From positions 69,011 to 133,010 of the forward strand of contig CACZYC010000002.1 of assembly GCA_902785365.1 (NCBI GenBank): a stretch of 64,000 bases of DNA, given 5' to 3'. Under the pieces are notes generated by a model. The model was not told the DNA's origin. It searched no databases and saw only the letters and a list, made by a program, of their open reading frames with translations. Position numbers and translations under genes: made by a program. The stretch is from an uncultured Ruminococcus sp. Its GTDB lineage: Bacteria; Bacillota; Clostridia; Oscillospirales; Acutalibacteraceae. The stretch's first letter is position 1. The number at the start of each line of letters is the position of its first letter. This document shows, one piece after another, positions 1-64,000 of the stretch.

Positions 1-68
1 GACTGGGACATTCCCTTTTCGCTCCTCGCCTGTTTCAGCATATTTTTCAGAACAAGCTTATCATCCAT
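1..68 (-). CDS. XRE-family HTH regulator, N-terminal fragment
   Basis: Partial gene running off the left edge. The minus strand reads ATG GAT GAT AAG and then residues KNMLKQARSEKGMSQ, the usual opening of a Cro/CI-type helix-turn-helix (helix 1 and the start of helix 2). The ATG overlaps the TGA of the upstream DUF6442-like gene by one base (TGATG), so the two are probably translationally coupled. A repressor here would fit the two identical operator-like repeats in the promoter at 408-454, acting as autoregulator. Only 22 codons are visible, so family assignment rests on the motif and the context. Confidence 0.6.
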   Translation of the reverse strand, partial: MDDKLVLKNMLKQARSEKGMSQ

Positions 69-394
69 CAGAACTTTACCTCACGGAGTATATAAAGGAC
101 TATAAAAGCTATTGCAATCAAAATCTCAATAACACCGAAAATAAGCTCGTGTAACTCTTTGAGATAATAAAACTTGAATAACAGTGTGGAACCCGTAATC
201 GCGAGATATATGCTGTAAACAGGATAGAAAATTCCGTTACCGATAAAAATATCCAGAATAATAAAGAAACAGCATACTAACGCTCCAACAACATAGGTCG
301 CCTTCTGACTCGCTTTGGCAATCGCAAACTTTTCACGCTCATCCTGGTTTTTGTTTTCCTCACGGCTTTTTTCTAAAATTTCGTTCTTATCCAT
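68..394 (-). CDS. DUF6442-like small membrane protein
   Basis: 108 residues. A charged N-terminus (about residues 1-30, with the EILEKSREENKNQDERE stretch typical of the DUF6442 family) is followed by three to four hydrophobic segments, so this is a small integral membrane protein. The start is set by AAGGAGAT about 8 bases upstream of the ATG. Proteins of this kind are usually found beside an XRE regulator, as here. The function of the family is unknown; the pair could be a regulator with a membrane-bound partner. Confidence 0.7.
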   Translation of the reverse strand: MDKNEILEKSREENKNQDEREKFAIAKASQKATYVVGALVCCFFIILDIFIGNGIFYPVYSIYLAITGSTLLFKFYYLKELHELIFGVIEILIAIAFIVLYILREVKF

Positions 395-407
395 AATAAC
401 ATCTCCT

Positions 408-454
408 TGCCAAGTTTACTTTGCAACTATATTATAACTCTGCCAAGTTTACTT
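408..454 (-). promoter_or_regulatory. Tandem operator-like repeats over a sigma-A promoter
   Basis: Two identical 14-base repeats on the plus strand (TGCCAAGTTTACTT at 408-421 and 441-454) lie 33 bases apart, about three helical turns. Each contains the near-palindrome AAGTNNACTT. On the minus strand a strong promoter is interleaved with them: -35 TTGACA at 454-459, a 17-base spacer, -10 TATAAT at 431-436. One repeat lies in the spacer and one in the leader, which suits repression by the XRE protein encoded downstream. Confidence 0.75.
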
Positions 455-470
455 GTCAAGAGTATTTATT

Positions 471-500
471 AAAAATCCCCGAAAACTTTCGGGGATTTTT
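471..500. terminator. Bidirectional intrinsic terminator
   Basis: A 13-14 bp stem (AAAAATCCCCGAA with TTCGGGGATTTTT) with a very short loop and T/A runs on both sides. It ends the lipoprotein gene at 507 and insulates it from the divergent-facing promoter of the DUF6442/XRE pair. Confidence 0.8.
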
Positions 501-506
501 GAGTTT

Positions 507-1541
507 TTAATTAATGTATTCTATTGTAGTTATGATCTTATCCGCGTTCTTTTCAAACCAGTGAGCCGCATAAGAGTCTTTGTAAACAAAAACCTTACAA
601 TTGCAATCACAGTAATCATCATAAATCCGCTTAACATTTTTGCCTACAGTCAATGACTTATACTTAGCGTCATCTGATTCTTCATTATAAGAAAAATTAG
701 AACAGGCTATATATTTTACAGTATCGGGGACAACATAGTCTTTGTTGTAATGAAAAGGAACTCTAAAAAGCCAGTCTTTGGTTTTGCTGTAAAGCACACC
801 GTCTTTGGAGCTGAAATTTTTGCTGTCAGAATCGACTTCAAAGCTAACGATATTATTATTATAATCAAGATAAGAATCAAAAGCGCAGTCGCTTATTTCT
901 GTGACAGTTGACGGGATTTTGAGACTAATTCTGTATTTGAAGGTGAAGTCGCCTAAAAAACCAGTTTGGTAATATTCGTCTTCATCCTCAAAGTGAAGAA
1001 TATATCCGCTTAGTTTAAGTACCTTTTTTCCGTCTATACTGGAGGGAATCTCGACTGTTATATCCTTACTTTTATACTTCTTTTTATCAAAAGCAATTTT
1101 ATGCAGGCAAACACCGTCTTTAAAATCGGAAATCAGATAATCGCCTGACTTGCGGACTGCTGATTTATAATTTGGGTAAAAATCTCTTGATAAGCTATGA
1201 GAATCTATGGTTTTATATCTAAAACCGTCCTCAGATTCATCAATTAAATAACGCGGATCCACATCTTTCTCATAATCATAATCAATATAATGATTAGCGT
1301 CGGCATAATGAGTAACATCGGCTAAATCAATTGAATTATAAAAATCTATAAAATCGTAATAGCCGTAATAATCAAGATTATCATAAACAGTTGATTTTCG
1401 ATATGGATCAAACTCTGTATTAACATAGTATTTTTTGTCAGCGGTTTTATTCTTGGTATTATTCGTATTATTACAGGACGGCATAACTATGGCAATACAT
1501 ATGATTAAAAGAAAAACAAACGCTTTTATGATTCTATTCAT
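507..1541 (-). CDS. Lipoprotein with BspA-type leucine-rich repeats
   Basis: 344 residues. The N-terminus is a lipoprotein signal: a Lys/Arg start, a hydrophobic core of about 16 residues and a lipobox ending MPSC at about residue 23, then an Asn/Thr-rich linker. The C-terminal half contains LRR_5/BspA-like units (IPSTVTEISDCAF, VPDTVKYIACSNF, LTVGKNVKRIYDDY), so this is probably an extracellular surface protein of the BspA-like repeat type. The middle is Tyr/Asp rich. AAGGAGAAG precedes the ATG. It has no functional partner nearby. Confidence 0.7.
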   Translation of the reverse strand: MNRIIKAFVFLLIICIAIVMPSCNNTNNTKNKTADKKYYVNTEFDPYRKSTVYDNLDYYGYYDFIDFYNSIDLADVTHYADANHYIDYDYEKDVDPRYLIDESEDGFRYKTIDSHSLSRDFYPNYKSAVRKSGDYLISDFKDGVCLHKIAFDKKKYKSKDITVEIPSSIDGKKVLKLSGYILHFEDEDEYYQTGFLGDFTFKYRISLKIPSTVTEISDCAFDSYLDYNNNIVSFEVDSDSKNFSSKDGVLYSKTKDWLFRVPFHYNKDYVVPDTVKYIACSNFSYNEESDDAKYKSLTVGKNVKRIYDDYCDCNCKVFVYKDSYAAHWFEKNADKIITTIEYIN

Positions 1542-1575
1542 AGCAGACTTCTCCTTTTTGCTTCAGGGGGGGGAA

Positions 1576-1602
1576 GATTCTTCGCTTTGCTCAGAATGAC
1601 AG
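1576..1602. repeat. Short dispersed intergenic motif next to a G8 run
   Basis: The 27 bases GATTCTTCGCTTTGCTCAG..ATGACAG, with eight consecutive G at 1566-1573, form non-coding sequence between purD and the lipoprotein. The motif resembles a sequence that recurs in intergenic regions of many bacterial genomes. It occurs once in this window, so its status as a repeat is prior knowledge rather than something shown here. Confidence 0.35.
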
Positions 1603-1628
1603 TGTTGAAACCTTAGAATGATAGAATA

Positions 1629-1653
1629 AGGCGGTCGCTTATTACAACCGCCT
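1629..1653 (-). terminator. Putative terminator of the purE-purD operon
   Basis: AGGCGGT (1629-1635) pairs with ACCGCCT (1647-1653) across an 11-base loop, immediately after the purD stop codon. The T-run after the stem on the minus strand is interrupted (TTATTCTAT), so termination may be partial. Confidence 0.5.
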
Positions 1654-1657
1654 ATTT

Positions 1658-2923
1658 TTATTTCGTTCTTCCGATGTCGGTTCTGTAATGAGCGCCGTCA
1701 AAGTTAATCTTTTTCACTGCAGAATAAGCTTTATCGAGCGCTTCGTCAAGTGTCTCCCCTCTGGCTGTTACGCCGAGTACACGTCCGCCGTTCGTAAGCA
1801 TTTTATCGCCGTCGAGTTTAGTGCCCGCGTGATAAACAATCGCGCCGTCCACGGAGCCGTTCTCGTCAAGGCCTGTAATCTCAATACCTTTTTTGTACGC
1901 TACGGGATAACCTCCGCTAGCCATAACTACGCAGGCTGTAGCGCCGTCGTACCACTCAATGTCAACATCTTTAAGTTTCTCGTCAATAATAGCTTCGCAG
2001 ATGTCAACCAAATCTGTCTTGAGTCTGGGCAATACAACCTGAGCCTCGGGGTCGCCGAAACGCGCGTTATACTCGATAACCTTGGGACCGTTCGGTGTAA
2101 TCATAAGTCCGAAGTAGAGACAACCCTTGAACGGTCTTCCCTCTTTTGCCATAGCTTTGATCGTGGGAACAAAGATTGTGTCATAACACTCCTGAGCTAT
2201 TTCATCGGTATAGTATGGATTCGGGCTGACTGTTCCCATTCCGCCTGTGTTAAGACCTTCGTCATTGTCGTAAGCGCGCTTGTGGTCCTTGGAGCTTACC
2301 ATAGGCTTTACAACCTTGCCGTCTGTGAACGCGAGTACACTGACCTCAGGACCTGTGAGGAACTCCTCGATTACGATATTGTTGCCTGAGTCACCGAACT
2401 GCTTATCCTCCATAATGGACTTTACAGCGGCTTTAGCTTCATCGATTGTCTGAGCAATAATAACGCCTTTGCCGAGAGCGAGGCCGTCGGCCTTAACGAC
2501 AACGGGAGTTGTGTTCTCAGATTCGATATATTCGATAGCTTTTTTCGGGTCGCTGAAAACCTCGTATTTGGCGGTGGGAATATTGTACTTCTTCATCAGA
2601 TTCTTTGAGAAAACCTTGGAAGCCTCAATAATAGCCGCGTCGGCGTTGGGACCAAAAGCGCGGATCCCCGCCTTTTCCATAGCGTCAACCATACCCGCGG
2701 CAAGCGGGTCATCGGGAGCTACGAATACGAGGTCAATCTGTTCGTCCCGGGCGAACTTGACCATATTCTCTATATCCATCGCGCCTATGTTTACACATTC
2801 AGCGTCCTTTGAAATACCGCCATTACCGGGGGCGCAATAGAGTTTAGTACACTTGGGGCTTTCCTTGAGCTTTTTTATAAGAGCGTGCTCACGTCCGCCC
2901 GAACCTACCATTAAAATTTTCAT
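1658..2923 (-). CDS. purD: Phosphoribosylamine-glycine ligase
   Basis: 421 residues, the usual length for GAR synthetase (ATP + phosphoribosylamine + glycine to GAR), step 2 of de novo purine synthesis in the cytosol. The N-terminal MKILMVGSGGREHAL motif, the ATP-grasp core (VVKADGLALGKGV at about 140-153) and GGMGTVSP and EYNARFGDPEAQ further on are all diagnostic. It is the last gene of the minus-strand pur operon, 15 bases after the AICAR transformylase. TTAGGAG lies 8 bases upstream of the ATG. Confidence 0.97.
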   Translation of the reverse strand: MKILMVGSGGREHALIKKLKESPKCTKLYCAPGNGGISKDAECVNIGAMDIENMVKFARDEQIDLVFVAPDDPLAAGMVDAMEKAGIRAFGPNADAAIIEASKVFSKNLMKKYNIPTAKYEVFSDPKKAIEYIESENTTPVVVKADGLALGKGVIIAQTIDEAKAAVKSIMEDKQFGDSGNNIVIEEFLTGPEVSVLAFTDGKVVKPMVSSKDHKRAYDNDEGLNTGGMGTVSPNPYYTDEIAQECYDTIFVPTIKAMAKEGRPFKGCLYFGLMITPNGPKVIEYNARFGDPEAQVVLPRLKTDLVDICEAIIDEKLKDVDIEWYDGATACVVMASGGYPVAYKKGIEITGLDENGSVDGAIVYHAGTKLDGDKMLTNGGRVLGVTARGETLDEALDKAYSAVKKINFDGAHYRTDIGRTK

Positions 2924-2938
2924 TTGTTTTGCTCCTAA

Positions 2939-4117
2939 TTAGTGGTGGAAAAGTCTGATTCCCGTAAAGCACATTGTCATATTGTACTTGTCACAGGTCT
3001 CTATAACATTATCATCACGGATTGAACCACCGGGCTGAGCAACATACTGTACGCCTGACTTTCTGGCACGCTCAATGTTGTCGCCAAACGGGAAGAATGC
3101 GTCTGAGCCGAGGCTCACGCCGCTGTTCTTAGCAATCCATTCTTTCTTTTCCTTGGCTGTGAGAGGCTCTGGTTTAACCTTAAAGAGGTTCTGCCATGTG
3201 CCGTCACGGAGAACATCCTCGTACTCGTCGGAGATATAAACGTCAATAGTGTTGTCACGGTCGGGACGGCGGATGTCGTCAACAAACTGTAAGCCGAGCA
3301 CCTTGGGGTGCTGTCTGAGCCACCAGATATCCGCCTTGTTGCCAGCAAGTCTCGTACAGTGAACACGGCTCTGCTGACCTGCGCCAACGCCGATAGCCTG
3401 TCCGTCCTTGGTATAGCATACGGAATTGGACTGTGTGTATTTAAGTGTGATGAGCGCGATAATAAGGTCGCGCTTGGCTTCGTCGGGGAAATCCTTGTTG
3501 GCTGTGGGAATATCTGCGGTAATCATTTCCTCGTCGATTTTAAGCTCATTTCTGCCCTGCTCAAATGTGATTCCGAAAACATCCTTGTGCTCAATGGGAG
3601 CGGGAGTATAATCGGGATCGATCTTAACTACGTTGTAGTTACCTTTACGCTTTGTCTTGAGAATTTCAAGAGCCTCGGGAGTATAGTCGGGTGCGATAAC
3701 GCCGTCTGAAACCTCACGGGCAAGGAGAGTAGCTGTCTCTTTGTCACAAGTATCGGAAAGCGCTACCCAGTCTCCGTATGATGACATTCTGTCCGCGCCT
3801 CTTGCTTTAGCATAAGCGGAAGCTATGGGAGTGAGTTCCAAATCGTCTACAAAGTAAACCTTCTTCATTGTGTCGGAGAGTTCCGTAGCGACAGCAGCGC
3901 CCGCGGGACTTACGTGCTTAAAGGAAGCTGCTGAAGGGAGTCCTGTCGCCGCCTTTAACTCACGTACAAGCTGCCATGAGTTGAAAGCATCGAGAAAGTT
4001 GATGTAGCCGGGCTTGCCGTTAAGTACTTCAACGGGTAAATCCGAACCGTCGTTCATAAAAATTTTTGACGGCTTCTGGTTGGGATTACAACCGTATTTG
4101 AGAGCTAATTCATTCAT
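2939..4117 (-). CDS. purH: Stand-alone AICAR transformylase (PurH C-terminal domain type)
   Basis: 392 residues. The whole protein corresponds to the AICARFT half of bifunctional PurH and transfers formyl from 10-formyl-THF to AICAR. Seen: ALKYGCNPNQKPS, SFKHVSPAGAAVA (the catalytic Lys-His pair), GVGAGQQSRVHCTRLAG and DAFFPFGDNIERA. The MGS-like IMP cyclohydrolase half is absent. A separate PurO-type cyclohydrolase lies immediately upstream, so the two genes together replace bifunctional PurH. TTTGGAGGAAAAG precedes the ATG. The symbol purH is used loosely because only one activity is present. Confidence 0.93.
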   Translation of the reverse strand: MNELALKYGCNPNQKPSKIFMNDGSDLPVEVLNGKPGYINFLDAFNSWQLVRELKAATGLPSAASFKHVSPAGAAVATELSDTMKKVYFVDDLELTPIASAYAKARGADRMSSYGDWVALSDTCDKETATLLAREVSDGVIAPDYTPEALEILKTKRKGNYNVVKIDPDYTPAPIEHKDVFGITFEQGRNELKIDEEMITADIPTANKDFPDEAKRDLIIALITLKYTQSNSVCYTKDGQAIGVGAGQQSRVHCTRLAGNKADIWWLRQHPKVLGLQFVDDIRRPDRDNTIDVYISDEYEDVLRDGTWQNLFKVKPEPLTAKEKKEWIAKNSGVSLGSDAFFPFGDNIERARKSGVQYVAQPGGSIRDDNVIETCDKYNMTMCFTGIRLFHH

Positions 4118-4149
4118 ATCTTTTCCTCCAAATAAAATTACCTTTTTTA

Positions 4150-4884
4150 TTACTTGTTTTTATTTATGATTCTTGAAGTCGCCTTATTAGTGGCAATATC
4201 AATGTATCTTACAAACAAACTTACCTTGTTGTCGGGATCGAGAGCGTCCCAGATTTTTTGAGCGAAGGTGTCGATGTTATCGTTGCCGATTTCAACAAGT
4301 GTGGGCTCTCCCTCAAAGCTCGGGAGCGGATTTCCGTCACCCATATATGTATGGATAAAATGTCCCTCTCCTTTCAGAGGATGAGCATACTCAAAAGTAA
4401 ATCTCTGGCAGCACTTTGGATCGCCGTTGGCGCTCTTGAGGATAGACATAGCGTAAGAAAGCTTTTCTCCTCTGGCGTCAGCGTCAGTGCGGCAATTTAC
4501 AATTCCGCTAATACGAGGGGTATAGTTGGGGGCGTCAGGCTCAAATTCACGGGCGCTTAGGCTCTGCTCAAAAGTACGTCCGCAAGACATCAGCGATACA
4601 ATTGTGTCTGTCTGGTCGCCGTTTGTAACGATAGTGGTTTCAGCCATAGTGCGAACGGGAGCGTAAATGATAAGGCTCGGGTCCTCTACTTTGCTCTCGT
4701 CAAACGCTTTGGTTCTGATGCCGTCACCGTCCTCAACAAACACACGGTTACGGCTGTTCTCAGATCTGCCCATAATGAAATAGGCAATTACAGCGTGCAG
4801 ACCGTCAGCAGTTCTGCCGATGACAATTCCTCTGCCCGGATATGTGGTTGAGGAAATTTCTTTGGTTAAACTTACAGCTTTCAT
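4150..4884 (-). CDS. purO: IMP cyclohydrolase, PurO type
   Basis: 244 residues from the ATG at 4884, chosen over a TTG at 4902 because AAAGGAAG lies just upstream of the ATG and the TTG would overlap the purN stop. The family signature is visible: YPGRGIVIGRTADG, then SENSRNRVF, then IYAPVRTMAETTIVTNGDQTD. The enzyme closes the FAICAR ring to IMP, the last step of the pathway, and is unrelated to the PurH N-domain. It sits between purN and the stand-alone AICAR transformylase whose product it would use. Confidence 0.88.
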   Translation of the reverse strand: MKAVSLTKEISSTTYPGRGIVIGRTADGLHAVIAYFIMGRSENSRNRVFVEDGDGIRTKAFDESKVEDPSLIIYAPVRTMAETTIVTNGDQTDTIVSLMSCGRTFEQSLSAREFEPDAPNYTPRISGIVNCRTDADARGEKLSYAMSILKSANGDPKCCQRFTFEYAHPLKGEGHFIHTYMGDGNPLPSFEGEPTLVEIGNDNIDTFAQKIWDALDPDNKVSLFVRYIDIATNKATSRIINKNK

Positions 4885-4898
4885 GGTTCTTCTTCCTT

Positions 4899-5525
4899 TC
4901 AATCGCTGATAATTGCGATATTATCTTTTACTGTGATTTTATCTTGACAGAACAGCGACACAGCCTGCGGCAGTATCTTCCATTCCGCTTGTTCCATAAT
5001 TCGTTTTTGAAGAACTTCGGGAGTGTCTCCGCTTTTGACCTCAACCGCCTTTTGAATAATTATAGGCCCGCCGTCGCACACTTCATTGACAAAATGAGCG
5101 GTAGCTCCGCTGAGTTTCACGCCCTTTTCGAGCGCGGCTTTGTGTACCCTTAATCCGTAAAAACCCTCGCCGCAAAAGCTCGGTATAAGCGCGGGATGAA
5201 TATTGATTATGCGGTTTTCGAACGCAGAGATAACCTCGTGGCCGAGAATAGTCATAAAACCCGCCAGTACGATTAAGTCGGCATTTTTGCTTTTGAGCAA
5301 ATCAGTCAGCGCCTTATCATACTCAAAAAACTCGTCGTAATCCTTGCGGCGTATTACCTCGGTTGGTATATTATTCTTGCTTGCTCTTTCCAGAGCGTAA
5401 GCGTCAGGGTTGCTTGAGATAACGCAGGATATTTTACCGTTTTTGATTATTCCCGATTTCTCGGCGTCAATAAGAGCCTGAAGATTTGTTCCTCCGCCTG
5501 AAACCAAAACAACAATGTTCTTCAT
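4899..5525 (-). CDS. purN: Phosphoribosylglycinamide formyltransferase
   Basis: 208 residues. GAR transformylase (10-formyl-THF dependent), step 3 of purine synthesis. Seen: the VLVSGGGTNLQALIDA opening, LAGFMTILG, the IINIHPALIPSF motif with the catalytic His, and HFVNEVCDGGPII. Its ATG overlaps the purM stop by one base (TAATG), a coupled pair. Confidence 0.96.
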   Translation of the reverse strand: MKNIVVLVSGGGTNLQALIDAEKSGIIKNGKISCVISSNPDAYALERASKNNIPTEVIRRKDYDEFFEYDKALTDLLKSKNADLIVLAGFMTILGHEVISAFENRIINIHPALIPSFCGEGFYGLRVHKAALEKGVKLSGATAHFVNEVCDGGPIIIQKAVEVKSGDTPEVLQKRIMEQAEWKILPQAVSLFCQDKITVKDNIAIISD

Positions 5526-6559
5526 TACTTCAAAATAACTCCTTTGTCGCCTTTAATAACTTTGCCGATTATTTCAGCGTTCTCACCATTGGCTTTGAGA
5601 ATTTCAAGAGCCTTATCGGCTTCATCGGCTGATACGGCGGCAACCATTCCAACACCCATATTAAAGGTGTTATACATATCGTGCTCGGGGATATTTCCGA
5701 CACGCTGAATAACGTCAAAAATCGGGAGGGTAGGTAATGATGCTTTATCAATCACAGCGGTTAATCCTTCCGTGAGCATCCTGGGAATGTTCTCGTAGAA
5801 TCCGCCTCCCGTAATATGTGAAAGAGCCTTTACCTCTACCCCGTTCATCAGAGCCATTATTGGCTTAACATAAATTTTTGTAGGAGTTAAGAGAGTTTCT
5901 CCGAGCGATTTGTCAAGCTCGGGGTATGTGTTGTTGATTGTATTCTCGTCAATATCGAAAACTTTTCTGACAAGTGAAAAACCGTTAGAGTGAACTCCAG
6001 TGGAAGGCAGTCCGATAAGAACATCACCCTCAGAAAGATTTGAACCGTCAATCATCTTGGGCTTATCCACAATTCCTACACAGAAGCCCGCGACGTCATA
6101 TTCATCAACTGGCATAAGTCCGGGGTGTTCGGCTGTCTCGCCTCCTACAAGAGCGCATTCGGACTGAACACAGCCCTCGGCAATACCCTCAACGATAGAG
6201 GCTACTTTTTCGGGAATATTCTTGCCTATGGCGATATAATCAAGGAAAAACAACGGTTTAGCTCCGCAGCAGATTACATCATTCACACACATAGCAACAG
6301 AATCAATACCGATTGTGTCGTGCTTATCAAGCAGAAACGCCAGTTTGATTTTAGTTCCTACACCATCGGTTCCGCTGATTAAAACGGGCTCTTCCATACC
6401 GGAAAAGTCAGGAGCGAACAGACCGCCGAAGCCGCCTATTCCCGAGATAACTCCGGGAATTTTGGTACGCGCTACGTGTTTTTTGATAAGTTCTACTGAT
6501 TCATACCCCGCGGTGATATCAACTCCCGCGGCTTTGTAGCTCTCGCTGAAACTTTTCAT
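5525..6559 (-). CDS. purM: Phosphoribosylformylglycinamidine cyclo-ligase
   Basis: 344 residues. AIR synthetase, converting FGAM and ATP to AIR. Seen: [53 protein letters not shown] and [24 protein letters not shown] precedes the ATG. purL, the preceding step, is not in this window. Confidence 0.97.
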
Positions 6560-6574
6560 ATATACCTCTCAATT

Positions 6575-8017
6575 TTATTTCTTAATTTTGTTCGCGAATT
6601 TATCTTCATAAATAATCTTGGGCAAGTCAGCATAATAAATGCCGCTAAAGCAACCGTCGCATAGCCTGATTTTACAACCCTCAGCAATCTTATGAAGTCC
6701 CTCTATGCTGAGGAAGCTGAGAGAATCGGCTCCGATTTTGTCCCTAAGTTCATCGACAGAAAGCTTATTTGATATAAGGTTATTCTCATCGGGCAGGTCT
6801 ACACCGAAATAGCAAGGATAAACAAACTCGGGCGAACTGATACGCATATGCACTTCTTTAGCTCCCGCTTCCTTTAGAAGCTTTACAATATGAGCGGAGG
6901 TGTTGCCGTGAATTATAGAGTCATCAATAATAACGACACGTTTGCCGTCTACGATATTCCTGATTACATTCAACCTCATACGAAGCAGCTTTTGTTTTTT
7001 GTCGTTTCCGACACCGTCGGATGTGCGCCCAATATACTTGTTCTTGATAAACGCGGTCGCGTATGTGATACCCGACGCCTCTGCATAGCCCTGAGCCGCG
7101 TCAAGCCCTGAGTCGGGTACTCCGCAGACAATATCGGCGTCAATCGGATTTTCCTCAAAAAGAATCCTGCCTGCTTTTTGTCTTGCCTCATTGACATTAA
7201 CACCGTCAATTACAGAGTCGGGACGAGCGAGATAAACATATTCAAACAGACACAGCGAAGTGATTTTTTCGGTCATGCTGTGATAACTTGTAATACCGTT
7301 TTCATCGATAGCAACAACCTCGCCGGGCTCAACATCTCTAATAAACTCACCGCCGAGTGTGTCGATAACACAGCTCTCGGAAGCTATTATATAGCTGTTC
7401 TGAATCTTGCCGAGACACAAAGGCTTGAACCCGTGAGGGTCGCGGACACCGTAAAGCTTGCTCGGGGAACTTATTACCATTGAATAGGCGCCTTTGAGGT
7501 CATCCATTGTCCTTTGAACAGCTTCCATAAAATTATCTTTTTCGATACGGTTAGTTGCAATTTTATAGCCAATAATCTCAGCGTGAGAGTTACTTTGAAA
7601 AATAGAACCTCCCTTTTCAAGCTCAGAACGGATTTCGGCAAAATTAGTTATTGAACCGTTATGAGCAAGCGCCAAAGAACCCTCTATATACCTCATAACG
7701 AGGGGTTGGGTGGCAGCTCTTTCGAGATAATCAAGAGTAGTGTAACGAACGTGTCCGACAGAAATCTTTCCGTCTCTTGGAAGCTTAGAGAGCGCTTTGT
7801 CGGTCATCACATTTGAAACTATGCCTAAGTCCTTAACCGTGTACGGCTCTCCGTCTTTTATGATCGTTAAGCCTGCGCTTTCCTGCCCTCTGTGCTGAAG
7901 ACCGTACAGAGCGTCACGTGTAAGCGCGGGCAAATCGAAATTATCATTGTTGTAGAACCCAAATACGCCGCACTCATCGTGAGGCTTGTGGGGTAAATTA
8001 TCATATGATTTAATCAA
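6575..8017 (-). CDS. purF: Amidophosphoribosyltransferase, copy 1
   Basis: 480 residues. First committed step: PRPP + glutamine to phosphoribosylamine. A short leader ends before Cys16 (HDECGVFG), the N-terminal nucleophile of the glutaminase after processing. The PRTase motif VVIIDDSIIHGNTS is present. Cysteines at LCLFEY, YPCYFG and LCDGCF match the four Fe-S ligands of the Bacillus-type enzyme. The start is a TTG overlapping the purE stop, with GAGGAG just upstream. A second full copy lies at 37031-38518. Confidence 0.95.
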   Translation of the reverse strand: MIKSYDNLPHKPHDECGVFGFYNNDNFDLPALTRDALYGLQHRGQESAGLTIIKDGEPYTVKDLGIVSNVMTDKALSKLPRDGKISVGHVRYTTLDYLERAATQPLVMRYIEGSLALAHNGSITNFAEIRSELEKGGSIFQSNSHAEIIGYKIATNRIEKDNFMEAVQRTMDDLKGAYSMVISSPSKLYGVRDPHGFKPLCLGKIQNSYIIASESCVIDTLGGEFIRDVEPGEVVAIDENGITSYHSMTEKITSLCLFEYVYLARPDSVIDGVNVNEARQKAGRILFEENPIDADIVCGVPDSGLDAAQGYAEASGITYATAFIKNKYIGRTSDGVGNDKKQKLLRMRLNVIRNIVDGKRVVIIDDSIIHGNTSAHIVKLLKEAGAKEVHMRISSPEFVYPCYFGVDLPDENNLISNKLSVDELRDKIGADSLSFLSIEGLHKIAEGCKIRLCDGCFSGIYYADLPKIIYEDKFANKIKK

Positions 8018-8511
8018 AGCTCCTCGGCCTTTCTGATGATATCCTCATCCTTTTTTGCTACGCCCGCAGCCATATCCGATTTCATTTTTTCAAGCTTTTC
8101 TGAAAGCTCATCGTCACACAGCGCCAGCATCTGAACAGCAAGAATAGCCGCGTTAGCAGCGCCGTCAACGGCTACTGTCGCGACGGGGATACCTGTGGGC
8201 ATCATAACTGTAGCGAGCAGAGCGTCCATACCGTCAAAATTAGCGGACTTTATCGGAATACCTATAACCGGAATCGTTGTGTGAGCCGCTAAAACACCCG
8301 CGAGGTGCGCAGCCATACCTGCCGCGGCAATAATAACGCCGAAGCCGTTGTCCTTAGCATTTTTGGAGAACTCAGCCGCCGCGTCAGGTGTACGGTGAGC
8401 GCTCATCACATGAACCTCATAAGGAACCGAAAACTCCTTAAGTTTTAATACAGCTTTCTGAACAACTTTGAAATCACTGTCAGACCCCATAATTACAGCT
8501 ACTTTTTTCAT
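8014..8511 (-). CDS. purE: AIR carboxylase / N5-CAIR mutase
   Basis: 165 residues, first gene of the operon. Seen: VAVIMGSDSDF, VMSAHRTPDA and MPTGIPVATVAVDGA. The usual AGGAAHLPGM of class I enzymes reads AGMAAHLAGV here, so it may act as a direct AIR carboxylase. No purK lies in the window. CAATTTGTT and AAGGAGC precede the ATG, and the stop overlaps the purF start. Confidence 0.92.
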   Translation of the reverse strand: MKKVAVIMGSDSDFKVVQKAVLKLKEFSVPYEVHVMSAHRTPDAAAEFSKNAKDNGFGVIIAAAGMAAHLAGVLAAHTTIPVIGIPIKSANFDGMDALLATVMMPTGIPVATVAVDGAANAAILAVQMLALCDDELSEKLEKMKSDMAAGVAKKDEDIIRKAEEL

Positions 8512-8551
8512 AACAAATTGCTCCTTATAAAAATGATAAAAATACAGTTAT

Positions 8552-8580
8552 ATTATATCGAAAATTGTTTAATTATTCAA
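8552..8580 (-). promoter_or_regulatory. Promoter of the purE operon
   Basis: -35 TTGAAT (8575-8580), 17-base spacer, -10 TATAAT (8552-8557). The leader to the purE ATG is only about 35 bases, too short for a purine riboswitch; control, if any, would have to be by a DNA-binding protein. Confidence 0.7.
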
Positions 8581-8638
8581 TAGTCGTAAAGCTAAATTAG
8601 CAGTAGAGTTATAGATTATTTTGTAAAACATAAACAAA

Positions 8639-8669
8639 AATAATCGGCCGTTTTTTACAGCCGATTATT
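8639..8669 (-). terminator. Terminator after the SPFH/NfeD operon
   Basis: AATAATCGGC (8639-8648) and GCCGATTATT (8660-8669) form a 10 bp stem directly after the SPFH gene stop. On the minus strand it is followed by a T-run. Confidence 0.85.
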
Positions 8670-8670
8670 A

Positions 8671-9591
8671 TTATTCTTTATTAGATTTTTCGTCGTCCCA
8701 AAGAGCTTTGAGAGATGAGACATATCCCGCCATATTCTGAATTTCAGATGGGATGATAATTTTAGTTGCCTGTCCGTCCGCCGCTTTGGCAAAAGCCTCA
8801 AGACTTCTGAGCGCTACAACGGGGTCAGACGGGGCTGCTTCGTTAAGCATTTTGATAGCGTCGGCATTAGCTTTTTGTACAGTCAAAATAGCCTCGGCTT
8901 CACCAGCCGCCTCTCGGATTTTCTGTTCTCTGACAGCGTCTGCCTTAAGGATAGCGGATTCTTTCATACCTTCGGCTACGAGCACCTGTGAGCGCTTTTC
9001 ACCCTCGGCGTCGAGAATACGCGCGCGTCTTTCACGCTCGGCTTTCATCTGCTTTTCCATAGCGTCCTGAATCTCTCGCGGAGGAAGAATGTTCTTGAGT
9101 TCCACGCGAATCACCTTGATACCCCACGCGTCGGTGGCTTCGTCCAGGATGATTCGGATTTTATCGTTAATAGTGTCTCTTGATGTTAGTGTGGAATCAA
9201 GCTCCAAATCACCTATAATATTACGCAGAGTGGTAGCTGTAAGGTTCTCGATAGCGGAAAGCGGACGCTCTACACCGTAGGTATAGAGTTTGGGATCGGT
9301 AATCTCAAAATAAACTACCGTGTCTATCTGCATTGTGACGTTATCGCGTGTAATAACAGGCTGAGGCGGAAAGTCAACAACCTGCTCTTTGAGTGAAACC
9401 TTCTTTGAAATGCGGTCCATAATCGGAACTTTGATGTGAAGTCCAGTGTCCCAGGTCTTATGATACGCGCCCAGTCTTTCAATTACATAGGCGTGAGCCT
9501 GAGGAACAATTTTGATGTTCCTGATTATTACCAAAAGAATTATAAATACAATAATAGCAATAATCAAATATCCAAAACTAAATCCTGCCAT
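8671..9591 (-). CDS. SPFH/Band 7 (stomatin-like, QmcA-type) membrane protein
   Basis: 306 residues. One N-terminal membrane segment (about 5-25) is followed by a Band 7 domain (IVPQAHAYVIERLGAYHKTWDTGLH, the VSLKEQVVDFPPQPVITRDNVTM stretch) and a long helical region rich in Glu, Ala and Arg (about 180-250), then a conserved C-terminal tail. Proteins of this family oligomerise on the membrane, are linked to membrane microdomain organisation and typically pair with an NfeD protein, which is the next gene upstream (14-base gap). Confidence 0.9.
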   Translation of the reverse strand: MAGFSFGYLIIAIIVFIILLVIIRNIKIVPQAHAYVIERLGAYHKTWDTGLHIKVPIMDRISKKVSLKEQVVDFPPQPVITRDNVTMQIDTVVYFEITDPKLYTYGVERPLSAIENLTATTLRNIIGDLELDSTLTSRDTINDKIRIILDEATDAWGIKVIRVELKNILPPREIQDAMEKQMKAERERRARILDAEGEKRSQVLVAEGMKESAILKADAVREQKIREAAGEAEAILTVQKANADAIKMLNEAAPSDPVVALRSLEAFAKAADGQATKIIIPSEIQNMAGYVSSLKALWDDEKSNKE

Positions 9592-9605
9592 AGTGTTATT
9601 CCCCC

Positions 9606-10040
9606 TTATAAAATCTCAACGACGAGCTTAACGCCCTCTATTGAAACTATCTTTACGCTTGCGCCTGACTTGATTTCACAGCCGTCAGAGCTTTTCGCGC
9701 TCCAGATTTTGCCGTCAACATTGACCTGTCCCTCGCCTGTCTGATTAACTATATCCATAGTGACAATGGCGACCCGACCGACAAGGCGGTCGGAATTGGT
9801 GGGCTCTTTCTTATTTTTTAAAAACTTTTTGACAAGAGGTCTTGTCGCGAGCAAAGCAATCAAAGACACAAGTACAAATACAAGCGTCTGAATCAACAAA
9901 TCATCTGTAAATATGCAAGTGATTGCCGCCGCTATACCGCCCAGCACGAACCAGATTGACACAAGCTGGGTAGTAAGGATTTCGCAAACCAGCATAAATA
10001 CGGCAAAAATAATCCATACAAATACAATATAGTTTTCCAT
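9606..10040 (-). CDS. NfeD-family membrane protein
   Basis: 144 residues. Several hydrophobic segments in the first 75 residues (WIIFAVFMLVCEI, VSIWFVLGGIAAAITCIF, LIQTLVFVLVSLIALLA) precede a C-terminal OB-fold domain (LVGRVAIVTMDIVNQTGEGQ, VDGKIWSAKS), the short NfeD1b layout. First gene of a two-gene operon with the SPFH protein. GGGAGGTAA precedes the ATG. Confidence 0.88.
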   Translation of the reverse strand: MENYIVFVWIIFAVFMLVCEILTTQLVSIWFVLGGIAAAITCIFTDDLLIQTLVFVLVSLIALLATRPLVKKFLKNKKEPTNSDRLVGRVAIVTMDIVNQTGEGQVNVDGKIWSAKSSDGCEIKSGASVKIVSIEGVKLVVEIL

Positions 10041-10051
10041 ATTTACCTCCC

Positions 10052-10070
10052 AATTATCCCGTGGATAATT
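10052..10070. promoter_or_regulatory. Perfect inverted repeat in the nfeD leader
   Basis: AATTATCC (10052-10059) and GGATAATT (10063-10070) form an 8 bp stem with a CGT loop. It lies between the -10 and the ribosome site of the NfeD gene, so it could be an operator or a leader hairpin. Confidence 0.5.
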
Positions 10071-10079
10071 ACAAATAAT

Positions 10080-10108
10080 ATTATAATATTATTTTTTTAC
10101 CAAGTCAA
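10080..10108 (-). promoter_or_regulatory. Promoter of the NfeD/SPFH operon
   Basis: -35 TTGACT (10103-10108), 17-base spacer, -10 TATAAT (10080-10085), a near-consensus sigma-A promoter. Confidence 0.75.
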
Positions 10109-10171
10109 TATATTTTGTACTGTACTTTTCTGAACAATTATGGTAAAATAGCCTTGAAAGGTGGCGGGAAT

Positions 10172-10768
10172 ATGGCTTTTGATACATTTGACGAAGGAAT
10201 CAATTACGGCGGAGTACGTTCAAAAAATGAAATAAGGACCTTAATCTGCTATTTGTTCGCGTCTGTAAACAAACCGATGGATAAAAGTACTATTATCGAA
10301 GCCGTTCAAAATCAGGGGCTCGCCAACTATTTTGAGACAAGCTCGTGCTTTGATGACCTTATAAGTCACAACAATATTGAGCTTGTTGACGAAAAGAACA
10401 AGCTGTATTTCTTAACACCTAACGGCAATATGGTTGCTAATCAGCTTGAGAACACGCTTCCTATATCGGTCAAGGAAAAGGCATACACCTGCGCTATCAC
10501 CCTGCTCAACGAAAAGCGGATTGAAAAAGAGTCCCCCGTCAGTATAGAAAAAACCGACAACGGTTATAATGTAAACTGCAGAATTTCGGGCGGAGATATG
10601 GATTTGGTTTCTATCGACGTATACGCTCCCGATATTAAACAGGCTAAGATAATGAAGAAGAACTTCCACCGTAATCCCGAGCTGGTTTACAAGCTGATTA
10701 TGGGCTCGCTGACGAAGAACAAAAACATCGTAAACGAATGCCTTGAGGAGATCAAAAGCAGCCGTTAA
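10172..10768 (+). CDS. DUF4364 family protein
   Basis: 198 residues from the ATG at 10172, preferred over an upstream start at 10115 because GAAAGGTGG lies about 8 bases ahead. The protein has a winged-helix-like N-terminal part (IRTLICYLFASVNKPMDKSTIIEAV, FDDLISHNNIELVDEKNKLYFLTPNG) and a C-terminal alpha/beta part, as in DUF4364. It is probably a DNA-binding or regulatory protein but no role is known. Its TAA stop overlaps that of the convergent bofA-like gene by three bases. Confidence 0.8.
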   Translation: MAFDTFDEGINYGGVRSKNEIRTLICYLFASVNKPMDKSTIIEAVQNQGLANYFETSSCFDDLISHNNIELVDEKNKLYFLTPNGNMVANQLENTLPISVKEKAYTCAITLLNEKRIEKESPVSIEKTDNGYNVNCRISGGDMDLVSIDVYAPDIKQAKIMKKNFHRNPELVYKLIMGSLTKNKNIVNECLEEIKSSR

Positions 10769-11025
10769 AGAATCAGGTTCAAAGCCAGCAGCGTTGTTAC
10801 ACCCGGGATTCCGCCTACAAGCGAAACCGTAAGGGACAACAGACTTACGGGAATATACACCCCCGTGAACACGCTCGCGGCATCAACAAGAAGCAAAGTA
10901 ATCGCTCCTGAAATTAAAGACAAAAAGGCTCGTCTGACGGGCCTTTTATTTTTTGAGAGCTTTTGGATGATTATAAACGCAATTAAAGAAACAGCGAGAA
11001 TTATAAAGAAAAGTGTAAAAGTCAT
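10765..11025 (-). CDS. bofA: BofA-like pro-sigma-K processing inhibitor
   Basis: 86 residues from the ATG at 11025 (a TTG at 11043 has no ribosome site). Hydrophobic throughout: an N-terminal membrane segment, a basic stretch (KLSKNKRPVRR) and the family C-terminus with GVYIPVSLLSLTVSLVGGIPGVTTLLALN. In Bacillus, BofA holds the SpoIVFB protease inactive in the forespore membrane. Together with spoIIR in this window it points to sporulation capacity. Convergent with DUF4364 with overlapping stop codons. Confidence 0.72.
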   Translation of the reverse strand: MTFTLFFIILAVSLIAFIIIQKLSKNKRPVRRAFLSLISGAITLLLVDAASVFTGVYIPVSLLSLTVSLVGGIPGVTTLLALNLIL

Positions 11026-11046
11026 AGTTTCACATCCAAACAAAAA

Positions 11047-11074
11047 ATAGACCGCAGGACAACCTACGGTCTAT
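11047..11074 (-). terminator. Terminator after secG
   Basis: ATAGACCGCAGG (11047-11058) pairs with CCTACGGTCTAT (11063-11074), with one mismatch-type pair. The minus strand continues with TTTTTTG. Confidence 0.85.
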
Positions 11075-11103
11075 AATTATGATTCTTGACTTTAATTTAG
11101 AAC

Positions 11104-11352
11104 TTATTTGAAGAAGTATGAGAGAACATTAAGTCCTATAACTGCCGCGACAAATACAATCGCGAAAACCTTGGTCCAACGGGCAAGGAACGCGTCAATT
11201 GAACGAGCCTTATTCTTAGAGAAAAATGTGTCAGCGCCGCCTGTAACAACGCCTACGCCCTGCTGATTACCTTCCTGTAAGATGATTACAACGATAATCG
11301 CGACAGCGATGATGATAAGTAAAGCTCCTAAAATAATATGCCAAACGCTCAT
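11104..11352 (-). CDS. secG: Preprotein translocase subunit SecG
   Basis: 82 residues with two membrane segments flanking the conserved cytosolic loop (VIILQEGNQQG, then GVVTGGADTFFSKNKARS). Part of the SecYEG channel. It is monocistronic here, with its own promoter and terminator. Confidence 0.93.
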   Translation of the reverse strand: MSVWHIILGALLIIIAVAIIVVIILQEGNQQGVGVVTGGADTFFSKNKARSIDAFLARWTKVFAIVFVAAVIGLNVLSYFFK

Positions 11353-11407
11353 TTATTAATCTATCCTTTCAACTTTACATAATACGATAAATATCAATAG
11401 CCTAAAT

Positions 11408-11436
11408 ATAATAACATATTAGATTTTATTTTGCAA
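11408..11436 (-). promoter_or_regulatory. Promoter of secG
   Basis: -35 TTGCAA (11431-11436), 17-base spacer, -10 TATTAT (11408-11413), about 55 bases upstream of the ATG, with GAAAGGAT as ribosome site. Confidence 0.65.
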
Positions 11437-11540
11437 GTGTTTTTTGCAATATTTGTCAGAATATCGACATAGCGGGTACAGTATGTGCAATTTAGCCAAA
11501 CAGAAGCGGGAAAATTCGGATTGCACAACTGTATTGTATG

Positions 11541-11568
11541 TTGTAAAACTAAAAAAGTATGATATAAT
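11541..11568 (+). promoter_or_regulatory. Candidate promoter ahead of the secreted-protein pair
   Basis: -35 TTGTAA (11541-11546), 16-base spacer, -10 TATAAT (11563-11568). A transcript starting near 11575 would have a leader of about 230 bases. The 452-base gap 11353-11804 otherwise holds the secG promoter, a weak hairpin (AGCAC 11582-11586 with GTGCT 11622-11626), and an inverted repeat TTATCAT/ATGATAA (11727-11733, 11741-11747) that could be an operator. Confidence 0.5.
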
Positions 11569-11804
11569 AAAAGAAAAAAAGAGCACAAGTTTAGCGTTCA
11601 CAAAAAAGTGTGTGTTTTTTAGTGCTAATTAAACAAATATCCTCCTTTTTATTCTACATTAAAGCTAATAGAAAATATACTGTAATAATGGTAGAATAAA
11701 ATTGACGAAGGTGAACAATGTGAAGTTTATCATAAAATAAATGATAACTGTCACAAAACACAAAAAAAGAAAGTTATATTATTAAAAGGAGGATTTAAGA
11801 AGTT

Positions 11805-13664
11805 ATGAAATTAAAAAAATTATTGTCAATTATTATGGTAGCCGCCATATCGCTGACCGCGCTATGCTATCCACTGTTGACTTCCGCTAAAGTGGATTAC
11901 AGTTATAAGATTGATCCTGCTCTTGCCGAAAAGCTTGAAAAAATGGATGAGAACGATTTTGTTTATGTATCTATTTGGTTAAAAGATTTAGATAAACAAA
12001 CCGTAAAAAAAGAAATACAAAGCGAAGTTAACGATTATTGCCAAAAACGTGGAGATAACACTTTAAAACTTTTTTTAAATGAAGATATTGAAACAAAAAA
12101 AGATTTCAATATGAGTATAGAGCATGTTAATGATTATACTAAAATTGAACGCGGTATAAAATCTAAGTTATATTCATCTTATAATAATACCGCGTTTAAT
12201 AGTATTTTTAGTTCATCAGCTAAAATATCAAATAATCATAAAGAGTATGGTTTGTTGTATATTTCTAAGCTTGCTCCCAATATTGATATTTTAATAAGTA
12301 AATCAAAAATATATGAGATAATAGATAATAAGTATATTACAAATATATATGTTAAAGATAAAGTAATAGATAGTTATAGGGAAAATATGGAATGTACTCA
12401 AACGAGAGAGGTAACAACGCGCGAAAACACATATGATATGTGGTATTTTGAAGAGACGGGTATTAAAAAACTAAGAGATACGTATAGTGCAGATGGAACA
12501 GGTGTGAAAATCGCTGTTATAGAGGGTTATGTGCCCGATAGAAATCTATCTTGCTTTACTAATACAGATTTAACCATAAGAACAGGGGATGAAGATGAAT
12601 TTGTTGCAGGTCAAAACGGTAACGACGATCATATTAACTACGTTTTAAGTGTTATGGCTGCTCAAACAAGCGACTATACTGGAGCAATTCCAAACGCGGA
12701 ATTCTATTCTGCATCGGTTAATATTCCTTACCCAGATACAAATCCCGTCACAGATGAAGATAATGATGGATGGAAATATGCTTTTGAGTGGGCTATTTTG
12801 CAAAATGTTAATGCTATACCAAGTAGTGTGTTTCTTGGTCACGATTCAGTAAACAATTACGGTGAAGCATCAAAATGGTACGAACATATTATGAATGAAC
12901 ATTCGGTGACATTTGTTATGACAAGTCCTAATTCTGGTGGCTTTCCCTCGGGCACAATGTCATATAATACAATTATTGTGGGAAATTCAAATAAAAGCAG
13001 TTTATTACAAACTCCATATTTACAAGGAATTAATGACCCCTATAAACCTGATTTAATGGCTCCGGGAACTAATATTTCAACACCTCTCGGAACGTCATCG
13101 GGAGCATCATTATCTACACCAATAGTAGCCTCTGCGGCGGTTCAATTAATACAAAAGTATCCGTTTTTAGCCGCTTATCCCGTTTTAATAAAAACTTTAT
13201 TATTAAACGGGGCGACATATACAGGTACTGAAAATATTGTAAATAATTCAAGCGATTTCGTTGCTTTAAGGCGTGATGGTGGAGCAGGAGTTTTAAATGT
13301 ATTAAGATCGCGGATTGAATATTTATCTATGCATTGGGTAACAGGATTGCATACCCATACTAATACAAACCCAGTACTTGATACCAATAATTTATTTGTT
13401 AGTGTTGAAAAAAAGCCTGTACATGTAACGATATGCTCATTTGTACCTTCGACAGAGTCGAATTATAATTCAAATATTGGTTATGCAACATTTAGAATAA
13501 CTGTTACCAAAGGAGCTAATACATGGACATCCGTATGTCACACTGATAATAAATGCGCAGTAAGGTTTACACCTACTCAAAATGGATGGTATAGTGTAAT
13601 AATTGAACGTATTGATACTAACAATATTAATACAAAGGTAGCTGCTGTTTATTCAAGCGAATAA
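11805..13664 (+). CDS. Secreted subtilase-like (S8) protein with altered triad
   Basis: 619 residues. Signal peptide about 1-28 (MKLKKLLSII start, cleavage near TSA-K). A prodomain-like region runs to about 210, then an S8 fold: GTGVKIAVIEG (230-241), where the usual catalytic Asp is Glu240; DDHINYVLSVMAA with His276 in the catalytic His position but without the HGTHV consensus; SPNSGG with Asn376 for the oxyanion hole; KPDLMAPG; and GASLSTP with Ser435. A C-terminal beta-rich region follows. The gene is clearly richer in A+T than its neighbours. AGGAGGATTTAAGAAGTT precedes the ATG. Activity with Glu for Asp is uncertain; it may be a slow protease or a pseudo-enzyme. Confidence 0.78.
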   Translation: MKLKKLLSIIMVAAISLTALCYPLLTSAKVDYSYKIDPALAEKLEKMDENDFVYVSIWLKDLDKQTVKKEIQSEVNDYCQKRGDNTLKLFLNEDIETKKDFNMSIEHVNDYTKIERGIKSKLYSSYNNTAFNSIFSSSAKISNNHKEYGLLYISKLAPNIDILISKSKIYEIIDNKYITNIYVKDKVIDSYRENMECTQTREVTTRENTYDMWYFEETGIKKLRDTYSADGTGVKIAVIEGYVPDRNLSCFTNTDLTIRTGDEDEFVAGQNGNDDHINYVLSVMAAQTSDYTGAIPNAEFYSASVNIPYPDTNPVTDEDNDGWKYAFEWAILQNVNAIPSSVFLGHDSVNNYGEASKWYEHIMNEHSVTFVMTSPNSGGFPSGTMSYNTIIVGNSNKSSLLQTPYLQGINDPYKPDLMAPGTNISTPLGTSSGASLSTPIVASAAVQLIQKYPFLAAYPVLIKTLLLNGATYTGTENIVNNSSDFVALRRDGGAGVLNVLRSRIEYLSMHWVTGLHTHTNTNPVLDTNNLFVSVEKKPVHVTICSFVPSTESNYNSNIGYATFRITVTKGANTWTSVCHTDNKCAVRFTPTQNGWYSVIIERIDTNNINTKVAAVYSSE

Positions 13665-13729
13665 ACCTGTCTCAAAACTTAGCTTTTCTGGGTTATATAT
13701 ATAGAATAACAAAAGGAGGTTTGTTTTTT

Positions 13730-14842
13730 ATGAAAAAGCTATTAGCGATATTATTATCACTATTATTTGTTTTAGGAACTTTTGCAGTGGTTAACGCAAC
13801 AGAATATTTTTATGACGGAAGCAAGGATATTCCAGGGTATCTGAACTTTTATATTGATTCAGATATGGTTAAAAGCACGGTTATAACAAAGCTTGACCTT
13901 GTTATTAACTGGAAGCTTCGACCTGACAACGAGGATAGAAGCGGGCTTCTCGACTACACCAGCTTTATTGAGAGCGCGTCGTTTGATAATAAGGACAACT
14001 ATACTAAAGGTGTATTAAAGTTTTCGTTCAGCGATAATGACGGCATAGATCTTTCAGCTTCAAAGACATTTCTTACATTAACATTTAGTAGAAATAAATA
14101 TTTTATTTTTTCTCACGACGATATTGTTGATTATTACGTTGACGGAAATTTTACCGATATTAACGGAAACGATTACTCCAAGAGAAATGTCATTAAAACT
14201 GAATTAGACGCTAAATATGATACAAGAGAAACAGATGCCATGCTTGAAGGACATATGTCTGTTAATAACATCGGAATAACGGAATCAACAGAGTCAATCG
14301 TAACAGAGCCAAGCTCTGAAACTCAGATGACCGAGCCCGCAACAGAGCCAAGTACGCCGACAGAACCGACAGAAGCTTCAACTTCCGCTCCCGTTGCGAA
14401 GATTTCCAAAACCAAAGCAAGCGTAAAGGCGGGCGGAACAGTTGCGCTTAAAGTTACTAACGGAACTGTGAAGTCTTGGAGCACATCTAACAAAAAAGCA
14501 GCTACAGTGAGCAAGGGTAAGATAACGGGCTTAAAGAAAGGCGCTGTTACAATTACTGCAACCCTCACAACAGGTAAAAAACTAACCTGTAAGGTGACTG
14601 TTACAAGCTCACCTAAACTGAGTAAGAGCAGTGTAAGCGTAAAGAAAGGCAAGACGGTATCCGTTAAAATTACAGGTAAAGCGAGTACGGTTAAGAACGT
14701 TTACACCAACACAAAATACGCTAAAGTAACTTCAAAGAACACCGCGACCACCATTAAGGTTAAAGGACTAAAGAAAGGCAAAACGACCTTGAAAGTCAAA
14801 GTCAACGGCGTTGTATTGAAATTGAAAGTTAAGGTTAAATAA
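13730..14842 (+). CDS. Secreted protein with Big_2 (Ig-like) domains
   Basis: 370 residues from the ATG at 13730, 10 bases after AGGAGG (a TTG at 13721 is too close to it). Signal peptide about 1-24 (LLAILLSLLFVLGTFAVVNA), an N-terminal domain of about 150 residues that is possibly cohesin- or adhesin-like, a Thr/Glu/Pro/Ser linker (about 185-215), then two Big_2-type repeats (KISKTKASVKAGGTVALKV..., KLSKSSVSVKKGKTVSVKI...), very Lys-rich. No LPXTG motif. It lies 65 bases after the subtilase-like gene and is probably cotranscribed; it may bind the cell surface or polysaccharide. Confidence 0.72.
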   Translation: MKKLLAILLSLLFVLGTFAVVNATEYFYDGSKDIPGYLNFYIDSDMVKSTVITKLDLVINWKLRPDNEDRSGLLDYTSFIESASFDNKDNYTKGVLKFSFSDNDGIDLSASKTFLTLTFSRNKYFIFSHDDIVDYYVDGNFTDINGNDYSKRNVIKTELDAKYDTRETDAMLEGHMSVNNIGITESTESIVTEPSSETQMTEPATEPSTPTEPTEASTSAPVAKISKTKASVKAGGTVALKVTNGTVKSWSTSNKKAATVSKGKITGLKKGAVTITATLTTGKKLTCKVTVTSSPKLSKSSVSVKKGKTVSVKITGKASTVKNVYTNTKYAKVTSKNTATTIKVKGLKKGKTTLKVKVNGVVLKLKVKVK

Positions 14843-14860
14843 ATTCGCAATGCGTAATTA

Positions 14861-14884
14861 AAGGGAGCTCAAATGAGCTCCCTT
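14861..14884 (+). terminator. Terminator after the Big_2 protein
   Basis: AAGGGAGCTC (14861-14870) and GAGCTCCCTT (14875-14884) with a 4-base loop, followed by GATTATTTTATT. The next stretch, 14900-14942, is a GC-rich intergenic sequence with a short hairpin (CCTTCCC/GGGAAGG). Confidence 0.8.
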
Positions 14885-14947
14885 GATTATTTTATTGTGG
14901 ACCCTCTTCCGCCTCGTTACACTCGGCACCTTCCCCCAAGGGAAGGC

Positions 14948-17182
14948 TTATATTATGCTGAGCTGTTCGCTGGTGTCGTCGGGTGACGGCAAAGCTCCGA
15001 GCGCGGGCAGGCTCTTTGTGCGGTAGCGCGAGGGCTTGCTGAATCTGCCTTCTTCATACTCTTTTATAGAGAACAATCTGTGTCCCTTTTTGAGTCTGAG
15101 CACGGCTACACCCTGAGTATTTCTGGTTGTTTTGAGGTTTAAGAGAGCGGAGTGGAGTAATAACATTCTGCCTGATGAAGCGGAGATTACAAACTCCTTA
15201 TCCTCTTTAGCGAACGCGATATCTGCGATATCGAACTTTTCGCAATAGGCTTTTGTGAGCTTCTTGCGGTTGGTCTTGGTTTCATAAGCGCTGAGCGGAA
15301 CCTTGGCGACCTTACCGTTTTCAAAGCCGAACAGGATTATGCCCTTATAATCCTTCGTGGCAATCATCTTAACGGCAACCTCTCCCTCATCCATCTGAAG
15401 CTTGGCGGGGATATACTCGCCCAGTACACTTGCTTTTGTATCGGCGAACTCGTGAGCCTTAGCCTTGTAGCACTGGGCTTTGTTGGTGAAGAAAAGCAGG
15501 TCGCAGTTATTCGTGAACTCGATAGCCTCAGCGATTTCGTCGCCGTCTTTAAGCTTTTGGTCACCACCCATTCTCAGCGACAGCGGGGTAATCTTCTTGA
15601 AATAGCCTTCCTTGGTAAAGAAGAGGTGAACAGGATAGTCGGGGATTTCCTCTATATCCTCGTCGTCGTCCTCGTCGTTTGAGTAGATAATCTCACACTT
15701 ACGCTCCTGACCGTACTTTTCGGCAACTTCCTTGAGTTCTCTGACGATAATAGTCTTGACACGGGAGCGGCTCTTGAGGATTGCCTCCAGGTCGGCAATC
15801 TCGTTTTCGAGGTCTTCTATGTCCTTGGTGCGCTTGAGAATGTACTCGCGGTTGAGATGGCGGAGTTTGATTTCCGCGACATACTCAGCCTGAATCTCGT
15901 CGATTCCGAAGCCAATCATAAGGTTGGGAACAACCTCGGCTTCCTCGTCTGTTTCGCGTACAATCTTGATAGCCTTGTCAATATCTAGAAGGATTTTTTC
16001 AAGACCTTTAAGCAGATGGAGCTTATCCTTCTTTTTGTTCAAATCATAGAAAGTTCTGCGGCGGACGCACTCAATACGGAACGCGATCCATTCATCGAGA
16101 ATTTCCTTTACTCCGAGCACCATAGGCGTGCCGCCGATGAGCACATTGAAATTGCAGGCATAGGAGTCCTCGAGCGGGGTGAGCTTGTAGAGCTTTTTCA
16201 TTAGCTTGTCGGCGTCAACTCCGCGCTTGAGGTCGATTGTGAGCTTTAAGCCGTCAAGACCTGTTTCGTCGCGGATATCGGAGATTTCCTTGACCTTGCC
16301 GCCTTTTACAAGCTCGATGACCTTGTCTATAATAGACTCGCTGTTTGTGGAGTACGGAATGGCGGTGATATCGATACAATTAGCTTTTTTGTCATAAGAA
16401 TATTTAGCGCGAAGCTTTATACTTCCCCTGCCCGTCTCGTAGACCTTCTTCATTATCTCATCATCATAGACGATAGAAGCACCGCCCGAGAAGTCGGGCG
16501 CGGGCATTGTGGACATAACGTCATGCTCGGGGTCGCGGATTAACGCCGCTGTGGTCTCGCAGACCTCCCTGAGGTTGAATGAGCAGATATTGGAAGCCAT
16601 GCCAACCGCAATACCCGTGTTAGAGTTAATTAGCACGGATGGGAATGTGGCGGGAAGCAGCGTGGGCTCCTGCATAGTATTGTCGTAGTTATCTACAAAG
16701 TCAACTGTATCCTTGTCGATATCTTTGAAGAGCTCTGCGCAAATTTTGTCGAGCTTCGCCTCAGTATATCGGGAAGCCGCCCAAGCCATATCACGACTGT
16801 AGAACTTACCGAAGTTACCTTTGCTGTCCACATAAGGGTGCAAAAGAGCCTCGTAACCGCGGGACATACGCACCATTGTATCATAGATTGCGGCGTCGCC
16901 GTGAGGGTTTAGTTTCATTGTCGCGCCGACTATATTAGCCGACTTTGTTCTGGCGCCGTTTAGCAACCCCATTTTGTACATCATATACAGAAGCTTTCTG
17001 TGGCTGGGCTTGAAGCCGTCAATCTCGGGAATCGCTCGCGAGAGTATAAGGCTCATCGCGTAAGGCATAAAGTTCTCCTGGATTGATGAAACTATATGCT
17101 GTTCGGCAACTTCGCCGGCGCCCTCGATGACACCGTTCACCTGGGGCAAATTCGGCTTTGAGGTTTTCTTTTTTCTAGGCAA
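14948..17182 (-). CDS. parC: DNA topoisomerase IV/gyrase-type subunit A
   Basis: 744 residues from a TTG at 17182, preferred over the GTG at 17191 because AGAAGG abuts the GTG but lies about 8 bases from the TTG, and the resulting MPRKKK matches the start of its partner (MPRKKV). Winged-helix breakage-reunion domain with the catalytic Tyr139 (AASRYTE). The QRDR reads NPHGDAAIYDT: Ala where most enzymes have Ser83, Asp87 kept. A coiled-coil region is present, and the C-terminal domain lacks a clear GyrA box, which favours topo IV. Pairs with parE directly upstream; strand passage and decatenation. Confidence 0.85.
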   Translation of the reverse strand: MPRKKKTSKPNLPQVNGVIEGAGEVAEQHIVSSIQENFMPYAMSLILSRAIPEIDGFKPSHRKLLYMMYKMGLLNGARTKSANIVGATMKLNPHGDAAIYDTMVRMSRGYEALLHPYVDSKGNFGKFYSRDMAWAASRYTEAKLDKICAELFKDIDKDTVDFVDNYDNTMQEPTLLPATFPSVLINSNTGIAVGMASNICSFNLREVCETTAALIRDPEHDVMSTMPAPDFSGGASIVYDDEIMKKVYETGRGSIKLRAKYSYDKKANCIDITAIPYSTNSESIIDKVIELVKGGKVKEISDIRDETGLDGLKLTIDLKRGVDADKLMKKLYKLTPLEDSYACNFNVLIGGTPMVLGVKEILDEWIAFRIECVRRRTFYDLNKKKDKLHLLKGLEKILLDIDKAIKIVRETDEEAEVVPNLMIGFGIDEIQAEYVAEIKLRHLNREYILKRTKDIEDLENEIADLEAILKSRSRVKTIIVRELKEVAEKYGQERKCEIIYSNDEDDDEDIEEIPDYPVHLFFTKEGYFKKITPLSLRMGGDQKLKDGDEIAEAIEFTNNCDLLFFTNKAQCYKAKAHEFADTKASVLGEYIPAKLQMDEGEVAVKMIATKDYKGIILFGFENGKVAKVPLSAYETKTNRKKLTKAYCEKFDIADIAFAKEDKEFVISASSGRMLLLHSALLNLKTTRNTQGVAVLRLKKGHRLFSIKEYEEGRFSKPSRYRTKSLPALGALPSPDDTSEQLSII

Positions 17183-17227
17183 AATAATCACCTTCTAATT
17201 AAAATTCGTATAAAATTAAATTTGGGT

Positions 17228-17242
17228 GCGGGCAGAGCCCGC
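17228..17242. repeat. GC-rich intergenic hairpin
   Basis: GCGGGC-AGA-GCCCGC in the gap between parE and parC. A related GC-rich string (GCGCGGAGCCCGCC) occurs at about 51223-51238 and a looser one (GAGGGCTTCGCCC) near 58884, suggesting a small dispersed family. Confidence 0.4.
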
Positions 17243-17255
17243 CAATAAAAGCCAT

Positions 17256-19241
17256 TTAACTTACGTCGAGCTGGTCAATGTATTCGGAACCGTGGTCAAC
17301 TATAAAGTCTTTTCTGCCCTGCAGGTTGTCACCGAGCAGAGTATCAAATATAGCGGCAGTCTGCTCGACTGAGTCAGGCATAACCTTTATAAGCCTTCTT
17401 GTTTTGGGATTCATCGTAGTGAAGCTCATCATCTCGGGCTCGTTTTCGCCGAGACCTTTACTGCGCTGGATTGTAAACTTCTGATTACCTATTTCGTTTA
17501 AGTATCTGTCCTTCTCGACCTCGTCATAGGCGAAATAGACTTTATCCTTAGTTGTAATCTCGTAAAGCGGTGATTCAGCAATATAGACTTTGCCCTCCTT
17601 AATAAGAGTGGGCGTTAATCTGTAAAGCATTGTGAGCACCAGTGTGCGGATATGGAAACCGTCGACATCGGCATCGGTACAGATGATAACCTTATTCCAG
17701 CGGAGATTGTTGATGTCAAAGTTGGAAAGGTTTTTGTTGGATTTAGCTTTAACCTCTACCCCGCAGCCGAGAACTTTGAGCAAATCGGTGATGATATCGC
17801 TCTTGAATATTTTGTCGTAATCTGCTTTGAGGCAGTTTAGAATCTTACCTCTGAGAGGAATAATTGCCTGAAAATCAGGATCACGAGCCTGCTTACAAGC
17901 GCCGAGAGCCGAGTCGCCCTCAACGATGAATACCTCTCGCTCGTTGACGTCTTTGCTTCGGCAGTCTACAAATTTCGCGATTCTGTTTGTGATATCGATA
18001 TTGCCCGTGAGTTTTTTCTTGATATTGAGCCTTGTCTTTTCGGCATCCTCACGACTTCGTTTGTTGATAAGAACCTGAGTAGCGATTTTCTCAGCTTCTA
18101 TGGGATTTTCGATAAAGTAAATCTCAAGACTGTGACGTAAAAACTCAGTCATAGCTTCCTGAATACCCTTATTAGTGATAGCCTTTTTTGTCTGGTTCTC
18201 ATAGGAAGTTACATTTGAGAACGAGGACATACACAGCACAAGGCAATCCTCAACGTCGTTAAAGTTGATTTTACTCTCGTTTTTATTATACTTATTATTC
18301 TTTTTTAGAAGATTATCTATGCTGTAAACAAACGCGTTCTTTACGGCTTTTTCGGGAGCGCCGCCGTATTCAAGCCAGCTTGAGTTGTGATAATACTCGG
18401 TCTGGGCTACTTTGTTTGAGAAAGCTACCGCTACGGAAATCTTACACTTATACTCGGGTTTATCGGCTCTGTCACGAACTTTTTTCTCAGTCTCAAAATA
18501 CTGAACGGAGGAAAGACCGTCCTCACCTACAACCTCTTTGACATGATCCTCGATACCGTTAACATAGTTGAACTCGGTGACGTCGAATTTTCTGCCGTCC
18601 TGATTGCGGAAAACAAACTGAACTCCCGCGTTGACTATTGCCTGGCGCTTCATAATGTCGAGGAAATAATCAGTGCTGACATCTATGTCGGTAAACACCT
18701 CTATATCGGGCTTCCAGTGGATTTTAGTACCCGTATCTTTGCGGTTGTACGGCTCCTTTTTAAGTCCGCCGATGTTCTCGCCGTGCTCAAAATGGAGAGA
18801 ATATTTATAACCGTCACGCTTGATTTCGACATCCATAAACTCAGATGCGTACTGGGTAGAACAGAGACCCAGGCCGTTTAAGCCGAGTGAAAATTCATAA
18901 TTCTCGCCGTCGTTGTTATTATATTTACCGCCCGCGTACATCTCACAAAACAGAAGCTCCCAGTTCATTTTATCCTCTGCCTTGTTGTATCCCACAGGGA
19001 TTCCTCGTCCGTGGTCCTCAACCTCGTAAGAGCCGTCGGAATAACGCGTTACCTGAATAAGCTTTCCGTAGCCCTCTCTTGCCTCATCTATGGAGTTGGA
19101 AACAATCTCAAATACTGAGTGCTGACATCCCTCGATTCCGTCCGAACCGAAGATAACCGCAGGTCTTTTTCTGACTCGGTCAGCACCGTTAAGAGCGGAA
19201 ATACTGTCGTCGTTATAATTGTTTACTTTCTTTCTGGGCAC
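17256..19241 (-). CDS. parE: DNA topoisomerase IV/gyrase-type subunit B
   Basis: 661 residues. GHKL ATPase domain (IVSNSIDEAREGYG and VEDHGRGIPVG), transducer domain, then TOPRIM (FIVEGDSALGACKQARD, PLRGKILNC, DADVDGFHIRTL) and SKGLGE. The TOPRIM core departs from the standard EGDSAGG by having EGDSALG. It starts with GTG overlapping the uvrB TAG by one base, with GAGGTGATAG upstream. Works with the ParC-like subunit encoded next. Confidence 0.88.
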   Translation of the reverse strand: MPRKKVNNYNDDSISALNGADRVRKRPAVIFGSDGIEGCQHSVFEIVSNSIDEAREGYGKLIQVTRYSDGSYEVEDHGRGIPVGYNKAEDKMNWELLFCEMYAGGKYNNNDGENYEFSLGLNGLGLCSTQYASEFMDVEIKRDGYKYSLHFEHGENIGGLKKEPYNRKDTGTKIHWKPDIEVFTDIDVSTDYFLDIMKRQAIVNAGVQFVFRNQDGRKFDVTEFNYVNGIEDHVKEVVGEDGLSSVQYFETEKKVRDRADKPEYKCKISVAVAFSNKVAQTEYYHNSSWLEYGGAPEKAVKNAFVYSIDNLLKKNNKYNKNESKINFNDVEDCLVLCMSSFSNVTSYENQTKKAITNKGIQEAMTEFLRHSLEIYFIENPIEAEKIATQVLINKRSREDAEKTRLNIKKKLTGNIDITNRIAKFVDCRSKDVNEREVFIVEGDSALGACKQARDPDFQAIIPLRGKILNCLKADYDKIFKSDIITDLLKVLGCGVEVKAKSNKNLSNFDINNLRWNKVIICTDADVDGFHIRTLVLTMLYRLTPTLIKEGKVYIAESPLYEITTKDKVYFAYDEVEKDRYLNEIGNQKFTIQRSKGLGENEPEMMSFTTMNPKTRRLIKVMPDSVEQTAAIFDTLLGDNLQGRKDFIVDHGSEYIDQLDVS

Positions 19242-21199
19242 TACCTATCACCTCGTAGCTTTTTTATTTTGTCCCTCAGATACGCCGCATGCTCAAATTC
19301 CAGAAGTTTAGCGGCGGCGCGCATTTCACGCGTGAGACTCTTGATGAGCTGTTCACGCTCGGCGCGGGACATCTGCTTCATATTCTTAAATTCATCGTCA
19401 GTGTGAGTGGAAATCTCAATAATTTCACTGACGTCTTTTACGATTGTTTTGGGAACAATGCCGTGCTCCTCGTTGTACTTTTGTTGGATTTCACGTCGAC
19501 GGTTTGTCTCGACGATAGCGTTTTTCATTGAGTCGGTAACACTGTCGGCATACATAATCACCGTACCCTCGGAGTTTCGGGCGGCTCTGCCTATTGTCTG
19601 GATAAGGCTGCGCTCGCTTCGAAGGAAGCCTTCCTTGTCAGCATCCAGAATAGCCACCAGACTAACCTCGGGAATATCGAGACCTTCCCGCAGCAGATTA
19701 ATTCCTACAAGCACGTCGAACTCGCCGAGACGCAAGTCGCGTATAATCTGCATACGCTCTACCGTGTCAATATCGTGGTGCATATATTTAACTTTAATTC
19801 CCATCTCAATCAGATACGCGGATAAATCCTCCGCCATCTTTTTGGTCAGAGTTGTAATTAAAGTTCTTTGAGATTTTGAAACTCTGATATTGATTTCAGA
19901 GATCAAATCATCGAGCTGTCCCTCGGTAGGTCTGACGGAAATTTCGGGATCAAGAAGTCCCGTCGGACGAATAATCTGCTCCGCGACGACTGTGCTCTTT
20001 TCGAGTTCGAAATCACCCGGGGTAGCGGATACAAAGCACGCCTGGTTAATCTTTTTATAGAACTCGTCAAAGCTGAGAGGTCGGTTATCATACGCCGACG
20101 GGAGACGGAAGCCAAAGTCTATAAGGCTCTTTTTACGCGCGCGGTCGCCCGCGTACATGCCCCTCACCTGGGGAAGAGTAACATGACTCTCGTCTACAAA
20201 CAAAAGAAAATCATCAGGGAAATAACTGAGTAGTGTGTATGGTGATGAGCCGGGTTTCCTGCCCGACATTATACGTGAATAGTTCTCAATACCGCTGCAA
20301 AAACCTGTTTCAAGCAGCATATCAATATCATAGTTAGTCCGCTGCTCAATCCTCTGGGCTTCAAGAAGCTTGCCTTTGGACTGAAAAAACTCTATTCTTT
20401 CGGCGAGCTCACGACGGATTTCCTTAACAGCCTCCAGCATTTTATCGCGCGACACTATATAATGCGAAGCGGGATAAATAGCCGCGTGGCGCAGAGTAGC
20501 TATAAGCTCGCCAGTGAGCGGATTTATTTCTGTAATGCGGTCAATTTCGTCACCGAAAAACTCGACACGGATTACACGTTCGCCTGACGAGGCAGGGAAA
20601 ATCTCAAGGGTATCTCCCCTTACGCGGAACTTGTTTCGTATAAAATTCTCGTCGTTGCGCTCATACTGGAGCTCGACAAGTTTTTTTATTAAATCGTTAC
20701 GGCTTTTCTCCATACCGGGGCGCAGAGAAATCACCATATTGCGGTAATCAATTGGGTTTCCCAAGCTGTAAATACAGGAAACGGAAGCTACAATAATAAC
20801 GTCACGCCTTTCGGAAAGAGCCAGCGTAGCGCTGTGGCGGAGCTTATCTATTTCGTCGTTAATTGAGCTGTCTTTCTCAATATAAGTATCGGTCGTAGGC
20901 ACATACGCCTCGGGCTGATAGTAATCATAATAGCTGACAAAATACTCAACGGCGTTCTCAGGGAAAAAACTCTGAAACTCTGAGCAAAGCTGTGCCGCCA
21001 GAGTCTTGTTGTGAGCGAGAATCAGCGTTGGCTTCTGAACCTTTTCAATTATATTCGCCATTGTAAAGGTTTTACCCGAGCCCGTAACGCCAAGCAGAGT
21101 TTGCTCGCGGTTACCGCTTTGTATGCTTTTTACTATTTTATCTACTGCCTCAGGCTGGTCGCCTGTGGGCTTGTAGGAAGAATGAATCTTAAATTTCAT
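19241..21199 (-). CDS. uvrB: Excinuclease ABC subunit B
   Basis: 652 residues from the ATG at 21199, one base after the radC stop; the longer reading frame upstream is inside radC. Seen: Walker [22 protein letters not shown], the beta-hairpin region, helicase motifs ([20 protein letters not shown]) and a C-terminal UVR motif ([17 protein letters not shown]). Nucleotide excision repair with UvrA and UvrC, which are not in the window. Confidence 0.96.
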
Positions 21200-21200
21200 A

Positions 21201-21923
21201 TCACTCAAATATCTTTTTGAAAATATCCATAACATCTTTGCCGAAAACTCCGTAGCCGGAGTACGCCATAGAAACCGAGTCTTCATCGGCAACAATAACG
21301 TGGTCTAAGAGTCGAACGCTGATGAGTTGCAAAGCTACAAAAATCTTGTTGGTACAGTCTATGTCATTTTGAGAGGGTTTTGCGAGACCGCTGGGATGAT
21401 TATGAGCGACCGCGGCAAACTTGGCGTTATAGTAAAGCGCGAGTTCACAAATCTTTCTGATAGAGACATCGGTAGAGTTTATCGAGCCCTTTGAAATAAC
21501 GCCCGAGTAAAGCATTTTACCTTTTTTATCAAGGAGAAGCAGTCGCATAACTTCCTCGGTTTTGCCGAAAAACAAGGGTTGAAAGAATCCGCACATATTT
21601 GTCATATCGACAACTTTGTCTGTGTTTTCGACCTTATCAATCATATAAAGCCGAGCCATATCGGGCATTAACTTGATGTGAGTTATAAGGTTATCGGAAA
21701 GTCCGTACTCCCTTAAAAGCGACGGAGGGGCGTCAAATACGGCGGAAAGAGAACCAAAGTCTGAGATGAGCTTATGCGCTAACGGATTTGTATTCTTATA
21801 AGGCACACCGTAAAACAGGAAAAGCTCGAGAGCCTCATGTTCCTTAAAGCTCTCAATTCCATGTTCGAGATATTTTTCACGCATACGCTTTCTGTGACCG
21901 TTGTGACTGACTTTATCCGCCAT
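21201..21923 (-). CDS. radC: RadC-like JAB-domain protein
   Basis: 240 residues. N-terminal helix-hairpin-helix region ([25 protein letters not shown]) and a C-terminal JAB/MPN domain with the zinc motif [16 protein letters not shown] (HxHP, Ser, Asp). It was once thought to be a repair protein, but its molecular role is unsettled. Immediately upstream of uvrB in the pyrE-radC-uvrB-parE-parC run. Confidence 0.9.
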
Positions 21924-21957
21924 AGTAGTTACACCTCCGTTTCGGGATACATATAGA

Positions 21958-22632
21958 TTATTTTACGCCGTACTTTTCGTAATAAGCGTCGATAGCTGAC
22001 TTAAGATTATCGTCAATGATAATTTTGCCGTTATATTCCTTATTATACAAGTGCTCTACCACTTCAGCCATAGTGACAATAGCGGTGGTCTTAAGACCGT
22101 AATTTTCTTCAATCTCGGTTAACGCGGATTTTGCCCCTTGTCCGCGCTCCATACGGTCAACGGATACAACAAGCCCCAACGGGCAGACGTCGCCCTGGGC
22201 TTTAATTATGGGCAGAGTTTCCTGGATAGAAGTTCCAGCTGTGGTGACATCCTCAATAATAATAATTTTATCGCCGTCGTTTATCGGACTGCCTAGCAGT
22301 ATTCCCGTGTCGCCGTGGTCTTTGACCTCTTTACGATTGGAGCAATATTTAACATCCTTACCGTACTTGTCGGCAATAGCGATTGAGGCAGTTACGGAAA
22401 GCGGAATGCCCTTGTACGCGGGACCGAAAAGTACGTCAAAATCCAGACCGAATTTATTATTTATCGCTTCAGCGTAATATTCACCAAGTCTTTTGAGCTG
22501 AGAGCCTGTGCGGTAAAAACCTGTATTGATAAAAAACGGAGTTTTGCGTCCGCTCTTGGTAACAAAATCGCCGAATTTAAGGACGTTGCAATCTACCATA
22601 AACTCAATAAATTCCTGTTTATACTTCTCCAT
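21958..22632 (-). CDS. pyrE: Orotate phosphoribosyltransferase
   Basis: 224 residues from the ATG at 22632, 8 bases after AGGAGG (the longer frame starts in the leader). PRPP motif VIIIEDVTTAGTSI, plus GPAYKGIPLSV and CSNRKEVKDHGDTG. Converts orotate and PRPP to OMP in pyrimidine synthesis. First gene of the minus-strand run down to parC. Only pyrE and pyrB of the pyrimidine pathway are in the window. Confidence 0.94.
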   Translation of the reverse strand: MEKYKQEFIEFMVDCNVLKFGDFVTKSGRKTPFFINTGFYRTGSQLKRLGEYYAEAINNKFGLDFDVLFGPAYKGIPLSVTASIAIADKYGKDVKYCSNRKEVKDHGDTGILLGSPINDGDKIIIIEDVTTAGTSIQETLPIIKAQGDVCPLGLVVSVDRMERGQGAKSALTEIEENYGLKTTAIVTMAEVVEHLYNKEYNGKIIIDDNLKSAIDAYYEKYGVK

Positions 22633-22731
22633 AATTTTTCCTCCTAAAATATAGGTTGACACAATAACACAATTTAACTATTATAATATATCACAACATC
22701 TTGTGGGTGTAAATATTTGCAACACAACTGT

Positions 22732-22768
22732 AATTGTAATTGACAATTAAGAATTAACAATTACAATT
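22732..22768. repeat. Intergenic inverted repeat
   Basis: AATTGTAATTG (22732-22742) and CAATTACAATT (22758-22768) are perfect 11 bp arms around a 15-base loop that is itself A+T rich. It lies between the divergent pyrE and zinc-ribbon genes, outside both promoter cores. Confidence 0.5.
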
Positions 22769-22771
22769 TTA

Positions 22772-22801
22772 TGGACAAAATACGATTATTTATGATATAA
22801 T
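22772..22801 (+). promoter_or_regulatory. Promoter of the zinc-ribbon gene
   Basis: -35 TGGACA (22772-22777), 18-base spacer, -10 TATAAT (22796-22801), about 28 bases before the ATG with AAGGAGGAC between. Confidence 0.65.
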
Positions 22802-22829
22802 CAACAAAGAAAACTAAGGAGGACTTTTT

Positions 22830-23096
22830 ATGAGTACACAGGAAGTAAAAATTTGTCAGTGCTGCGGAATGCCGCTGAGCGAAGAAGAATTGATAAGCCG
22901 TGAGCCTGACGGAACACTGAATGATGAATACTGCAAGTGGTGTTACGCGGACGGAAAATTCACCTACGAGGAAAAGGGACCGCTGCTCGACTTTATTGTC
23001 GGTCATATGCCCAACCCGGACAATATTCCCGACGAAGAAAGACGCGCTTACTTTGACGAGTGTCTGTCAAAGCTGAATTATTGGAAGGGAAAATAA
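22830..23096 (+). CDS. Putative zinc-ribbon protein
   Basis: 88 residues. N-terminal metal knuckles CQCCGMPL (about 11-18) and CKWC (about 36-39), then an acidic helical tail (MPNPDNIPDEERRAYFDECLSKLNYWKG). It matches the small putative zinc-ribbon family (Pfam PF12674 type) whose function is not known. Monocistronic, with its own promoter and terminator. Confidence 0.78.
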   Translation: MSTQEVKICQCCGMPLSEEELISREPDGTLNDEYCKWCYADGKFTYEEKGPLLDFIVGHMPNPDNIPDEERRAYFDECLSKLNYWKGK

Positions 23097-23100
23097 GAAA

Positions 23101-23119
23101 GGATACCATTGCGGTATCC
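23101..23119 (+). terminator. Terminator after the zinc-ribbon gene
   Basis: GGATACC (23101-23107) and GGTATCC (23113-23119) with a 5-base loop. The T-run after it is poor. Confidence 0.5.
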
Positions 23120-23149
23120 CCTGCTTATATATTATTGAATAGTATTCTT

Positions 23150-23174
23150 AAAGGGGCTGTAAAACAGCCCCTTT
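23150..23174. terminator. Terminator of the phosphonate/envelope operon
   Basis: AAAGGGGCTG (23150-23159) and CAGCCCCTTT (23165-23174) with a 5-base loop, right after the stop of the YidC-sulfatase fusion gene. Confidence 0.8.
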
Positions 23175-23176
23175 AG

Positions 23177-25930
23177 TTAATTATAATCTTTTATTACCGC
23201 GCCTTCAGCAACTAAGCTCCAGTTATCCTTTTTCCAGATATCATCGTGAACAGAATACCATCTTGCAGAATTGAATTGTTTGAAATAAGCTCTGTTCTTT
23301 GTGATTGAGAAGTCCTTGGAAGCTATAATATACTGGTCGTGAGCGGTTTTTTCCTTGTCGTTAATAACCTTCTTGGTGAACGGATTAACAGGATTATTGA
23401 CGGTATCTTTTGTCGCGATTGTAGCGACATCGGCGTTTGCCATAAACTCGTTAGAGGTTTTGAAGCCGTCCTTGCTGTTGAAATCCTTAACCATAAGAAG
23501 CGGGAAATAGAATTCCGCGTCACCGTAACGTTTATCAATGTTCTTGTCGTTTACAGTATCGTCAAGGAAGAAGTTTACTATCTGATCTAATCCGAAGCCG
23601 TGGTCGGAAACAAGGATAATCTTAGTATTGTCGTATACTCCCTCTTTCTTAAGATAATCGAACCATTCTGTCAGACGTGTGTACGCAGCGATATTGGTCT
23701 GATATGTTCCGATTTGCTTCTTTGTTTCAAGCTGAAGTGTAATACCGTTAAGAGTTTTGTTCTGAGGTTCGGGAGTAGTGTTTACACTGTCGTCAACAAC
23801 TAGATAATCACTATCCTTAAAGAGCTTGGAGTTATGAGTAGCCTCACTAGCCATCATAAGGAAACTGCCCTTCTTGTTGTTGCTGATTTTTGTCATTTCA
23901 GACATATTCTTCAGAACTCCGTAAGCGTCGTCAAAGGCGTCTTTTTCTGCCGCTTCGGTTTTAGTCACGTGATGATAGTTACCCTCATCATAAATGGTTG
24001 ACTGGGCAAACAAAGGCGTCATTTTTGTTATACCGAACCAGAAGAAGTTACGGTTACGGTTGCTGATAAGCTGTTCAACGGATTCCAAATCAGTGAAATA
24101 ACCGTTGGCAATATACTTGTCAATATTGGGATAATCTTTATATATAGACAGATCGGGAATGTGCTTGTAGCCCGCATAAGGAGGATCAATAACAGTTGAG
24201 TCATAACCCTCATTATCATACATTACAGGCAAAACTTTAAGAGCCTCGTTCTGTTTCTCGACTAGTGTTTGATCTTTCTTTCTGTTTATCTCAACGGGAG
24301 TGTATTCATATCCACCGAACAGCGACGGAGTTCCAAAGTTCGTATGACCGCCGTAAGATATTACGTTGGAATAATAAGTGAATCCGGCAAAATCATCCTG
24401 GAGCTTGGGGTTATCCTTCATAATATACGGGATATACTCGCCCATAGCTCTGTCAAGCATAAGAACGACAACGTTTTTGCCTTCTTTACTCAGTTTAATT
24501 GTCGGCTGACTTGATGATGTTGAGAGTGAATCCTGGTTAAGTTCCGAAACGGAATTGAAAATACCAACAGTATTAATTACACCCATACACAGCATTGTCA
24601 AAGACGCAACCATTACAATCGGGAATACGATTTTGGGTTTGAATTTAGTCAGTACAATCAAACCTGCCGCTACAACACAGACCGCGAGGAGATTGAGCAG
24701 AATAAAGCCAATACTCCACTTGGGATCGTTATCATAGACAAGCTCAGTTGAAAGAACACCGAGATTGTTGCTGAACAACAAATAGTCGACTACACCTACA
24801 CCGCAGGCGGCAAGAATAATTCTTTCAAACACAACCTTGGCTTTGGGCGCGAACAGCCAGTAGAATACGCCGAACCAAAGAATAAAAAGTCCCGCGGAAA
24901 CAAGGAATGTGTTAACAATATACCATACAGGATGCACAAAATGTCCGACGATAACAAACTCCTGAGGAGACGCCGTGATAACGGACGACGGTATCAAAAT
25001 ACCTGTGAGCATCGACAAAAACAACGCGCCGCCTATGAAAAGCTTTGAGTTTGGTTTGGCTTTAACCTCGGGGAACGTGAACTTTGTCCTGGCTTTTATC
25101 TGAGTATATATGAAAGGAATACAAAGAACCAAGCCGATAACTCCGAGAAGAATCATCCACTTCACAGGTCCGCCGCTGAAGCCTCTGATAACGCTGAAGC
25201 CAAACATAAAGACGCCTATACATAAGAGCAGTATATTGAGCACCTTTTTGGGATTTTTAATTTTATAGAAAATTGTCTTAATAAGTGAGAATACGTTATT
25301 GAGTGTCCAATAGAATACAAGACCTGAAGGCGAATTGTAGAGGAAAATGAGGAAGAATGCCGCCATACCATAAAGCTGGATTTTAGTCTTGAGCGGAAAA
25401 CCTTTTGTGAAAATAATTGTGGAAATAACATTAACGGCAGTCATAATAATAGGAAGTACGTTAATTGTCAACCCGCCTATTGTCAGCAAACCATCGGGAA
25501 CGCCGAGATCGGCAATAGGTCCGAATGACGCGCCGTGAAGCTGCGGTAGACTTGAAAGGAAACGGTAAGCAACAATGAAGAAAGGAATCGCCAAAAACAG
25601 AGAAATCGCGCTTCTGAGAACGTACAGCGGGCTATAGTTGTTCTGACGATAATATGTCTGAATCATCATTGTACGCTCGTCGCCTTTGAATGTTTTTTTG
25701 ATGTGAGCGACGCCGTCGTGAAGCTTAGCCTCGATATTGCGTTCCTCCTCCTGAATCGCGTCTGAACGGCGATACAGGGGCAACACCAGAAGGTTAAACG
25801 CTAAACTTAACAGGATAATTGACAATCCTGTATTTTCCGAAGTAAATCTGTACGCATAGCTGAATATAACTTCAAATATCAGCTGAATAGGCATAAGAAA
25901 GAACGAATAAATCATTGATAATATTGACAT
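23177..25930 (-). CDS. YidC/Oxa1-like domain fused to a sulfatase-type phosphotransferase
   Basis: 917 residues. Residues 1-225 resemble the YidC/Oxa1 core: NTGLSIILLSLAFNLLVLPL, the charged linker with KGDERTMMIQTYYRQ, and the closing YNSPSGLVFYWTLNNVFSL. At the site of the conserved groove Arg there is Asn46. About 230-460 holds more membrane segments. From about 485 an alkaline-phosphatase-superfamily domain of LTA-synthase/sulfatase type begins: VVVLMLDR (Asp493), GGHTNFGTPSLFGG (Thr530 or Thr534 as possible nucleophile), ATHN, VSDHGFG (Asp776, His777). It overlaps the TagF-like gene by one base. Predicted to transfer a phospho- or phosphono-group outside the membrane. The exact reaction is unknown. 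Confidence 0.78.
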   Translation of the reverse strand: MSILSMIYSFFLMPIQLIFEVIFSYAYRFTSENTGLSIILLSLAFNLLVLPLYRRSDAIQEEERNIEAKLHDGVAHIKKTFKGDERTMMIQTYYRQNNYSPLYVLRSAISLFLAIPFFIVAYRFLSSLPQLHGASFGPIADLGVPDGLLTIGGLTINVLPIIMTAVNVISTIIFTKGFPLKTKIQLYGMAAFFLIFLYNSPSGLVFYWTLNNVFSLIKTIFYKIKNPKKVLNILLLCIGVFMFGFSVIRGFSGGPVKWMILLGVIGLVLCIPFIYTQIKARTKFTFPEVKAKPNSKLFIGGALFLSMLTGILIPSSVITASPQEFVIVGHFVHPVWYIVNTFLVSAGLFILWFGVFYWLFAPKAKVVFERIILAACGVGVVDYLLFSNNLGVLSTELVYDNDPKWSIGFILLNLLAVCVVAAGLIVLTKFKPKIVFPIVMVASLTMLCMGVINTVGIFNSVSELNQDSLSTSSSQPTIKLSKEGKNVVVLMLDRAMGEYIPYIMKDNPKLQDDFAGFTYYSNVISYGGHTNFGTPSLFGGYEYTPVEINRKKDQTLVEKQNEALKVLPVMYDNEGYDSTVIDPPYAGYKHIPDLSIYKDYPNIDKYIANGYFTDLESVEQLISNRNRNFFWFGITKMTPLFAQSTIYDEGNYHHVTKTEAAEKDAFDDAYGVLKNMSEMTKISNNKKGSFLMMASEATHNSKLFKDSDYLVVDDSVNTTPEPQNKTLNGITLQLETKKQIGTYQTNIAAYTRLTEWFDYLKKEGVYDNTKIILVSDHGFGLDQIVNFFLDDTVNDKNIDKRYGDAEFYFPLLMVKDFNSKDGFKTSNEFMANADVATIATKDTVNNPVNPFTKKVINDKEKTAHDQYIIASKDFSITKNRAYFKQFNSARWYSVHDDIWKKDNWSLVAEGAVIKDYN

Positions 25931-27279
25931 TATTTATTCCCCTTTCTTTTTGTTTTTTTATTTTTTGGATTCTTACTTTTTTCTTTAGTTTTCTTATCTT
26001 TTGATTTCTTCTTTTTAGAATCCTTTTTTGATTCTTTTTCGTTTTCTTTTAATTCTTTATCTTTTAACTCGTTATATTTATTTATAAAGTAATCCGCTAC
26101 GACTTCAGCGCCGTGTCTGTAATTTACCCAGATTTCTTCTCTGACAGCGCGACGATTCTTGGAGAACTTGGGATTATTGATGCAGTCATCAAGGATTTCG
26201 GGCAGCTGCTCAAGATTCTCCTCTTTGATTTCCGCGCCTAAACGAGCCATAGCGCCGAATGTCCATGGTTCTTTCTCGAGCCACCAAGCGTCATAGGGAG
26301 ATGAGTCAAAGTTTGTGTTGGCGAACAACACAGGTCTGTCATACACGAGCGAGAACTCAAAGAGAACACCCGAGAAATCGGAGATAAGTACATCCGATTT
26401 CTTAAGCACCTGATAGTTATCGCTGTCGTAGTTCCACTCGAGTCTGTCGGAATTCGGGAATTCTTCCATTAACTTATCGAGCATATCTTTCTCGGAAGCG
26501 ACAGACTGCGGATGAGGACGAATAATAATGTGATATTTCGACTTGAGAAGCTCGGTAATAATCTTTCCGCCGAAACGGGAAAGAATCGCGCTCTCGCCCC
26601 ATGACGGAGCGAGAAGAATGTTCTTGACCTCATTGGGCTGAACATTGTCTTTCTCAAACTTGGTAACCATATCATCCATATAAGGAATACCCGCGAGCAC
26701 GAGCTCCTTTTGGGGAAGGTTGCGGAGCTTTTCGAGCTCACGTACCTGTTTGATCTGGAATTTACCGTTCAAAAGTATGGAATCATAGTAATCTATACCA
26801 AACATACGGTACATTGTAATATCCTTGGGAGCGTGCATAATATGAACATAGTAGTCAACTTTTTTGGACCTTTTCCACTGGTAAACGTCAAGTCCTGGGG
26901 TGGTGGCAAAAAGGATTTTAGCCTCAAGAAAGTTAAGCTTGGCAAACGCCTTGTTGCCCGCGCCGATAAACTCAGCATGAACGTGTTCATAAGGATTATC
27001 CAGAGCGGCGTCATCCTCGGACGCGGTCATATATACTACATCAAACTCACGCTTATCGAGTTCACGGCAAATCGGTTCAAATGTCTGCCAGTAACGCTTG
27101 TCATCAGAAAAAATGACAAACGGGATTTTACCGTCGCCAAGGTTTTTTGACTTACCGCCGGACATCAAAAACTTTATCTTTGTAATTGCGTTTCTGAACA
27201 GGAAACCCGCCGCGCCGATTACACCAATCAGAATAGCGAAAAGCATACTACCCGTACCCGGGTCAATATATAGTCTCAT
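25930..27279 (-). CDS. CDP-glycerol glycerophosphotransferase-like (TagB/TagF) protein
   Basis: 449 residues. An N-terminal membrane anchor with the motif YIDPGTGSML is followed by a Glyphos_transf domain: FATTPGLD, HIMHAPKD, LLAPSWGESA, IIIRPHPQSV and SDFSGVLFEFSLVYDRPV, which carry the His/Arg residues that bind CDP-alcohol donors. The last 50 residues or so are almost only Lys, Glu, Ser and Asn (KKDSKKKKSKDKK...). In this operon it probably transfers a CDP- or CMP-activated unit to a lipid-linked polymer. Whether the donor is CDP-glycerol or a CMP-phosphonate cannot be told from sequence. Confidence 0.83.
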   Translation of the reverse strand: MRLYIDPGTGSMLFAILIGVIGAAGFLFRNAITKIKFLMSGGKSKNLGDGKIPFVIFSDDKRYWQTFEPICRELDKREFDVVYMTASEDDAALDNPYEHVHAEFIGAGNKAFAKLNFLEAKILFATTPGLDVYQWKRSKKVDYYVHIMHAPKDITMYRMFGIDYYDSILLNGKFQIKQVRELEKLRNLPQKELVLAGIPYMDDMVTKFEKDNVQPNEVKNILLAPSWGESAILSRFGGKIITELLKSKYHIIIRPHPQSVASEKDMLDKLMEEFPNSDRLEWNYDSDNYQVLKKSDVLISDFSGVLFEFSLVYDRPVLFANTNFDSSPYDAWWLEKEPWTFGAMARLGAEIKEENLEQLPEILDDCINNPKFSKNRRAVREEIWVNYRHGAEVVADYFINKYNELKDKELKENEKESKKDSKKKKSKDKKTKEKSKNPKNKKTKRKGNK

Positions 27280-27326
27280 AACACAATCTCCTCCATTCTT
27301 TCTATTTATTCACATAATCTTCCATA

Positions 27327-28445
27327 TCAAGACTTGATATATTTCATAAATCCGATTTTATTATCCAAAGCGGTGGTTGTAGGTCTGCCGAGGTCGGCGC
27401 GCGCGCCGATAGAACATTTAACTTCAATAAGACTAAGCTCGTTGCGTTCTTTTGCTGCCTTAAGTTCTCTGTCAAGAGCATCAAATGTATCAACGCTGAC
27501 AGCGTTGGGGTAGCCGCAAGCCTTGGCAATTGTTACGACATCAGCCTTTGCGGCGACTGTGGGCATACCGCCGACAGTCTCGTGAGCTCCGTTATTTATT
27601 ACTATATGGACTAAGTTTTCGGGAGCGTTTGCGCCCATAACCGCCATTGAACCCATATGCATAAGCATAGCGCCGTCACCGTCAACGCACCACACCTTCT
27701 TGTCAGGCTTATTGAGTGCAACTCCCAGCGCGATGGATGAGCTGTGTCCCATTGAGCCTACTGTAAGGAAATCATATTGATGCCCCTGTGAGTTAGCCTC
27801 GCGGATTTCAAAAAGCTCACGGCTCGCCTTACCTGTTGTGGATACTATCAAATCATCGCCTGTAGCTGAGGCAATATGTCTGATGATATCCTCACGGTTC
27901 ATATCGCAGTCGTTTTTATATTCAACCTTTTGGTCATATTCCAAAGCGCCCTTACGGATTACAAAAGCTACCTGCTTACCTTGACTTAATACCTTTTTGA
28001 ACTCGTCCATTTTGGCGGTGAGTTCATCAGGTGTAGTGTCCTTGCCGATAACAAAGGAAGCAATATCCATATCGTCAAGCAGCTTGACTGTCACTTCGCC
28101 CTGATAGATGTGCTGGGGTTCATCGTGAACGCCCGGCTCACCGCGCCAGCCGATAACGAAAATCATCGGGATAGCGTAGACCTTATCGTTAAGAAGTGAC
28201 GCTACGGGGTTGATTATATTACCCTCGCCGCTGTTCTGCATATACACTACGGGAGTTTTGCCTGTGGCAAGATGATAACCCGCAGCTAAACCGACGCAGT
28301 TACCCTCGTTTGCGGCGATAATGTGATGTTTCTTGTCAATACCGTAAGTATTCATAAGATAGTCGCACAGGGATTTTAGCTGTGAATCGGGAACACCTGT
28401 GTAAAAATCGGCGCCTATTATTTCCAAAAGTTTTTCAATCTTCAT
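27327..28445 (-). CDS. ppd: Phosphonopyruvate decarboxylase
   Basis: 372 residues, normal for the family. ThDP-dependent: catalytic Glu47 (AANEGNC), GVHDEPQH, and the ThDP/Mg motif GDGAMLMHMG (256-265) ending in NN (284-285). The DFYTGVPDSQLKSLCDYL opening is characteristic. It decarboxylates phosphonopyruvate to phosphonoacetaldehyde, pulling the unfavourable PEP mutase reaction forward. It is two bases from the alcohol dehydrogenase gene and in the same operon as PEP mutase. Confidence 0.92.
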   Translation of the reverse strand: MKIEKLLEIIGADFYTGVPDSQLKSLCDYLMNTYGIDKKHHIIAANEGNCVGLAAGYHLATGKTPVVYMQNSGEGNIINPVASLLNDKVYAIPMIFVIGWRGEPGVHDEPQHIYQGEVTVKLLDDMDIASFVIGKDTTPDELTAKMDEFKKVLSQGKQVAFVIRKGALEYDQKVEYKNDCDMNREDIIRHIASATGDDLIVSTTGKASRELFEIREANSQGHQYDFLTVGSMGHSSSIALGVALNKPDKKVWCVDGDGAMLMHMGSMAVMGANAPENLVHIVINNGAHETVGGMPTVAAKADVVTIAKACGYPNAVSVDTFDALDRELKAAKERNELSLIEVKCSIGARADLGRPTTTALDNKIGFMKYIKS

Positions 28446-28447
28446 AC

Positions 28448-29560
28448 TTATTTCCTCTTACTAAAAATCTGATGATACAGCATATCAATTGTATCTTCAC
28501 TCAATTTGACAGGGTTATTCTTCAATCGTGTGGGATTAACCGAGGTTTTTAGAACCTCATAATCCTCGTTACTGCAATCGGGGATAGAAAATTCAAGCTT
28601 TGAAACAATATCGTTGAACTTCTCGCACAAATCAGATGTGTCTGAGCAATTCATGGTTTTTGCGATATCCTCGAAAACGGTTTTGAGGTAAGCTTCTCCC
28701 CTGCTGTCGATGCAGTTTTCGGTATGTTCAATCATATATGGCATCAAAACCGAATCACACAAAGCCGCAGCGTGGCCGTGAGCTATTCCGTAGAGACTGG
28801 TCAGCTTATAGCACATAGCGTGTCCCGCGGTTGTCTGGGTTATGTTAATAGCCTTACCCGCGATATTAGCGGCTTTGAGCATCGCTTTGTTAGCTTTATC
28901 CTCATTATTGAGGTACGCGTCCATATTATCGAGAATCATAGTAATTGCCGTTTTGGAGAGCTCCTTACTTTCATCGGTCGAGTTAACCGACCAGAAAGAC
29001 TCTATTGAGTGGCAAAAGGCGTCCATCATGGTCGCCTTGCGCTGATACATCGGTAATGTTTTAAGCACGGACGAATCAAACACAACAATCGAGGGAATAC
29101 AGCTTAAATCAGCAACCGACTGCTTAACTCCGTTGTAGTAGATAACGGCGTATCTTGTGGCTTCGCTGCCTGTACCCGCAGTTGTGGGAACAGCGATTAA
29201 TGGAATATCATTAGGAACGATTTTTTGATTGATATACTCATCGCTGTCGTCCATATTTGAGTATAGCTTTACACACTTTGCCAAATCCATAGCGCTGCCG
29301 CCGCCTACGGCGACAATCAGCTCGCGACCGCTCTTTCTGAAGAATTGAACAGCTTCTTTAACAGAGGTGTAGTCGGGATTAGGCGCGAAATTTGAAAACT
29401 TAATTATGTTAGCGCCCGATTCAATTAAGGAATCTATGTGCTTTCCTATTTTAAGGAATCCGTATGAGCTGTCGCAGACGAGAAAAACCTTTTTTCCGCC
29501 GCCGAACAGTTCATCAAATTCGCTGTAATTATCATTGATGATAATTTCTCTCTGGTTCAT
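28448..29560 (-). CDS. Iron-type alcohol dehydrogenase, probable phosphonoacetaldehyde reductase
   Basis: 370 residues. NAD(P) motif VAVGGGSAMDLAK, VPTTAGTGSEAT, and metal ligands Asp and His in MMDAFCHSIESF (four apart) and the two His of GHAMC and IAHGHAAA (14 apart), the iron-ADH arrangement. Lying between PEP mutase and Ppd, it is expected to reduce phosphonoacetaldehyde to 2-hydroxyethylphosphonate. No aminoethylphosphonate transaminase is present, which supports the alcohol branch. Substrate assignment is from context. Confidence 0.83.
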   Translation of the reverse strand: MNQREIIINDNYSEFDELFGGGKKVFLVCDSSYGFLKIGKHIDSLIESGANIIKFSNFAPNPDYTSVKEAVQFFRKSGRELIVAVGGGSAMDLAKCVKLYSNMDDSDEYINQKIVPNDIPLIAVPTTAGTGSEATRYAVIYYNGVKQSVADLSCIPSIVVFDSSVLKTLPMYQRKATMMDAFCHSIESFWSVNSTDESKELSKTAITMILDNMDAYLNNEDKANKAMLKAANIAGKAINITQTTAGHAMCYKLTSLYGIAHGHAAALCDSVLMPYMIEHTENCIDSRGEAYLKTVFEDIAKTMNCSDTSDLCEKFNDIVSKLEFSIPDCSNEDYEVLKTSVNPTRLKNNPVKLSEDTIDMLYHQIFSKRK

Positions 29561-29572
29561 ACAGGTACCTCA

Positions 29573-31582
29573 TCAAACATCTTCGGGAATAAGACTGATA
29601 ATCTCCTTGAAAGGCATACAAATATCGTCACATTCCTTGGCACGGTGATTTTTGAGAATGGTCTCCGCCGCGTTACGCATTGCGGGGAAGCCTGTCCTTG
29701 TAAGCTGGTTGGCGTAGATTACAATGTTGACTCCGCGCTCCTTGAACTCTTCCTCGGTAACGGTGTTGAATGAAGTGGGAACAACAACTATCGGAGTAGC
29801 GCTGTCCTTCTCTCTGAACTTAGCGACAAACTCAAATATTTCGTCGGGGTCTTTTCTGCGGCTATGAATCATAATCGCGTCAGCGCCCGCCTCTGCAAAA
29901 GCGAAAGCTCTCTCAAGAGCGTCGTCCATACCCTGCTCAAGAATAAGGCTCTCGATTCTGGCGCAAATCATAAAGTCCTTTGTACGCTGAGCTTTCTTGC
30001 CGGCTCTTATCTTTTCACAGAATTCGGGGATTGCAGCCTGTGTCTGCTGAACCTCGGTACCGAAAAGGCTGTTCTTCTTCAGCCCTGTTTTGTCCTCAAT
30101 AATTACCATAGAAACGCCCATTCTCTCGAGTGAACGTACTGTATAAACAAAATGCTCGGTGAGTCCGCCTGTGTCACCGTCGAAAATAATCGGCTTTGTT
30201 GTTACCTCACAGATATCGTCAATTGTTCTGAAACGGGATGTCATATCAACGAGCTCAATATCGGGTTTACCCTTTGCAGTGGAATCGCAAAGAGAGCTTA
30301 CCCACATAGCGTCAAATTGGCGCAGACCGCCGTTTTCCTCGACTGTGGTGTTCTCAACGATAAGTCCCGTAAGACCTGAGTGAGCCTCCATAGCGGAGAT
30401 TGTACCCTTCATAGCGAGTAGCTTCTTGAGTCTTGCTCTGCGCACATCGGGAGTAGCGAGCTCCGCGCGGGCTCTGTTTTCGAGGTCCTCGTATTTGTTA
30501 TCCTTGCCGTAAGGATACTCTACAAGCTTGCCGCCGTAAGAATCAAGTATGGTTATAACCTCGTCTCTTACAGGCTTCTGGAAGCCCATAAGCCAGTCGT
30601 CGCCATGGACAACATAGTCGGGTTTGAACTTTTCGAGGTTTTCTTTGTAGCTTAATGTAGTCTGCTCAACTACCTTGTATACGCCCGAGATATTTTCAAG
30701 CATAGACTTACGCTCGGAAAAAGGAACAAGCGGAAAACGCTTGAACGAAACAACAGCGTCATCAGAAAGAACGCCGATAATAAGCTTTCCGAGTTTTTCA
30801 GCCTTTTTTATAATTGAAAAGTGGCCGCTGTGCAGGATATCTGTGGAGAAGCACATATAAACCGTGCGGTTTTCAATCTCTTTGAGTCTTTTTGAGATAA
30901 CCTTCAAATCCTCGGGGTTATCAATCTCAGCGCAAAGCCTGTCCTCAAAATCAAAGGGAACTATATTGCATTTGTCGGAAACAGCGTTAAACGCGTTTTC
31001 CGCGTAGCAGCCTGTGTTGTCGCTTTCGCAAAAAGCTACAATGCTGTCAAGCCACACCTTCCAGTCCTCTTTGTTGAGTTTATAAAGAGGCTGAGCCGCC
31101 ATAGCGTTGTTGAAAAACTCAATGCCTACCTTTGTAATTTTGCCGTCTTCCACAACCGCTTTGAAATCTTTTTCGGGAAGGTCAAGTGTAGAGCTGACGG
31201 TCATACAGCTTTTTTCGGAATTGATAACTTCCTCAAAGACGGAGTTCTCGAAAACAAGATCGCCGTGCATCAGTATTACGTCGTCGTCGAGATACTCGCG
31301 CGCGCAATAAATAGAATAAATGTAGTTGGTCTTGTCATAAAGAGGATTGTTGACAAACTTATAGTTCAAAGGCAGATTAAGACTGCGGCAATAATCCTCG
31401 AGTACGTCGCTGTAATAGCCTGTTGTCATAACAACATCGGTAATACCCGCCTCGGCAATCAGCTTGAGCTGTCTGCTGAGTATAGTATCGGAATAAAGTA
31501 TCTCGGTCATACATTTGGGATGTTCCGAAGTAAGGACGCCCATACGGCTTCCGAGACCGGAATTTAAAACTAAAGCTTTCAT
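29573..31582 (-). CDS. Three-domain fusion: nucleotidyltransferase, cytidylyltransferase, PEP mutase
   Basis: 669 residues in one frame. 1-235: LicC/PntC-like nucleotidyltransferase (NSGLGSRMG, HPKCMTEI, LMHGDLVF). 239-365: TagD/ECT-like cytidylyltransferase with HSGH (251-254), VLSDDAVV, PFSERKSML and VVHGDDW. 380-669: phosphoenolpyruvate mutase with EDKTGLKKNS (496-505, the EDKxxxxxNS signature) and Mg site DGDTGG (468-473). PEP mutase makes the C-P bond; the other domains would activate a phosphonate, and perhaps a second phospho-alcohol, as CMP/CDP esters. First gene of the phosphonate set, 36 bases after the GMP synthetase subunit gene. Confidence 0.9.
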   Translation of the reverse strand: MKALVLNSGLGSRMGVLTSEHPKCMTEILYSDTILSRQLKLIAEAGITDVVMTTGYYSDVLEDYCRSLNLPLNYKFVNNPLYDKTNYIYSIYCAREYLDDDVILMHGDLVFENSVFEEVINSEKSCMTVSSTLDLPEKDFKAVVEDGKITKVGIEFFNNAMAAQPLYKLNKEDWKVWLDSIVAFCESDNTGCYAENAFNAVSDKCNIVPFDFEDRLCAEIDNPEDLKVISKRLKEIENRTVYMCFSTDILHSGHFSIIKKAEKLGKLIIGVLSDDAVVSFKRFPLVPFSERKSMLENISGVYKVVEQTTLSYKENLEKFKPDYVVHGDDWLMGFQKPVRDEVITILDSYGGKLVEYPYGKDNKYEDLENRARAELATPDVRRARLKKLLAMKGTISAMEAHSGLTGLIVENTTVEENGGLRQFDAMWVSSLCDSTAKGKPDIELVDMTSRFRTIDDICEVTTKPIIFDGDTGGLTEHFVYTVRSLERMGVSMVIIEDKTGLKKNSLFGTEVQQTQAAIPEFCEKIRAGKKAQRTKDFMICARIESLILEQGMDDALERAFAFAEAGADAIMIHSRRKDPDEIFEFVAKFREKDSATPIVVVPTSFNTVTEEEFKERGVNIVIYANQLTRTGFPAMRNAAETILKNHRAKECDDICMPFKEIISLIPEDV

Positions 31583-31618
31583 ATCAAACGAAATCCTTTC
31601 GTGTATTTGCTTAATAGA

Positions 31619-32602
31619 TTATTCCCACTCAATAGTAGCTGAAGGCTTGGGAGTGAGGTCGTAGAGAACGCGGTTTACGTTCAAAACTTCTGATGTAATA
31701 CGCTTTGTAATATGCTGAAGAAGCTCAAAGGGTACATTCTCGACAGTAGCTGTCATAGCGTCCTTTGTGTTGACCGCGCGGATAATTACAGGGTAGGCAA
31801 ATGTACGTTTGCCATCCTTTATACCGACGCCCTTAAAGTCGGGAACCGCTGTAAAATACTGCCAAACCTTACCCTCAAGACCATTCTTGGCGAACTCTTC
31901 GCGGAGGATAGCGTCACTCTCACGGACAGCTTCAAGTCTGTCGCGTGTGATAGCGCCTAAACAGCGTACGCCGAGACCGGGACCCGGGAAAGGCTGACGG
32001 AATACCATATTATCGGGAAGACCTAACGCCTTGCCTACTACTCTGACTTCATCCTTAAACAGGAGTTTCACAGGCTCTACAAGCTCAAACTGTAAATCCT
32101 CGGGAAGTCCGCCTACATTATGATGAGCCTTAACGCCGTCATCGGATTCAAGAATGTCGGGGTAGATTGTGCCCTGCGCAAGGAACTCAATACCGTCGAG
32201 CTTTCTGGCTTCTTCCTCAAACACACGAATAAACTCAGCGCCGATGATTTTTCTTTTCTTTTCAGGTTCCGCTACACCCGCTAACTTGTCAAGAAAACGG
32301 TCAACAGCGTCAACATATATGAGGTTGGCGTTCATCTGATTTTTGAACACTTCTACAACCTGCTCAGGCTCGCCTTTACGGAGAAGTCCGTGGTTGACGT
32401 GGACGCATACAAGCTGCTGTCCTACCGCTTTTATTAACAAGGCGGCAACAACCGAGCTGTCAACTCCGCCCGAAAGCGCGAGAAGCACCTTTTTGTCACC
32501 GATTTGTTCTCTTAATTCTTTTACCTGCTCGTCAATAAAAGCATTGGCAAGTTCAGGAGTTGTGATTCTTTCCATCGTTTCGGGTCTTACATTTCCTTGC
32601 AT
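31619..32602 (-). CDS. GMP synthetase ATP-pyrophosphatase subunit, stand-alone
   Basis: 327 residues covering only the synthetase half of GuaA: P-loop LALSGGVDSSVVAAL, VNHGLLRKGE, QGTIYPDILES, RQPFPGPGLGVR and the C-terminal dimerisation end TPKPSATIEWE. No glutaminase domain is present. It would make GMP from XMP with ammonia, or with a glutaminase supplied in trans. A complete guaA lies 131 bases upstream. AATGGAGGTAGAAT precedes the ATG, and it has its own promoter. It looks intact rather than decayed. Confidence 0.88.
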   Translation of the reverse strand: MQGNVRPETMERITTPELANAFIDEQVKELREQIGDKKVLLALSGGVDSSVVAALLIKAVGQQLVCVHVNHGLLRKGEPEQVVEVFKNQMNANLIYVDAVDRFLDKLAGVAEPEKKRKIIGAEFIRVFEEEARKLDGIEFLAQGTIYPDILESDDGVKAHHNVGGLPEDLQFELVEPVKLLFKDEVRVVGKALGLPDNMVFRQPFPGPGLGVRCLGAITRDRLEAVRESDAILREEFAKNGLEGKVWQYFTAVPDFKGVGIKDGKRTFAYPVIIRAVNTKDAMTATVENVPFELLQHITKRITSEVLNVNRVLYDLTPKPSATIEWE

Positions 32603-32639
32603 ATTCTACCTCCATTGTCTATCCATTGTCTAATAGTAT

Positions 32640-32668
32640 ATTATAAAATATTTATTCTCCAAAATCAA
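32640..32668 (-). promoter_or_regulatory. Promoter of the GMP synthetase subunit and probably the phosphonate genes
   Basis: -35 TTGATT (32663-32668), 17-base spacer, -10 TATAAT (32640-32645). No terminator is seen between the GMP synthetase subunit and the PEP mutase fusion, so this is the only promoter I can support for the 23.2-32.6 kb block. Confidence 0.6.
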
Positions 32669-32733
32669 GATAAGTTACATTAACGTAAGTTATGGAACAT
32701 GTTAGTGTTCACAGAAGATTTTGCTAAGCAAAA

Positions 32734-34275
32734 TCATTCCCACTCAACAGTACCCGGCGGTTTACTGGTAATATCATAAACTACACGGTTGACATTTGGG
32801 CACTCGTTTACAATTCGATTTGAAACACGAGCCAACACATCATAAGGAATACGGGCAAAGTCGGCCGTCATAAAGTCGTCAGTTGTAACGGCGCGGATAG
32901 CCACAAGGTTGTCATAGGTACGATGGTCGCCCATAACTCCGACAGTTCTGACATCGGGCAATACAACAAAATACTGGCTTATGCTTTTATCAAGCCCGCT
33001 TTTAGCGATTTCGTCGCGCAATACAGCGTCGGCTTCCTGGAGCACTTTAATTTTTTTCTCGGTGATTTCGCCGATTATACGAACGCCTAAACCGGGACCC
33101 GGGAAAGGCTGACGCCATACGAGTTCGCTCGGAATTCCGAGCAGCTCCCCTACCCTGCGCACTTCGTCTTTAAACAAATCCTTCAAAGGCTCGATAACGT
33201 CGTCAAACTTGATGTCGTCGGGCATTTTTACCTTGTTGTGGTGTGTTTTAATTTTATCGGCGTCACCCTTGCCGCTTTCGATACAGTCCGGATAAATTGT
33301 ACCCTGAGCAAAAAAACCGCCGTCCGATTCTTCGCGGATTTTGTTCCAAAATACGTTGTAAAATTCTGTGCCTATTATATTCCGTTTAGCTTCGGGGTCT
33401 GTGACGCCTTTGAGCTTTTTAATAAACTCTTTTCCGCAGTTTACGCGGATAAACTTCATATCAAAGAGCGAAGTGAAAGTGCTTTCGACAAAGTCGCCCT
33501 CATCCTTGCGCATAAGTCCCTGGTCAACGAAAACACAGGTGAGCTGATTACCGACAGCCTTACTGAGCAGAGCCGCCGCTACCGACGAATCCACTCCGCC
33601 CGAAAGCCCTAAAACGACCTTTTTATCGCCTATCTGCTCACGCAGAGAATTGACAGTGTTATTTATAAAACTCTCCATTTTCCAGTCGCCCGCGCAATTA
33701 CAGACGTTGAATATGAAGTTTTTTAACAATTTGTTGCCGTACTCAGAGTGAGTGACCTCAGGATGAAACTGAACAGCGTAGATATTCTCGCTGGCGTTTT
33801 CCATAGCGGCTATGGGACAGTTATCGCTGTGGGCGGTAATATCAAAACCATCGGGTGTATTAACGATTCTGTCCGTGTGGCTCATCCACACAACGCTGTC
33901 GGGAATATCCTTGAATAAAAGGCTGTCCTTTTTGTCAACTGTAATATCAATCTTGCCGTACTCGCGTGTATCGGAGGTTTCAACCTTACCGCCGCGCATC
34001 CAGCAAATAAGCTGACAGCCGTAGCAAATTCCGAGAACGGGTATTCCGAGATTGAGAATCTCGCTGTCATAATGCGGAGAGCTCATATCATAGACGGAAT
34101 TTGGTCCGCCCGTGAAGATAATACCCTTATAATTCTCGGCTTTAATCTCGTCAATCTGACATGTATATGGCTTAATTTCGGCATAGACGTTAAAGTCTCG
34201 TACACGTCTGGCAATTAGCTGATTGTACTGACCGCCGAAGTCAAGCACTAAGATTTTTTCTTTAACTTGGTTCAT
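32734..34275 (-). CDS. guaA: GMP synthase (glutamine-hydrolysing), full length
   Basis: 513 residues. Class I glutaminase domain with GICYGCQLI (nucleophile Cys) and QFHPEVTHSEYG, then the ATP-pyrophosphatase domain (LGLSGGVDSSVAAAL) and the C-terminal dimerisation domain ending TVEWE. Converts XMP to GMP. Last gene of purC-purF2-purB-purA-guaA. A short palindrome (32717-32735) overlaps the stop but lacks a T-run, so it is not a convincing terminator. Confidence 0.96.
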   Translation of the reverse strand: MNQVKEKILVLDFGGQYNQLIARRVRDFNVYAEIKPYTCQIDEIKAENYKGIIFTGGPNSVYDMSSPHYDSEILNLGIPVLGICYGCQLICWMRGGKVETSDTREYGKIDITVDKKDSLLFKDIPDSVVWMSHTDRIVNTPDGFDITAHSDNCPIAAMENASENIYAVQFHPEVTHSEYGNKLLKNFIFNVCNCAGDWKMESFINNTVNSLREQIGDKKVVLGLSGGVDSSVAAALLSKAVGNQLTCVFVDQGLMRKDEGDFVESTFTSLFDMKFIRVNCGKEFIKKLKGVTDPEAKRNIIGTEFYNVFWNKIREESDGGFFAQGTIYPDCIESGKGDADKIKTHHNKVKMPDDIKFDDVIEPLKDLFKDEVRRVGELLGIPSELVWRQPFPGPGLGVRIIGEITEKKIKVLQEADAVLRDEIAKSGLDKSISQYFVVLPDVRTVGVMGDHRTYDNLVAIRAVTTDDFMTADFARIPYDVLARVSNRIVNECPNVNRVVYDITSKPPGTVEWE

Positions 34276-34290
34276 AATAAACCTCGTAAT

Positions 34291-35568
34291 TTATCTGTAA
34301 ATTATATCTTCTCTTGTGGGGCCGTTGCTGACCATACTGATATGCACACCGATTTCTTTCTCGGCAAACTCGATATAATCACGGCACTCCTTGGGTAAAT
34401 TCTCGTATTTTTTGATTCCTGTAACATCGCACTTCCAGCCCTTGAGCTTTTTGAGTACAGGCTTACATCTCTTGAGTTTGGTAGTGCTGGGGAAATAGTC
34501 TATAATCTCACCGTCGAGCTCGTAAGCGACACAGACGGGAATTTCATCAAGATAACCTAAAGCGTCAATTACAGTGAAAGCTACGCTTGTTGCGCCCTGA
34601 ACCTGACAACCGTAACGGCTGGCTACCAAGTCCAGCCATCCCATTCGTCTCGGTCTGCCTGTTGTAGCGCCGTACTCGCCGCCGTCTCCACCGAAGTTGC
34701 GGAGTTTGTCAGCTTCTTCACCGAAGATTTCGGAAACGAACTCGCCTGCTCCTACCGCGCTGGAGTAGGCTTTTACTACGGTGATAACCTCTTTAATCTC
34801 ATAAGGAGGTATTCCCGCGCCGACAGCGCCGTAGCCCGCGATAGTATTTGAGGATGTAACCATAGGATAGATTCCGAAGTCGGTATCTTTAAGAGAACCG
34901 AGCTGTCCTTCGAGAAGGATATTCTTGCCTTCGCTTATTGCTTTCCTTACAAACTGAAAACTGTCACCGACATAGGGAGCAAGCACTTCCTTGTACTCCA
35001 TAAGTTTATCGAAAACCTCGTCAACGGTAATTTCATCCTTGTTATAAAGGTTCTTTAAGGTCGCGTTTTTGATTTCAACAGCATGGGCGATTTTCTCTTT
35101 GAGAGTGTCCACATCATCGTAAAGTTCGTTAATCTGAAAACCGATTTTGCTGTATTTATCGGAATAGAACGGAGCTATACCGCTCTTAGTAGAACCAAAG
35201 GAATTTTTGCCCAGACGCTCTTCCTCGTAGCAGTCAAAAGCTACGTGGTAAGGCATTACAATCTGAGCTCTGTCGGAAATAAGAATATTAGGCTTGGGAA
35301 CGCCTCTGTTTTCAAGTTCCTTGATTTCTTTGACAAAATTCTCTACACTGAACGCCACACCGTTGCCGATAATGTTGGTGATATTCTGATGAAATACACC
35401 GGAGGGTAACTGATGAAGCGCGAACTTTCCGTAGTTATTGATAATGGTGTGTCCCGCGTTAGCGCCTCCCTGAAAGCGGATTACGACATCACTGTCGTTG
35501 GCGAGTACGTCGGTGATTTTGCCTTTGCCCTCGTCGCCCCAGTTGGCGCCTACTATTGCTTTAACCAT
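34291..35568 (-). CDS. purA: Adenylosuccinate synthase
   Basis: 425 residues. GTP-dependent, IMP + aspartate to adenylosuccinate, first step of the AMP branch. Seen: ANWGDEGKGKITD, GGANAGHTI, VTSSNTIAGYGAVGAGIPP and GATTGRPRRMGWLD. AAGGAGAAAATT precedes the ATG. Confidence 0.96.
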   Translation of the reverse strand: MVKAIVGANWGDEGKGKITDVLANDSDVVIRFQGGANAGHTIINNYGKFALHQLPSGVFHQNITNIIGNGVAFSVENFVKEIKELENRGVPKPNILISDRAQIVMPYHVAFDCYEEERLGKNSFGSTKSGIAPFYSDKYSKIGFQINELYDDVDTLKEKIAHAVEIKNATLKNLYNKDEITVDEVFDKLMEYKEVLAPYVGDSFQFVRKAISEGKNILLEGQLGSLKDTDFGIYPMVTSSNTIAGYGAVGAGIPPYEIKEVITVVKAYSSAVGAGEFVSEIFGEEADKLRNFGGDGGEYGATTGRPRRMGWLDLVASRYGCQVQGATSVAFTVIDALGYLDEIPVCVAYELDGEIIDYFPSTTKLKRCKPVLKKLKGWKCDVTGIKKYENLPKECRDYIEFAEKEIGVHISMVSNGPTREDIIYR

Positions 35569-35594
35569 AATTTTCTCCTTAATTTATCGAATAT

Positions 35595-37031
35595 TTAAAC
35601 GTTAATTTCGGGTTTTTCGTCCTCTAGCGAGCTGTATTTTTCGAGAATGGGTTTAACCTGCTCATCAAGGAAGTCAGCCGTTTGTTCCTTGGCTCTGCCC
35701 GTATATTTCTCCGGGTCAAGTATAATCTGAAGTTCGTCAAGACTTACACCGAAAGCTTCATCCGCCGCGATACGTTCCAAAAGGTCGTTTTCGCCGCCTT
35801 CTTCCTTGATTACCTTGGATGCTTCCATAGAATACTGACGTATTTTCTCGTGAAGAACCTGACGGTCAGCGCCGCGGTTTTTGACGGCGTCCATCATAAT
35901 ATTCTCGGTAGCCATAAAGGGAAGTTCCTTGCGAAGTCTGCTCTCTATAACCTTGGGATATACAACAAGTCCGTCTGCAACATTGGCGTAAAGATTGAGT
36001 ATGCCGTCAATCGCAAGGAAAGCCTCGGGAACACTGAGACGTTTGTTGGCGCTGTCGTCGAGAGTACGCTCGAACCACTGTGTAGCGGTTGTGAAGTAAC
36101 CGTTGAGCACATCAACCATAACATAACGGCTGAGCGAGCCAATTCTTTCGCTTCTCATGGGATTACGTTTGTAAGCCATAGCTGATGAGCCAATCTGATT
36201 TTTCTCAAACGGCTCCTCGACTTCTTTGAGATGCTGTAACAGGCGAATATCGTTAGAGAACTTTGCGGCAGACTGAGCGATTCCCGCGAGAACATTGAGG
36301 TATTGAGAATCAATTTTTCTCGAATAAGTCTGACCCGAAACTGCGTAGCAGCTGTTAAAGCCCATCTTTTCGGCAATCATTTTGTCGATTGCTTTGCACT
36401 TTTCGTGGTCGCCCTCAAAAAGCTCCAAAAAGCTCGCCTGAGTGCCTGTTGTACCCTTAGAGCCCAAAAGCTTAGCTTTAGAGAGCATATATTCTACATC
36501 CTCCAAATCGAGGAGTAATTCCTGAATCCATAGCGTCGCGCGCTTACCTACCGTTGTGGGCTGGGCGGGTTGAAAATGAGTAAACGCCAGCGTAGGCAAC
36601 GCCTTGTACTCATCCGCGAACTTGGAAAGATTTCTGATAACAGTAATGAGCTTATTGCGTACAAGCTCCAAACCCTCGCGCATTATAATTAAATCGGTAT
36701 TGTCGCCGACATAACAGGAAGTCGCGCCGAGGTGAATAATTCCCTTTGCTTTAGGACACTGTTGACCGTAAGCGTAAACGTGACTCATAACGTCGTGACG
36801 CACAAGCTTTTCACGTTCCGTGGCTACATCGTAGTTGATATCATCCTGATTGGCTTTAAGCTCGTCAATCTGCTCCTGTGTAATCGGCAAACCGAGCTCC
36901 ATCTCGGACTCCGCCAGAGCAATCCAGAGCTTTCGCCATGTTCTGAACTTCTTGTCGGGTGAGAATATATATTTCATCTCTTTGCTCGAATATCTTGAAG
37001 ATAACGGGCTTTCGTAAGCGTTTTTACTCAT
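35595..37031 (-). CDS. purB: Adenylosuccinate lyase
   Basis: 478 residues. Cleaves SAICAR to AICAR and adenylosuccinate to AMP. Seen: GATSCYVGDNTD, TLAFTHFQPAQPTTVGKR with the catalytic His, and the signature loop GSSAMAYKRNPMRSE. Its ATG overlaps the purF2 stop by one base (TAATG). Confidence 0.96.
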   Translation of the reverse strand: MSKNAYESPLSSRYSSKEMKYIFSPDKKFRTWRKLWIALAESEMELGLPITQEQIDELKANQDDINYDVATEREKLVRHDVMSHVYAYGQQCPKAKGIIHLGATSCYVGDNTDLIIMREGLELVRNKLITVIRNLSKFADEYKALPTLAFTHFQPAQPTTVGKRATLWIQELLLDLEDVEYMLSKAKLLGSKGTTGTQASFLELFEGDHEKCKAIDKMIAEKMGFNSCYAVSGQTYSRKIDSQYLNVLAGIAQSAAKFSNDIRLLQHLKEVEEPFEKNQIGSSAMAYKRNPMRSERIGSLSRYVMVDVLNGYFTTATQWFERTLDDSANKRLSVPEAFLAIDGILNLYANVADGLVVYPKVIESRLRKELPFMATENIMMDAVKNRGADRQVLHEKIRQYSMEASKVIKEEGGENDLLERIAADEAFGVSLDELQIILDPEKYTGRAKEQTADFLDEQVKPILEKYSSLEDEKPEINV

Positions 37032-38518
37032 TATGTTTCCTCCTTTGAGGCGCAGTTTTCTTTTTTATCGTTATTACTTTCAAAATTCATTCCGCCGCGT
37101 TCCTTGCCCTTAAAAGTAAGCTTGGTGACGGGAGCGGGATAATATCCTGTAAAGCAGGCGTCACAGTAGTCCTTGAACCTTCCGCCCAGCATTTCGTCGA
37201 GATACTCAACAGGAAGATAGCCGAGAGTGTCCGCTCCGCTGAGCTTGCAGATTTCATCAATCGTATGATTGACGGCTATAAGCTCTCCGCGCGACGGAAT
37301 ATCGGTTCCGTAATAGCACGGCCACAAAAACGGCGGCGAACTGATTCGCATATGGACTTCCTTAGCTCCCGCGTTTCGCAGCATATTGGTTATTCGGTCG
37401 ATTGTGGTACCGCGCACAATACTGTCGTCGATTACAACGACACGCTTGCCTTTAATCATATCGGAAATCGGGTTGAGCTTTATCCTTACGGAATTCATCC
37501 TGTCCTTTTGAGACGGTTTGATAAATGTCCGTCCGATGTAACCGTTCTTTACAATCGCCTTTTCGTATGGAATGCCCGACTCCTCGCTGTAACCGATTGC
37601 GGCGTCAATTCCCGATTCGGGAACACCTATGACCAAATCCGCCTCAACGGGGAATTCACGGGCAAGTATCCTTCCTGCCTGCTTACGGGTTTCATAGACG
37701 CTGAGTCCGTCGATCTGACTGTCTGTACGGGCAAAATAGATATATTCAAACACGCATAAACTTTTGTTGCACTTCTTTTCTGGTGGGATACTTCTGACGC
37801 CGTTTTTATCGACGACAATGATCTCTCCCGCTTCGACGTCGCGTACATACTCAGCTCCACAAGCGTCGAGCGCCGCCGACTCACTGGCAAAAACGTAGGA
37901 ATTATTTATCTTACCCATACACAACGGTCTAAAGCCGTGCGGGTCACGAGCCGCAATAAGCTTTGTCGGGCTCATAACAAGAAGCGAATAAGCTCCCTCC
38001 AGCTTTTTGACAGCGCGAACAATAGCCTCCTCTGCCGATCTGCATTTGAGTCTCTCCCTGGCTATAACGTAACAGATAACCTCAGAGTCGATTGTGGTCT
38101 GAAAGATGGCGCCGCGCTGTTCAAGTGTCCGACGAATTTCAACAGCGTTAGTCAGATTTCCGTTGTGAGCAACGGCGAGAGTGCCCTTTACATAACGCAT
38201 AACAAGCGGCTGTGCGTTTTCAAGCACAGAGCCGCCTGCTGTTGAATAACGGACATGTGAAACCGCCATTTGTCCGCCTAAAGAATCTAATACAGAATTG
38301 TTGAAAACCTCGGTAACCAAACCCATATCCTTGTGGTAATCCATAACACCACTGTCGGATACGGCTATGCCGCAGCTCTCCTGTCCGCGGTGTTGCAGAG
38401 CCAGAAGCCCGTTGTAACACGCGTAGGCAGGATTAACTGAACCGTCGCTGTATATACCGAAAACTCCACACTCCTCGTGGAGCCCTTCCTTTGGAAGGGT
38501 ATCAAAAGAATAATTCAT
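37031..38518 (-). CDS. purF: Amidophosphoribosyltransferase, copy 2
   Basis: 495 residues. Same reaction as the copy at 6575-8017. N-terminal nucleophile Cys17 (HEECGVFG) after a short leader, PRTase motif VVVIDDSIVRGTT, and the four Fe-S cysteines (LCVFEY, WPCYYG, YCDACF). The C-terminus has an extra Lys/Glu/Asn-rich tail. Its ribosome site (AGGTTTAT) is weak. It lies in the second purine operon between purC and purB. Confidence 0.95.
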   Translation of the reverse strand: MNYSFDTLPKEGLHEECGVFGIYSDGSVNPAYACYNGLLALQHRGQESCGIAVSDSGVMDYHKDMGLVTEVFNNSVLDSLGGQMAVSHVRYSTAGGSVLENAQPLVMRYVKGTLAVAHNGNLTNAVEIRRTLEQRGAIFQTTIDSEVICYVIARERLKCRSAEEAIVRAVKKLEGAYSLLVMSPTKLIAARDPHGFRPLCMGKINNSYVFASESAALDACGAEYVRDVEAGEIIVVDKNGVRSIPPEKKCNKSLCVFEYIYFARTDSQIDGLSVYETRKQAGRILAREFPVEADLVIGVPESGIDAAIGYSEESGIPYEKAIVKNGYIGRTFIKPSQKDRMNSVRIKLNPISDMIKGKRVVVIDDSIVRGTTIDRITNMLRNAGAKEVHMRISSPPFLWPCYYGTDIPSRGELIAVNHTIDEICKLSGADTLGYLPVEYLDEMLGGRFKDYCDACFTGYYPAPVTKLTFKGKERGGMNFESNNDKKENCASKEET

Positions 38519-38590
38519 ATAAACCTATTTTTTCAATAATAAAATAAATATCTGAGACAGAAAGCCTAAGCATCCCGTTTTACTTCTTAT

Positions 38591-39298
38591 TTACGCGAGA
38601 CCTACACGCTTCATCATTTCGGCGTAAGCGTCCTCTACACCGCCCATATCACGGCGGAAACGGTCCTTGTCGAGCTTCTCCTGAGTATCCACATCCCAGA
38701 AACGGCAAGTGTCGGGAGAAATCTCGTCAGCGAGAAGAATCTCACCGTGGAAACGTCCGAACTCAATCTTGAAGTCAATCAAATCAACGTTTACGGACTT
38801 GAAGAATTCTACCATAACTTCGTTTACTTTATACGCGTACTCGGAAATCTTATCGATTTCTTCCTTGGTAGCCGCGCCGATAGCGTAAATCTGGCTTTCG
38901 TTAATCATGGGGTCGCCAAGGTCGTCGTCCTTAAGACAGAACTCGAGTGTGGGGCATTTAAGCTCAGTACCCTCGGGAACACCGAAGCGTTTTGAGAAAG
39001 AACCCGCCGCCTTATTGCGGATGATAACCTCGAGAGGAACGATCTCAACCTTTTTGAGAACAGTCTCACGGTCGTTGAGTTCCTCGACAAAATCAGTAGG
39101 AACGCCTTTAGCCTCAAGAAGTTTGAACATAAAGTTGGACATACGGTTGTTTACAACGCCCTTGCCGACAATTGTACCTTTCTTTTCGCCGTTAAACGCG
39201 GTAGCGTCGTCCTTGTAGGAAACGATACAATAATCCTCATTATCTGTGGCGAAAACCTTCTTTGCCTTACCCTCGTACATTTGCTCTAGTTTCTGCAT
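38591..39298 (-). CDS. purC: SAICAR synthetase
   Basis: 235 residues from the ATG at 39298 with GGGAGGTAATT upstream (the longer frame has no ribosome site). Seen: [40 protein letters not shown]-type motif (VPLEVIIRN) and [23 protein letters not shown] in part. Joins CAIR and aspartate. First gene of the second purine operon. Confidence 0.95.
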
Positions 39299-39337
39299 AA
39301 TTACCTCCCATGGCAATATAAATATTTTTACATATAC

Positions 39338-39365
39338 ATTATATAAAAAATGAAGCACTAAACAA
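39338..39365 (-). promoter_or_regulatory. Promoter of the purC operon
   Basis: -35 TTGTTT (39360-39365), 16-base spacer, -10 TATAAT (39338-39343). The leader is only about 35 bases, so no riboswitch is present. Confidence 0.65.
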
Positions 39366-39467
39366 TTCTAAAATAGAAAAATAATCAACTTTGGAAGGGT
39401 GTTTAAAAAATAGGTAGTAAGGCAGAATTTTTTATATTATTTGCCAAATAAGAAAAGGAGCGCCGAT

Positions 39468-39498
39468 ATTGCGCTCCCTGTTCTTTGGTGCCGGCAGT
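39468..39498 (-). pseudogene. Decayed copy of the tRNA-Leu 3' end and its terminator arm
   Basis: ATTGCGCTCCCTGTT-CTT-TGGTGCCGGCAGT matches 39700-39731 (same blocks, ACTA instead of CTT between them). The first block is the arm of the tRNA terminator, the second is the 3' acceptor plus CCA. A hairpin arm GGAGCGC lies just before it (39457-39463). Another scrap, GTTCAAGTCCCAC at about 39648-39660, is identical to part of the tRNA T-arm. The rest of the 39299-39718 gap has no gene; it holds a hairpin at 39581-39605. Confidence 0.6.
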
Positions 39499-39580
39499 TC
39501 TGTATTTGTTGTTTGAAAACCTGAATCTCGTTTGTTGCGGTGTGTATTTAGTTATATAATTCACATTATCGCGGCGGCTT

Positions 39581-39605
39581 AAAAATGCTCTGCCAGAGCA
39601 TTTTT
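39581..39605. terminator. Hairpin with flanking A and T runs
   Basis: AAAAATGCTCT-GCC-AGAGCATTTTT, an 11 bp stem that could terminate in either direction. It lies downstream of the tRNA terminator on the minus strand and upstream of the purC promoter. Confidence 0.65.
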
Positions 39606-39680
39606 GCCTATGATTTGCGCTCAGCTTAAATCACAGGCACAGCCTGTTCAAGTCCCACCCCGACACTTTTCCTGTATAAT

Positions 39681-39717
39681 AGTAACAGGGAGCGCAATCA
39701 TTGCGCTCCCTGTTACT
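39681..39717 (-). terminator. Terminator of tRNA-Leu
   Basis: Perfect 17 bp arms (AGTAACAGGGAGCGCAA and TTGCGCTCCCTGTTACT) with a TCA loop, one base after the CCA end of the tRNA. No strong T-run follows, so it may serve as a processing or stability hairpin as well. Confidence 0.65.
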
Positions 39718-39718
39718 A

Positions 39719-39805
39719 TGGTGCCGGCAGTGGGACTTGAACCCACACACCCTCGCGGATAACAGATTTTGAGTCTGTCTCGTCTGCCAATTCCGACATG
39801 CCGGC
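39719..39805 (-). tRNA. tRNA-Leu (anticodon CAA)
   Basis: Minus strand. Acceptor GCCGGCA (39805-39799) pairs with TGCCGGC near the 3' end, followed by the discriminator A and an encoded CCA. The anticodon loop reads CTCAAAA, giving CAA for UUG. A long variable arm (TATCCGCGAGGGTG) marks it as class II, and GGTTCAAGTCCCAC gives the T-arm. Length 87 bases with CCA. Confidence 0.95.
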
Positions 39806-39818
39806 TTATTGCTTTGCT

Positions 39819-39847
39819 ATTATACACTAAATATTTTTAAAAATCAA
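39819..39847 (-). promoter_or_regulatory. Promoter of tRNA-Leu
   Basis: -35 TTGATT (39842-39847), 17-base spacer, -10 TATAAT (39819-39824), ending 14 bases before the tRNA 5' end. Confidence 0.7.
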
Positions 39848-39872
39848 GCCCAAATGCAGACACATTATTATC

Positions 39873-39901
39873 TTGAAAAAAAAGGGAAAATCTGTTACAA
39901 T
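39873..39901 (+). promoter_or_regulatory. Promoter of the pyrB-pyrI fusion
   Basis: -35 TTGAAA (39873-39878), 17-base spacer, -10 TACAAT (39896-39901). The leader of about 22 bases leaves no room for a PyrR or UTP-sensing attenuator. Confidence 0.65.
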
Positions 39902-39929
39902 AATAAAAATTTATAAAGGACGAGGATAT

Positions 39930-41006
39930 ATGAAGCACAAGAATTTGATTGACCTCGAATATATGACAAAAGATGAACTGGAACAGACGATAAGGCTCGC
40001 GGGTGTTATAAAGCAGCGCCCCGACGTTTACAAACACGCCTGCGACGGTAAAATTATGGCTACGCTGTTTTATGAGCCGTCCACAAGAACACAGATGTCT
40101 TTCCAGACAGCTATGATGCGCCTCGGCGGCAAGACTATCGGCTTTGACAACCCGATGAATTCATCCGTCGCGAAGGGTGAAAACCTTAAAGATACCATAG
40201 CTGTTGTAAGCGGATACGCTGACATTATCGCCATGCGCCATCCGATTGAGGGTTCCGCGAAGGCGGCGTCACTTTACAGTGACGTTCCCTTGATTAACTG
40301 CGGTGACGGCGGTCATTTTCATCCCACTCAAACTCTCACGGATGTTGTAACTCTCAGCTTTGAGAAAGGCAGACTGGACAACCTCAAAATCGGCTTGTGC
40401 GGAGATTTGCTCAACGGCAGAACCGTCCACTCGCTGATTAAGACAATGAGTCACTTTGAGGGCAACAGCTTTGTTTTAATTTCTACAAAAGAATTAACCG
40501 TGCCCGATTACATAAAGGATATCCTAAACAAATCCGGTTGTGAATATACGGAAATCAATAACCTCAAGGACGCAATATCCGACCTTGATGTACTTTATAT
40601 GACTCGAATCCAACGTGAAAGATTCGCTACCGAGGAGGAGTACGAAAAGCAGAAAGGCGTGTTTGTGCTTGATATGGACAAGCTCAGTCTTGCCAAGGAG
40701 GATATGATAATTCTTCACCCTCTGCCGAGAGTTGACGAAATCACGATTGAGGTTGACGACGACCCGAGAGCGTGCTACTTTAAGCAGGCACAGTACGGAA
40801 TGTACGGCAGAATGGCGCTGATTGTGCTCTTGCTCAGAGAAGAAGGTTCATTTTTGTTTGACATGCCCGACCCGATTGAGAGCAAGGAACACAGATGCCC
40901 GAATCCGAAATGTATTACAAACGATCCGCAGCAGTTCTATTTGCCAAAGAATTTTTATAAAAAGAATGGCAGAGTATTCTGTGATTACTGCGACTATGAA
41001 GTATAA
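39930..41006 (+). CDS. pyrB: Aspartate carbamoyltransferase with fused PyrI zinc domain
   Basis: 358 residues from the ATG at 39930 (GAGGATAT upstream; the frame extends upstream into the promoter). Residues 1-307 are catalytic PyrB: FYEPSTRTQMSF (carbamoyl phosphate loop), MRHPIEGSA, INCGDGGHFHPTQTL and ILHPLPRVDE. Residues 323-354 carry CPNPKC and CDYC (Cys323, 328, 351, 354), the CX4C...CX2C zinc site of the PyrI regulatory chain. The allosteric nucleotide-binding domain of PyrI is missing. Carbamoyl phosphate + aspartate to carbamoyl aspartate. Confidence 0.92.
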   Translation: MKHKNLIDLEYMTKDELEQTIRLAGVIKQRPDVYKHACDGKIMATLFYEPSTRTQMSFQTAMMRLGGKTIGFDNPMNSSVAKGENLKDTIAVVSGYADIIAMRHPIEGSAKAASLYSDVPLINCGDGGHFHPTQTLTDVVTLSFEKGRLDNLKIGLCGDLLNGRTVHSLIKTMSHFEGNSFVLISTKELTVPDYIKDILNKSGCEYTEINNLKDAISDLDVLYMTRIQRERFATEEEYEKQKGVFVLDMDKLSLAKEDMIILHPLPRVDEITIEVDDDPRACYFKQAQYGMYGRMALIVLLLREEGSFLFDMPDPIESKEHRCPNPKCITNDPQQFYLPKNFYKKNGRVFCDYCDYEV

Positions 41007-41028
41007 AATCATCGGACTGTAACAAAAG

Positions 41029-44000
41029 TTACAGTCCGATTTTTATTGACTTATTATTATAAACCGAGTAAATTATGACTTCTTTTACTTTAAGGTTCAT
41101 AGTTTCCTCAAGGGCGGTTTTATAGAGCTCAACCTGTTTGTGATACATCGCGCCCAGTTTTTCGGTGTCCTTTACCCTGTCGGTTTTATAGTCGACTATT
41201 ACGACTTCTCCTTTTTCAATAAACGCCAAATCGACAGCGCCTTGCATGATAATTTTGTGGTCTTTGAACTCATCGGAAATGTTCTCATCATAATCCGAGG
41301 CGTTAATCTTGACCGTGAAAGTGTATTCCCTGAAGTATTCATCACTGCTCAATACACGCGTAATTAAACCGCTGTTTAAAAATTCTGTAATAGAATTAAA
41401 ATCAAGCAAATCAAAATATTCAGCTAACAGGAAACCTTCTTTTACAAGTCGTTCTGCTTCAAGTCGAGGATTGGATTTCGCTTTGGCAAAATCACAGTGC
41501 TCCATAAAAGCGTGGAACGCCGTTCCCTTCTGAGCTCCGTCAGATTTTTTATCTTCCAGAAACTCAGGCGCTCGAAGCAGTTTGTTGAAAATCCTGTTGT
41601 CTTTATGCGAAAGCTCCGAGGCGCTTACCTTTTGGGGTAAGGTTATAAGGGGCTTGTTTTTGTATTCAAAGGAAAGTCTTTCTCTAAACTTGTTGATAAA
41701 CTTTGGATTCGGTTTAGGAATTAATTCTTCCTGTTTTGAAAATTCGAGATTAACGTCAGCTTTTTCTTCGTGCGGTACACCGACAACGCTCACGCTCCAC
41801 GGACGGTAATCTTCGCTGTAATTTGTATAATCGGGTTTAAGGTATGTACGCAAATCCTTGCAGGACGGATTCGCCAACGCCGCGGTAAACAGCCAGTCCG
41901 AGAAGGAATTGAATCGCTTTAATATATACGGAGATATCGGATAGGAGGGAATTTTCGACTCCAGTTTAGCTATGTAGGATTCGGGGTTCTGTTGAGTGGA
42001 AGTGATTATCAGACGCTCGCGAGCCCTTGTCAGCGCGACATAAAGAACACGTATTTCCTCAGAAAGCTGAGAATCGGTCATCATAAGCGAAACGGCTTTG
42101 CGCTGAACTGTTTCGTATTTAATCAAATCGTCAACATAGCGCAAACCAATTCCGCCACGACTGTCAATTACGAGATCGGAGGAAGTGTCCTGCAGGTTGA
42201 ACTGCGTTGAGGTTGAGGCAAGAATACACACAGGAAATTCAAGCCCTTTACTCGCGTGAACGCTCATAATACGAACGGCGTTCAGGTTATCGAGCCCAGG
42301 TTCATCACCCGAGTTAATGATTGTGCCGTTTTCTTTCATTTTGTCAACAAAGTTAATAAATGCGGTCAGTGTCTTGTAACCGCTGCCCGCGTACTTCGCG
42401 GCATACTCGCGCAGGAGAAATAAGTTTTTTGAAGGCTTATTGTTCAATGCGGAATATACAGAGTCAAAGCCTGTTTCACTTAGAATTATATTAATAAGCC
42501 TTTCAACTGATATTGTAGCGGCGAGCGAACGCATTTTGGAAATAAAGGCGATAAAATCCCGACATTTTTCGCTTTGTTCACAGTATTCCCTTACTGCCAG
42601 ATAAAGCGGAACGCGCCTATCCGACGAACGTATTTCAGCCATTTCGTCGGATGTGAATCCGAATATCGGGCTCATTAGCACCGAGAGCAGAGGTATATCC
42701 TGAACGGGATTGTCGATAACCCTGAGCAGGTTAAGAATTACCTTTATCTCATTCTCCTCAAAGAAGTTGTTTTTCTCGTCGGAGATTACGGGAATCATAT
42801 ACTTCGCTAAAGTATTTGAGAAAGTTACAGCGCGGCGGGTATCGCCCTTGGCGCTTCTGAGAAGAATCGCTATATCGCCGTATTCGATATCTCTTGTACC
42901 GTTTTTGTCGGTAACCTGAATTTTATCCTCCAAAACAAGCTTCTGGATTTTTTCGGCTATACGGGCAGCCTCGAAGGCTTCCTTTTTTTCGTCCTCCTCT
43001 TTGTTGATGCCCTTGGTATCAATAAGCATAAGCTCCATATTCGGGGAGCAGTTCTCGGGATAGGTCGCCGCGCAGGAGAGCTTTTCCTCATCGTTATACT
43101 CGATCCCTCCGAGCTCTGAGGACATCAAGGTTGAGAAAACAAAGTTGCACGCTTCAATAACGCCGAGCCTGCTTCTGAAGTTTTTATCGAGGATTATCTT
43201 AGCGGGATATATGGGGTTATCCCTGTCATAGCGCGTGTAGCTGTCTTTGTAGTCAATGAAAATCTCGGGTTTTGCCTGACGGAACCCGTAAATGCTTTGT
43301 TTGACGTCTCCAACAACAAAGAGGTTATCGCGGCGATTGCTTATCGCTTTGAAGATAAGATTTTGAGTGTCGTTAATATCCTGAAACTCATCAACCATTA
43401 TAAGGTCAAATTCCTCAGATATTTCCGAGGAAATATCCGTAAATACTAAATCATCGCCGTTTTTTTTGCAAAGGAGTTTTACGGTAAGGTGTTCTATGTC
43501 GGAATATGTAAGGAAATTCTTATCCGCCTTGAGAGTATCATACTCAATGATGAATCTCTTTACACAGGCAAAGAGCGCTTTTATTATGGGATAAATCTTG
43601 TCCGTTTCGGAGTTGATTTCGGAAATGTCAGAAATAAATACCGAGCTCAGACGTTTGATCTCGTCCTTATAGGTATCTCTGATACTTTTGATTGTGTTGA
43701 TGTAATTATTTTCTTCGTTTTTGATCTGGGGGAATCTCTTGAATTTAAGATTATTAAGGCAATCATAGACTCCGTCCCAGTTTTTGCTCATAATCTCAGC
43801 GTTTATATTGTCCAGCGTCTTGAAATCGCCGAGAAGAACATCTCTGATTTTTTCTGTTTTATCAGCTTCAAGAAAACGCTCATTATCCAGATAACCCAAA
43901 GCTATATCGACAAGTTCCAGACAATAGAGCAGGCAGTCTTGTGCATAGTTCAATAAATAATCAAAATAAACAGAAGACTTAAAGCCGTCTTTACCTGTTT

Positions 44001-44601
44001 CGTAATAGCATAGGATTTCATCAAGATAGTCCTCGGGGAACGGGAACGCTGTGAGAAAATAATATATCCTCAAAATGTACTTTTTGAGATTATCATCGCC
44101 GCGGTGAGTACATACAGCCGAAACAAGCTCCAGAAAACTCTCGTCGTTTTGCTGATAAAAGTATTCAAGGGTATTTTCAATAGCGCTGTTTACGAGAATG
44201 TTCTGCTCGCCCTCTTCGGGAATGCTGAAATCCCGCTGAATACCAAGCTTATAGAAATATCGGCGCACAAACTCTGTGCAAAAAGAGTCTATTGTAGAAA
44301 TCCTGGCGCTGTAAAGCAGGTGTTTCTGAGTGAGAAGATATTTATTATAAGGGTCTCCTTTGAGCAGACCGTCGATTGCTTCCTCAATCCTGGCGCGCAT
44401 TTCCAAAGTAGCGGCGCGCGTAAACGTAACCACAAGCATTCTGTCAATGGAAACAGGGTTATCTTTGTCGGTTATTGCGTTTATAATACGCTGTACCAAT
44501 ACGGCGGTTTTTCCTGAACCCGCAGCCGCTGAAACCAAGACGTTGCCGCTGCGAGCTTCTACCGCGTCCTGTTGCGCGGGCGTAAGTTTAATTTTGCTCA
44601 A
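41029..44601 (-). CDS. addA: ATP-dependent helicase/nuclease subunit A
   Basis: 1190 residues from a TTG at 44601, chosen because AAGGAG lies 9 bases upstream and the protein then opens SKIKLTPAQQDAVEA, the normal AddA start. UvrD-type helicase: Walker A AAAGSGKTAVLVQ, DLIMVDEFQDIND, RVLYVALTRARERL-type motif VI region, and a RecB-family nuclease at the C-terminus (EVVIVDYKTDRV). Overlaps addB by 14 bases. Processes double-strand breaks with AddB for RecA loading. Confidence 0.93.
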   Translation of the reverse strand: MSKIKLTPAQQDAVEARSGNVLVSAAAGSGKTAVLVQRIINAITDKDNPVSIDRMLVVTFTRAATLEMRARIEEAIDGLLKGDPYNKYLLTQKHLLYSARISTIDSFCTEFVRRYFYKLGIQRDFSIPEEGEQNILVNSAIENTLEYFYQQNDESFLELVSAVCTHRGDDNLKKYILRIYYFLTAFPFPEDYLDEILCYYETGKDGFKSSVYFDYLLNYAQDCLLYCLELVDIALGYLDNERFLEADKTEKIRDVLLGDFKTLDNINAEIMSKNWDGVYDCLNNLKFKRFPQIKNEENNYINTIKSIRDTYKDEIKRLSSVFISDISEINSETDKIYPIIKALFACVKRFIIEYDTLKADKNFLTYSDIEHLTVKLLCKKNGDDLVFTDISSEISEEFDLIMVDEFQDINDTQNLIFKAISNRRDNLFVVGDVKQSIYGFRQAKPEIFIDYKDSYTRYDRDNPIYPAKIILDKNFRSRLGVIEACNFVFSTLMSSELGGIEYNDEEKLSCAATYPENCSPNMELMLIDTKGINKEEDEKKEAFEAARIAEKIQKLVLEDKIQVTDKNGTRDIEYGDIAILLRSAKGDTRRAVTFSNTLAKYMIPVISDEKNNFFEENEIKVILNLLRVIDNPVQDIPLLSVLMSPIFGFTSDEMAEIRSSDRRVPLYLAVREYCEQSEKCRDFIAFISKMRSLAATISVERLINIILSETGFDSVYSALNNKPSKNLFLLREYAAKYAGSGYKTLTAFINFVDKMKENGTIINSGDEPGLDNLNAVRIMSVHASKGLEFPVCILASTSTQFNLQDTSSDLVIDSRGGIGLRYVDDLIKYETVQRKAVSLMMTDSQLSEEIRVLYVALTRARERLIITSTQQNPESYIAKLESKIPSYPISPYILKRFNSFSDWLFTAALANPSCKDLRTYLKPDYTNYSEDYRPWSVSVVGVPHEEKADVNLEFSKQEELIPKPNPKFINKFRERLSFEYKNKPLITLPQKVSASELSHKDNRIFNKLLRAPEFLEDKKSDGAQKGTAFHAFMEHCDFAKAKSNPRLEAERLVKEGFLLAEYFDLLDFNSITEFLNSGLITRVLSSDEYFREYTFTVKINASDYDENISDEFKDHKIIMQGAVDLAFIEKGEVVIVDYKTDRVKDTEKLGAMYHKQVELYKTALEETMNLKVKEVIIYSVYNNKSIKIGL

Positions 44602-47600
44602 CGTTCTCAGCTCCTTTTTCCAGTGTAGTAAAGACATCTTTGGCGTCCGCCTTGTCAAAATAGCGGTAGCTGTCGCCATACTTTCTGAGGCAAACGCTGT
44701 CGTAGGGACAATATTTGCATCCGTTTTCGACGCCTTTTATCGGGCTTGCCTCTACCCTGCCGTCAAGTAAATTTATACCCATTTGGCGAATGGTGTTGTC
44801 TATATGCTCAAAAATCAGATTAAACTGAGATTTGTCGGCAAGAGTTTCGCTGTACTTGTCATCGATGAGTTTTTTGTTGAGTTTGATATAATCTCCGCTA
44901 TTGTCCATACGACTGATGACGTCGGCGTCGTTGAGCACAAGACCGTTCATTTTAAGTGAATCGTTGAACTTTTTGGAAACATCCTTTTCGCTGCTGTTGA
45001 TTACGGGAGCGAAAGCGGGCATATAAAGTATTCCCGACGGAATCAGCTTTTTGTTATAATACTTCTCTCCGTTATTTCCTACCGCGCGAAGATATATGAG
45101 CATTTGCATATTGATTCCGTGGAGTATGTCCTGCAGTTTAAAAACCTTTTTGCCTGTTTTATAGTCGACAATTCTTATGTAATACTCGTCCTCGTTCTTT
45201 TCGCTGATATCAACACGATCAACAAACCCGTTGACCGAGACGCTGTGTTGACTGTCAATATCGACCTTGTAAGCCGGGATTTCACCGTCGAATCCGATTT
45301 GCAGTTCAAAATCGACGGGAGTAAAATCACTGTGCGCGAGCTGGCTTATAAGCTGTTTAATTAAAGAGAAAACATTTTGTTTCAGTCTGTCTACAAGGTT
45401 GCGGAATGAAGCGGGTTTGTCCTCAAGTCCGCCGTAAAGCTCGTTTGCATAATCACGGACAATGATGTCTACGGTAGATTTTATATCTTCATCGGATAAA
45501 TTATTGAGAACAGACTTGTTATGGATTTTCAGAAAGTTCTCGAGAACATAGTGGATAACTTTACCCACCTGGATAGCGTCAATCTCAGCGCTTTTCCTTT
45601 CCCTTACACGAAGTCCGTAGTTACAGAAATACTGAAAAGCGCAAAGATAATACTTCTCCAGCTGTGACGCGGATATGTTCATATTTTTGTTGAAAAGCTC
45701 TTCGGCGTTCTGCTTGTTTTCTATTCTGAACGGTTTTTTATTCAAAACATTTTCAATTCGGCTGATATTCAGCCTGTAGGAATCAAGCCCGCTGAAATAT
45801 TCTTTTAGTGATGAAATCTCTGAGGAGTTGTCGCTGTATTTTTCAGCAAGATAATCAAAAGCCTGGCTCTCGCTGAACAAATCAAGCGCCTCGTTGACAT
45901 CCATTGATGTTGAATGTACGCGGTTGGGAAACAGTCTTTCGATTTCGTTATAAATCTCTGAAGGGCGAAATGCTTCTCCCGCGAAATTTCCTGTATAGAA
46001 ACTAACTATAAGCTTTTCGCTTGGTGAAGTCAACGCGCAGTAAGCAAGATACTTTTCGTGGGCGGCAAGATATTCAAGACTGTCTGTGAGAGGAATGTTA
46101 TTCTCAATAAGGATACGTCGTTCTGTCTCTGAAAAAGCACCCGCCGTTTTGGGGATTGACGGAAATACTCCGTCAACAGCGCCGATTACAAAAACAACTT
46201 TTGCGTTGCTAAGGCGCACACGGTCGGCAACACCGACGTTGACCTGGTCCTGATAGGACGGAATGTCGCTGAACTTAATATCGCTTATGAGATAATCAAG
46301 ATACTGCTTGTATTCCTTTAAATCTACTACATCCTCACCCGCAGTCGCGACAAGCTTATCGAGAGCGATTGTAAAGAGGTTGTACACACGGACTTCCTCG
46401 TCCGCTTCGGAAAGATAACCCTCAGCTTGAAGCTTGTCATAAAACCTGTCCACAGAGCGTTCGAGATTATAGTCGGTCATAAGTTGATATAAAGCTTTTG
46501 AAATTGTTTTTACGGTAGCGTTTTTGCAGGCGCTTTGAAATCTGATAAGAGGTTCAACCGCGAATTTACGGGTAGCCTCAATAACAGCGAGCTTACTCAT
46601 ATCATCTTTTGTGAGTTTCTCAAAACCCGAGGGATTTGAACAAAACTCTTTTTTGAGAGAGGAACGGCCAATGTTCCAGGTGAACAAATAGTTCTCAAAA
46701 TCCGAAATCTCAATTTCAGACAAATCAAGAAGTTCTGTTTTAAGCATAGCGAGCAGCTTTTCACGCTCAAATCCGTAGATTACGCACTCTAAAGCGGAAG
46801 AAATAAAACGGATTACAGGTCGATTGAAAACATCCTTTGGAACGTTCATAAAGTAAGGAATTTCAAACTTATCAAACGCCGTGTCCAAAACGCCGCTGTA
46901 TGTTGATATATTTCGACAAATTACGGCTATATCGCTGTAATTGTAACCGCTGTCAACAATAAGGCTCTTGATTTTACGAGCGACAAACGAAGCCTCTCTG
47001 TAAATATCGGAGGCTATAAAAGTTTCAACACGGTCGGTCTTTGCAGTGTATTCAGCGTCGTTTGATTTTAAAGCGTATTTTTCTATAAAAGAAATTTCTT
47101 CGCAACCGGAACGTTTAATCCCGCTAAGAACAACATCCGGCTTTACCTCGATACCGTTGCGTTTTGCTGTACGTTTCACAAGCTTATATGTGCGCTCGGT
47201 TGTAGAGAACACGTCGCTGTCTTTAAACTCAATATCGAGGTTGAGCGTAATATAAAAATCTTTGGAGCGTCGCATAAGAGCGGAGATAACTTCAAGTTGT
47301 TGATATGTAAAACCACTGAAAGAATCAACAACAATCGTATAACCCTCGAATATTGAGTTTTCGCTGAGAATCTTATTCAGGCTGTTAAGGTTGTCGAGCG
47401 GGTCTATATATGTTCCCGAAAGAATGGCGTCATAAGCTTCCAGCACCAATGAGGTCTCGCTGAGCTTGCGTCTGAGAGTTTCACTCTCTATATTCGCACT
47501 CGCCGCGGCTATCATTTCAGGAGTTATGTTATCCTTCTTCCACTCCGAAAGCGAGTGGAGCATTAACTCGAGCGCGGATTTGCGTGTTTTAGCGGAGGCG

Positions 47601-47920
47601 AAAAAGTTAAGATTATCTTGACACTCCTTAATTGCTTTGGTGAGGATTATCCTTCTGACACCATCATCAATTACGTTGCGGGGAATATTGCCCGTCTGTT
47701 TAAACACATAATCGCACAGACGGTTAAATCCGAACACCTTAACATCTCGAGAAGCGCCCGCTCCCAAAATATTTAGAAAAGCTTTTTCGGTCTCGAATGA
47801 GTTCTGGTCGGGCACAAGCATAAGCAGCTTTGCGTCTCCTTTTTTCCTCAATTCCGATAGAATATTTAAGGCTTTGGCAGTCTTTCCGCTGCCGCTTTTT
47901 CCGAGAATAAATTGTAACAT
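44588..47920 (-). CDS. addB: ATP-dependent helicase/nuclease subunit B
   Basis: 1110 residues from the ATG at 47920 (GAGGT five bases upstream; an ATG at 47932 has no ribosome site). N-terminal P-loop LGKSGSGKTAKAL, a degenerate helicase core, and a C-terminal nuclease (IRIVDYKTGKK) with the iron-sulfur cysteines: one in YYLCAFQYF and three in GCKYCPYDSVC. Those four Cys are the 4Fe-4S staple of AddB. Start of the addB-addA operon. Confidence 0.93.
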   Translation of the reverse strand: MLQFILGKSGSGKTAKALNILSELRKKGDAKLLMLVPDQNSFETEKAFLNILGAGASRDVKVFGFNRLCDYVFKQTGNIPRNVIDDGVRRIILTKAIKECQDNLNFFASAKTRKSALELMLHSLSEWKKDNITPEMIAAASANIESETLRRKLSETSLVLEAYDAILSGTYIDPLDNLNSLNKILSENSIFEGYTIVVDSFSGFTYQQLEVISALMRRSKDFYITLNLDIEFKDSDVFSTTERTYKLVKRTAKRNGIEVKPDVVLSGIKRSGCEEISFIEKYALKSNDAEYTAKTDRVETFIASDIYREASFVARKIKSLIVDSGYNYSDIAVICRNISTYSGVLDTAFDKFEIPYFMNVPKDVFNRPVIRFISSALECVIYGFEREKLLAMLKTELLDLSEIEISDFENYLFTWNIGRSSLKKEFCSNPSGFEKLTKDDMSKLAVIEATRKFAVEPLIRFQSACKNATVKTISKALYQLMTDYNLERSVDRFYDKLQAEGYLSEADEEVRVYNLFTIALDKLVATAGEDVVDLKEYKQYLDYLISDIKFSDIPSYQDQVNVGVADRVRLSNAKVVFVIGAVDGVFPSIPKTAGAFSETERRILIENNIPLTDSLEYLAAHEKYLAYCALTSPSEKLIVSFYTGNFAGEAFRPSEIYNEIERLFPNRVHSTSMDVNEALDLFSESQAFDYLAEKYSDNSSEISSLKEYFSGLDSYRLNISRIENVLNKKPFRIENKQNAEELFNKNMNISASQLEKYYLCAFQYFCNYGLRVRERKSAEIDAIQVGKVIHYVLENFLKIHNKSVLNNLSDEDIKSTVDIIVRDYANELYGGLEDKPASFRNLVDRLKQNVFSLIKQLISQLAHSDFTPVDFELQIGFDGEIPAYKVDIDSQHSVSVNGFVDRVDISEKNEDEYYIRIVDYKTGKKVFKLQDILHGINMQMLIYLRAVGNNGEKYYNKKLIPSGILYMPAFAPVINSSEKDVSKKFNDSLKMNGLVLNDADVISRMDNSGDYIKLNKKLIDDKYSETLADKSQFNLIFEHIDNTIRQMGINLLDGRVEASPIKGVENGCKYCPYDSVCLRKYGDSYRYFDKADAKDVFTTLEKGAENVEQN

Positions 47921-47943
47921 AACAGACCTCATAAAAACTTTAT

Positions 47944-47985
47944 GAATTGCTTGAATTGCTTGAATTGCTTGAATTGCTTGAATTT
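47944..47985. repeat. Tandem 9-bp repeat upstream of addB
   Basis: The 9-base unit TTGAATTGC occurs in about four and a half head-to-tail copies between 47944 and 47985. It lies 25-65 bases upstream of the addB start, in the promoter or leader region. Confidence 0.85.
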
Positions 47986-48017
47986 ATAATAACATATTTA
48001 ATGTCCCATAAAAAGGT

Positions 48018-48611
48018 CTATGAGAATAATGACGAAATTTTAACAAAATACTCTACAATTTTAAACTTTATTTCATATCCCTCGTCAGTCATTATGCTGT
48101 ACTGATTATCGGTTGTCTTGGACTTTAAAGCGTTATAATCCGTACTCACGCCCACACACATTGACGGATACATCACACACCACCAGTTGTGACCTTCGCC
48201 GCTGCCGATAGTGATTCTCAGCGCGTTATACATGCCCGAAGGCATTGTGATTTTTCCGTAGTGACGAGTGTTGAAGTACATCTTTTTAATCTCCGCTTTG
48301 ACGGGATAGCTGTAACCGTTACGCTTTACCTCCCGCGCCGCGACATTTGCTATGGACTGAAGATTGTCATCAGTAAGAGTTTCAGCTTTTATAATGCTAT
48401 CAGCGTTTTTATACAAATTTTCGGTATACTTAAGAACCTTGTCGCGAACTTTCAGCTTTAATTCCTGGTCCGCCTTACTGTCGGAGTTCGCGAGAATATG
48501 AAGTCTGAAAACTTCATTACTGATATCTGTACATTCAGCTGAGAACGGAATAAGTGAAAACATAATACAAAGCGCCGTAGCCAAACAAATTGATTTTATA
48601 ATAAGCTTCAT
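48018..48611 (-). CDS. spoIIR: Stage II sporulation protein R
   Basis: 197 residues. N-terminal signal or anchor (about 1-25), then the family core: EVFRLHILANSDSKADQELKLKVRD, ITMPSGMYNALRITIGSGEGHNWWCVMYPSMC. In sporulating Firmicutes the forespore secretes SpoIIR to trigger SpoIIGA, which activates sigma-E in the mother cell. The ribosome site (AGGCAGG) lies inside the 3' arm of the upstream terminator hairpin. Confidence 0.93.
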   Translation of the reverse strand: MKLIIKSICLATALCIMFSLIPFSAECTDISNEVFRLHILANSDSKADQELKLKVRDKVLKYTENLYKNADSIIKAETLTDDNLQSIANVAAREVKRNGYSYPVKAEIKKMYFNTRHYGKITMPSGMYNALRITIGSGEGHNWWCVMYPSMCVGVSTDYNALKSKTTDNQYSIMTDEGYEIKFKIVEYFVKISSLFS

Positions 48612-48616
48612 AAAAA

Positions 48617-48654
48617 AACCTGCCTTAATCTTTTGAATAGATTATAGGCAGGTT
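48617..48654 (-). terminator. Terminator of the Lrp-aminotransferase-ispE operon
   Basis: AACCTGCCT (48617-48625) pairs with AGGCAGGTT (48646-48654), the stem continuing through TAATCT/AGATTA. Seven T follow on the minus strand, and the spoIIR ATG comes directly after them. Confidence 0.85.
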
Positions 48655-48670
48655 AAAATATTTTATTCAA
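48641..48670 (-). promoter_or_regulatory. Promoter embedded in the ispE terminator, reading into spoIIR
   Basis: -35 TTGAAT (48665-48670, in the last codons of ispE), 18-base spacer, -10 TATAAT (48641-48646, in the 5' arm of the hairpin). A transcript starting near 48634 would lack the 5' arm, leaving the spoIIR ribosome site free. A forespore sigma-F promoter was not recognised. Confidence 0.5.
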
Positions 48671-49535
48671 TTATTCTGCAGCCTTCTTTGACGGGCTCGC
48701 AAAGGAACACATCTTTGTAGTCCTTTTTGAGTGTTTGCAGGCATTTTTCAGCTTTCTTTTCGTTGTTGAACACAGCGAAAACCGCTGAACCCGAACCGCT
48801 CATACAAGCGCCGAGAGCTTTGTTTTTGAGCATTATTTTTTTTACTTCCTTGATTTCGTCCAAGTCAAGAGCAATTTCAAAATCGTTGAGCATGCAGGAT
48901 GTTACCATCCATATGTCGCGAGCGTAAATTGCCTTGACCATTTCCGCCGTGAACTCAGGATGAGCCAGGTTGGCAGAGTCAATTTTTGAATAAGCTTCAG
49001 CTGTGGAAACGCTGACCTCGGGCTTGCAAATTATAATCTTGCAGCGAGGAATTGAAATCATCTTTTTGAGCTTGGTGCCTGTGCCGCTCGCGAGTCTTGT
49101 GCCGCCGACTATACAAAAAGGTACGTCCGCGCCGACCCTCTCTCCTATCTCACACATTTCTTTCTCTTTAAGATGTGTGGAAAAGAGCATATTGAGGGCG
49201 AATATTACTGCCGCTCCGTCAGCCGAGCCTCCGGCAAGCCCCGCTTGAGTCGGGATGTTTTTTTCAATGAGTATTTTAATACCGCAGTTTTCAGTTTCGG
49301 TGTATTTAAAAAACGCCGCCGCGGCTTTGTAAGCGATATTTCTCTCGTTGCAGGGAACGCCCTCATAGTCGCATTGAATTTCTATATCCTCAGAAGATGT
49401 AGTTTCAACAGTAACATAGTCGTAAAGGCCGACAGCCTGCATTACCATGCTGACGTCATGATAACCGTCGGGACGACGACGCAAAACGTCGAGCGACATA
49501 TTTATCTTGGCGGGAGCCTGTACTTTAACCTTCAC
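48663..49535 (-). CDS. ispE: 4-diphosphocytidyl-2-C-methyl-D-erythritol kinase
   Basis: 290 residues. GHMP kinase of the MEP isoprenoid pathway: APAKINMSLDVLRRRPDGYH, IPTQAGLAGGSADGAAV (ATP loop), and ACMSGSGSAVFAVF. The GTG start overlaps the aminotransferase by 11 bases, with GAGGAGC upstream. Other MEP genes are not in the window. Confidence 0.95.
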   Translation of the reverse strand: MKVKVQAPAKINMSLDVLRRRPDGYHDVSMVMQAVGLYDYVTVETTSSEDIEIQCDYEGVPCNERNIAYKAAAAFFKYTETENCGIKILIEKNIPTQAGLAGGSADGAAVIFALNMLFSTHLKEKEMCEIGERVGADVPFCIVGGTRLASGTGTKLKKMISIPRCKIIICKPEVSVSTAEAYSKIDSANLAHPEFTAEMVKAIYARDIWMVTSCMLNDFEIALDLDEIKEVKKIMLKNKALGACMSGSGSAVFAVFNNEKKAEKCLQTLKKDYKDVFLCEPVKEGCRIIE

Positions 49536-50706
49536 TTTTTAGCTCCTCTACAAATTCCTCGATGCGCTTTAACGCGGTTTTAATGTTCTTTAAGGACTGA
49601 GCGTAAGAGATTCTGATGTAGCCCTCTCCGCACTCACCGAAAGCAGTACCGGGAACAACGGCTACACGCTTTTCCTGCACCAAACGAGTGGCAAACTCGT
49701 CACTTGAAAGCCCTGTGGACTTTATGCACGGGAAGGTATAGAAAGCTCCCAGAGGTTCAAAACAAGTCAATCCGATTTCGTTGAGCTTGCCGACAATCAG
49801 TCGGCGACGGATATCATAGTCGTCGCGCATCACAGCGACGTCATGGTCGCCGTTTTTGAGCGCCTCTATCGCCGCGTACTGAGCAGTTGTGGGCGAGGAC
49901 ATTATGCCGTACTGGTGAAGCTTGGTGATGTGGTCGACAATCTCCACGGGGCCGAGCACGTATCCAAGACGCCAACCTGTCATAGCGTAGGACTTTGAGA
50001 AACCGCTGACAACCAGAGTTCTCTCTTTCATTCCGTCGATCTCGGCTATGGAAACGTGGTGCTTTCCGCCGTATGTAAGCTCTCCGTAAATCTCGTCGGA
50101 AATCACAAAGAGATTGTGCTTTATTATAACTTTAGCAATCTTCTCTAAATCCTCACGCTCCATAATAGCGCCTGTGGGATTGTTTGGGAAAGGCAGAACA
50201 AGAACTTTTGTCTTGTCGGTTACAGCCTTTTCAATCTCATCGGGAAGAAGTCTGAAATTGTTTTCCTGTTTTGTTTCGATGATAACGGGTTTTCCGCCCG
50301 CCATAGTTGTGAGCGGTTCATAGCATACGAAAGCGGGCTGAGGAATCAAAACCTCATCACCCTCACTGACTACCGACCTAAGACACAGGTCAATACCCTC
50401 ACTGCCGCCAACGGTAACAAGCACCTGGCTGTCGGGATCATATTCAACATTAAAGCGTCTTTTATAATAATCGGCAATAGCCTTTCTCAGCTCAATAAAG
50501 CCTCGGTTCGGCGAGTACCAGGTTTTGCCGCGCTCAAGCGACACAATACCAGCCTCACGGATATGCCAGGGCGTCTGAAAATCAGGCTCGCCGATAGACA
50601 GGGATATTACGTTGTCCATTTCGACAGCTATGTCGAAAAACTTTCGTATTCCTGACGGCTTGACGCTGCTGATTTTATCGTTAATAAAATTCTGATAATC
50701 TATCAC
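49525..50706 (-). CDS. PLP-dependent aminotransferase, class I/II
   Basis: 393 residues. Fold type I aminotransferase of the PatA/AraT group: ISLSIGEPDFQTPWHI, VTVGGSEGIDLCLR, PNNPTGAIM, SDEIYGELTYGG, and the PLP lysine in VVSGFSKSYAMTGWRLGY. The substrate cannot be fixed from sequence; aromatic amino acids are possible. The GTG start overlaps the Lrp-type regulator stop (GTGA), a coupled pair. Confidence 0.9.
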   Translation of the reverse strand: MIDYQNFINDKISSVKPSGIRKFFDIAVEMDNVISLSIGEPDFQTPWHIREAGIVSLERGKTWYSPNRGFIELRKAIADYYKRRFNVEYDPDSQVLVTVGGSEGIDLCLRSVVSEGDEVLIPQPAFVCYEPLTTMAGGKPVIIETKQENNFRLLPDEIEKAVTDKTKVLVLPFPNNPTGAIMEREDLEKIAKVIIKHNLFVISDEIYGELTYGGKHHVSIAEIDGMKERTLVVSGFSKSYAMTGWRLGYVLGPVEIVDHITKLHQYGIMSSPTTAQYAAIEALKNGDHDVAVMRDDYDIRRRLIVGKLNEIGLTCFEPLGAFYTFPCIKSTGLSSDEFATRLVQEKRVAVVPGTAFGECGEGYIRISYAQSLKNIKTALKRIEEFVEELKSEG

Positions 50707-51182
50707 AGAACCATACTCCTTCTGTCGGTAGAGTCCTCATCAACAAGCGAGACTCCACCCAGCTTATAGGTTTTAAGCATAAAGTGCGTAGCTGTCGCCA
50801 CAACTCCCTCAACACAGGAAATTTTTCGCGCGACGAATGACGCGACGTCCTGCATAGTCGCGCCGTTTACAATTACGGCAAAATCATATGAACCGGCCAT
50901 GAGATAGAGCGTACGTACTTCCTCGAATGACATAATTTTTGTGGCTATGGAATCAAACCCGGTTTCTCTCTCGGGTGTAACCTTGAGGTCGATTACCGCC
51001 GTAACACCCGCGTCGGGTACTTTGTCAAAGTCGATAATAGCCTGATAGCCCTTTATTACGCCTGTCTGCTCGTATTCTTTAATCTGAGCTGTGATATAAT
51101 CCTCGGGTTCGCCGAGCATAAGAGAAAGTTCCTTGGTGGTGAAGCTTGAGTTTTCTCTGAGTATTTCAAGTAATTTGTCCAT
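50703..51182 (-). CDS. Lrp/AsnC-family transcriptional regulator
   Basis: 159 residues from the ATG at 51182 (ATGGAGGATAAA upstream). N-terminal HTH (LLEILRENSSFTTKELSLMLGEPEDYITAQIKEYE, read in part) and a RAM ligand-binding domain (IDLKVTPERETGFDSIA, YLMAGSYDFAVIV). Senses small effectors, usually amino acids. Overlap with the aminotransferase gene suggests it controls that gene. Confidence 0.9.
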   Translation of the reverse strand: MDKLLEILRENSSFTTKELSLMLGEPEDYITAQIKEYEQTGVIKGYQAIIDFDKVPDAGVTAVIDLKVTPERETGFDSIATKIMSFEEVRTLYLMAGSYDFAVIVNGATMQDVASFVARKISCVEGVVATATHFMLKTYKLGGVSLVDEDSTDRRSMVL

Positions 51183-51277
51183 TTTATCCTCCATATGGAA
51201 TTAAATATATAAATAATTGAGCGCGCGCGGAGCCCGCCATTCACTGTTAACTAATCAATGACCGCTGAGCACTTTTA

Positions 51278-51742
51278 TTATACTGTTTGCAAGACGTGAT
51301 TGTCAACTTTAGATTCCAGATTAGCGCATATCGCTATTCCGATACAAAGCAATTCATTGTGCTCACAGTTGATGTCCAGCTCATAACAATCATCATCAAA
51401 ACGACGAGAAAAGATCGCCGCGACGGAATTGTCAGCTTCCATAATATCAAAAGACTTTTCGAAAAAGTCGCCTCTGATATGCCACGACATACCGTAAAAC
51501 CAGCAGTAGGACTTTTTCGGGTTAATCAAAAATCTGATTGTCCTCTCGCTTGCCACAAGCGTATAAGTCCTCAGAGCGGGCAAAAGTATCCTCTTAATCT
51601 TGAGCAAAGTTTTACCCTTCAAGTCGCACAGTACGACGTGGTTCTTTGTACTTTTGACATAGTACTTGTTTTCGCCCGATTCATTAAGCACAGCGAAAAG
51701 AGCCCCGTCGATCGTCTTATCCCTTTTAATATATAATTTCAT
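51278..51742 (-). CDS. LURP-one-related/Tubby-like beta-barrel protein
   Basis: 154 residues from the ATG at 51742 (GGTGAT upstream). The pattern of short beta strands (YIKRDKTIDGALFAVLN, YYVKSTKNHVVLCDLKGKTLLKIKRI, YGMSWHIRGDFFEKSFDIM, AAIFSRRFDDDCYELDI) fits the LURP-one-related family, possible phospholipid or membrane-binding barrels. No catalytic residues are recognisable, and no partner is evident. A hypothetical protein is the alternative. Confidence 0.55.
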   Translation of the reverse strand: MKLYIKRDKTIDGALFAVLNESGENKYYVKSTKNHVVLCDLKGKTLLKIKRILLPALRTYTLVASERTIRFLINPKKSYCWFYGMSWHIRGDFFEKSFDIMEADNSVAAIFSRRFDDDCYELDINCEHNELLCIGIAICANLESKVDNHVLQTV

Positions 51743-51781
51743 AAAAATCACCGCTATTATTATAAGCGTAAATAAAAGAGA

Positions 51782-51811
51782 AATGTATCACAGATTCCTC
51801 TATGATACATT
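51782..51811 (-). terminator. Terminator after the Wzy-like gene
   Basis: AATGTATCA (51782-51790) and TGATACATT (51803-51811), 9 bp arms around a 12-base loop, followed on the minus strand by a T-rich run. Confidence 0.6.
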
Positions 51812-51840
51812 ATAAATCAAAATTATTAAATATACAATAG

Positions 51841-53262
51841 TTAAATCATATGTTTGGGAATGCGGTGCTTGTTAATGTTATAATACGAATCTTCCATAGG
51901 CTCGTATTTGTTTAAATACATACCCGTCTGACCTATCATATACCAGAACCACATTACCATAAAACTAATGTCAAACAGAAGCGCTTTTTCAAAGAGCGAA
52001 TAAACAAGATATCCGCAACAGAAAGCGAACAGGCAAGGCAGAATATCCTGGGAGTCCGCCTTTTGCCTCTTGAACAGATTGGAAACAGTATGTTTTCCGA
52101 AGCGCACTCCGAATATAGCGAATAATATGAATCCCAGAATACCCGACGAAACAAGTATCGTCAGATAACCGTTGTGCAAATCGTGGTGATGATAGTTAAA
52201 CGCGAGCGTGCCGCTGAGATACTCCTGGCTGAACAAAATAATATTTCCGCTGCCGATTCCGAAAAGCGGCGAGATTTTGAACAATTCTACACTTTCCTTA
52301 ATCAGCTTTGCGCGTCCGCTGTCCAGATTGGCGTTTTGATGCTCAAAGGTTATATCCTCCTGAGTAATAAGCGCCTCGTCCGAAAGCTGGGATGTTGACA
52401 TAAGGGAGGATACGGCTTTCTGGCAAACCAAACGGGTAAGATACGCCGCTCCGACTATATATACGCACGCGAGCAAAAGCGCCAGAGACTTAACAACAAT
52501 CTGCTTGAAGTTCATTCGAGCGGGATTTGAGAAGAAGTAGAACACAATTGTAAAAATCACGTAGCATACAAACAGTACAAACGAAGCGTTTGAATCACAA
52601 AGAAGCAGCGAGAACAGATTTACCGTCAGACATACCGCAAGCAGAATACGGCTGACTCTGGGTTTTTTCGCCTGAGCGATAAAGTCGTTCTTTGAGATGA
52701 TATGACAGCAGACAATAGATACTACCGAAACAAATCCGAGCATATTAGGATTCATAAAGAGTCCCGTAAAGCGGTTCTCAAATATGATAAACTTGATGAT
52801 GTAGACGTTCTGCCACGAAAACTCAAACTTAACACGGCACATCAGAAGAATGAAGCCGATTATTCCGACTATGGTAGTAGCGTAAATTATAAATTTGCAG
52901 ACCTTATACAGCTCCGCTTTGGGATTAATGTCTTCCTCAGACTGCATACCGTAGAATATGAAGAAGCATATGCCGACATGAAAGAACATAATGACGCTGT
53001 AAATTGTACCCAGCGAAAGGTGAATCATAATAGTGATGATATTAAGACCCATAAACGCCAGAAGCCAGATAGAGAACCTCATTCTCCTCAGACAATGCTG
53101 ACTGAATATCTTACGGAAAGTGAGTCTTATTCCCCAAAAGAACATAAACACCACGACAAGATACGCGGGAATCTGTATAAAAGATAGATTTGTAAAGAAA
53201 AGAACAGCAATATAACAGAATCTGAAAAACGACGGATCGTTTTTCAACGCTTTGTGTTTCAT
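51841..53262 (-). CDS. O-antigen ligase/polymerase-like membrane protein
   Basis: 473 residues with roughly ten to twelve membrane segments and a large outside loop before the C-terminal third. The HHDLHNGYLTILVSSGILG motif is the Wzy/WaaL signature. It probably polymerises or ligates a lipid-linked surface polysaccharide. It lies downstream of the priming sugar transferase in a two-gene operon (36-base gap). Confidence 0.83.
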   Translation of the reverse strand: MKHKALKNDPSFFRFCYIAVLFFTNLSFIQIPAYLVVVFMFFWGIRLTFRKIFSQHCLRRMRFSIWLLAFMGLNIITIMIHLSLGTIYSVIMFFHVGICFFIFYGMQSEEDINPKAELYKVCKFIIYATTIVGIIGFILLMCRVKFEFSWQNVYIIKFIIFENRFTGLFMNPNMLGFVSVVSIVCCHIISKNDFIAQAKKPRVSRILLAVCLTVNLFSLLLCDSNASFVLFVCYVIFTIVFYFFSNPARMNFKQIVVKSLALLLACVYIVGAAYLTRLVCQKAVSSLMSTSQLSDEALITQEDITFEHQNANLDSGRAKLIKESVELFKISPLFGIGSGNIILFSQEYLSGTLAFNYHHHDLHNGYLTILVSSGILGFILFAIFGVRFGKHTVSNLFKRQKADSQDILPCLFAFCCGYLVYSLFEKALLFDISFMVMWFWYMIGQTGMYLNKYEPMEDSYYNINKHRIPKHMI

Positions 53263-53298
53263 CTGTTCTCCCTCCTTACAATTATTTATGAAATATGA

Positions 53299-53985
53299 TT
53301 AATGGAATAGAACCTCTTTGACAGTTTTTAACATTAAATAAATATCGGTTTTAAAATCAAATGACTTTATATAAAGAAGATTATAGTGCATCTTTTTGGG
53401 GAGGATAATTCCGACATAATCCTCGTCGATGCTTTGGCTCATTTCAAGCATTCGATCCTCGTTTTTGAATTTGATGCTGGCAAGGCTCGTAATGCCCGCG
53501 GGCATAAGCAGTGTGGCGTACATCGCCTGGGTATATGAGTTTACATACTTGGGAACCTCGGGACGTGTCCCGACGATGCTCATATCTCCCTTCAGAACAT
53601 TGAACACCTGCGGCAGTTCGTCAAGGCGATACTTCCTGAGAAAATGGCCAACACCAGTAATTCTCGGATCTCTTGCCGAAGTAACGAGCGAACCAAGCTT
53701 ATCAGCGTTGACAACCATCGTCCTGAACTTATAGATATGGAACTTTCGGTTGTAGGTGGTAACCCTGACCTGCTTGTACAATACAGGACCCTTAGAGGTA
53801 AACTTAACGCAAAGAGAAATAATGATAATCGGAATTATCAAAATCACAAGTAAAATAAGCGAGATTGTAACGTCAAGAACTCTCTTTGCTCTCAAACTGC
53901 TCTTTTTATTTTTTAGTATATTATAATATTTTTTTACAGCGTCGTTTTGGAACTCCTCGGGGAGATCCTCAAAAGGCAGCAACAT
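53299..53985 (-). CDS. Priming sugar transferase (polyprenyl-phosphate phosphosugar transferase)
   Basis: 228 residues. One N-terminal hydrophobic segment (about 40-62) and the bacterial sugar transferase core: GPVLYKQVRV, FHIYKFRTMVVNA, RKYRLDELPQVFNVLKGDMSIVGTRPE. It adds the first sugar-phosphate to undecaprenyl phosphate. TCCGGAGGATTAT precedes the ATG. It pairs with the Wzy-like gene downstream. Confidence 0.9.
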   Translation of the reverse strand: MLLPFEDLPEEFQNDAVKKYYNILKNKKSSLRAKRVLDVTISLILLVILIIPIIIISLCVKFTSKGPVLYKQVRVTTYNRKFHIYKFRTMVVNADKLGSLVTSARDPRITGVGHFLRKYRLDELPQVFNVLKGDMSIVGTRPEVPKYVNSYTQAMYATLLMPAGITSLASIKFKNEDRMLEMSQSIDEDYVGIILPKKMHYNLLYIKSFDFKTDIYLMLKTVKEVLFH

Positions 53986-54054
53986 ATAATCCTCCGGAAT
54001 ATACGAAATATACGATATTATTCCACATTAATATTCTAAAAAATATTCTAACAG

Positions 54055-54083
54055 ATTATATATCAAAATAATAAATAATTCAA
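54055..54083 (-). promoter_or_regulatory. Promoter of the sugar transferase operon
   Basis: -35 TTGAAT (54078-54083), 17-base spacer, -10 TATAAT (54055-54060), about 70 bases before the ATG. Confidence 0.65.
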
Positions 54084-54142
54084 GACTTTTTTACATAATA
54101 TATATTAAAATATATAAAATAAAAGCCATTTATAATCGCAAC

Positions 54143-54223
54143 GAAAAAACCGACGGAGTTAACCGTCGGCTTTCTTAGGTAATTTTATGGAGTAATCAAA
54201 ACTTTCTCTCTTTTTCTTAGCTT
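54143..54223 (-). ncRNA. Candidate small RNA between its own promoter and terminator
   Basis: On the minus strand a strong promoter (-35 TTGACA 54252-54257, 16-base spacer, -10 TAAAAT 54230-54235) is followed about 55 bases later by an intrinsic terminator: CCGACGG (54150-54156) with CCGTCGG (54163-54169) and a T6 run (54143-54149). The unit has no credible reading frame and precedes a second promoter for the sugar transferase. It could be a small RNA of about 80 bases or a terminated leader of the polysaccharide operon. This accounts for the 53986-54374 gap. Confidence 0.55.
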
Positions 54224-54320
54224 AATCTTATTTTAACATAAAACTATAAAATGTCAACAGTTTTTTCTATACTTTTAGTAAATTTATATCAAATTTGGTA
54301 AAAATGACAAATTATAAAGC

Positions 54321-54349
54321 TTGACGTAAGCGTTTACTTGTTGTAATAT
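54321..54349 (+). promoter_or_regulatory. Promoter of DUF1292 gene with a cre-like palindrome
   Basis: -35 TTGACG (54321-54326), 17-base spacer, -10 TAATAT (54344-54349). GTAAGCGTTTAC (54326-54337), within the spacer, resembles the core of CcpA-type cre sites and is nearly palindromic. Confidence 0.6.
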
Positions 54350-54374
54350 TATATATAAGAAAGCAGGTAAAAAT

Positions 54375-54662
54375 ATGAACAACGAATACTCTCCCGACCT
54401 TATCACACTGCTTGACGATGATAATCGGGAACACAACTTTGAAATACTTGATATTATCGAAGAAAACGATACTCAATATTACGCGCTAATGCCTGTGTAC
54501 GAAAACAGCTCTGATATGCTCTACGGAAGCGGTGAATATATTATCCTCGAAAACTCAAATGAAAACGGCGAGGAGATTCTGCTTGAAGTTGAGGACAGAG
54601 AGCTGAAAAACAGGCTTTCCGATATATTTGAAGAACGTTTTAACGATATGTTTTACGAATAA
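54375..54662 (+). CDS. DUF1292 family protein
   Basis: 95 residues, very acidic. Matches the DUF1292 pattern: ITLLDDDNREHNFEILDIIEEND, QYYALMPVY, and EILLEVEDRELKNRLSDIFEERFND. In many Firmicutes the family lies near alaS/ruvX genes; here it is alone, with its own promoter. No function is known. Confidence 0.85.
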   Translation: MNNEYSPDLITLLDDDNREHNFEILDIIEENDTQYYALMPVYENSSDMLYGSGEYIILENSNENGEEILLEVEDRELKNRLSDIFEERFNDMFYE

Positions 54663-54673
54663 TTAGTGATTTT

Positions 54674-54862
54674 TCCTGCCTGACGCGCGTATGCGATCAA
54701 AATAACCCTACAACATTTTATTTGGGAGCTTAGCTCTTTTTATGGTGTGCAGACCTCCCGCCTGTCGCGGAAGTTGGGAGTACTAAAGTAAAAAGGCGGC
54801 ACCCACCTGTCCTTTGGTAGGCAGGTTATTGTTTATCGCTTACGCTCAGGCGGGACTTTTTA
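54674..54862 (+). ncRNA. ssrS: 6S-like RNA
   Basis: About 185 bases without coding potential that fold into one long rod. TCCTGCCTGA (54674-54683) pairs with TCAGGCGGGA (54846-54855), then GCGTA with TACGC, GCGAT with ATCGC, and AATAAC (54701-54706) with GTTATT (54825-54830). Inside are CTTTTTA/TAAAAAG (54736-54742, 54789-54795), CTCCC/GGGAG, and a small hairpin CCTGTC/GGCAGG (54806-54811, 54820-54825) in the position of the 3' bubble hairpin of 6S. A T-run follows at 54857. SRP RNA was considered but its conserved GGAAGGAAGCAG-type loop is absent. Confidence 0.6.
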
Positions 54863-54967
54863 TTACTTATCCATTACGTTGTTTCTCTTTGCTTTGCGTA
54901 TTGCAAAATCAAAAAACATTTCTATTTCGCTTACACTTTTACTTTCCGTTTACCACTGGAGGTTAAT

Positions 54968-55930
54968 ATGAAAATATCTGTATTAGGCACGGGACGCTGG
55001 GGCAGCTGCATAGCCTGGTATCTTGATAAAATCGGAAATGAGGTCGTTTCTTTCGGGCTGAAGGACGCGCCCGATTTTCAGGCGCTTTATAACACTCACA
55101 AAAATGACTACCTCACATTCCCCGAGAGCATTGAGGTAACACCCGACCTTGAATACGCGGTTAACAGAGCCGAGATTATTGTAATATCCATATCTTCTCA
55201 ACACTTGCGCTCATTTATGACAGACATTACAAAGTACAATGTTGACGGAAAGATTTTTGTATTGTGTATGAAAGGCGTCGAAGCCGACACAGGCAAAAGG
55301 CTAAGCGAGGTTGTGGGAGAATTTGTGGACGAAAGCAAAACTCCTGTTGCCGTATGGGTAGGCCCCGGTCATCCGCAGGATTATGTCAGAGGTATCCCCA
55401 ACTGTATGGTAATTGACAGTAATAATACAGAGGTTAAAGAAAAACTGGTCAAAGAGTTCACCTCAGACCTTATCAGATTCTACATAGGTACAGATTTAAT
55501 CGGAAGCGAAATAGGCGCGGCGGCAAAGAATGTTGTTGGTATTGCCGCGGGATTCCTTGACGGACTTTGTATGACGTCGCTCAAAGGCGCTTTAATGTCC
55601 AGAGGAACTCGTGAAATCGGCAGACTGATAAAAGCTCTGGGCGGTAACGAAATGAGCGCCTACGGACTGTGTCACTTAGGAGATTACGAAGCTACCCTCT
55701 TCTCCCCTTGGAGCCACAACCGCAAGTACGGCGAAAATCTTGCGAAAGGCATTAAGTTCGACAAGCTCGCCGAGGGCGTTATGACATCTAAAGCTCTCAA
55801 AAAGCTCGCGGACGATAATAATGTGGATTTGCCGATTGTAACGGGCGTATATAATGTTCTGTTTGAGAACAAGGACATTACAGATGAGCTTGGCAAACTC
55901 TTTATGAGGAATGTAAAGAAGGAGTTTTGA
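54968..55930 (+). CDS. gpsA: NAD(P)-dependent glycerol-3-phosphate dehydrogenase
   Basis: 320 residues. Rossmann motif VLGTGRWGSCIAW, VSISSQHLR, VWVGPGHPQ, and the catalytic Lys region EIGAAAKNVVGIAAGFLDGL. Makes sn-glycerol 3-phosphate for phospholipid, and possibly for CDP-glycerol in the envelope locus. CACTGGAGGTTAAT precedes the ATG. Confidence 0.9.
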   Translation: MKISVLGTGRWGSCIAWYLDKIGNEVVSFGLKDAPDFQALYNTHKNDYLTFPESIEVTPDLEYAVNRAEIIVISISSQHLRSFMTDITKYNVDGKIFVLCMKGVEADTGKRLSEVVGEFVDESKTPVAVWVGPGHPQDYVRGIPNCMVIDSNNTEVKEKLVKEFTSDLIRFYIGTDLIGSEIGAAAKNVVGIAAGFLDGLCMTSLKGALMSRGTREIGRLIKALGGNEMSAYGLCHLGDYEATLFSPWSHNRKYGENLAKGIKFDKLAEGVMTSKALKKLADDNNVDLPIVTGVYNVLFENKDITDELGKLFMRNVKKEF

Positions 55931-55942
55931 TGAAACAATATT

Positions 55943-55974
55943 CAGTGATCAGTGGGCAGTGATCAGTGGACAGT
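55943..55974. repeat. 7-bp tandem repeats, left arm of an inverted pair
   Basis: Four imperfect AGTGRNC units (AGTGATC, AGTGGGC, AGTGATC, AGTGGAC) just after gpsA. The inverted counterpart is at 56128-56163, so the two could fold across a roughly 150-base interior that contains the gpsA terminator. Confidence 0.8.
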
Positions 55975-56048
55975 TGTGGTCGGGCAGAAACGTTTCATCT
56001 TCCGAAACCTTAGTGTTCCGATTGTATAAATATGGATGTAAACTAATT

Positions 56049-56082
56049 AAAGTCTTAGGTTCTGCGTTGAGCCTAAGACTTT
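56049..56082 (+). terminator. Terminator after gpsA
   Basis: AAAGTCTTAGG (56049-56059) and CCTAAGACTTT (56072-56082), 11 bp perfect arms, followed by GTTTTAT. Confidence 0.8.
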
Positions 56083-56127
56083 GTTTTATAGTATTAGATG
56101 ATTATAAATAGTTCGGGAACTAAAATT

Positions 56128-56163
56128 CACTGATCACTGATCACTGACCACTGACCACTGATT
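56128..56163. repeat. 7-bp tandem repeats, right arm of an inverted pair
   Basis: Five CACTGAY units (CACTGAT, CACTGAT, CACTGAC, CACTGAC, CACTGAT), the reverse complement type of 55943-55974, ending directly at the groEL terminator. Confidence 0.8.
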
Positions 56164-56189
56164 AAAAAGCTCCCCGAAGGGAGCTTTTT
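56164..56189 (-). terminator. Terminator after groEL
   Basis: AAAAAGCTCCC (56164-56174) and GGGAGCTTTTT (56179-56189) with a CGAA loop, two bases past the groEL stop. Confidence 0.85.
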
Positions 56190-56191
56190 TC

Positions 56192-57847
<1,656 letters not shown>

Positions 57848-58132
57848 TTACTCTACTGTCGCGAGAACATCGGACTGGCGGACGATTGTGAATTCCTCGC
57901 CGTCAATTTTTACATCTGTGCCCGCGTACTTTGAGGCGATTACCTTGTCGCCCTCTTTAAGATACATTTCAACCTTCTCACCGTCTACTACGCCGCCCGG
58001 TCCGACAGCTACTACAGTAGCGAACTGGGGTTTTTCCTGAGCGGACGATGTGAGAATGAGACCGCCTACGGTCTTTTCCTCCGCTTCCTCAACCTTGAGA
58101 ACTACACGGTCAAGTAATGGTTTGATAGTCAT
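57848..58132 (-). CDS. groES: Co-chaperonin GroES
   Basis: 94 residues. IKPLLDRVVLK opening, the mobile loop (EEKTVGGLILTSSAQEKP) and the roof region, VIASKYAGTDVKIDGEEF. Forms the lid of GroEL. AGGGAGGAATC precedes the ATG. Confidence 0.97.
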   Translation of the reverse strand: MTIKPLLDRVVLKVEEAEEKTVGGLILTSSAQEKPQFATVVAVGPGGVVDGEKVEMYLKEGDKVIASKYAGTDVKIDGEEFTIVRQSDVLATVE

Positions 58133-58166
58133 ATATGATTCCTCCCTAAAAAATTTTTACATTGAA

Positions 58167-58193
58167 TTAGCACTCTTTTATCTCGAGTGCTAA
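58167..58193 (-). promoter_or_regulatory. CIRCE operator (HrcA site)
   Basis: Perfect consensus: TTAGCACTC (58167-58175), nine bases, GAGTGCTAA (58185-58193). It lies between the -10 box and the groES ribosome site, so HrcA repression with heat induction is expected. hrcA is not in the window. Confidence 0.97.
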
Positions 58194-58197
58194 TAAT

Positions 58198-58225
58198 ATT
58201 ATAGCGCGTTTTTCAAAAAAATCAA
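58198..58225 (-). promoter_or_regulatory. Promoter of groESL
   Basis: -35 TTGATT (58220-58225), 16-base spacer, -10 TATAAT (58198-58203), immediately upstream of the CIRCE element. Confidence 0.75.
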
Positions 58226-58361
58226 GTGAATTTTGACTTTTTTTGACTTACAAAAATATTTTTTTGTATATAAAACTTCATCAAAGCGTCAATACACGCT
58301 TCAAGTCGCAGCCGCTTAACGTATAATCGGTTGACGTTTGACTATGGTAACCATAGAAAAA

Positions 58362-58390
58362 GCCGACTCAAAAATAGGGTTTGAGTCGGC
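58362..58390 (-). terminator. Terminator of the ior operon
   Basis: GCCGACTCAAA (58362-58372) and TTTGAGTCGGC (58380-58390), 11 bp arms, then TTTTTC on the minus strand. Confidence 0.85.
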
Positions 58391-58409
58391 ATATTTCACG
58401 GTTAATCTA

Positions 58410-58841
58410 TTACATTTTACTTACGTCATCGTCGGTCATAATCTTGAAGCCCTTTGAACTGAGAAGCTGCTCAGCGGCGTCATTGTCGTCAACTCTAAGA
58501 ACGACGTATGCGTATTTCTTTGAAACGGAAATAAACGCGTACATATAGTCGAGGTTGATTCCGTTGTCAGCGAGAAGTCTTACAGCCTTGGCAAGTCCGC
58601 CCGGCTCATCGTCAACCGCGACACCTACAACTTCTGTTACAGAAAGGAAGAGGTTTTTGTCGGCGAGCTTCTGCTTGGCAGAGGGGGCGTCGTCCACAAT
58701 CATCCTGACGATTCCAAACTCCTGAGTATCCGCTACGCACATAGCGCGGATATCGATTTTCTCCTCGGCGAGAGCGTCGGTAATTGTCGCCAGAGAGCCT
58801 TCAATATTTTCAACAAAAACAGATAATTGTTTAATAGCCAT
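58410..58841 (-). CDS. Tandem ACT-domain protein
   Basis: 143 residues made of two ACT folds (QLSVFVENIEGSLATITDALAEEKIDI and VVGVAVDDEPGGLAKAVRLLADNGINLDYMY, in part), no catalytic domain. Such proteins bind amino acids and often lie beside the aryl-CoA ligase and IorAB, as here. Probably a sensor of aromatic or branched amino acids for this operon. Confidence 0.88.
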   Translation of the reverse strand: MAIKQLSVFVENIEGSLATITDALAEEKIDIRAMCVADTQEFGIVRMIVDDAPSAKQKLADKNLFLSVTEVVGVAVDDEPGGLAKAVRLLADNGINLDYMYAFISVSKKYAYVVLRVDDNDAAEQLLSSKGFKIMTDDDVSKM

Positions 58842-58945
58842 ATTTTTTCCTCCGTAAAACAGTTATCAGTGAACAGTGACGGGGAGGGCTTCGCCCACAC
58901 CCGAATTTAAATCACTATATCCATAAATCCTTAGACATTTAAATC

Positions 58946-60262
58946 CTAAATTGTTATTCCAAGTCTTTTGCGCTTATCTATAACGCGGACAGCCTTACCC
59001 TCGCTGCGCTGAATTGACTTTGGCGCTACCAAATGTACCTTGGGATTAATACCAAGCATAGCTTTGATAGCGGCGCCGAGAGCCTTTTCCTTCTTAGCCA
59101 TATCCTTGACCTTATCGGAGAAGTCGCCTTCCTTAGCTTCAACATATACATCGAGAGTATCGCTGTTGTTAACGCGGTCAACCATAATCTGATAGTTGGG
59201 AGCGTAGCCCTCGTTGAGGAGTACCGCCTCGATCTGACTCGGGAATACGTTAACGCCGCGAATAATCATCATATCATCGGAACGTCCCATAGGCTTACAC
59301 ATCTTGATAAATGTACGTCCGCAGGAGCATTTCTCACGCGAGAGCACACAGATGTCGCGTGTTCTGTAACGAAGAAGCGGGAACGCCTCTTTGTCAAGAG
59401 CGGTAAACACGAGCTCGCCCTTACTGCCTTCAGGAAGAACCTCACCTGTTTCGGGATCGATAATTTCGGCGATAAAGTGGTCCTCGTTTATATGCATACC
59501 TGACTGTTCCTCGCACTCGAAAGCAACGCCGGGTCCGCAGGTCTCAGTAAGTCCGTAGATATCATAAGCCTTGATGCCGAGGGATTTTTCAATATCACGG
59601 CGCATTTCCTCTGTCCAAGCCTCAGCTCCGAAAATACCGGCCTTGAGCTTGTTGTCCTCGGGTTTATATCCCATTTCCTTGAGAGTTTCTCCGATATAAG
59701 CCGCATATGACGGAGTACAGCAGATTATTGTCGCGCCGAGGTCGTTCATAAACATAATCTGGCGCTCGGTATTACCGCTGGACATCGGGAGAGTAAGACA
59801 GCCAACCTTATGTGAACCGCCGTCAATTCCCGCGCCGCCTGTAAACAGACCGTATCCGTAACAAACCTGTACAACATCCTCGTCTGTGCCGCCCGCGGCT
59901 ACGATAGCTCTGGCGCACATCTCGTTCCAGATGTCAATGTCGTGCTGAGTGTAGAACGCTACAACGCGCTTACCTGTTGTACCGGAAGTTGAGTGGATAC
60001 GTACACAGTTCTTGAGGTCTGTGGCGAGAAGTCCGTAAGGATAGCCCTCACGCAAATCAGCCTTTGACAAAAACGGCAGCTTGTGTAAATCCTCAATACT
60101 TTTGATGTCGTCGGGAGTTACGCCTTTTTCGTCCATCTTTTTACGGTAGTACTCAACATTATCGTAAACATACTTTACAATTTTGACGAGTTTTTCCGAT
60201 TGCATCTGTTTGATTTGTTCGACAGGCATTGTCTCCTTGTCTTTCTGGAAATAGTTTCCCAT
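58946..60262 (-). CDS. Phenylacetate-CoA ligase family (PaaK-like) enzyme
   Basis: 438 residues from the ATG at 60262 (AAGGA nine bases upstream; the ATG at 60271 abuts it). Adenylate-forming motif IHSTSGTTGKRV, YGLTETCGPG, RYRTRDI and the C-terminal IRGVNVFPSQIE. In this setting it would interconvert aryl acids and aryl-CoA produced by IorAB, with ATP gain or cost. Gaps on both sides (58842-58945, 60263-60328) contain CAGT-rich hairpins. Confidence 0.87.
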   Translation of the reverse strand: MGNYFQKDKETMPVEQIKQMQSEKLVKIVKYVYDNVEYYRKKMDEKGVTPDDIKSIEDLHKLPFLSKADLREGYPYGLLATDLKNCVRIHSTSGTTGKRVVAFYTQHDIDIWNEMCARAIVAAGGTDEDVVQVCYGYGLFTGGAGIDGGSHKVGCLTLPMSSGNTERQIMFMNDLGATIICCTPSYAAYIGETLKEMGYKPEDNKLKAGIFGAEAWTEEMRRDIEKSLGIKAYDIYGLTETCGPGVAFECEEQSGMHINEDHFIAEIIDPETGEVLPEGSKGELVFTALDKEAFPLLRYRTRDICVLSREKCSCGRTFIKMCKPMGRSDDMMIIRGVNVFPSQIEAVLLNEGYAPNYQIMVDRVNNSDTLDVYVEAKEGDFSDKVKDMAKKEKALGAAIKAMLGINPKVHLVAPKSIQRSEGKAVRVIDKRKRLGITI

Positions 60263-60294
60263 TGGTATCATTCCTTTCCGTTAAATCAGTTCTC

Positions 60295-60316
60295 AGCAGT
60301 CAATAAGCTGACTGCT
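60295..60316. repeat. Hairpin between iorB and the CoA ligase
   Basis: AGCAGTCA (60295-60302) and TGACTGCT (60309-60316) with a 6-base loop, inside the operon. It may be a processing or stability element. Confidence 0.4.
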
Positions 60317-60328
60317 GTCTGCTATATA

Positions 60329-60901
60329 CTAACAATTGTATCCTAAATCAAAAGCTTTGTGATTGATTTCAACAAACTGTGGCTTTACACACTTTTCAAT
60401 TGCAGCCTGCCATTTCTCAACAGGAATATCAAAATACTTGGCGAGTCTGCCCATAAGTACAATGTTACAAGCCTTTGATGAACCGGCTTCATTCGCAAGC
60501 GAAAGCGCGTCTATACCGTCAACGTGTACGCCCTTTTCCTTCATAGTATCGAGGATATCTTCGGGATAGGTTTTGGCTCCGATGATAACGGGCATCGGAT
60601 CAATCTGCTGAGTATTGACGATAACTGTACCGTCTTTTTTGAGTTTATCGGCATAGCGAGCCGCCTCAAGTTTCTCGAAACTTACGATAAAGTCAGCCTC
60701 ACCATCCTCAATAACGGGAGAATAAACCTTGTCGCCGAAACGCACATATGTTACAACCGAACCGCCGCGTTGGCTCATTCCATGAACCTCGCTGACTTTT
60801 ACGTCGTAGCCCTCATCAACGAGAAGTCTGCCTAAAAGCTTACTGGCGAGCAGCGAACCCTGTCCGCCTACGCCTACTATCATAATATTCTTTGTTTCCA
60901 T
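60329..60901 (-). CDS. iorB: Indolepyruvate:ferredoxin oxidoreductase, beta subunit
   Basis: 190 residues. Gamma-type domain of 2-oxoacid:ferredoxin oxidoreductases: IMIVGVGGQGSLLASKLLG, VSEVHGMSQRGGSVVTYVRFG, and VLMGRLAKYF. Partner of IorA, two bases away. Removes CO2 from aryl pyruvates to give aryl-CoA and reduced ferredoxin. Confidence 0.93.
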   Translation of the reverse strand: METKNIMIVGVGGQGSLLASKLLGRLLVDEGYDVKVSEVHGMSQRGGSVVTYVRFGDKVYSPVIEDGEADFIVSFEKLEAARYADKLKKDGTVIVNTQQIDPMPVIIGAKTYPEDILDTMKEKGVHVDGIDALSLANEAGSSKACNIVLMGRLAKYFDIPVEKWQAAIEKCVKPQFVEINHKAFDLGYNC

Positions 60902-60903
60902 AG

Positions 60904-62646
60904 TTAGTCCTCCTCACTTTCGAAAGCGTCAAAAGCGCAAAGCTGTTCACAAACTCCGCAGCCCACGCAGAGCGTCGGGTCTACAACGGCGTGATTGTCC
61001 TTGAAGCTGATTGCAGGACAACCGAACTTCATACAGCGCTTGCAGCTCTTGCATTTTTCGGTGTTAACGTGAAGCGGTTTCTTCGGCTTGACGTACTTTA
61101 ACAATACACAAGGTCTGCGTGAGATAATAACGGAGGGTTCAGGCTTAGCCATTTCCTCTTTGAGTACCTTCTCACACTCAGCAAGGTTGTAGGGGTCTAC
61201 AACTCTAACGGAGTTGATACCGATGGAATGACACAAATCCTCGAGGTTGACCTTACCCGCGGGGTCGCCCTTGATAGAGTAACCTGTGGTGGGGTTCTGC
61301 TGGTGACCTGTCATACCTGTGATCGAGTTGTCAAGTATAATAACAGTCGAGTTAGACTGGTTATAAGCTATGTTGATAAGTCCCGTAACGCCCGAGTGCA
61401 TAAAGGTAGAGTCGCCGATTACACAGACGGTGTTCTTCTCGGTCTCTTCACCGCCCGCTACATTAAAGCCATGGATGCCCGAAACGGAAGCGCCCATACA
61501 GAGCGTCATATCGAGAGCGTTAAGAGGCGCGGCTGAACCGAGTGTGTAACAGCCGATATCGCCGAGAACGGTGACTTTATTCTTTGAGAGTACATAGAAC
61601 ATACCTCTGTGGGGACAGCCCGCGCACATCATCGGAGGACGAACGGGAATGTCCGCGTCCAGCTTAACGCTGTACTTATCCTCAACGCCTAAGGCTTTGG
61701 AGATAGTTTTCTGTGAGAACTCACCTGTAATTGAGAATATATCCTTGCCGACTACGTCAACACCGATATTTTTGCAGTGAGATTCTACAATCGGGTCGAG
61801 CTCCTCAACTACATAAACCTTATTTAGCTTTGAAGCAAAATCCTTTATGAGCTTTATGGGCAACGGATTGATAATACCGAGCTTCAAGACAGAAACTGTA
61901 TCGCCGAACACTTCCTTGACATACTGGTAGGATGTGGAGGAGGTGATTATACCAAAGTCTTTTGAACCGTCGCCTTCTTCAACACGGTTGAGGGGGGAAG
62001 TTTCGGCAAGTTCTGTTATTTTAGCTGTTCTTTCCTCAACAAAAGGATGGCGGCGAATAGCGTTAGCAGGCGCCATAATGTACTTTTGAGGGAGTTTTAA
62101 ATACTCTTTATCTGTGTCTGTGAGAGGTTCTCTCGTCTCTACAATACTCTGGGAGTGCGCGACACGGGTACACATTTTGAGAAGTACGGGTGTGTCAAAT
62201 TCCTCTGAAATATCAAACGCCGCGCGGGCGAAATCATAAGCTTCCTGAGAATCGGAGGGTTCAAGCATAGGAATCTTTGAAGCAATGGCGTAGTGGCGCG
62301 AATCCTGCTCGTTCTGGGACGAGTGCATACCCGCGTCATCGGCTACGCAGATTACCATTCCGCCGTTAATTCCCGTGTAGGACATTGTAAAAAGCGGGTC
62401 GGCGGCTACGTTTAGTCCGACGTGCTTCATACAGCACGATGAACGCTTGCCGTTAAGAGAAGCGCCGAAAGCCGCCTCTGTGGCAACCTTTTCGTTGGGA
62501 GCCCACTCGCAATAGGCGTCGTCAAACTTGGCAAACGATTCTGTAATTTCGGTGCTGGGAGTGCCCGGGTAACTTGAAATAACCTTGCATCCCGCGTCAT
62601 AAAGTCCACGGGCTACTGCGGCGTTACCGATTAATAATTCTTTCAT
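60904..62646 (-). CDS. iorA: Indolepyruvate:ferredoxin oxidoreductase, alpha subunit
   Basis: 580 residues. Pyruvate-oxidoreductase-type N-domain (GNAAVARGLYDAGCKVISSYPGTPSTE, in part), ThDP domain (CAGCPHRGMFYVL, VIGDSTFMHSGVTGL) and a C-terminal ferredoxin domain with two 4Fe-4S sets (CKSCKRCMKFGCP and CVGCGVCEQLCAF). GATAAGGTGATTTT precedes the ATG. Heads iorA-iorB-CoA ligase-ACT; amino acid fermentation or aryl acid assimilation. Confidence 0.95.
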   Translation of the reverse strand: MKELLIGNAAVARGLYDAGCKVISSYPGTPSTEITESFAKFDDAYCEWAPNEKVATEAAFGASLNGKRSSCCMKHVGLNVAADPLFTMSYTGINGGMVICVADDAGMHSSQNEQDSRHYAIASKIPMLEPSDSQEAYDFARAAFDISEEFDTPVLLKMCTRVAHSQSIVETREPLTDTDKEYLKLPQKYIMAPANAIRRHPFVEERTAKITELAETSPLNRVEEGDGSKDFGIITSSTSYQYVKEVFGDTVSVLKLGIINPLPIKLIKDFASKLNKVYVVEELDPIVESHCKNIGVDVVGKDIFSITGEFSQKTISKALGVEDKYSVKLDADIPVRPPMMCAGCPHRGMFYVLSKNKVTVLGDIGCYTLGSAAPLNALDMTLCMGASVSGIHGFNVAGGEETEKNTVCVIGDSTFMHSGVTGLINIAYNQSNSTVIILDNSITGMTGHQQNPTTGYSIKGDPAGKVNLEDLCHSIGINSVRVVDPYNLAECEKVLKEEMAKPEPSVIISRRPCVLLKYVKPKKPLHVNTEKCKSCKRCMKFGCPAISFKDNHAVVDPTLCVGCGVCEQLCAFDAFESEED

Positions 62647-62694
62647 AAAATCACCTTATCTATATTATTTAAAAATTTACTGTACTAAAGTAAT

Positions 62695-62723
62695 ATTTTA
62701 GCACTAAATGTCGATTCAGTCAA
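62695..62723 (-). promoter_or_regulatory. Promoter of the ior operon
   Basis: -35 TTGACT (62718-62723), 17-base spacer, -10 TAAAAT (62695-62700). Confidence 0.7.
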
Positions 62724-62758
62724 TAGGATTTAAGCGGTAATCAGCAAGTGGAAAGTTC

Positions 62759-64000
62759 TTACTTAACAACCACATTTTCCTCTCCGAGACGACGCTTCAG
62801 CTCATTTATCATCACATCGTTGAGGCTCACCCACATTGTGTCGGGAGCCATAAACGACTTCTTTGTATCGTTGAGGTAGTAGATTACAGGGGTTCTGCCT
62901 TCAAAAATATCCGTAACCTGACGCGCCCTTTTGTAGCTCTCGCTCTCTAAGTTATCCACTCTTATATAAAGCTTCGGGGGCTTCTTTGAGGGAATCTGAG
63001 CTTTTGGGGAGTCCTTTGGGGGCTGAGCATTTTTGTCGACCTCACGGATTTCGTCAGCGATGATTTTGGGCTCTTCATCCTCGCGGAAGTTCAGCGTACC
63101 GAAAATCTCAACGACATTTCCCTGCGAAAGCAAAGCTCCGAACTTAGCGAAAACATTGGGGAAAACAATGGTTTCCGCCACGCCGTACCTGTCCTCAACC
63201 GTGACAAAAGCCATCATCAGATTGTTTTTGGTAATCTGTGTTTTGACCTTGGAAACAATACAGACCACACGGACCTTCTGCTTATCCTTATAATCGTTCG
63301 TTTCACGGTTTACTATATTCCCTATCTGGTCGCAGCGGACAGATTTAATGTAGTTCTCATACTCGTCAATCGGATGACCGCTGAGATACATCCCGACAAC
63401 CTCATTCTCCATAAAGAGTAAATCTTCCTTGGAAAACTCGGGCAAATCGGGAGCTTTGGGAACACCGCTGTCGGCTTTGAGGTCCTCGTCCATATCGAAG
63501 AACGAAAGTTGTCCGCGCATATTCTTTTTGTTCTCAAATTCCAAATCACCGAGAACATCCTTAATCATCATAAGCATCTGGCGGCGATTGAGCCCCATAC
63601 TGTCCAAAGCACCGCACTTAATCAGGCTTTCGAGCGCTCTTGAATTCATTGACGGACCGTAATTGCGCTTGCAGAAGTCGTAAAAACTTGTATATTCGCC
63701 GAGCTTGCGCTGGGCAATAATGTTATCTATAAACTGTCTGCCGAGATTTTTGACGGCGAGCAGTCCGTATCTTATATCTTTGCCTGACACAGTAAATCCG
63801 TACAGACTTGTGTTTACGTCGGGCGGAAGAACCTTTATGCCCATTGAGTGACACTCGGAGATATAAACGGCGAGCTTGTTCTGCCTGTCAAGAACACTGG
63901 ACATCAGAGCCGCCATATATTCTTTGGGATATCGGCATTTCAGATACGCTGTTTGGTAGGAGATTTTGGCGTAGGCGGTAGCGTGGGATTTGTTGAAAGC
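62759..64000 (-). CDS. dnaE: DNA polymerase III alpha subunit, C-terminal part
   Basis: The open frame continues to the window edge (AFNKSHATAYAKISYQTAYL before the first internal Met), so about 413 C-terminal residues are seen. Finger/HhH region (INPPDVN-like LPPDVNTSLYGF, IRYGLLAVKNLG, SLIKCGALDSMGLNRRQML), the MYLSGHPIDEYE motif, and the OB-fold (VRVVCIVSKVKTQITKNNLMMAFVTVED, in part) followed by a Pro/Lys-rich link and the tau-binding tail. Replicative polymerase of the DnaE1 type. Confidence 0.93.
   Translation of the reverse strand, partial: AFNKSHATAYAKISYQTAYLKCRYPKEYMAALMSSVLDRQNKLAVYISECHSMGIKVLPPDVNTSLYGFTVSGKDIRYGLLAVKNLGRQFIDNIIAQRKLGEYTSFYDFCKRNYGPSMNSRALESLIKCGALDSMGLNRRQMLMMIKDVLGDLEFENKKNMRGQLSFFDMDEDLKADSGVPKAPDLPEFSKEDLLFMENEVVGMYLSGHPIDEYENYIKSVRCDQIGNIVNRETNDYKDKQKVRVVCIVSKVKTQITKNNLMMAFVTVEDRYGVAETIVFPNVFAKFGALLSQGNVVEIFGTLNFREDEEPKIIADEIREVDKNAQPPKDSPKAQIPSKKPPKLYIRVDNLESESYKRARQVTDIFEGRTPVIYYLNDTKKSFMAPDTMWVSLNDVMINELKRRLGEENVVVK

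Follow-up and report, generated by a model that had tools for sequence, protein, structure and literature searches.

The last gene of a phosphonate operon in an uncultured Ruminococcus sp. encodes a 917-residue protein in which a YidC/Oxa1-fold membrane domain is joined to an LtaS/EptA-like domain of the alkaline phosphatase superfamily. From sequence comparison the protein looks like a member of a single-origin family of gut Clostridia, and the phosphonate operon together with a TagF-like partner are the features that point to its function. Because the context is that of transfer of CMP-activated headgroups, the fusion is best read as having a role with a lipid-linked substrate, and this suggests that an insertase fold has been reused for lipid handling.

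The fusion gene lies on the minus strand at positions 23177..25930 of the window (the whole 64,000-nucleotide stretch of DNA that was analysed), where a sequence-only reading had correctly placed it. That reading had proposed a YidC/Oxa1-like domain joined to an LTA-synthase/sulfatase domain in one gene, and matches to PF02096 and PF00884 as well as the predicted structures agree with it; the phosphonate operon and the TagF-like partner go beyond what it had mentioned. Residues 1-225 (25256..25930, minus strand) form the YidC/Oxa1-fold domain, which was assigned from PF02096, AlphaFold2 with Foldseek, and the alignment of the groove arginine. Residues 226-480 (24491..25255, minus strand), delimited by AlphaFold2 secondary structure and conservation, form a middle membrane region with approximately seven predicted TM helices and the lowest conservation in the protein, and residues 481-917 (23180..24490, minus strand) form the LtaS/EptA-like domain, assigned from PF00884, Foldseek and invariant residues. 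In the AlphaFold2 model of the complete protein, which is good (pLDDT 86.4, pTM 0.77), N-terminal helices occupy residues 3-29, a TM helix at 34-56 runs on as the cytoplasmic hairpin to 96, and TM helices follow at 103-126, 158-174, 180-197 and 202-222, which is the YidC order; these are followed by seven long helices (227-463) and the enzyme domain. Given the N-out/C-in topology assumed for the YidC part and the seven additional helices, the enzyme domain is predicted to lie outside the membrane, on the side where the domains of LtaS and EptA act.

The PF02096 (60KD_IMP/YidC) match covers residues 35-222 (E 5.8e-22, 78.8 bits, above the cut-off of 35), and the NCBI subfamily model TIGR03592 gave 80.2 bits, slightly under its cut-off of 84.3. 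Since a Foldseek search with the full-length model returned enzyme-domain matches with a low global TM, the N-terminal domain was folded separately. The resulting model of residues 1-231 (pLDDT 86.6) has the five-helix YidC fold with its cytoplasmic hairpin, and its confident Foldseek matches were to YidC/Oxa1 structures only: B. halodurans YidC (3wo6/3wo7; TM 0.69-0.75, rmsd 3.3 Å), E. coli YidC, and one chain, Oxa1L to judge by its name, in the membrane-associated human mitoribosome. The YidC fold claimed earlier for residues 1-225 is thus borne out by superposition of the structural model on YidC.

The second domain matches Sulfatase PF00884 at residues 485-836 (E 1.4e-9), and the best PDB matches of the full fusion model were MCR-1 at the top, sulfatases, LtaS and EptA. 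Asp493 (codon 24452-24454), Thr530 (24341-24343), His699 and the pair Asp776-His777 (23600-23605, all on the minus strand) are invariant in 110 of 110 family sequences. The threonine nucleophile and the metal ligands (D493, T530, D776, H777) are therefore intact; the Thr530 site, like that of Asn46 discussed below, was assigned by alignment and motif, and the correspondence to the LtaS site is one of motif and not of superposed coordinates. Of the residues named in the sequence-only reading, Asp493 and Thr530 are among the invariant ones; Thr534 is a position that holds Thr in 20 of 63 sequences and is too poorly conserved to be catalytic.

The operon in the window has the order pepM (triple fusion)-ADH-ppd-tagF-like-fusion, in which all genes share the minus strand and are separated by no more than about 50 bases. 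The pepM gene (29573..31582) encodes a triple fusion of a MobA-like NTP transferase, a cytidylyltransferase and a PEP mutase (PF12804, PF01467 and PF13714). The PEP mutase part scores above the cut-off of TIGR02320 (404 bits) and its translation contains EDKTGLKKNS, which conforms to the EDKxxxxxNS motif that marks true PEP mutases according to PMC6697681. The same paper describes activation of 2-hydroxyethylphosphonate (HEP) as CMP-HEP by the cytidylyltransferase domain of Fom1, and the cytidylyltransferase domain of the triple fusion belongs to the same family. Downstream are an iron-containing alcohol dehydrogenase (28448..29560; PF00465, with 141.7 bits to the phosphonate Fe-ADH model TIGR03405, below its cut-off) and a phosphonopyruvate decarboxylase, Ppd (27327..28445; TIGR03297 471 bits, over the cut-off). 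Both of the enzymes by which phosphonate biosynthesis is recognised, PEP mutase and phosphonopyruvate decarboxylase, are present. The dehydrogenase is likely a phosphonoacetaldehyde reductase that would yield 2-hydroxyethylphosphonate, its substrate being judged from context and the product from its standing in for a transaminase. The TagF-like transferase, of the CDP-alcohol transferase kind (25930..27279; PF04464, E 5.2e-14, 52.4 bits, cut-off 22.1) is adjacent to the fusion gene, the ATG of which shares one base with its 3' end. Directly upstream of the operon lies a pair of GuaA-like genes, a short one (31619-32602; GMP synthase C-terminal part, 327 aa) and a full-length guaA-like gene (32734-34275).

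Of 150 genomes sampled from the family, 7 contain a full-length homologue of the fusion, and of 291 sampled from the class, 9 do. In addition, 79 further loci were found in other, named genomes, which excludes an assembly artefact; most of these genomes belong to Clostridia of the rumen and gut (Lachnospiraceae, Oscillospiraceae), and records of Schwartzia and Solobacterium are also among them. Carriers that can be cultivated include Schwartzia succinivorans DSM 10502, [Clostridium] aminophilum DSM 10710 and Butyrivibrio sp. MB2005. In 73 of 86 loci the fusion has the TagF-like gene as its immediate neighbour. After it, the commonest neighbours are a choline kinase (LicA), a LicC-like nucleotidyltransferase, and EamA-type and BCCT choline transporters, and LicB homologues also occur beside the fusion; in the window's genome (G000) no PF01633 match for LicA choline kinase was found. 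In some loci the LicC-like protein has a MarR-type N-terminal domain or is fused to the kinase, and LicC-LicA fusions carrying a MarR-type winged helix at the N terminus (L025, 3589-5415, and similar) suggest a self-regulated choline activation enzyme. The gene set of the window (fusion, PepM triple, ADH, Ppd and TagF-like) recurs in another family (L138, genome G284), L139 carries a 2-aminoethylphosphonate version in which the AEP transaminase is over the cut-off, and G262 encodes the fusion, TagF-like and LicC-like proteins, 2-aminoethylphosphonate transaminase, PepM and Ppd. Near the YidC fusion at L143 (1093-3006), L102 (9250-11052), L087 (2870-4714) and L053 (6907-8736), a nucleotidyltransferase is joined to a CobD-like PLP enzyme, and this protein is a candidate phosphoamino-acid decarboxylase route to CDP-ethanolamine. 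Each of these neighbour sets would yield a small phospho- or phosphono-alcohol or -amine in CMP-activated form.

The association of these genes with the fusion exceeds that expected by chance. In 42 of 72 cases a headgroup gene is no more than two genes away from the core (5000 within-locus shuffles gave a mean of 25 and a maximum of 37), and about half of the loci (46 in one tally) have no headgroup gene nearby. In the family sample LicA or PepM is present in all seven fusion genomes (LicA in four, PepM in three, both in none) and in 20 of 143 others (Fisher 3e-6). In the class sample PepM is present in 7/9 fusion genomes versus 16/282 others (2.4e-7); the genus-level comparison (4/4 fusion genera versus 13/177, 5.5e-5) is safer, as shared ancestry inflates the genome-level figures. 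For LicA the class sample gave 5/9 versus 41/282 (p 0.006), with weak matches that probably include other kinases. The only fusion genome without LicA and PepM, G307, has a nucleotidyltransferase-CobD fusion beside the TagF-like gene.

The TagF-like protein has an N-terminal YIDPGTGS motif, and RPHP (His256) and SDxSG are conserved in 80 homologues. In three genomes from two families the YidC-type domain is joined to the TagF-like domain instead (L150, 1292-3196, in G349:C57; L189, 8051-10180, in G286; L188, 8444-10339, in G380). Two of these proteins are encoded beside a separate sulfatase gene and the third within an operon containing Ppd, NTP transferase, CTP transferase-PepM and Fe-ADH, which is the phosphonate set of the window. 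Because the covalent arrangement differs among genomes, there is good evidence from gene structure that the YidC, TagF-like and sulfatase modules act together.

Several loci encode two to seven tandem fusions with at most two TagF-like genes, and in a count per locus the fusions outnumber the TagF-like genes in 22, equal them in 60 and are fewer in none. One locus, L107, has seven fusion copies and a single TagF-like gene; among five of its copies that were compared, the YidC domains are 92-97% identical and the enzyme domains 58-75%. Between paralogues in general, identity is 85.5% in the YidC domain, 52% in the middle region and 64% in the enzyme domain. Four-fold degenerate sites agree at approximately 52% in the YidC domain and 44% in the enzyme domain. 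With the silent sites of the YidC domain this divergent, it is held constant by selection and not by recent copying, and gene conversion as the sole cause of the near-identical YidC domains is unlikely. This pattern would fit paralogues in which the YidC domain handles one common donor and the enzyme domains have differing acceptors.

We propose that the proteins of the operon act in the following way. The PEP mutase pathway makes a phosphonate, most likely HEP, which the cytidylyltransferase domain would activate as CMP-HEP; in relatives genes for CDP-choline (LicABC), for 2-aminoethylphosphonate or of a CDP-ethanolamine-like kind stand in the corresponding place. The cytosolic TagF-like enzyme may then put the CMP-activated headgroup on a membrane lipid. 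The YidC-derived domain, with its polar groove kept, could carry the lipid headgroup across the membrane in the manner of a scramblase or could present it, and the outer LtaS/EptA-like domain would take the headgroup onto Thr530 with a divalent metal and pass it to a surface acceptor, for example a teichoic acid or glycan. On this scheme tandem copies would draw on a common lipid donor and serve different acceptors. The lipid step is suggested by the mechanism of LtaS, in which a lipid headgroup is moved onto a threonine (PMC4192460), and by the scrambling of lipids by YidC/Oxa1 proteins in vitro (PMC10491306). In addition, phosphocholine is attached to pilin by PptA (PMC10434233), which shares its superfamily with the outer domain. 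We put at about even the chance that headgroup-lipid synthesis by the TagF-like enzyme, transfer or presentation by the YidC domain and hand-over by Thr530 constitute the last step of surface decoration. That the YidC/Oxa1 domain is a dedicated scramblase or headgroup conduit, bringing a CMP-derived phosphonate or phosphocholine lipid made by the TagF-like enzyme to the outer LtaS-like transferase, is proposed more tentatively. Several points weigh against this explanation. LicD occurs in 12 of 15 fusion genomes examined, so headgroup transfer could be its task and the fusion could have another. CDP-glycerol may be the substrate of TagF-like enzymes, roughly half of the loci lack a nearby headgroup gene, and the YidC domain retains general insertase features, with an Asn at the groove site that ordinary YidCs also have.

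TagF-like enzymes of known systems act on CDP-glycerol, and LtaS is among the best structural matches of the fusion, so both proteins could belong to a synthase of the lipoteichoic acid type. The TagF-like and LtaS-like proteins would then make polyglycerolphosphate, with the YidC domain flipping or holding phosphatidylglycerol and the phosphonate or choline genes modifying the polymer separately, for example through LicD, which most fusion genomes possess. One locus does have a glycerol-3-phosphate-cytidylyltransferase-like gene next to TagF. Such genes are not regular neighbours, however, whereas CDP-choline and CMP-phosphonate genes are, and a YidC-TagF fusion occurs inside a phosphonate operon. 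Two genomes, G032 and G126, have LicABC and the fusion and no LicD, and a synthase of this type is considered rather unlikely. Replacement of LicD by the fusion is possible in these two genomes; the frequency of LicD elsewhere rules it out as a general rule.

The YidC domain might instead still be an insertase or chaperone, for example for the N-terminal membrane segment of the TagF-like protein or for the fusion's own membrane domain. Its fold, cytoplasmic hairpin and groove are retained, and the groove residue does not speak for a change of function. Asn46 (codon 25793-25795, minus strand) aligns opposite the groove arginine of both E. coli YidC and the genome's own YidC, as had been stated beforehand, and this Asn is shared by 106 of 108 ungapped members of the family. 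The same genomes also encode other YidC-type proteins; in the 13 of these that were compared (12 stand-alone and one joined to a TagF-like domain) the position is Arg in seven, Asn in four and Lys in two, so that real YidCs tolerate Asn at this site and the missing arginine is not evidence of lost insertase function. The groove arginine is only weakly diagnostic of insertase membership, and Asn46 as proof of insertase loss is ruled out. The sequence-only reading had inferred that the YidC fold positions a lipid-linked substrate or the phosphotransferase and does not insert proteins; the lipid-linked role survives as the best reading from context, and the argument from Asn46 does not. Stand-alone YidCs with Asn at the site are found at L149, L152, L153 and L154, in four related Clostridia genomes, and in G126, G032 and G262 the Asn-bearing protein is the sole stand-alone YidC found. 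Against an insertase role, a separate YidC is present in each of the 15 fusion genomes examined; that of the window's genome is on another contig. In a tree, which includes one row on a long branch, the fusion YidC domains form one group apart from the YidC-type proteins of the same genomes (support 100/100), and it is from this grouping that the family looks single-origin. The fusion domains are also far more alike than those insertases and have invariant residues of their own, and a dedicated insertase for each enzyme copy, with up to seven copies per locus, would be odd. Retention of an insertase or chaperone function is therefore improbable.

The YidC domain might also be purely a structural anchor, holding the TagF-like enzyme against the phosphotransferase and having no role in transport. 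This would agree with the joining of YidC to either the sulfatase or the TagF-like domain, as predicted for a scaffold, and with the cytoplasmic hairpin being among the most conserved stretches, but it is very doubtful given the conserved polar residues within the membrane helices (Asn46, Thr164, Asn167, Asn211, Asn212 and Ser215), which suggest more than docking.

Each module of the fusion is known, and the combination, partner and context were not found described in the open-access literature searched, in line with the earlier statement that no characterised enzyme has this architecture. The fusion shares the fold, helix order, cytoplasmic hairpin and polar groove of YidC/Oxa1 insertases (B. 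halodurans YidC2, E. coli YidC), and differs from them in its phosphotransferase, its separate group in the tree, the nearly invariant Asn46 and further family-specific Asn and Thr residues. With LtaS and LtaP it has in common the extracellular domain of the alkaline phosphatase superfamily and the D/DH metal ligands, and its G-x-T site resembles the GKT site of LtaS (Thr307 in Listeria, PMC4192460); unlike them, it has a YidC domain, a longer membrane region, a TagF-like partner and a choline or phosphonate context in place of glycerol phosphate. EptA, MCR-1 (the top structural match) and PptA also transfer small phospho-headgroups outside the membrane, but they have no YidC part and their donors are ordinary phospholipids. 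PMC10434233 gives no evidence that PptA-type enzymes and Lic-1 coexist, whereas in relatives of the fusion Lic-1 genes occur together with another enzyme of the PptA superfamily. Of the LicABCD system, homologues of LicA, LicC and LicB are found beside the fusion in many relatives, with the TagF-like/fusion pair where LicD would be expected. The same PepM triple fusion as in the window is known from phosphonyl tailoring (PepM-PntC, Fom1-type fusions), and PMC6697681 counts 42 such triple fusions and names LicD-like phosphotransferases and glycosyltransferases as neighbours; its available sections contain no mention of a YidC-sulfatase/TagF-like pair.

Since the fusions pass the PF02096 cut-off, these results warn against annotating them as insertases. 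An insertase fold covalently tied, in two arrangements, to headgroup-transfer enzymes makes lipid movement in vivo directly testable, and a larger significance would depend on a demonstration that the YidC domain moves lipids. If the scramblase or conduit reading is true, the family would provide a physiological case of the lipid scrambling by insertases so far seen in vitro, as well as a LicD-independent route of surface decoration. The steps of phosphonyl tailoring after C-P bond formation are called enigmatic in PMC6697681, and for many Clostridia of the gut and rumen, which form a large group, the TagF-like/fusion pair is a concrete candidate for late phosphonyl tailoring.
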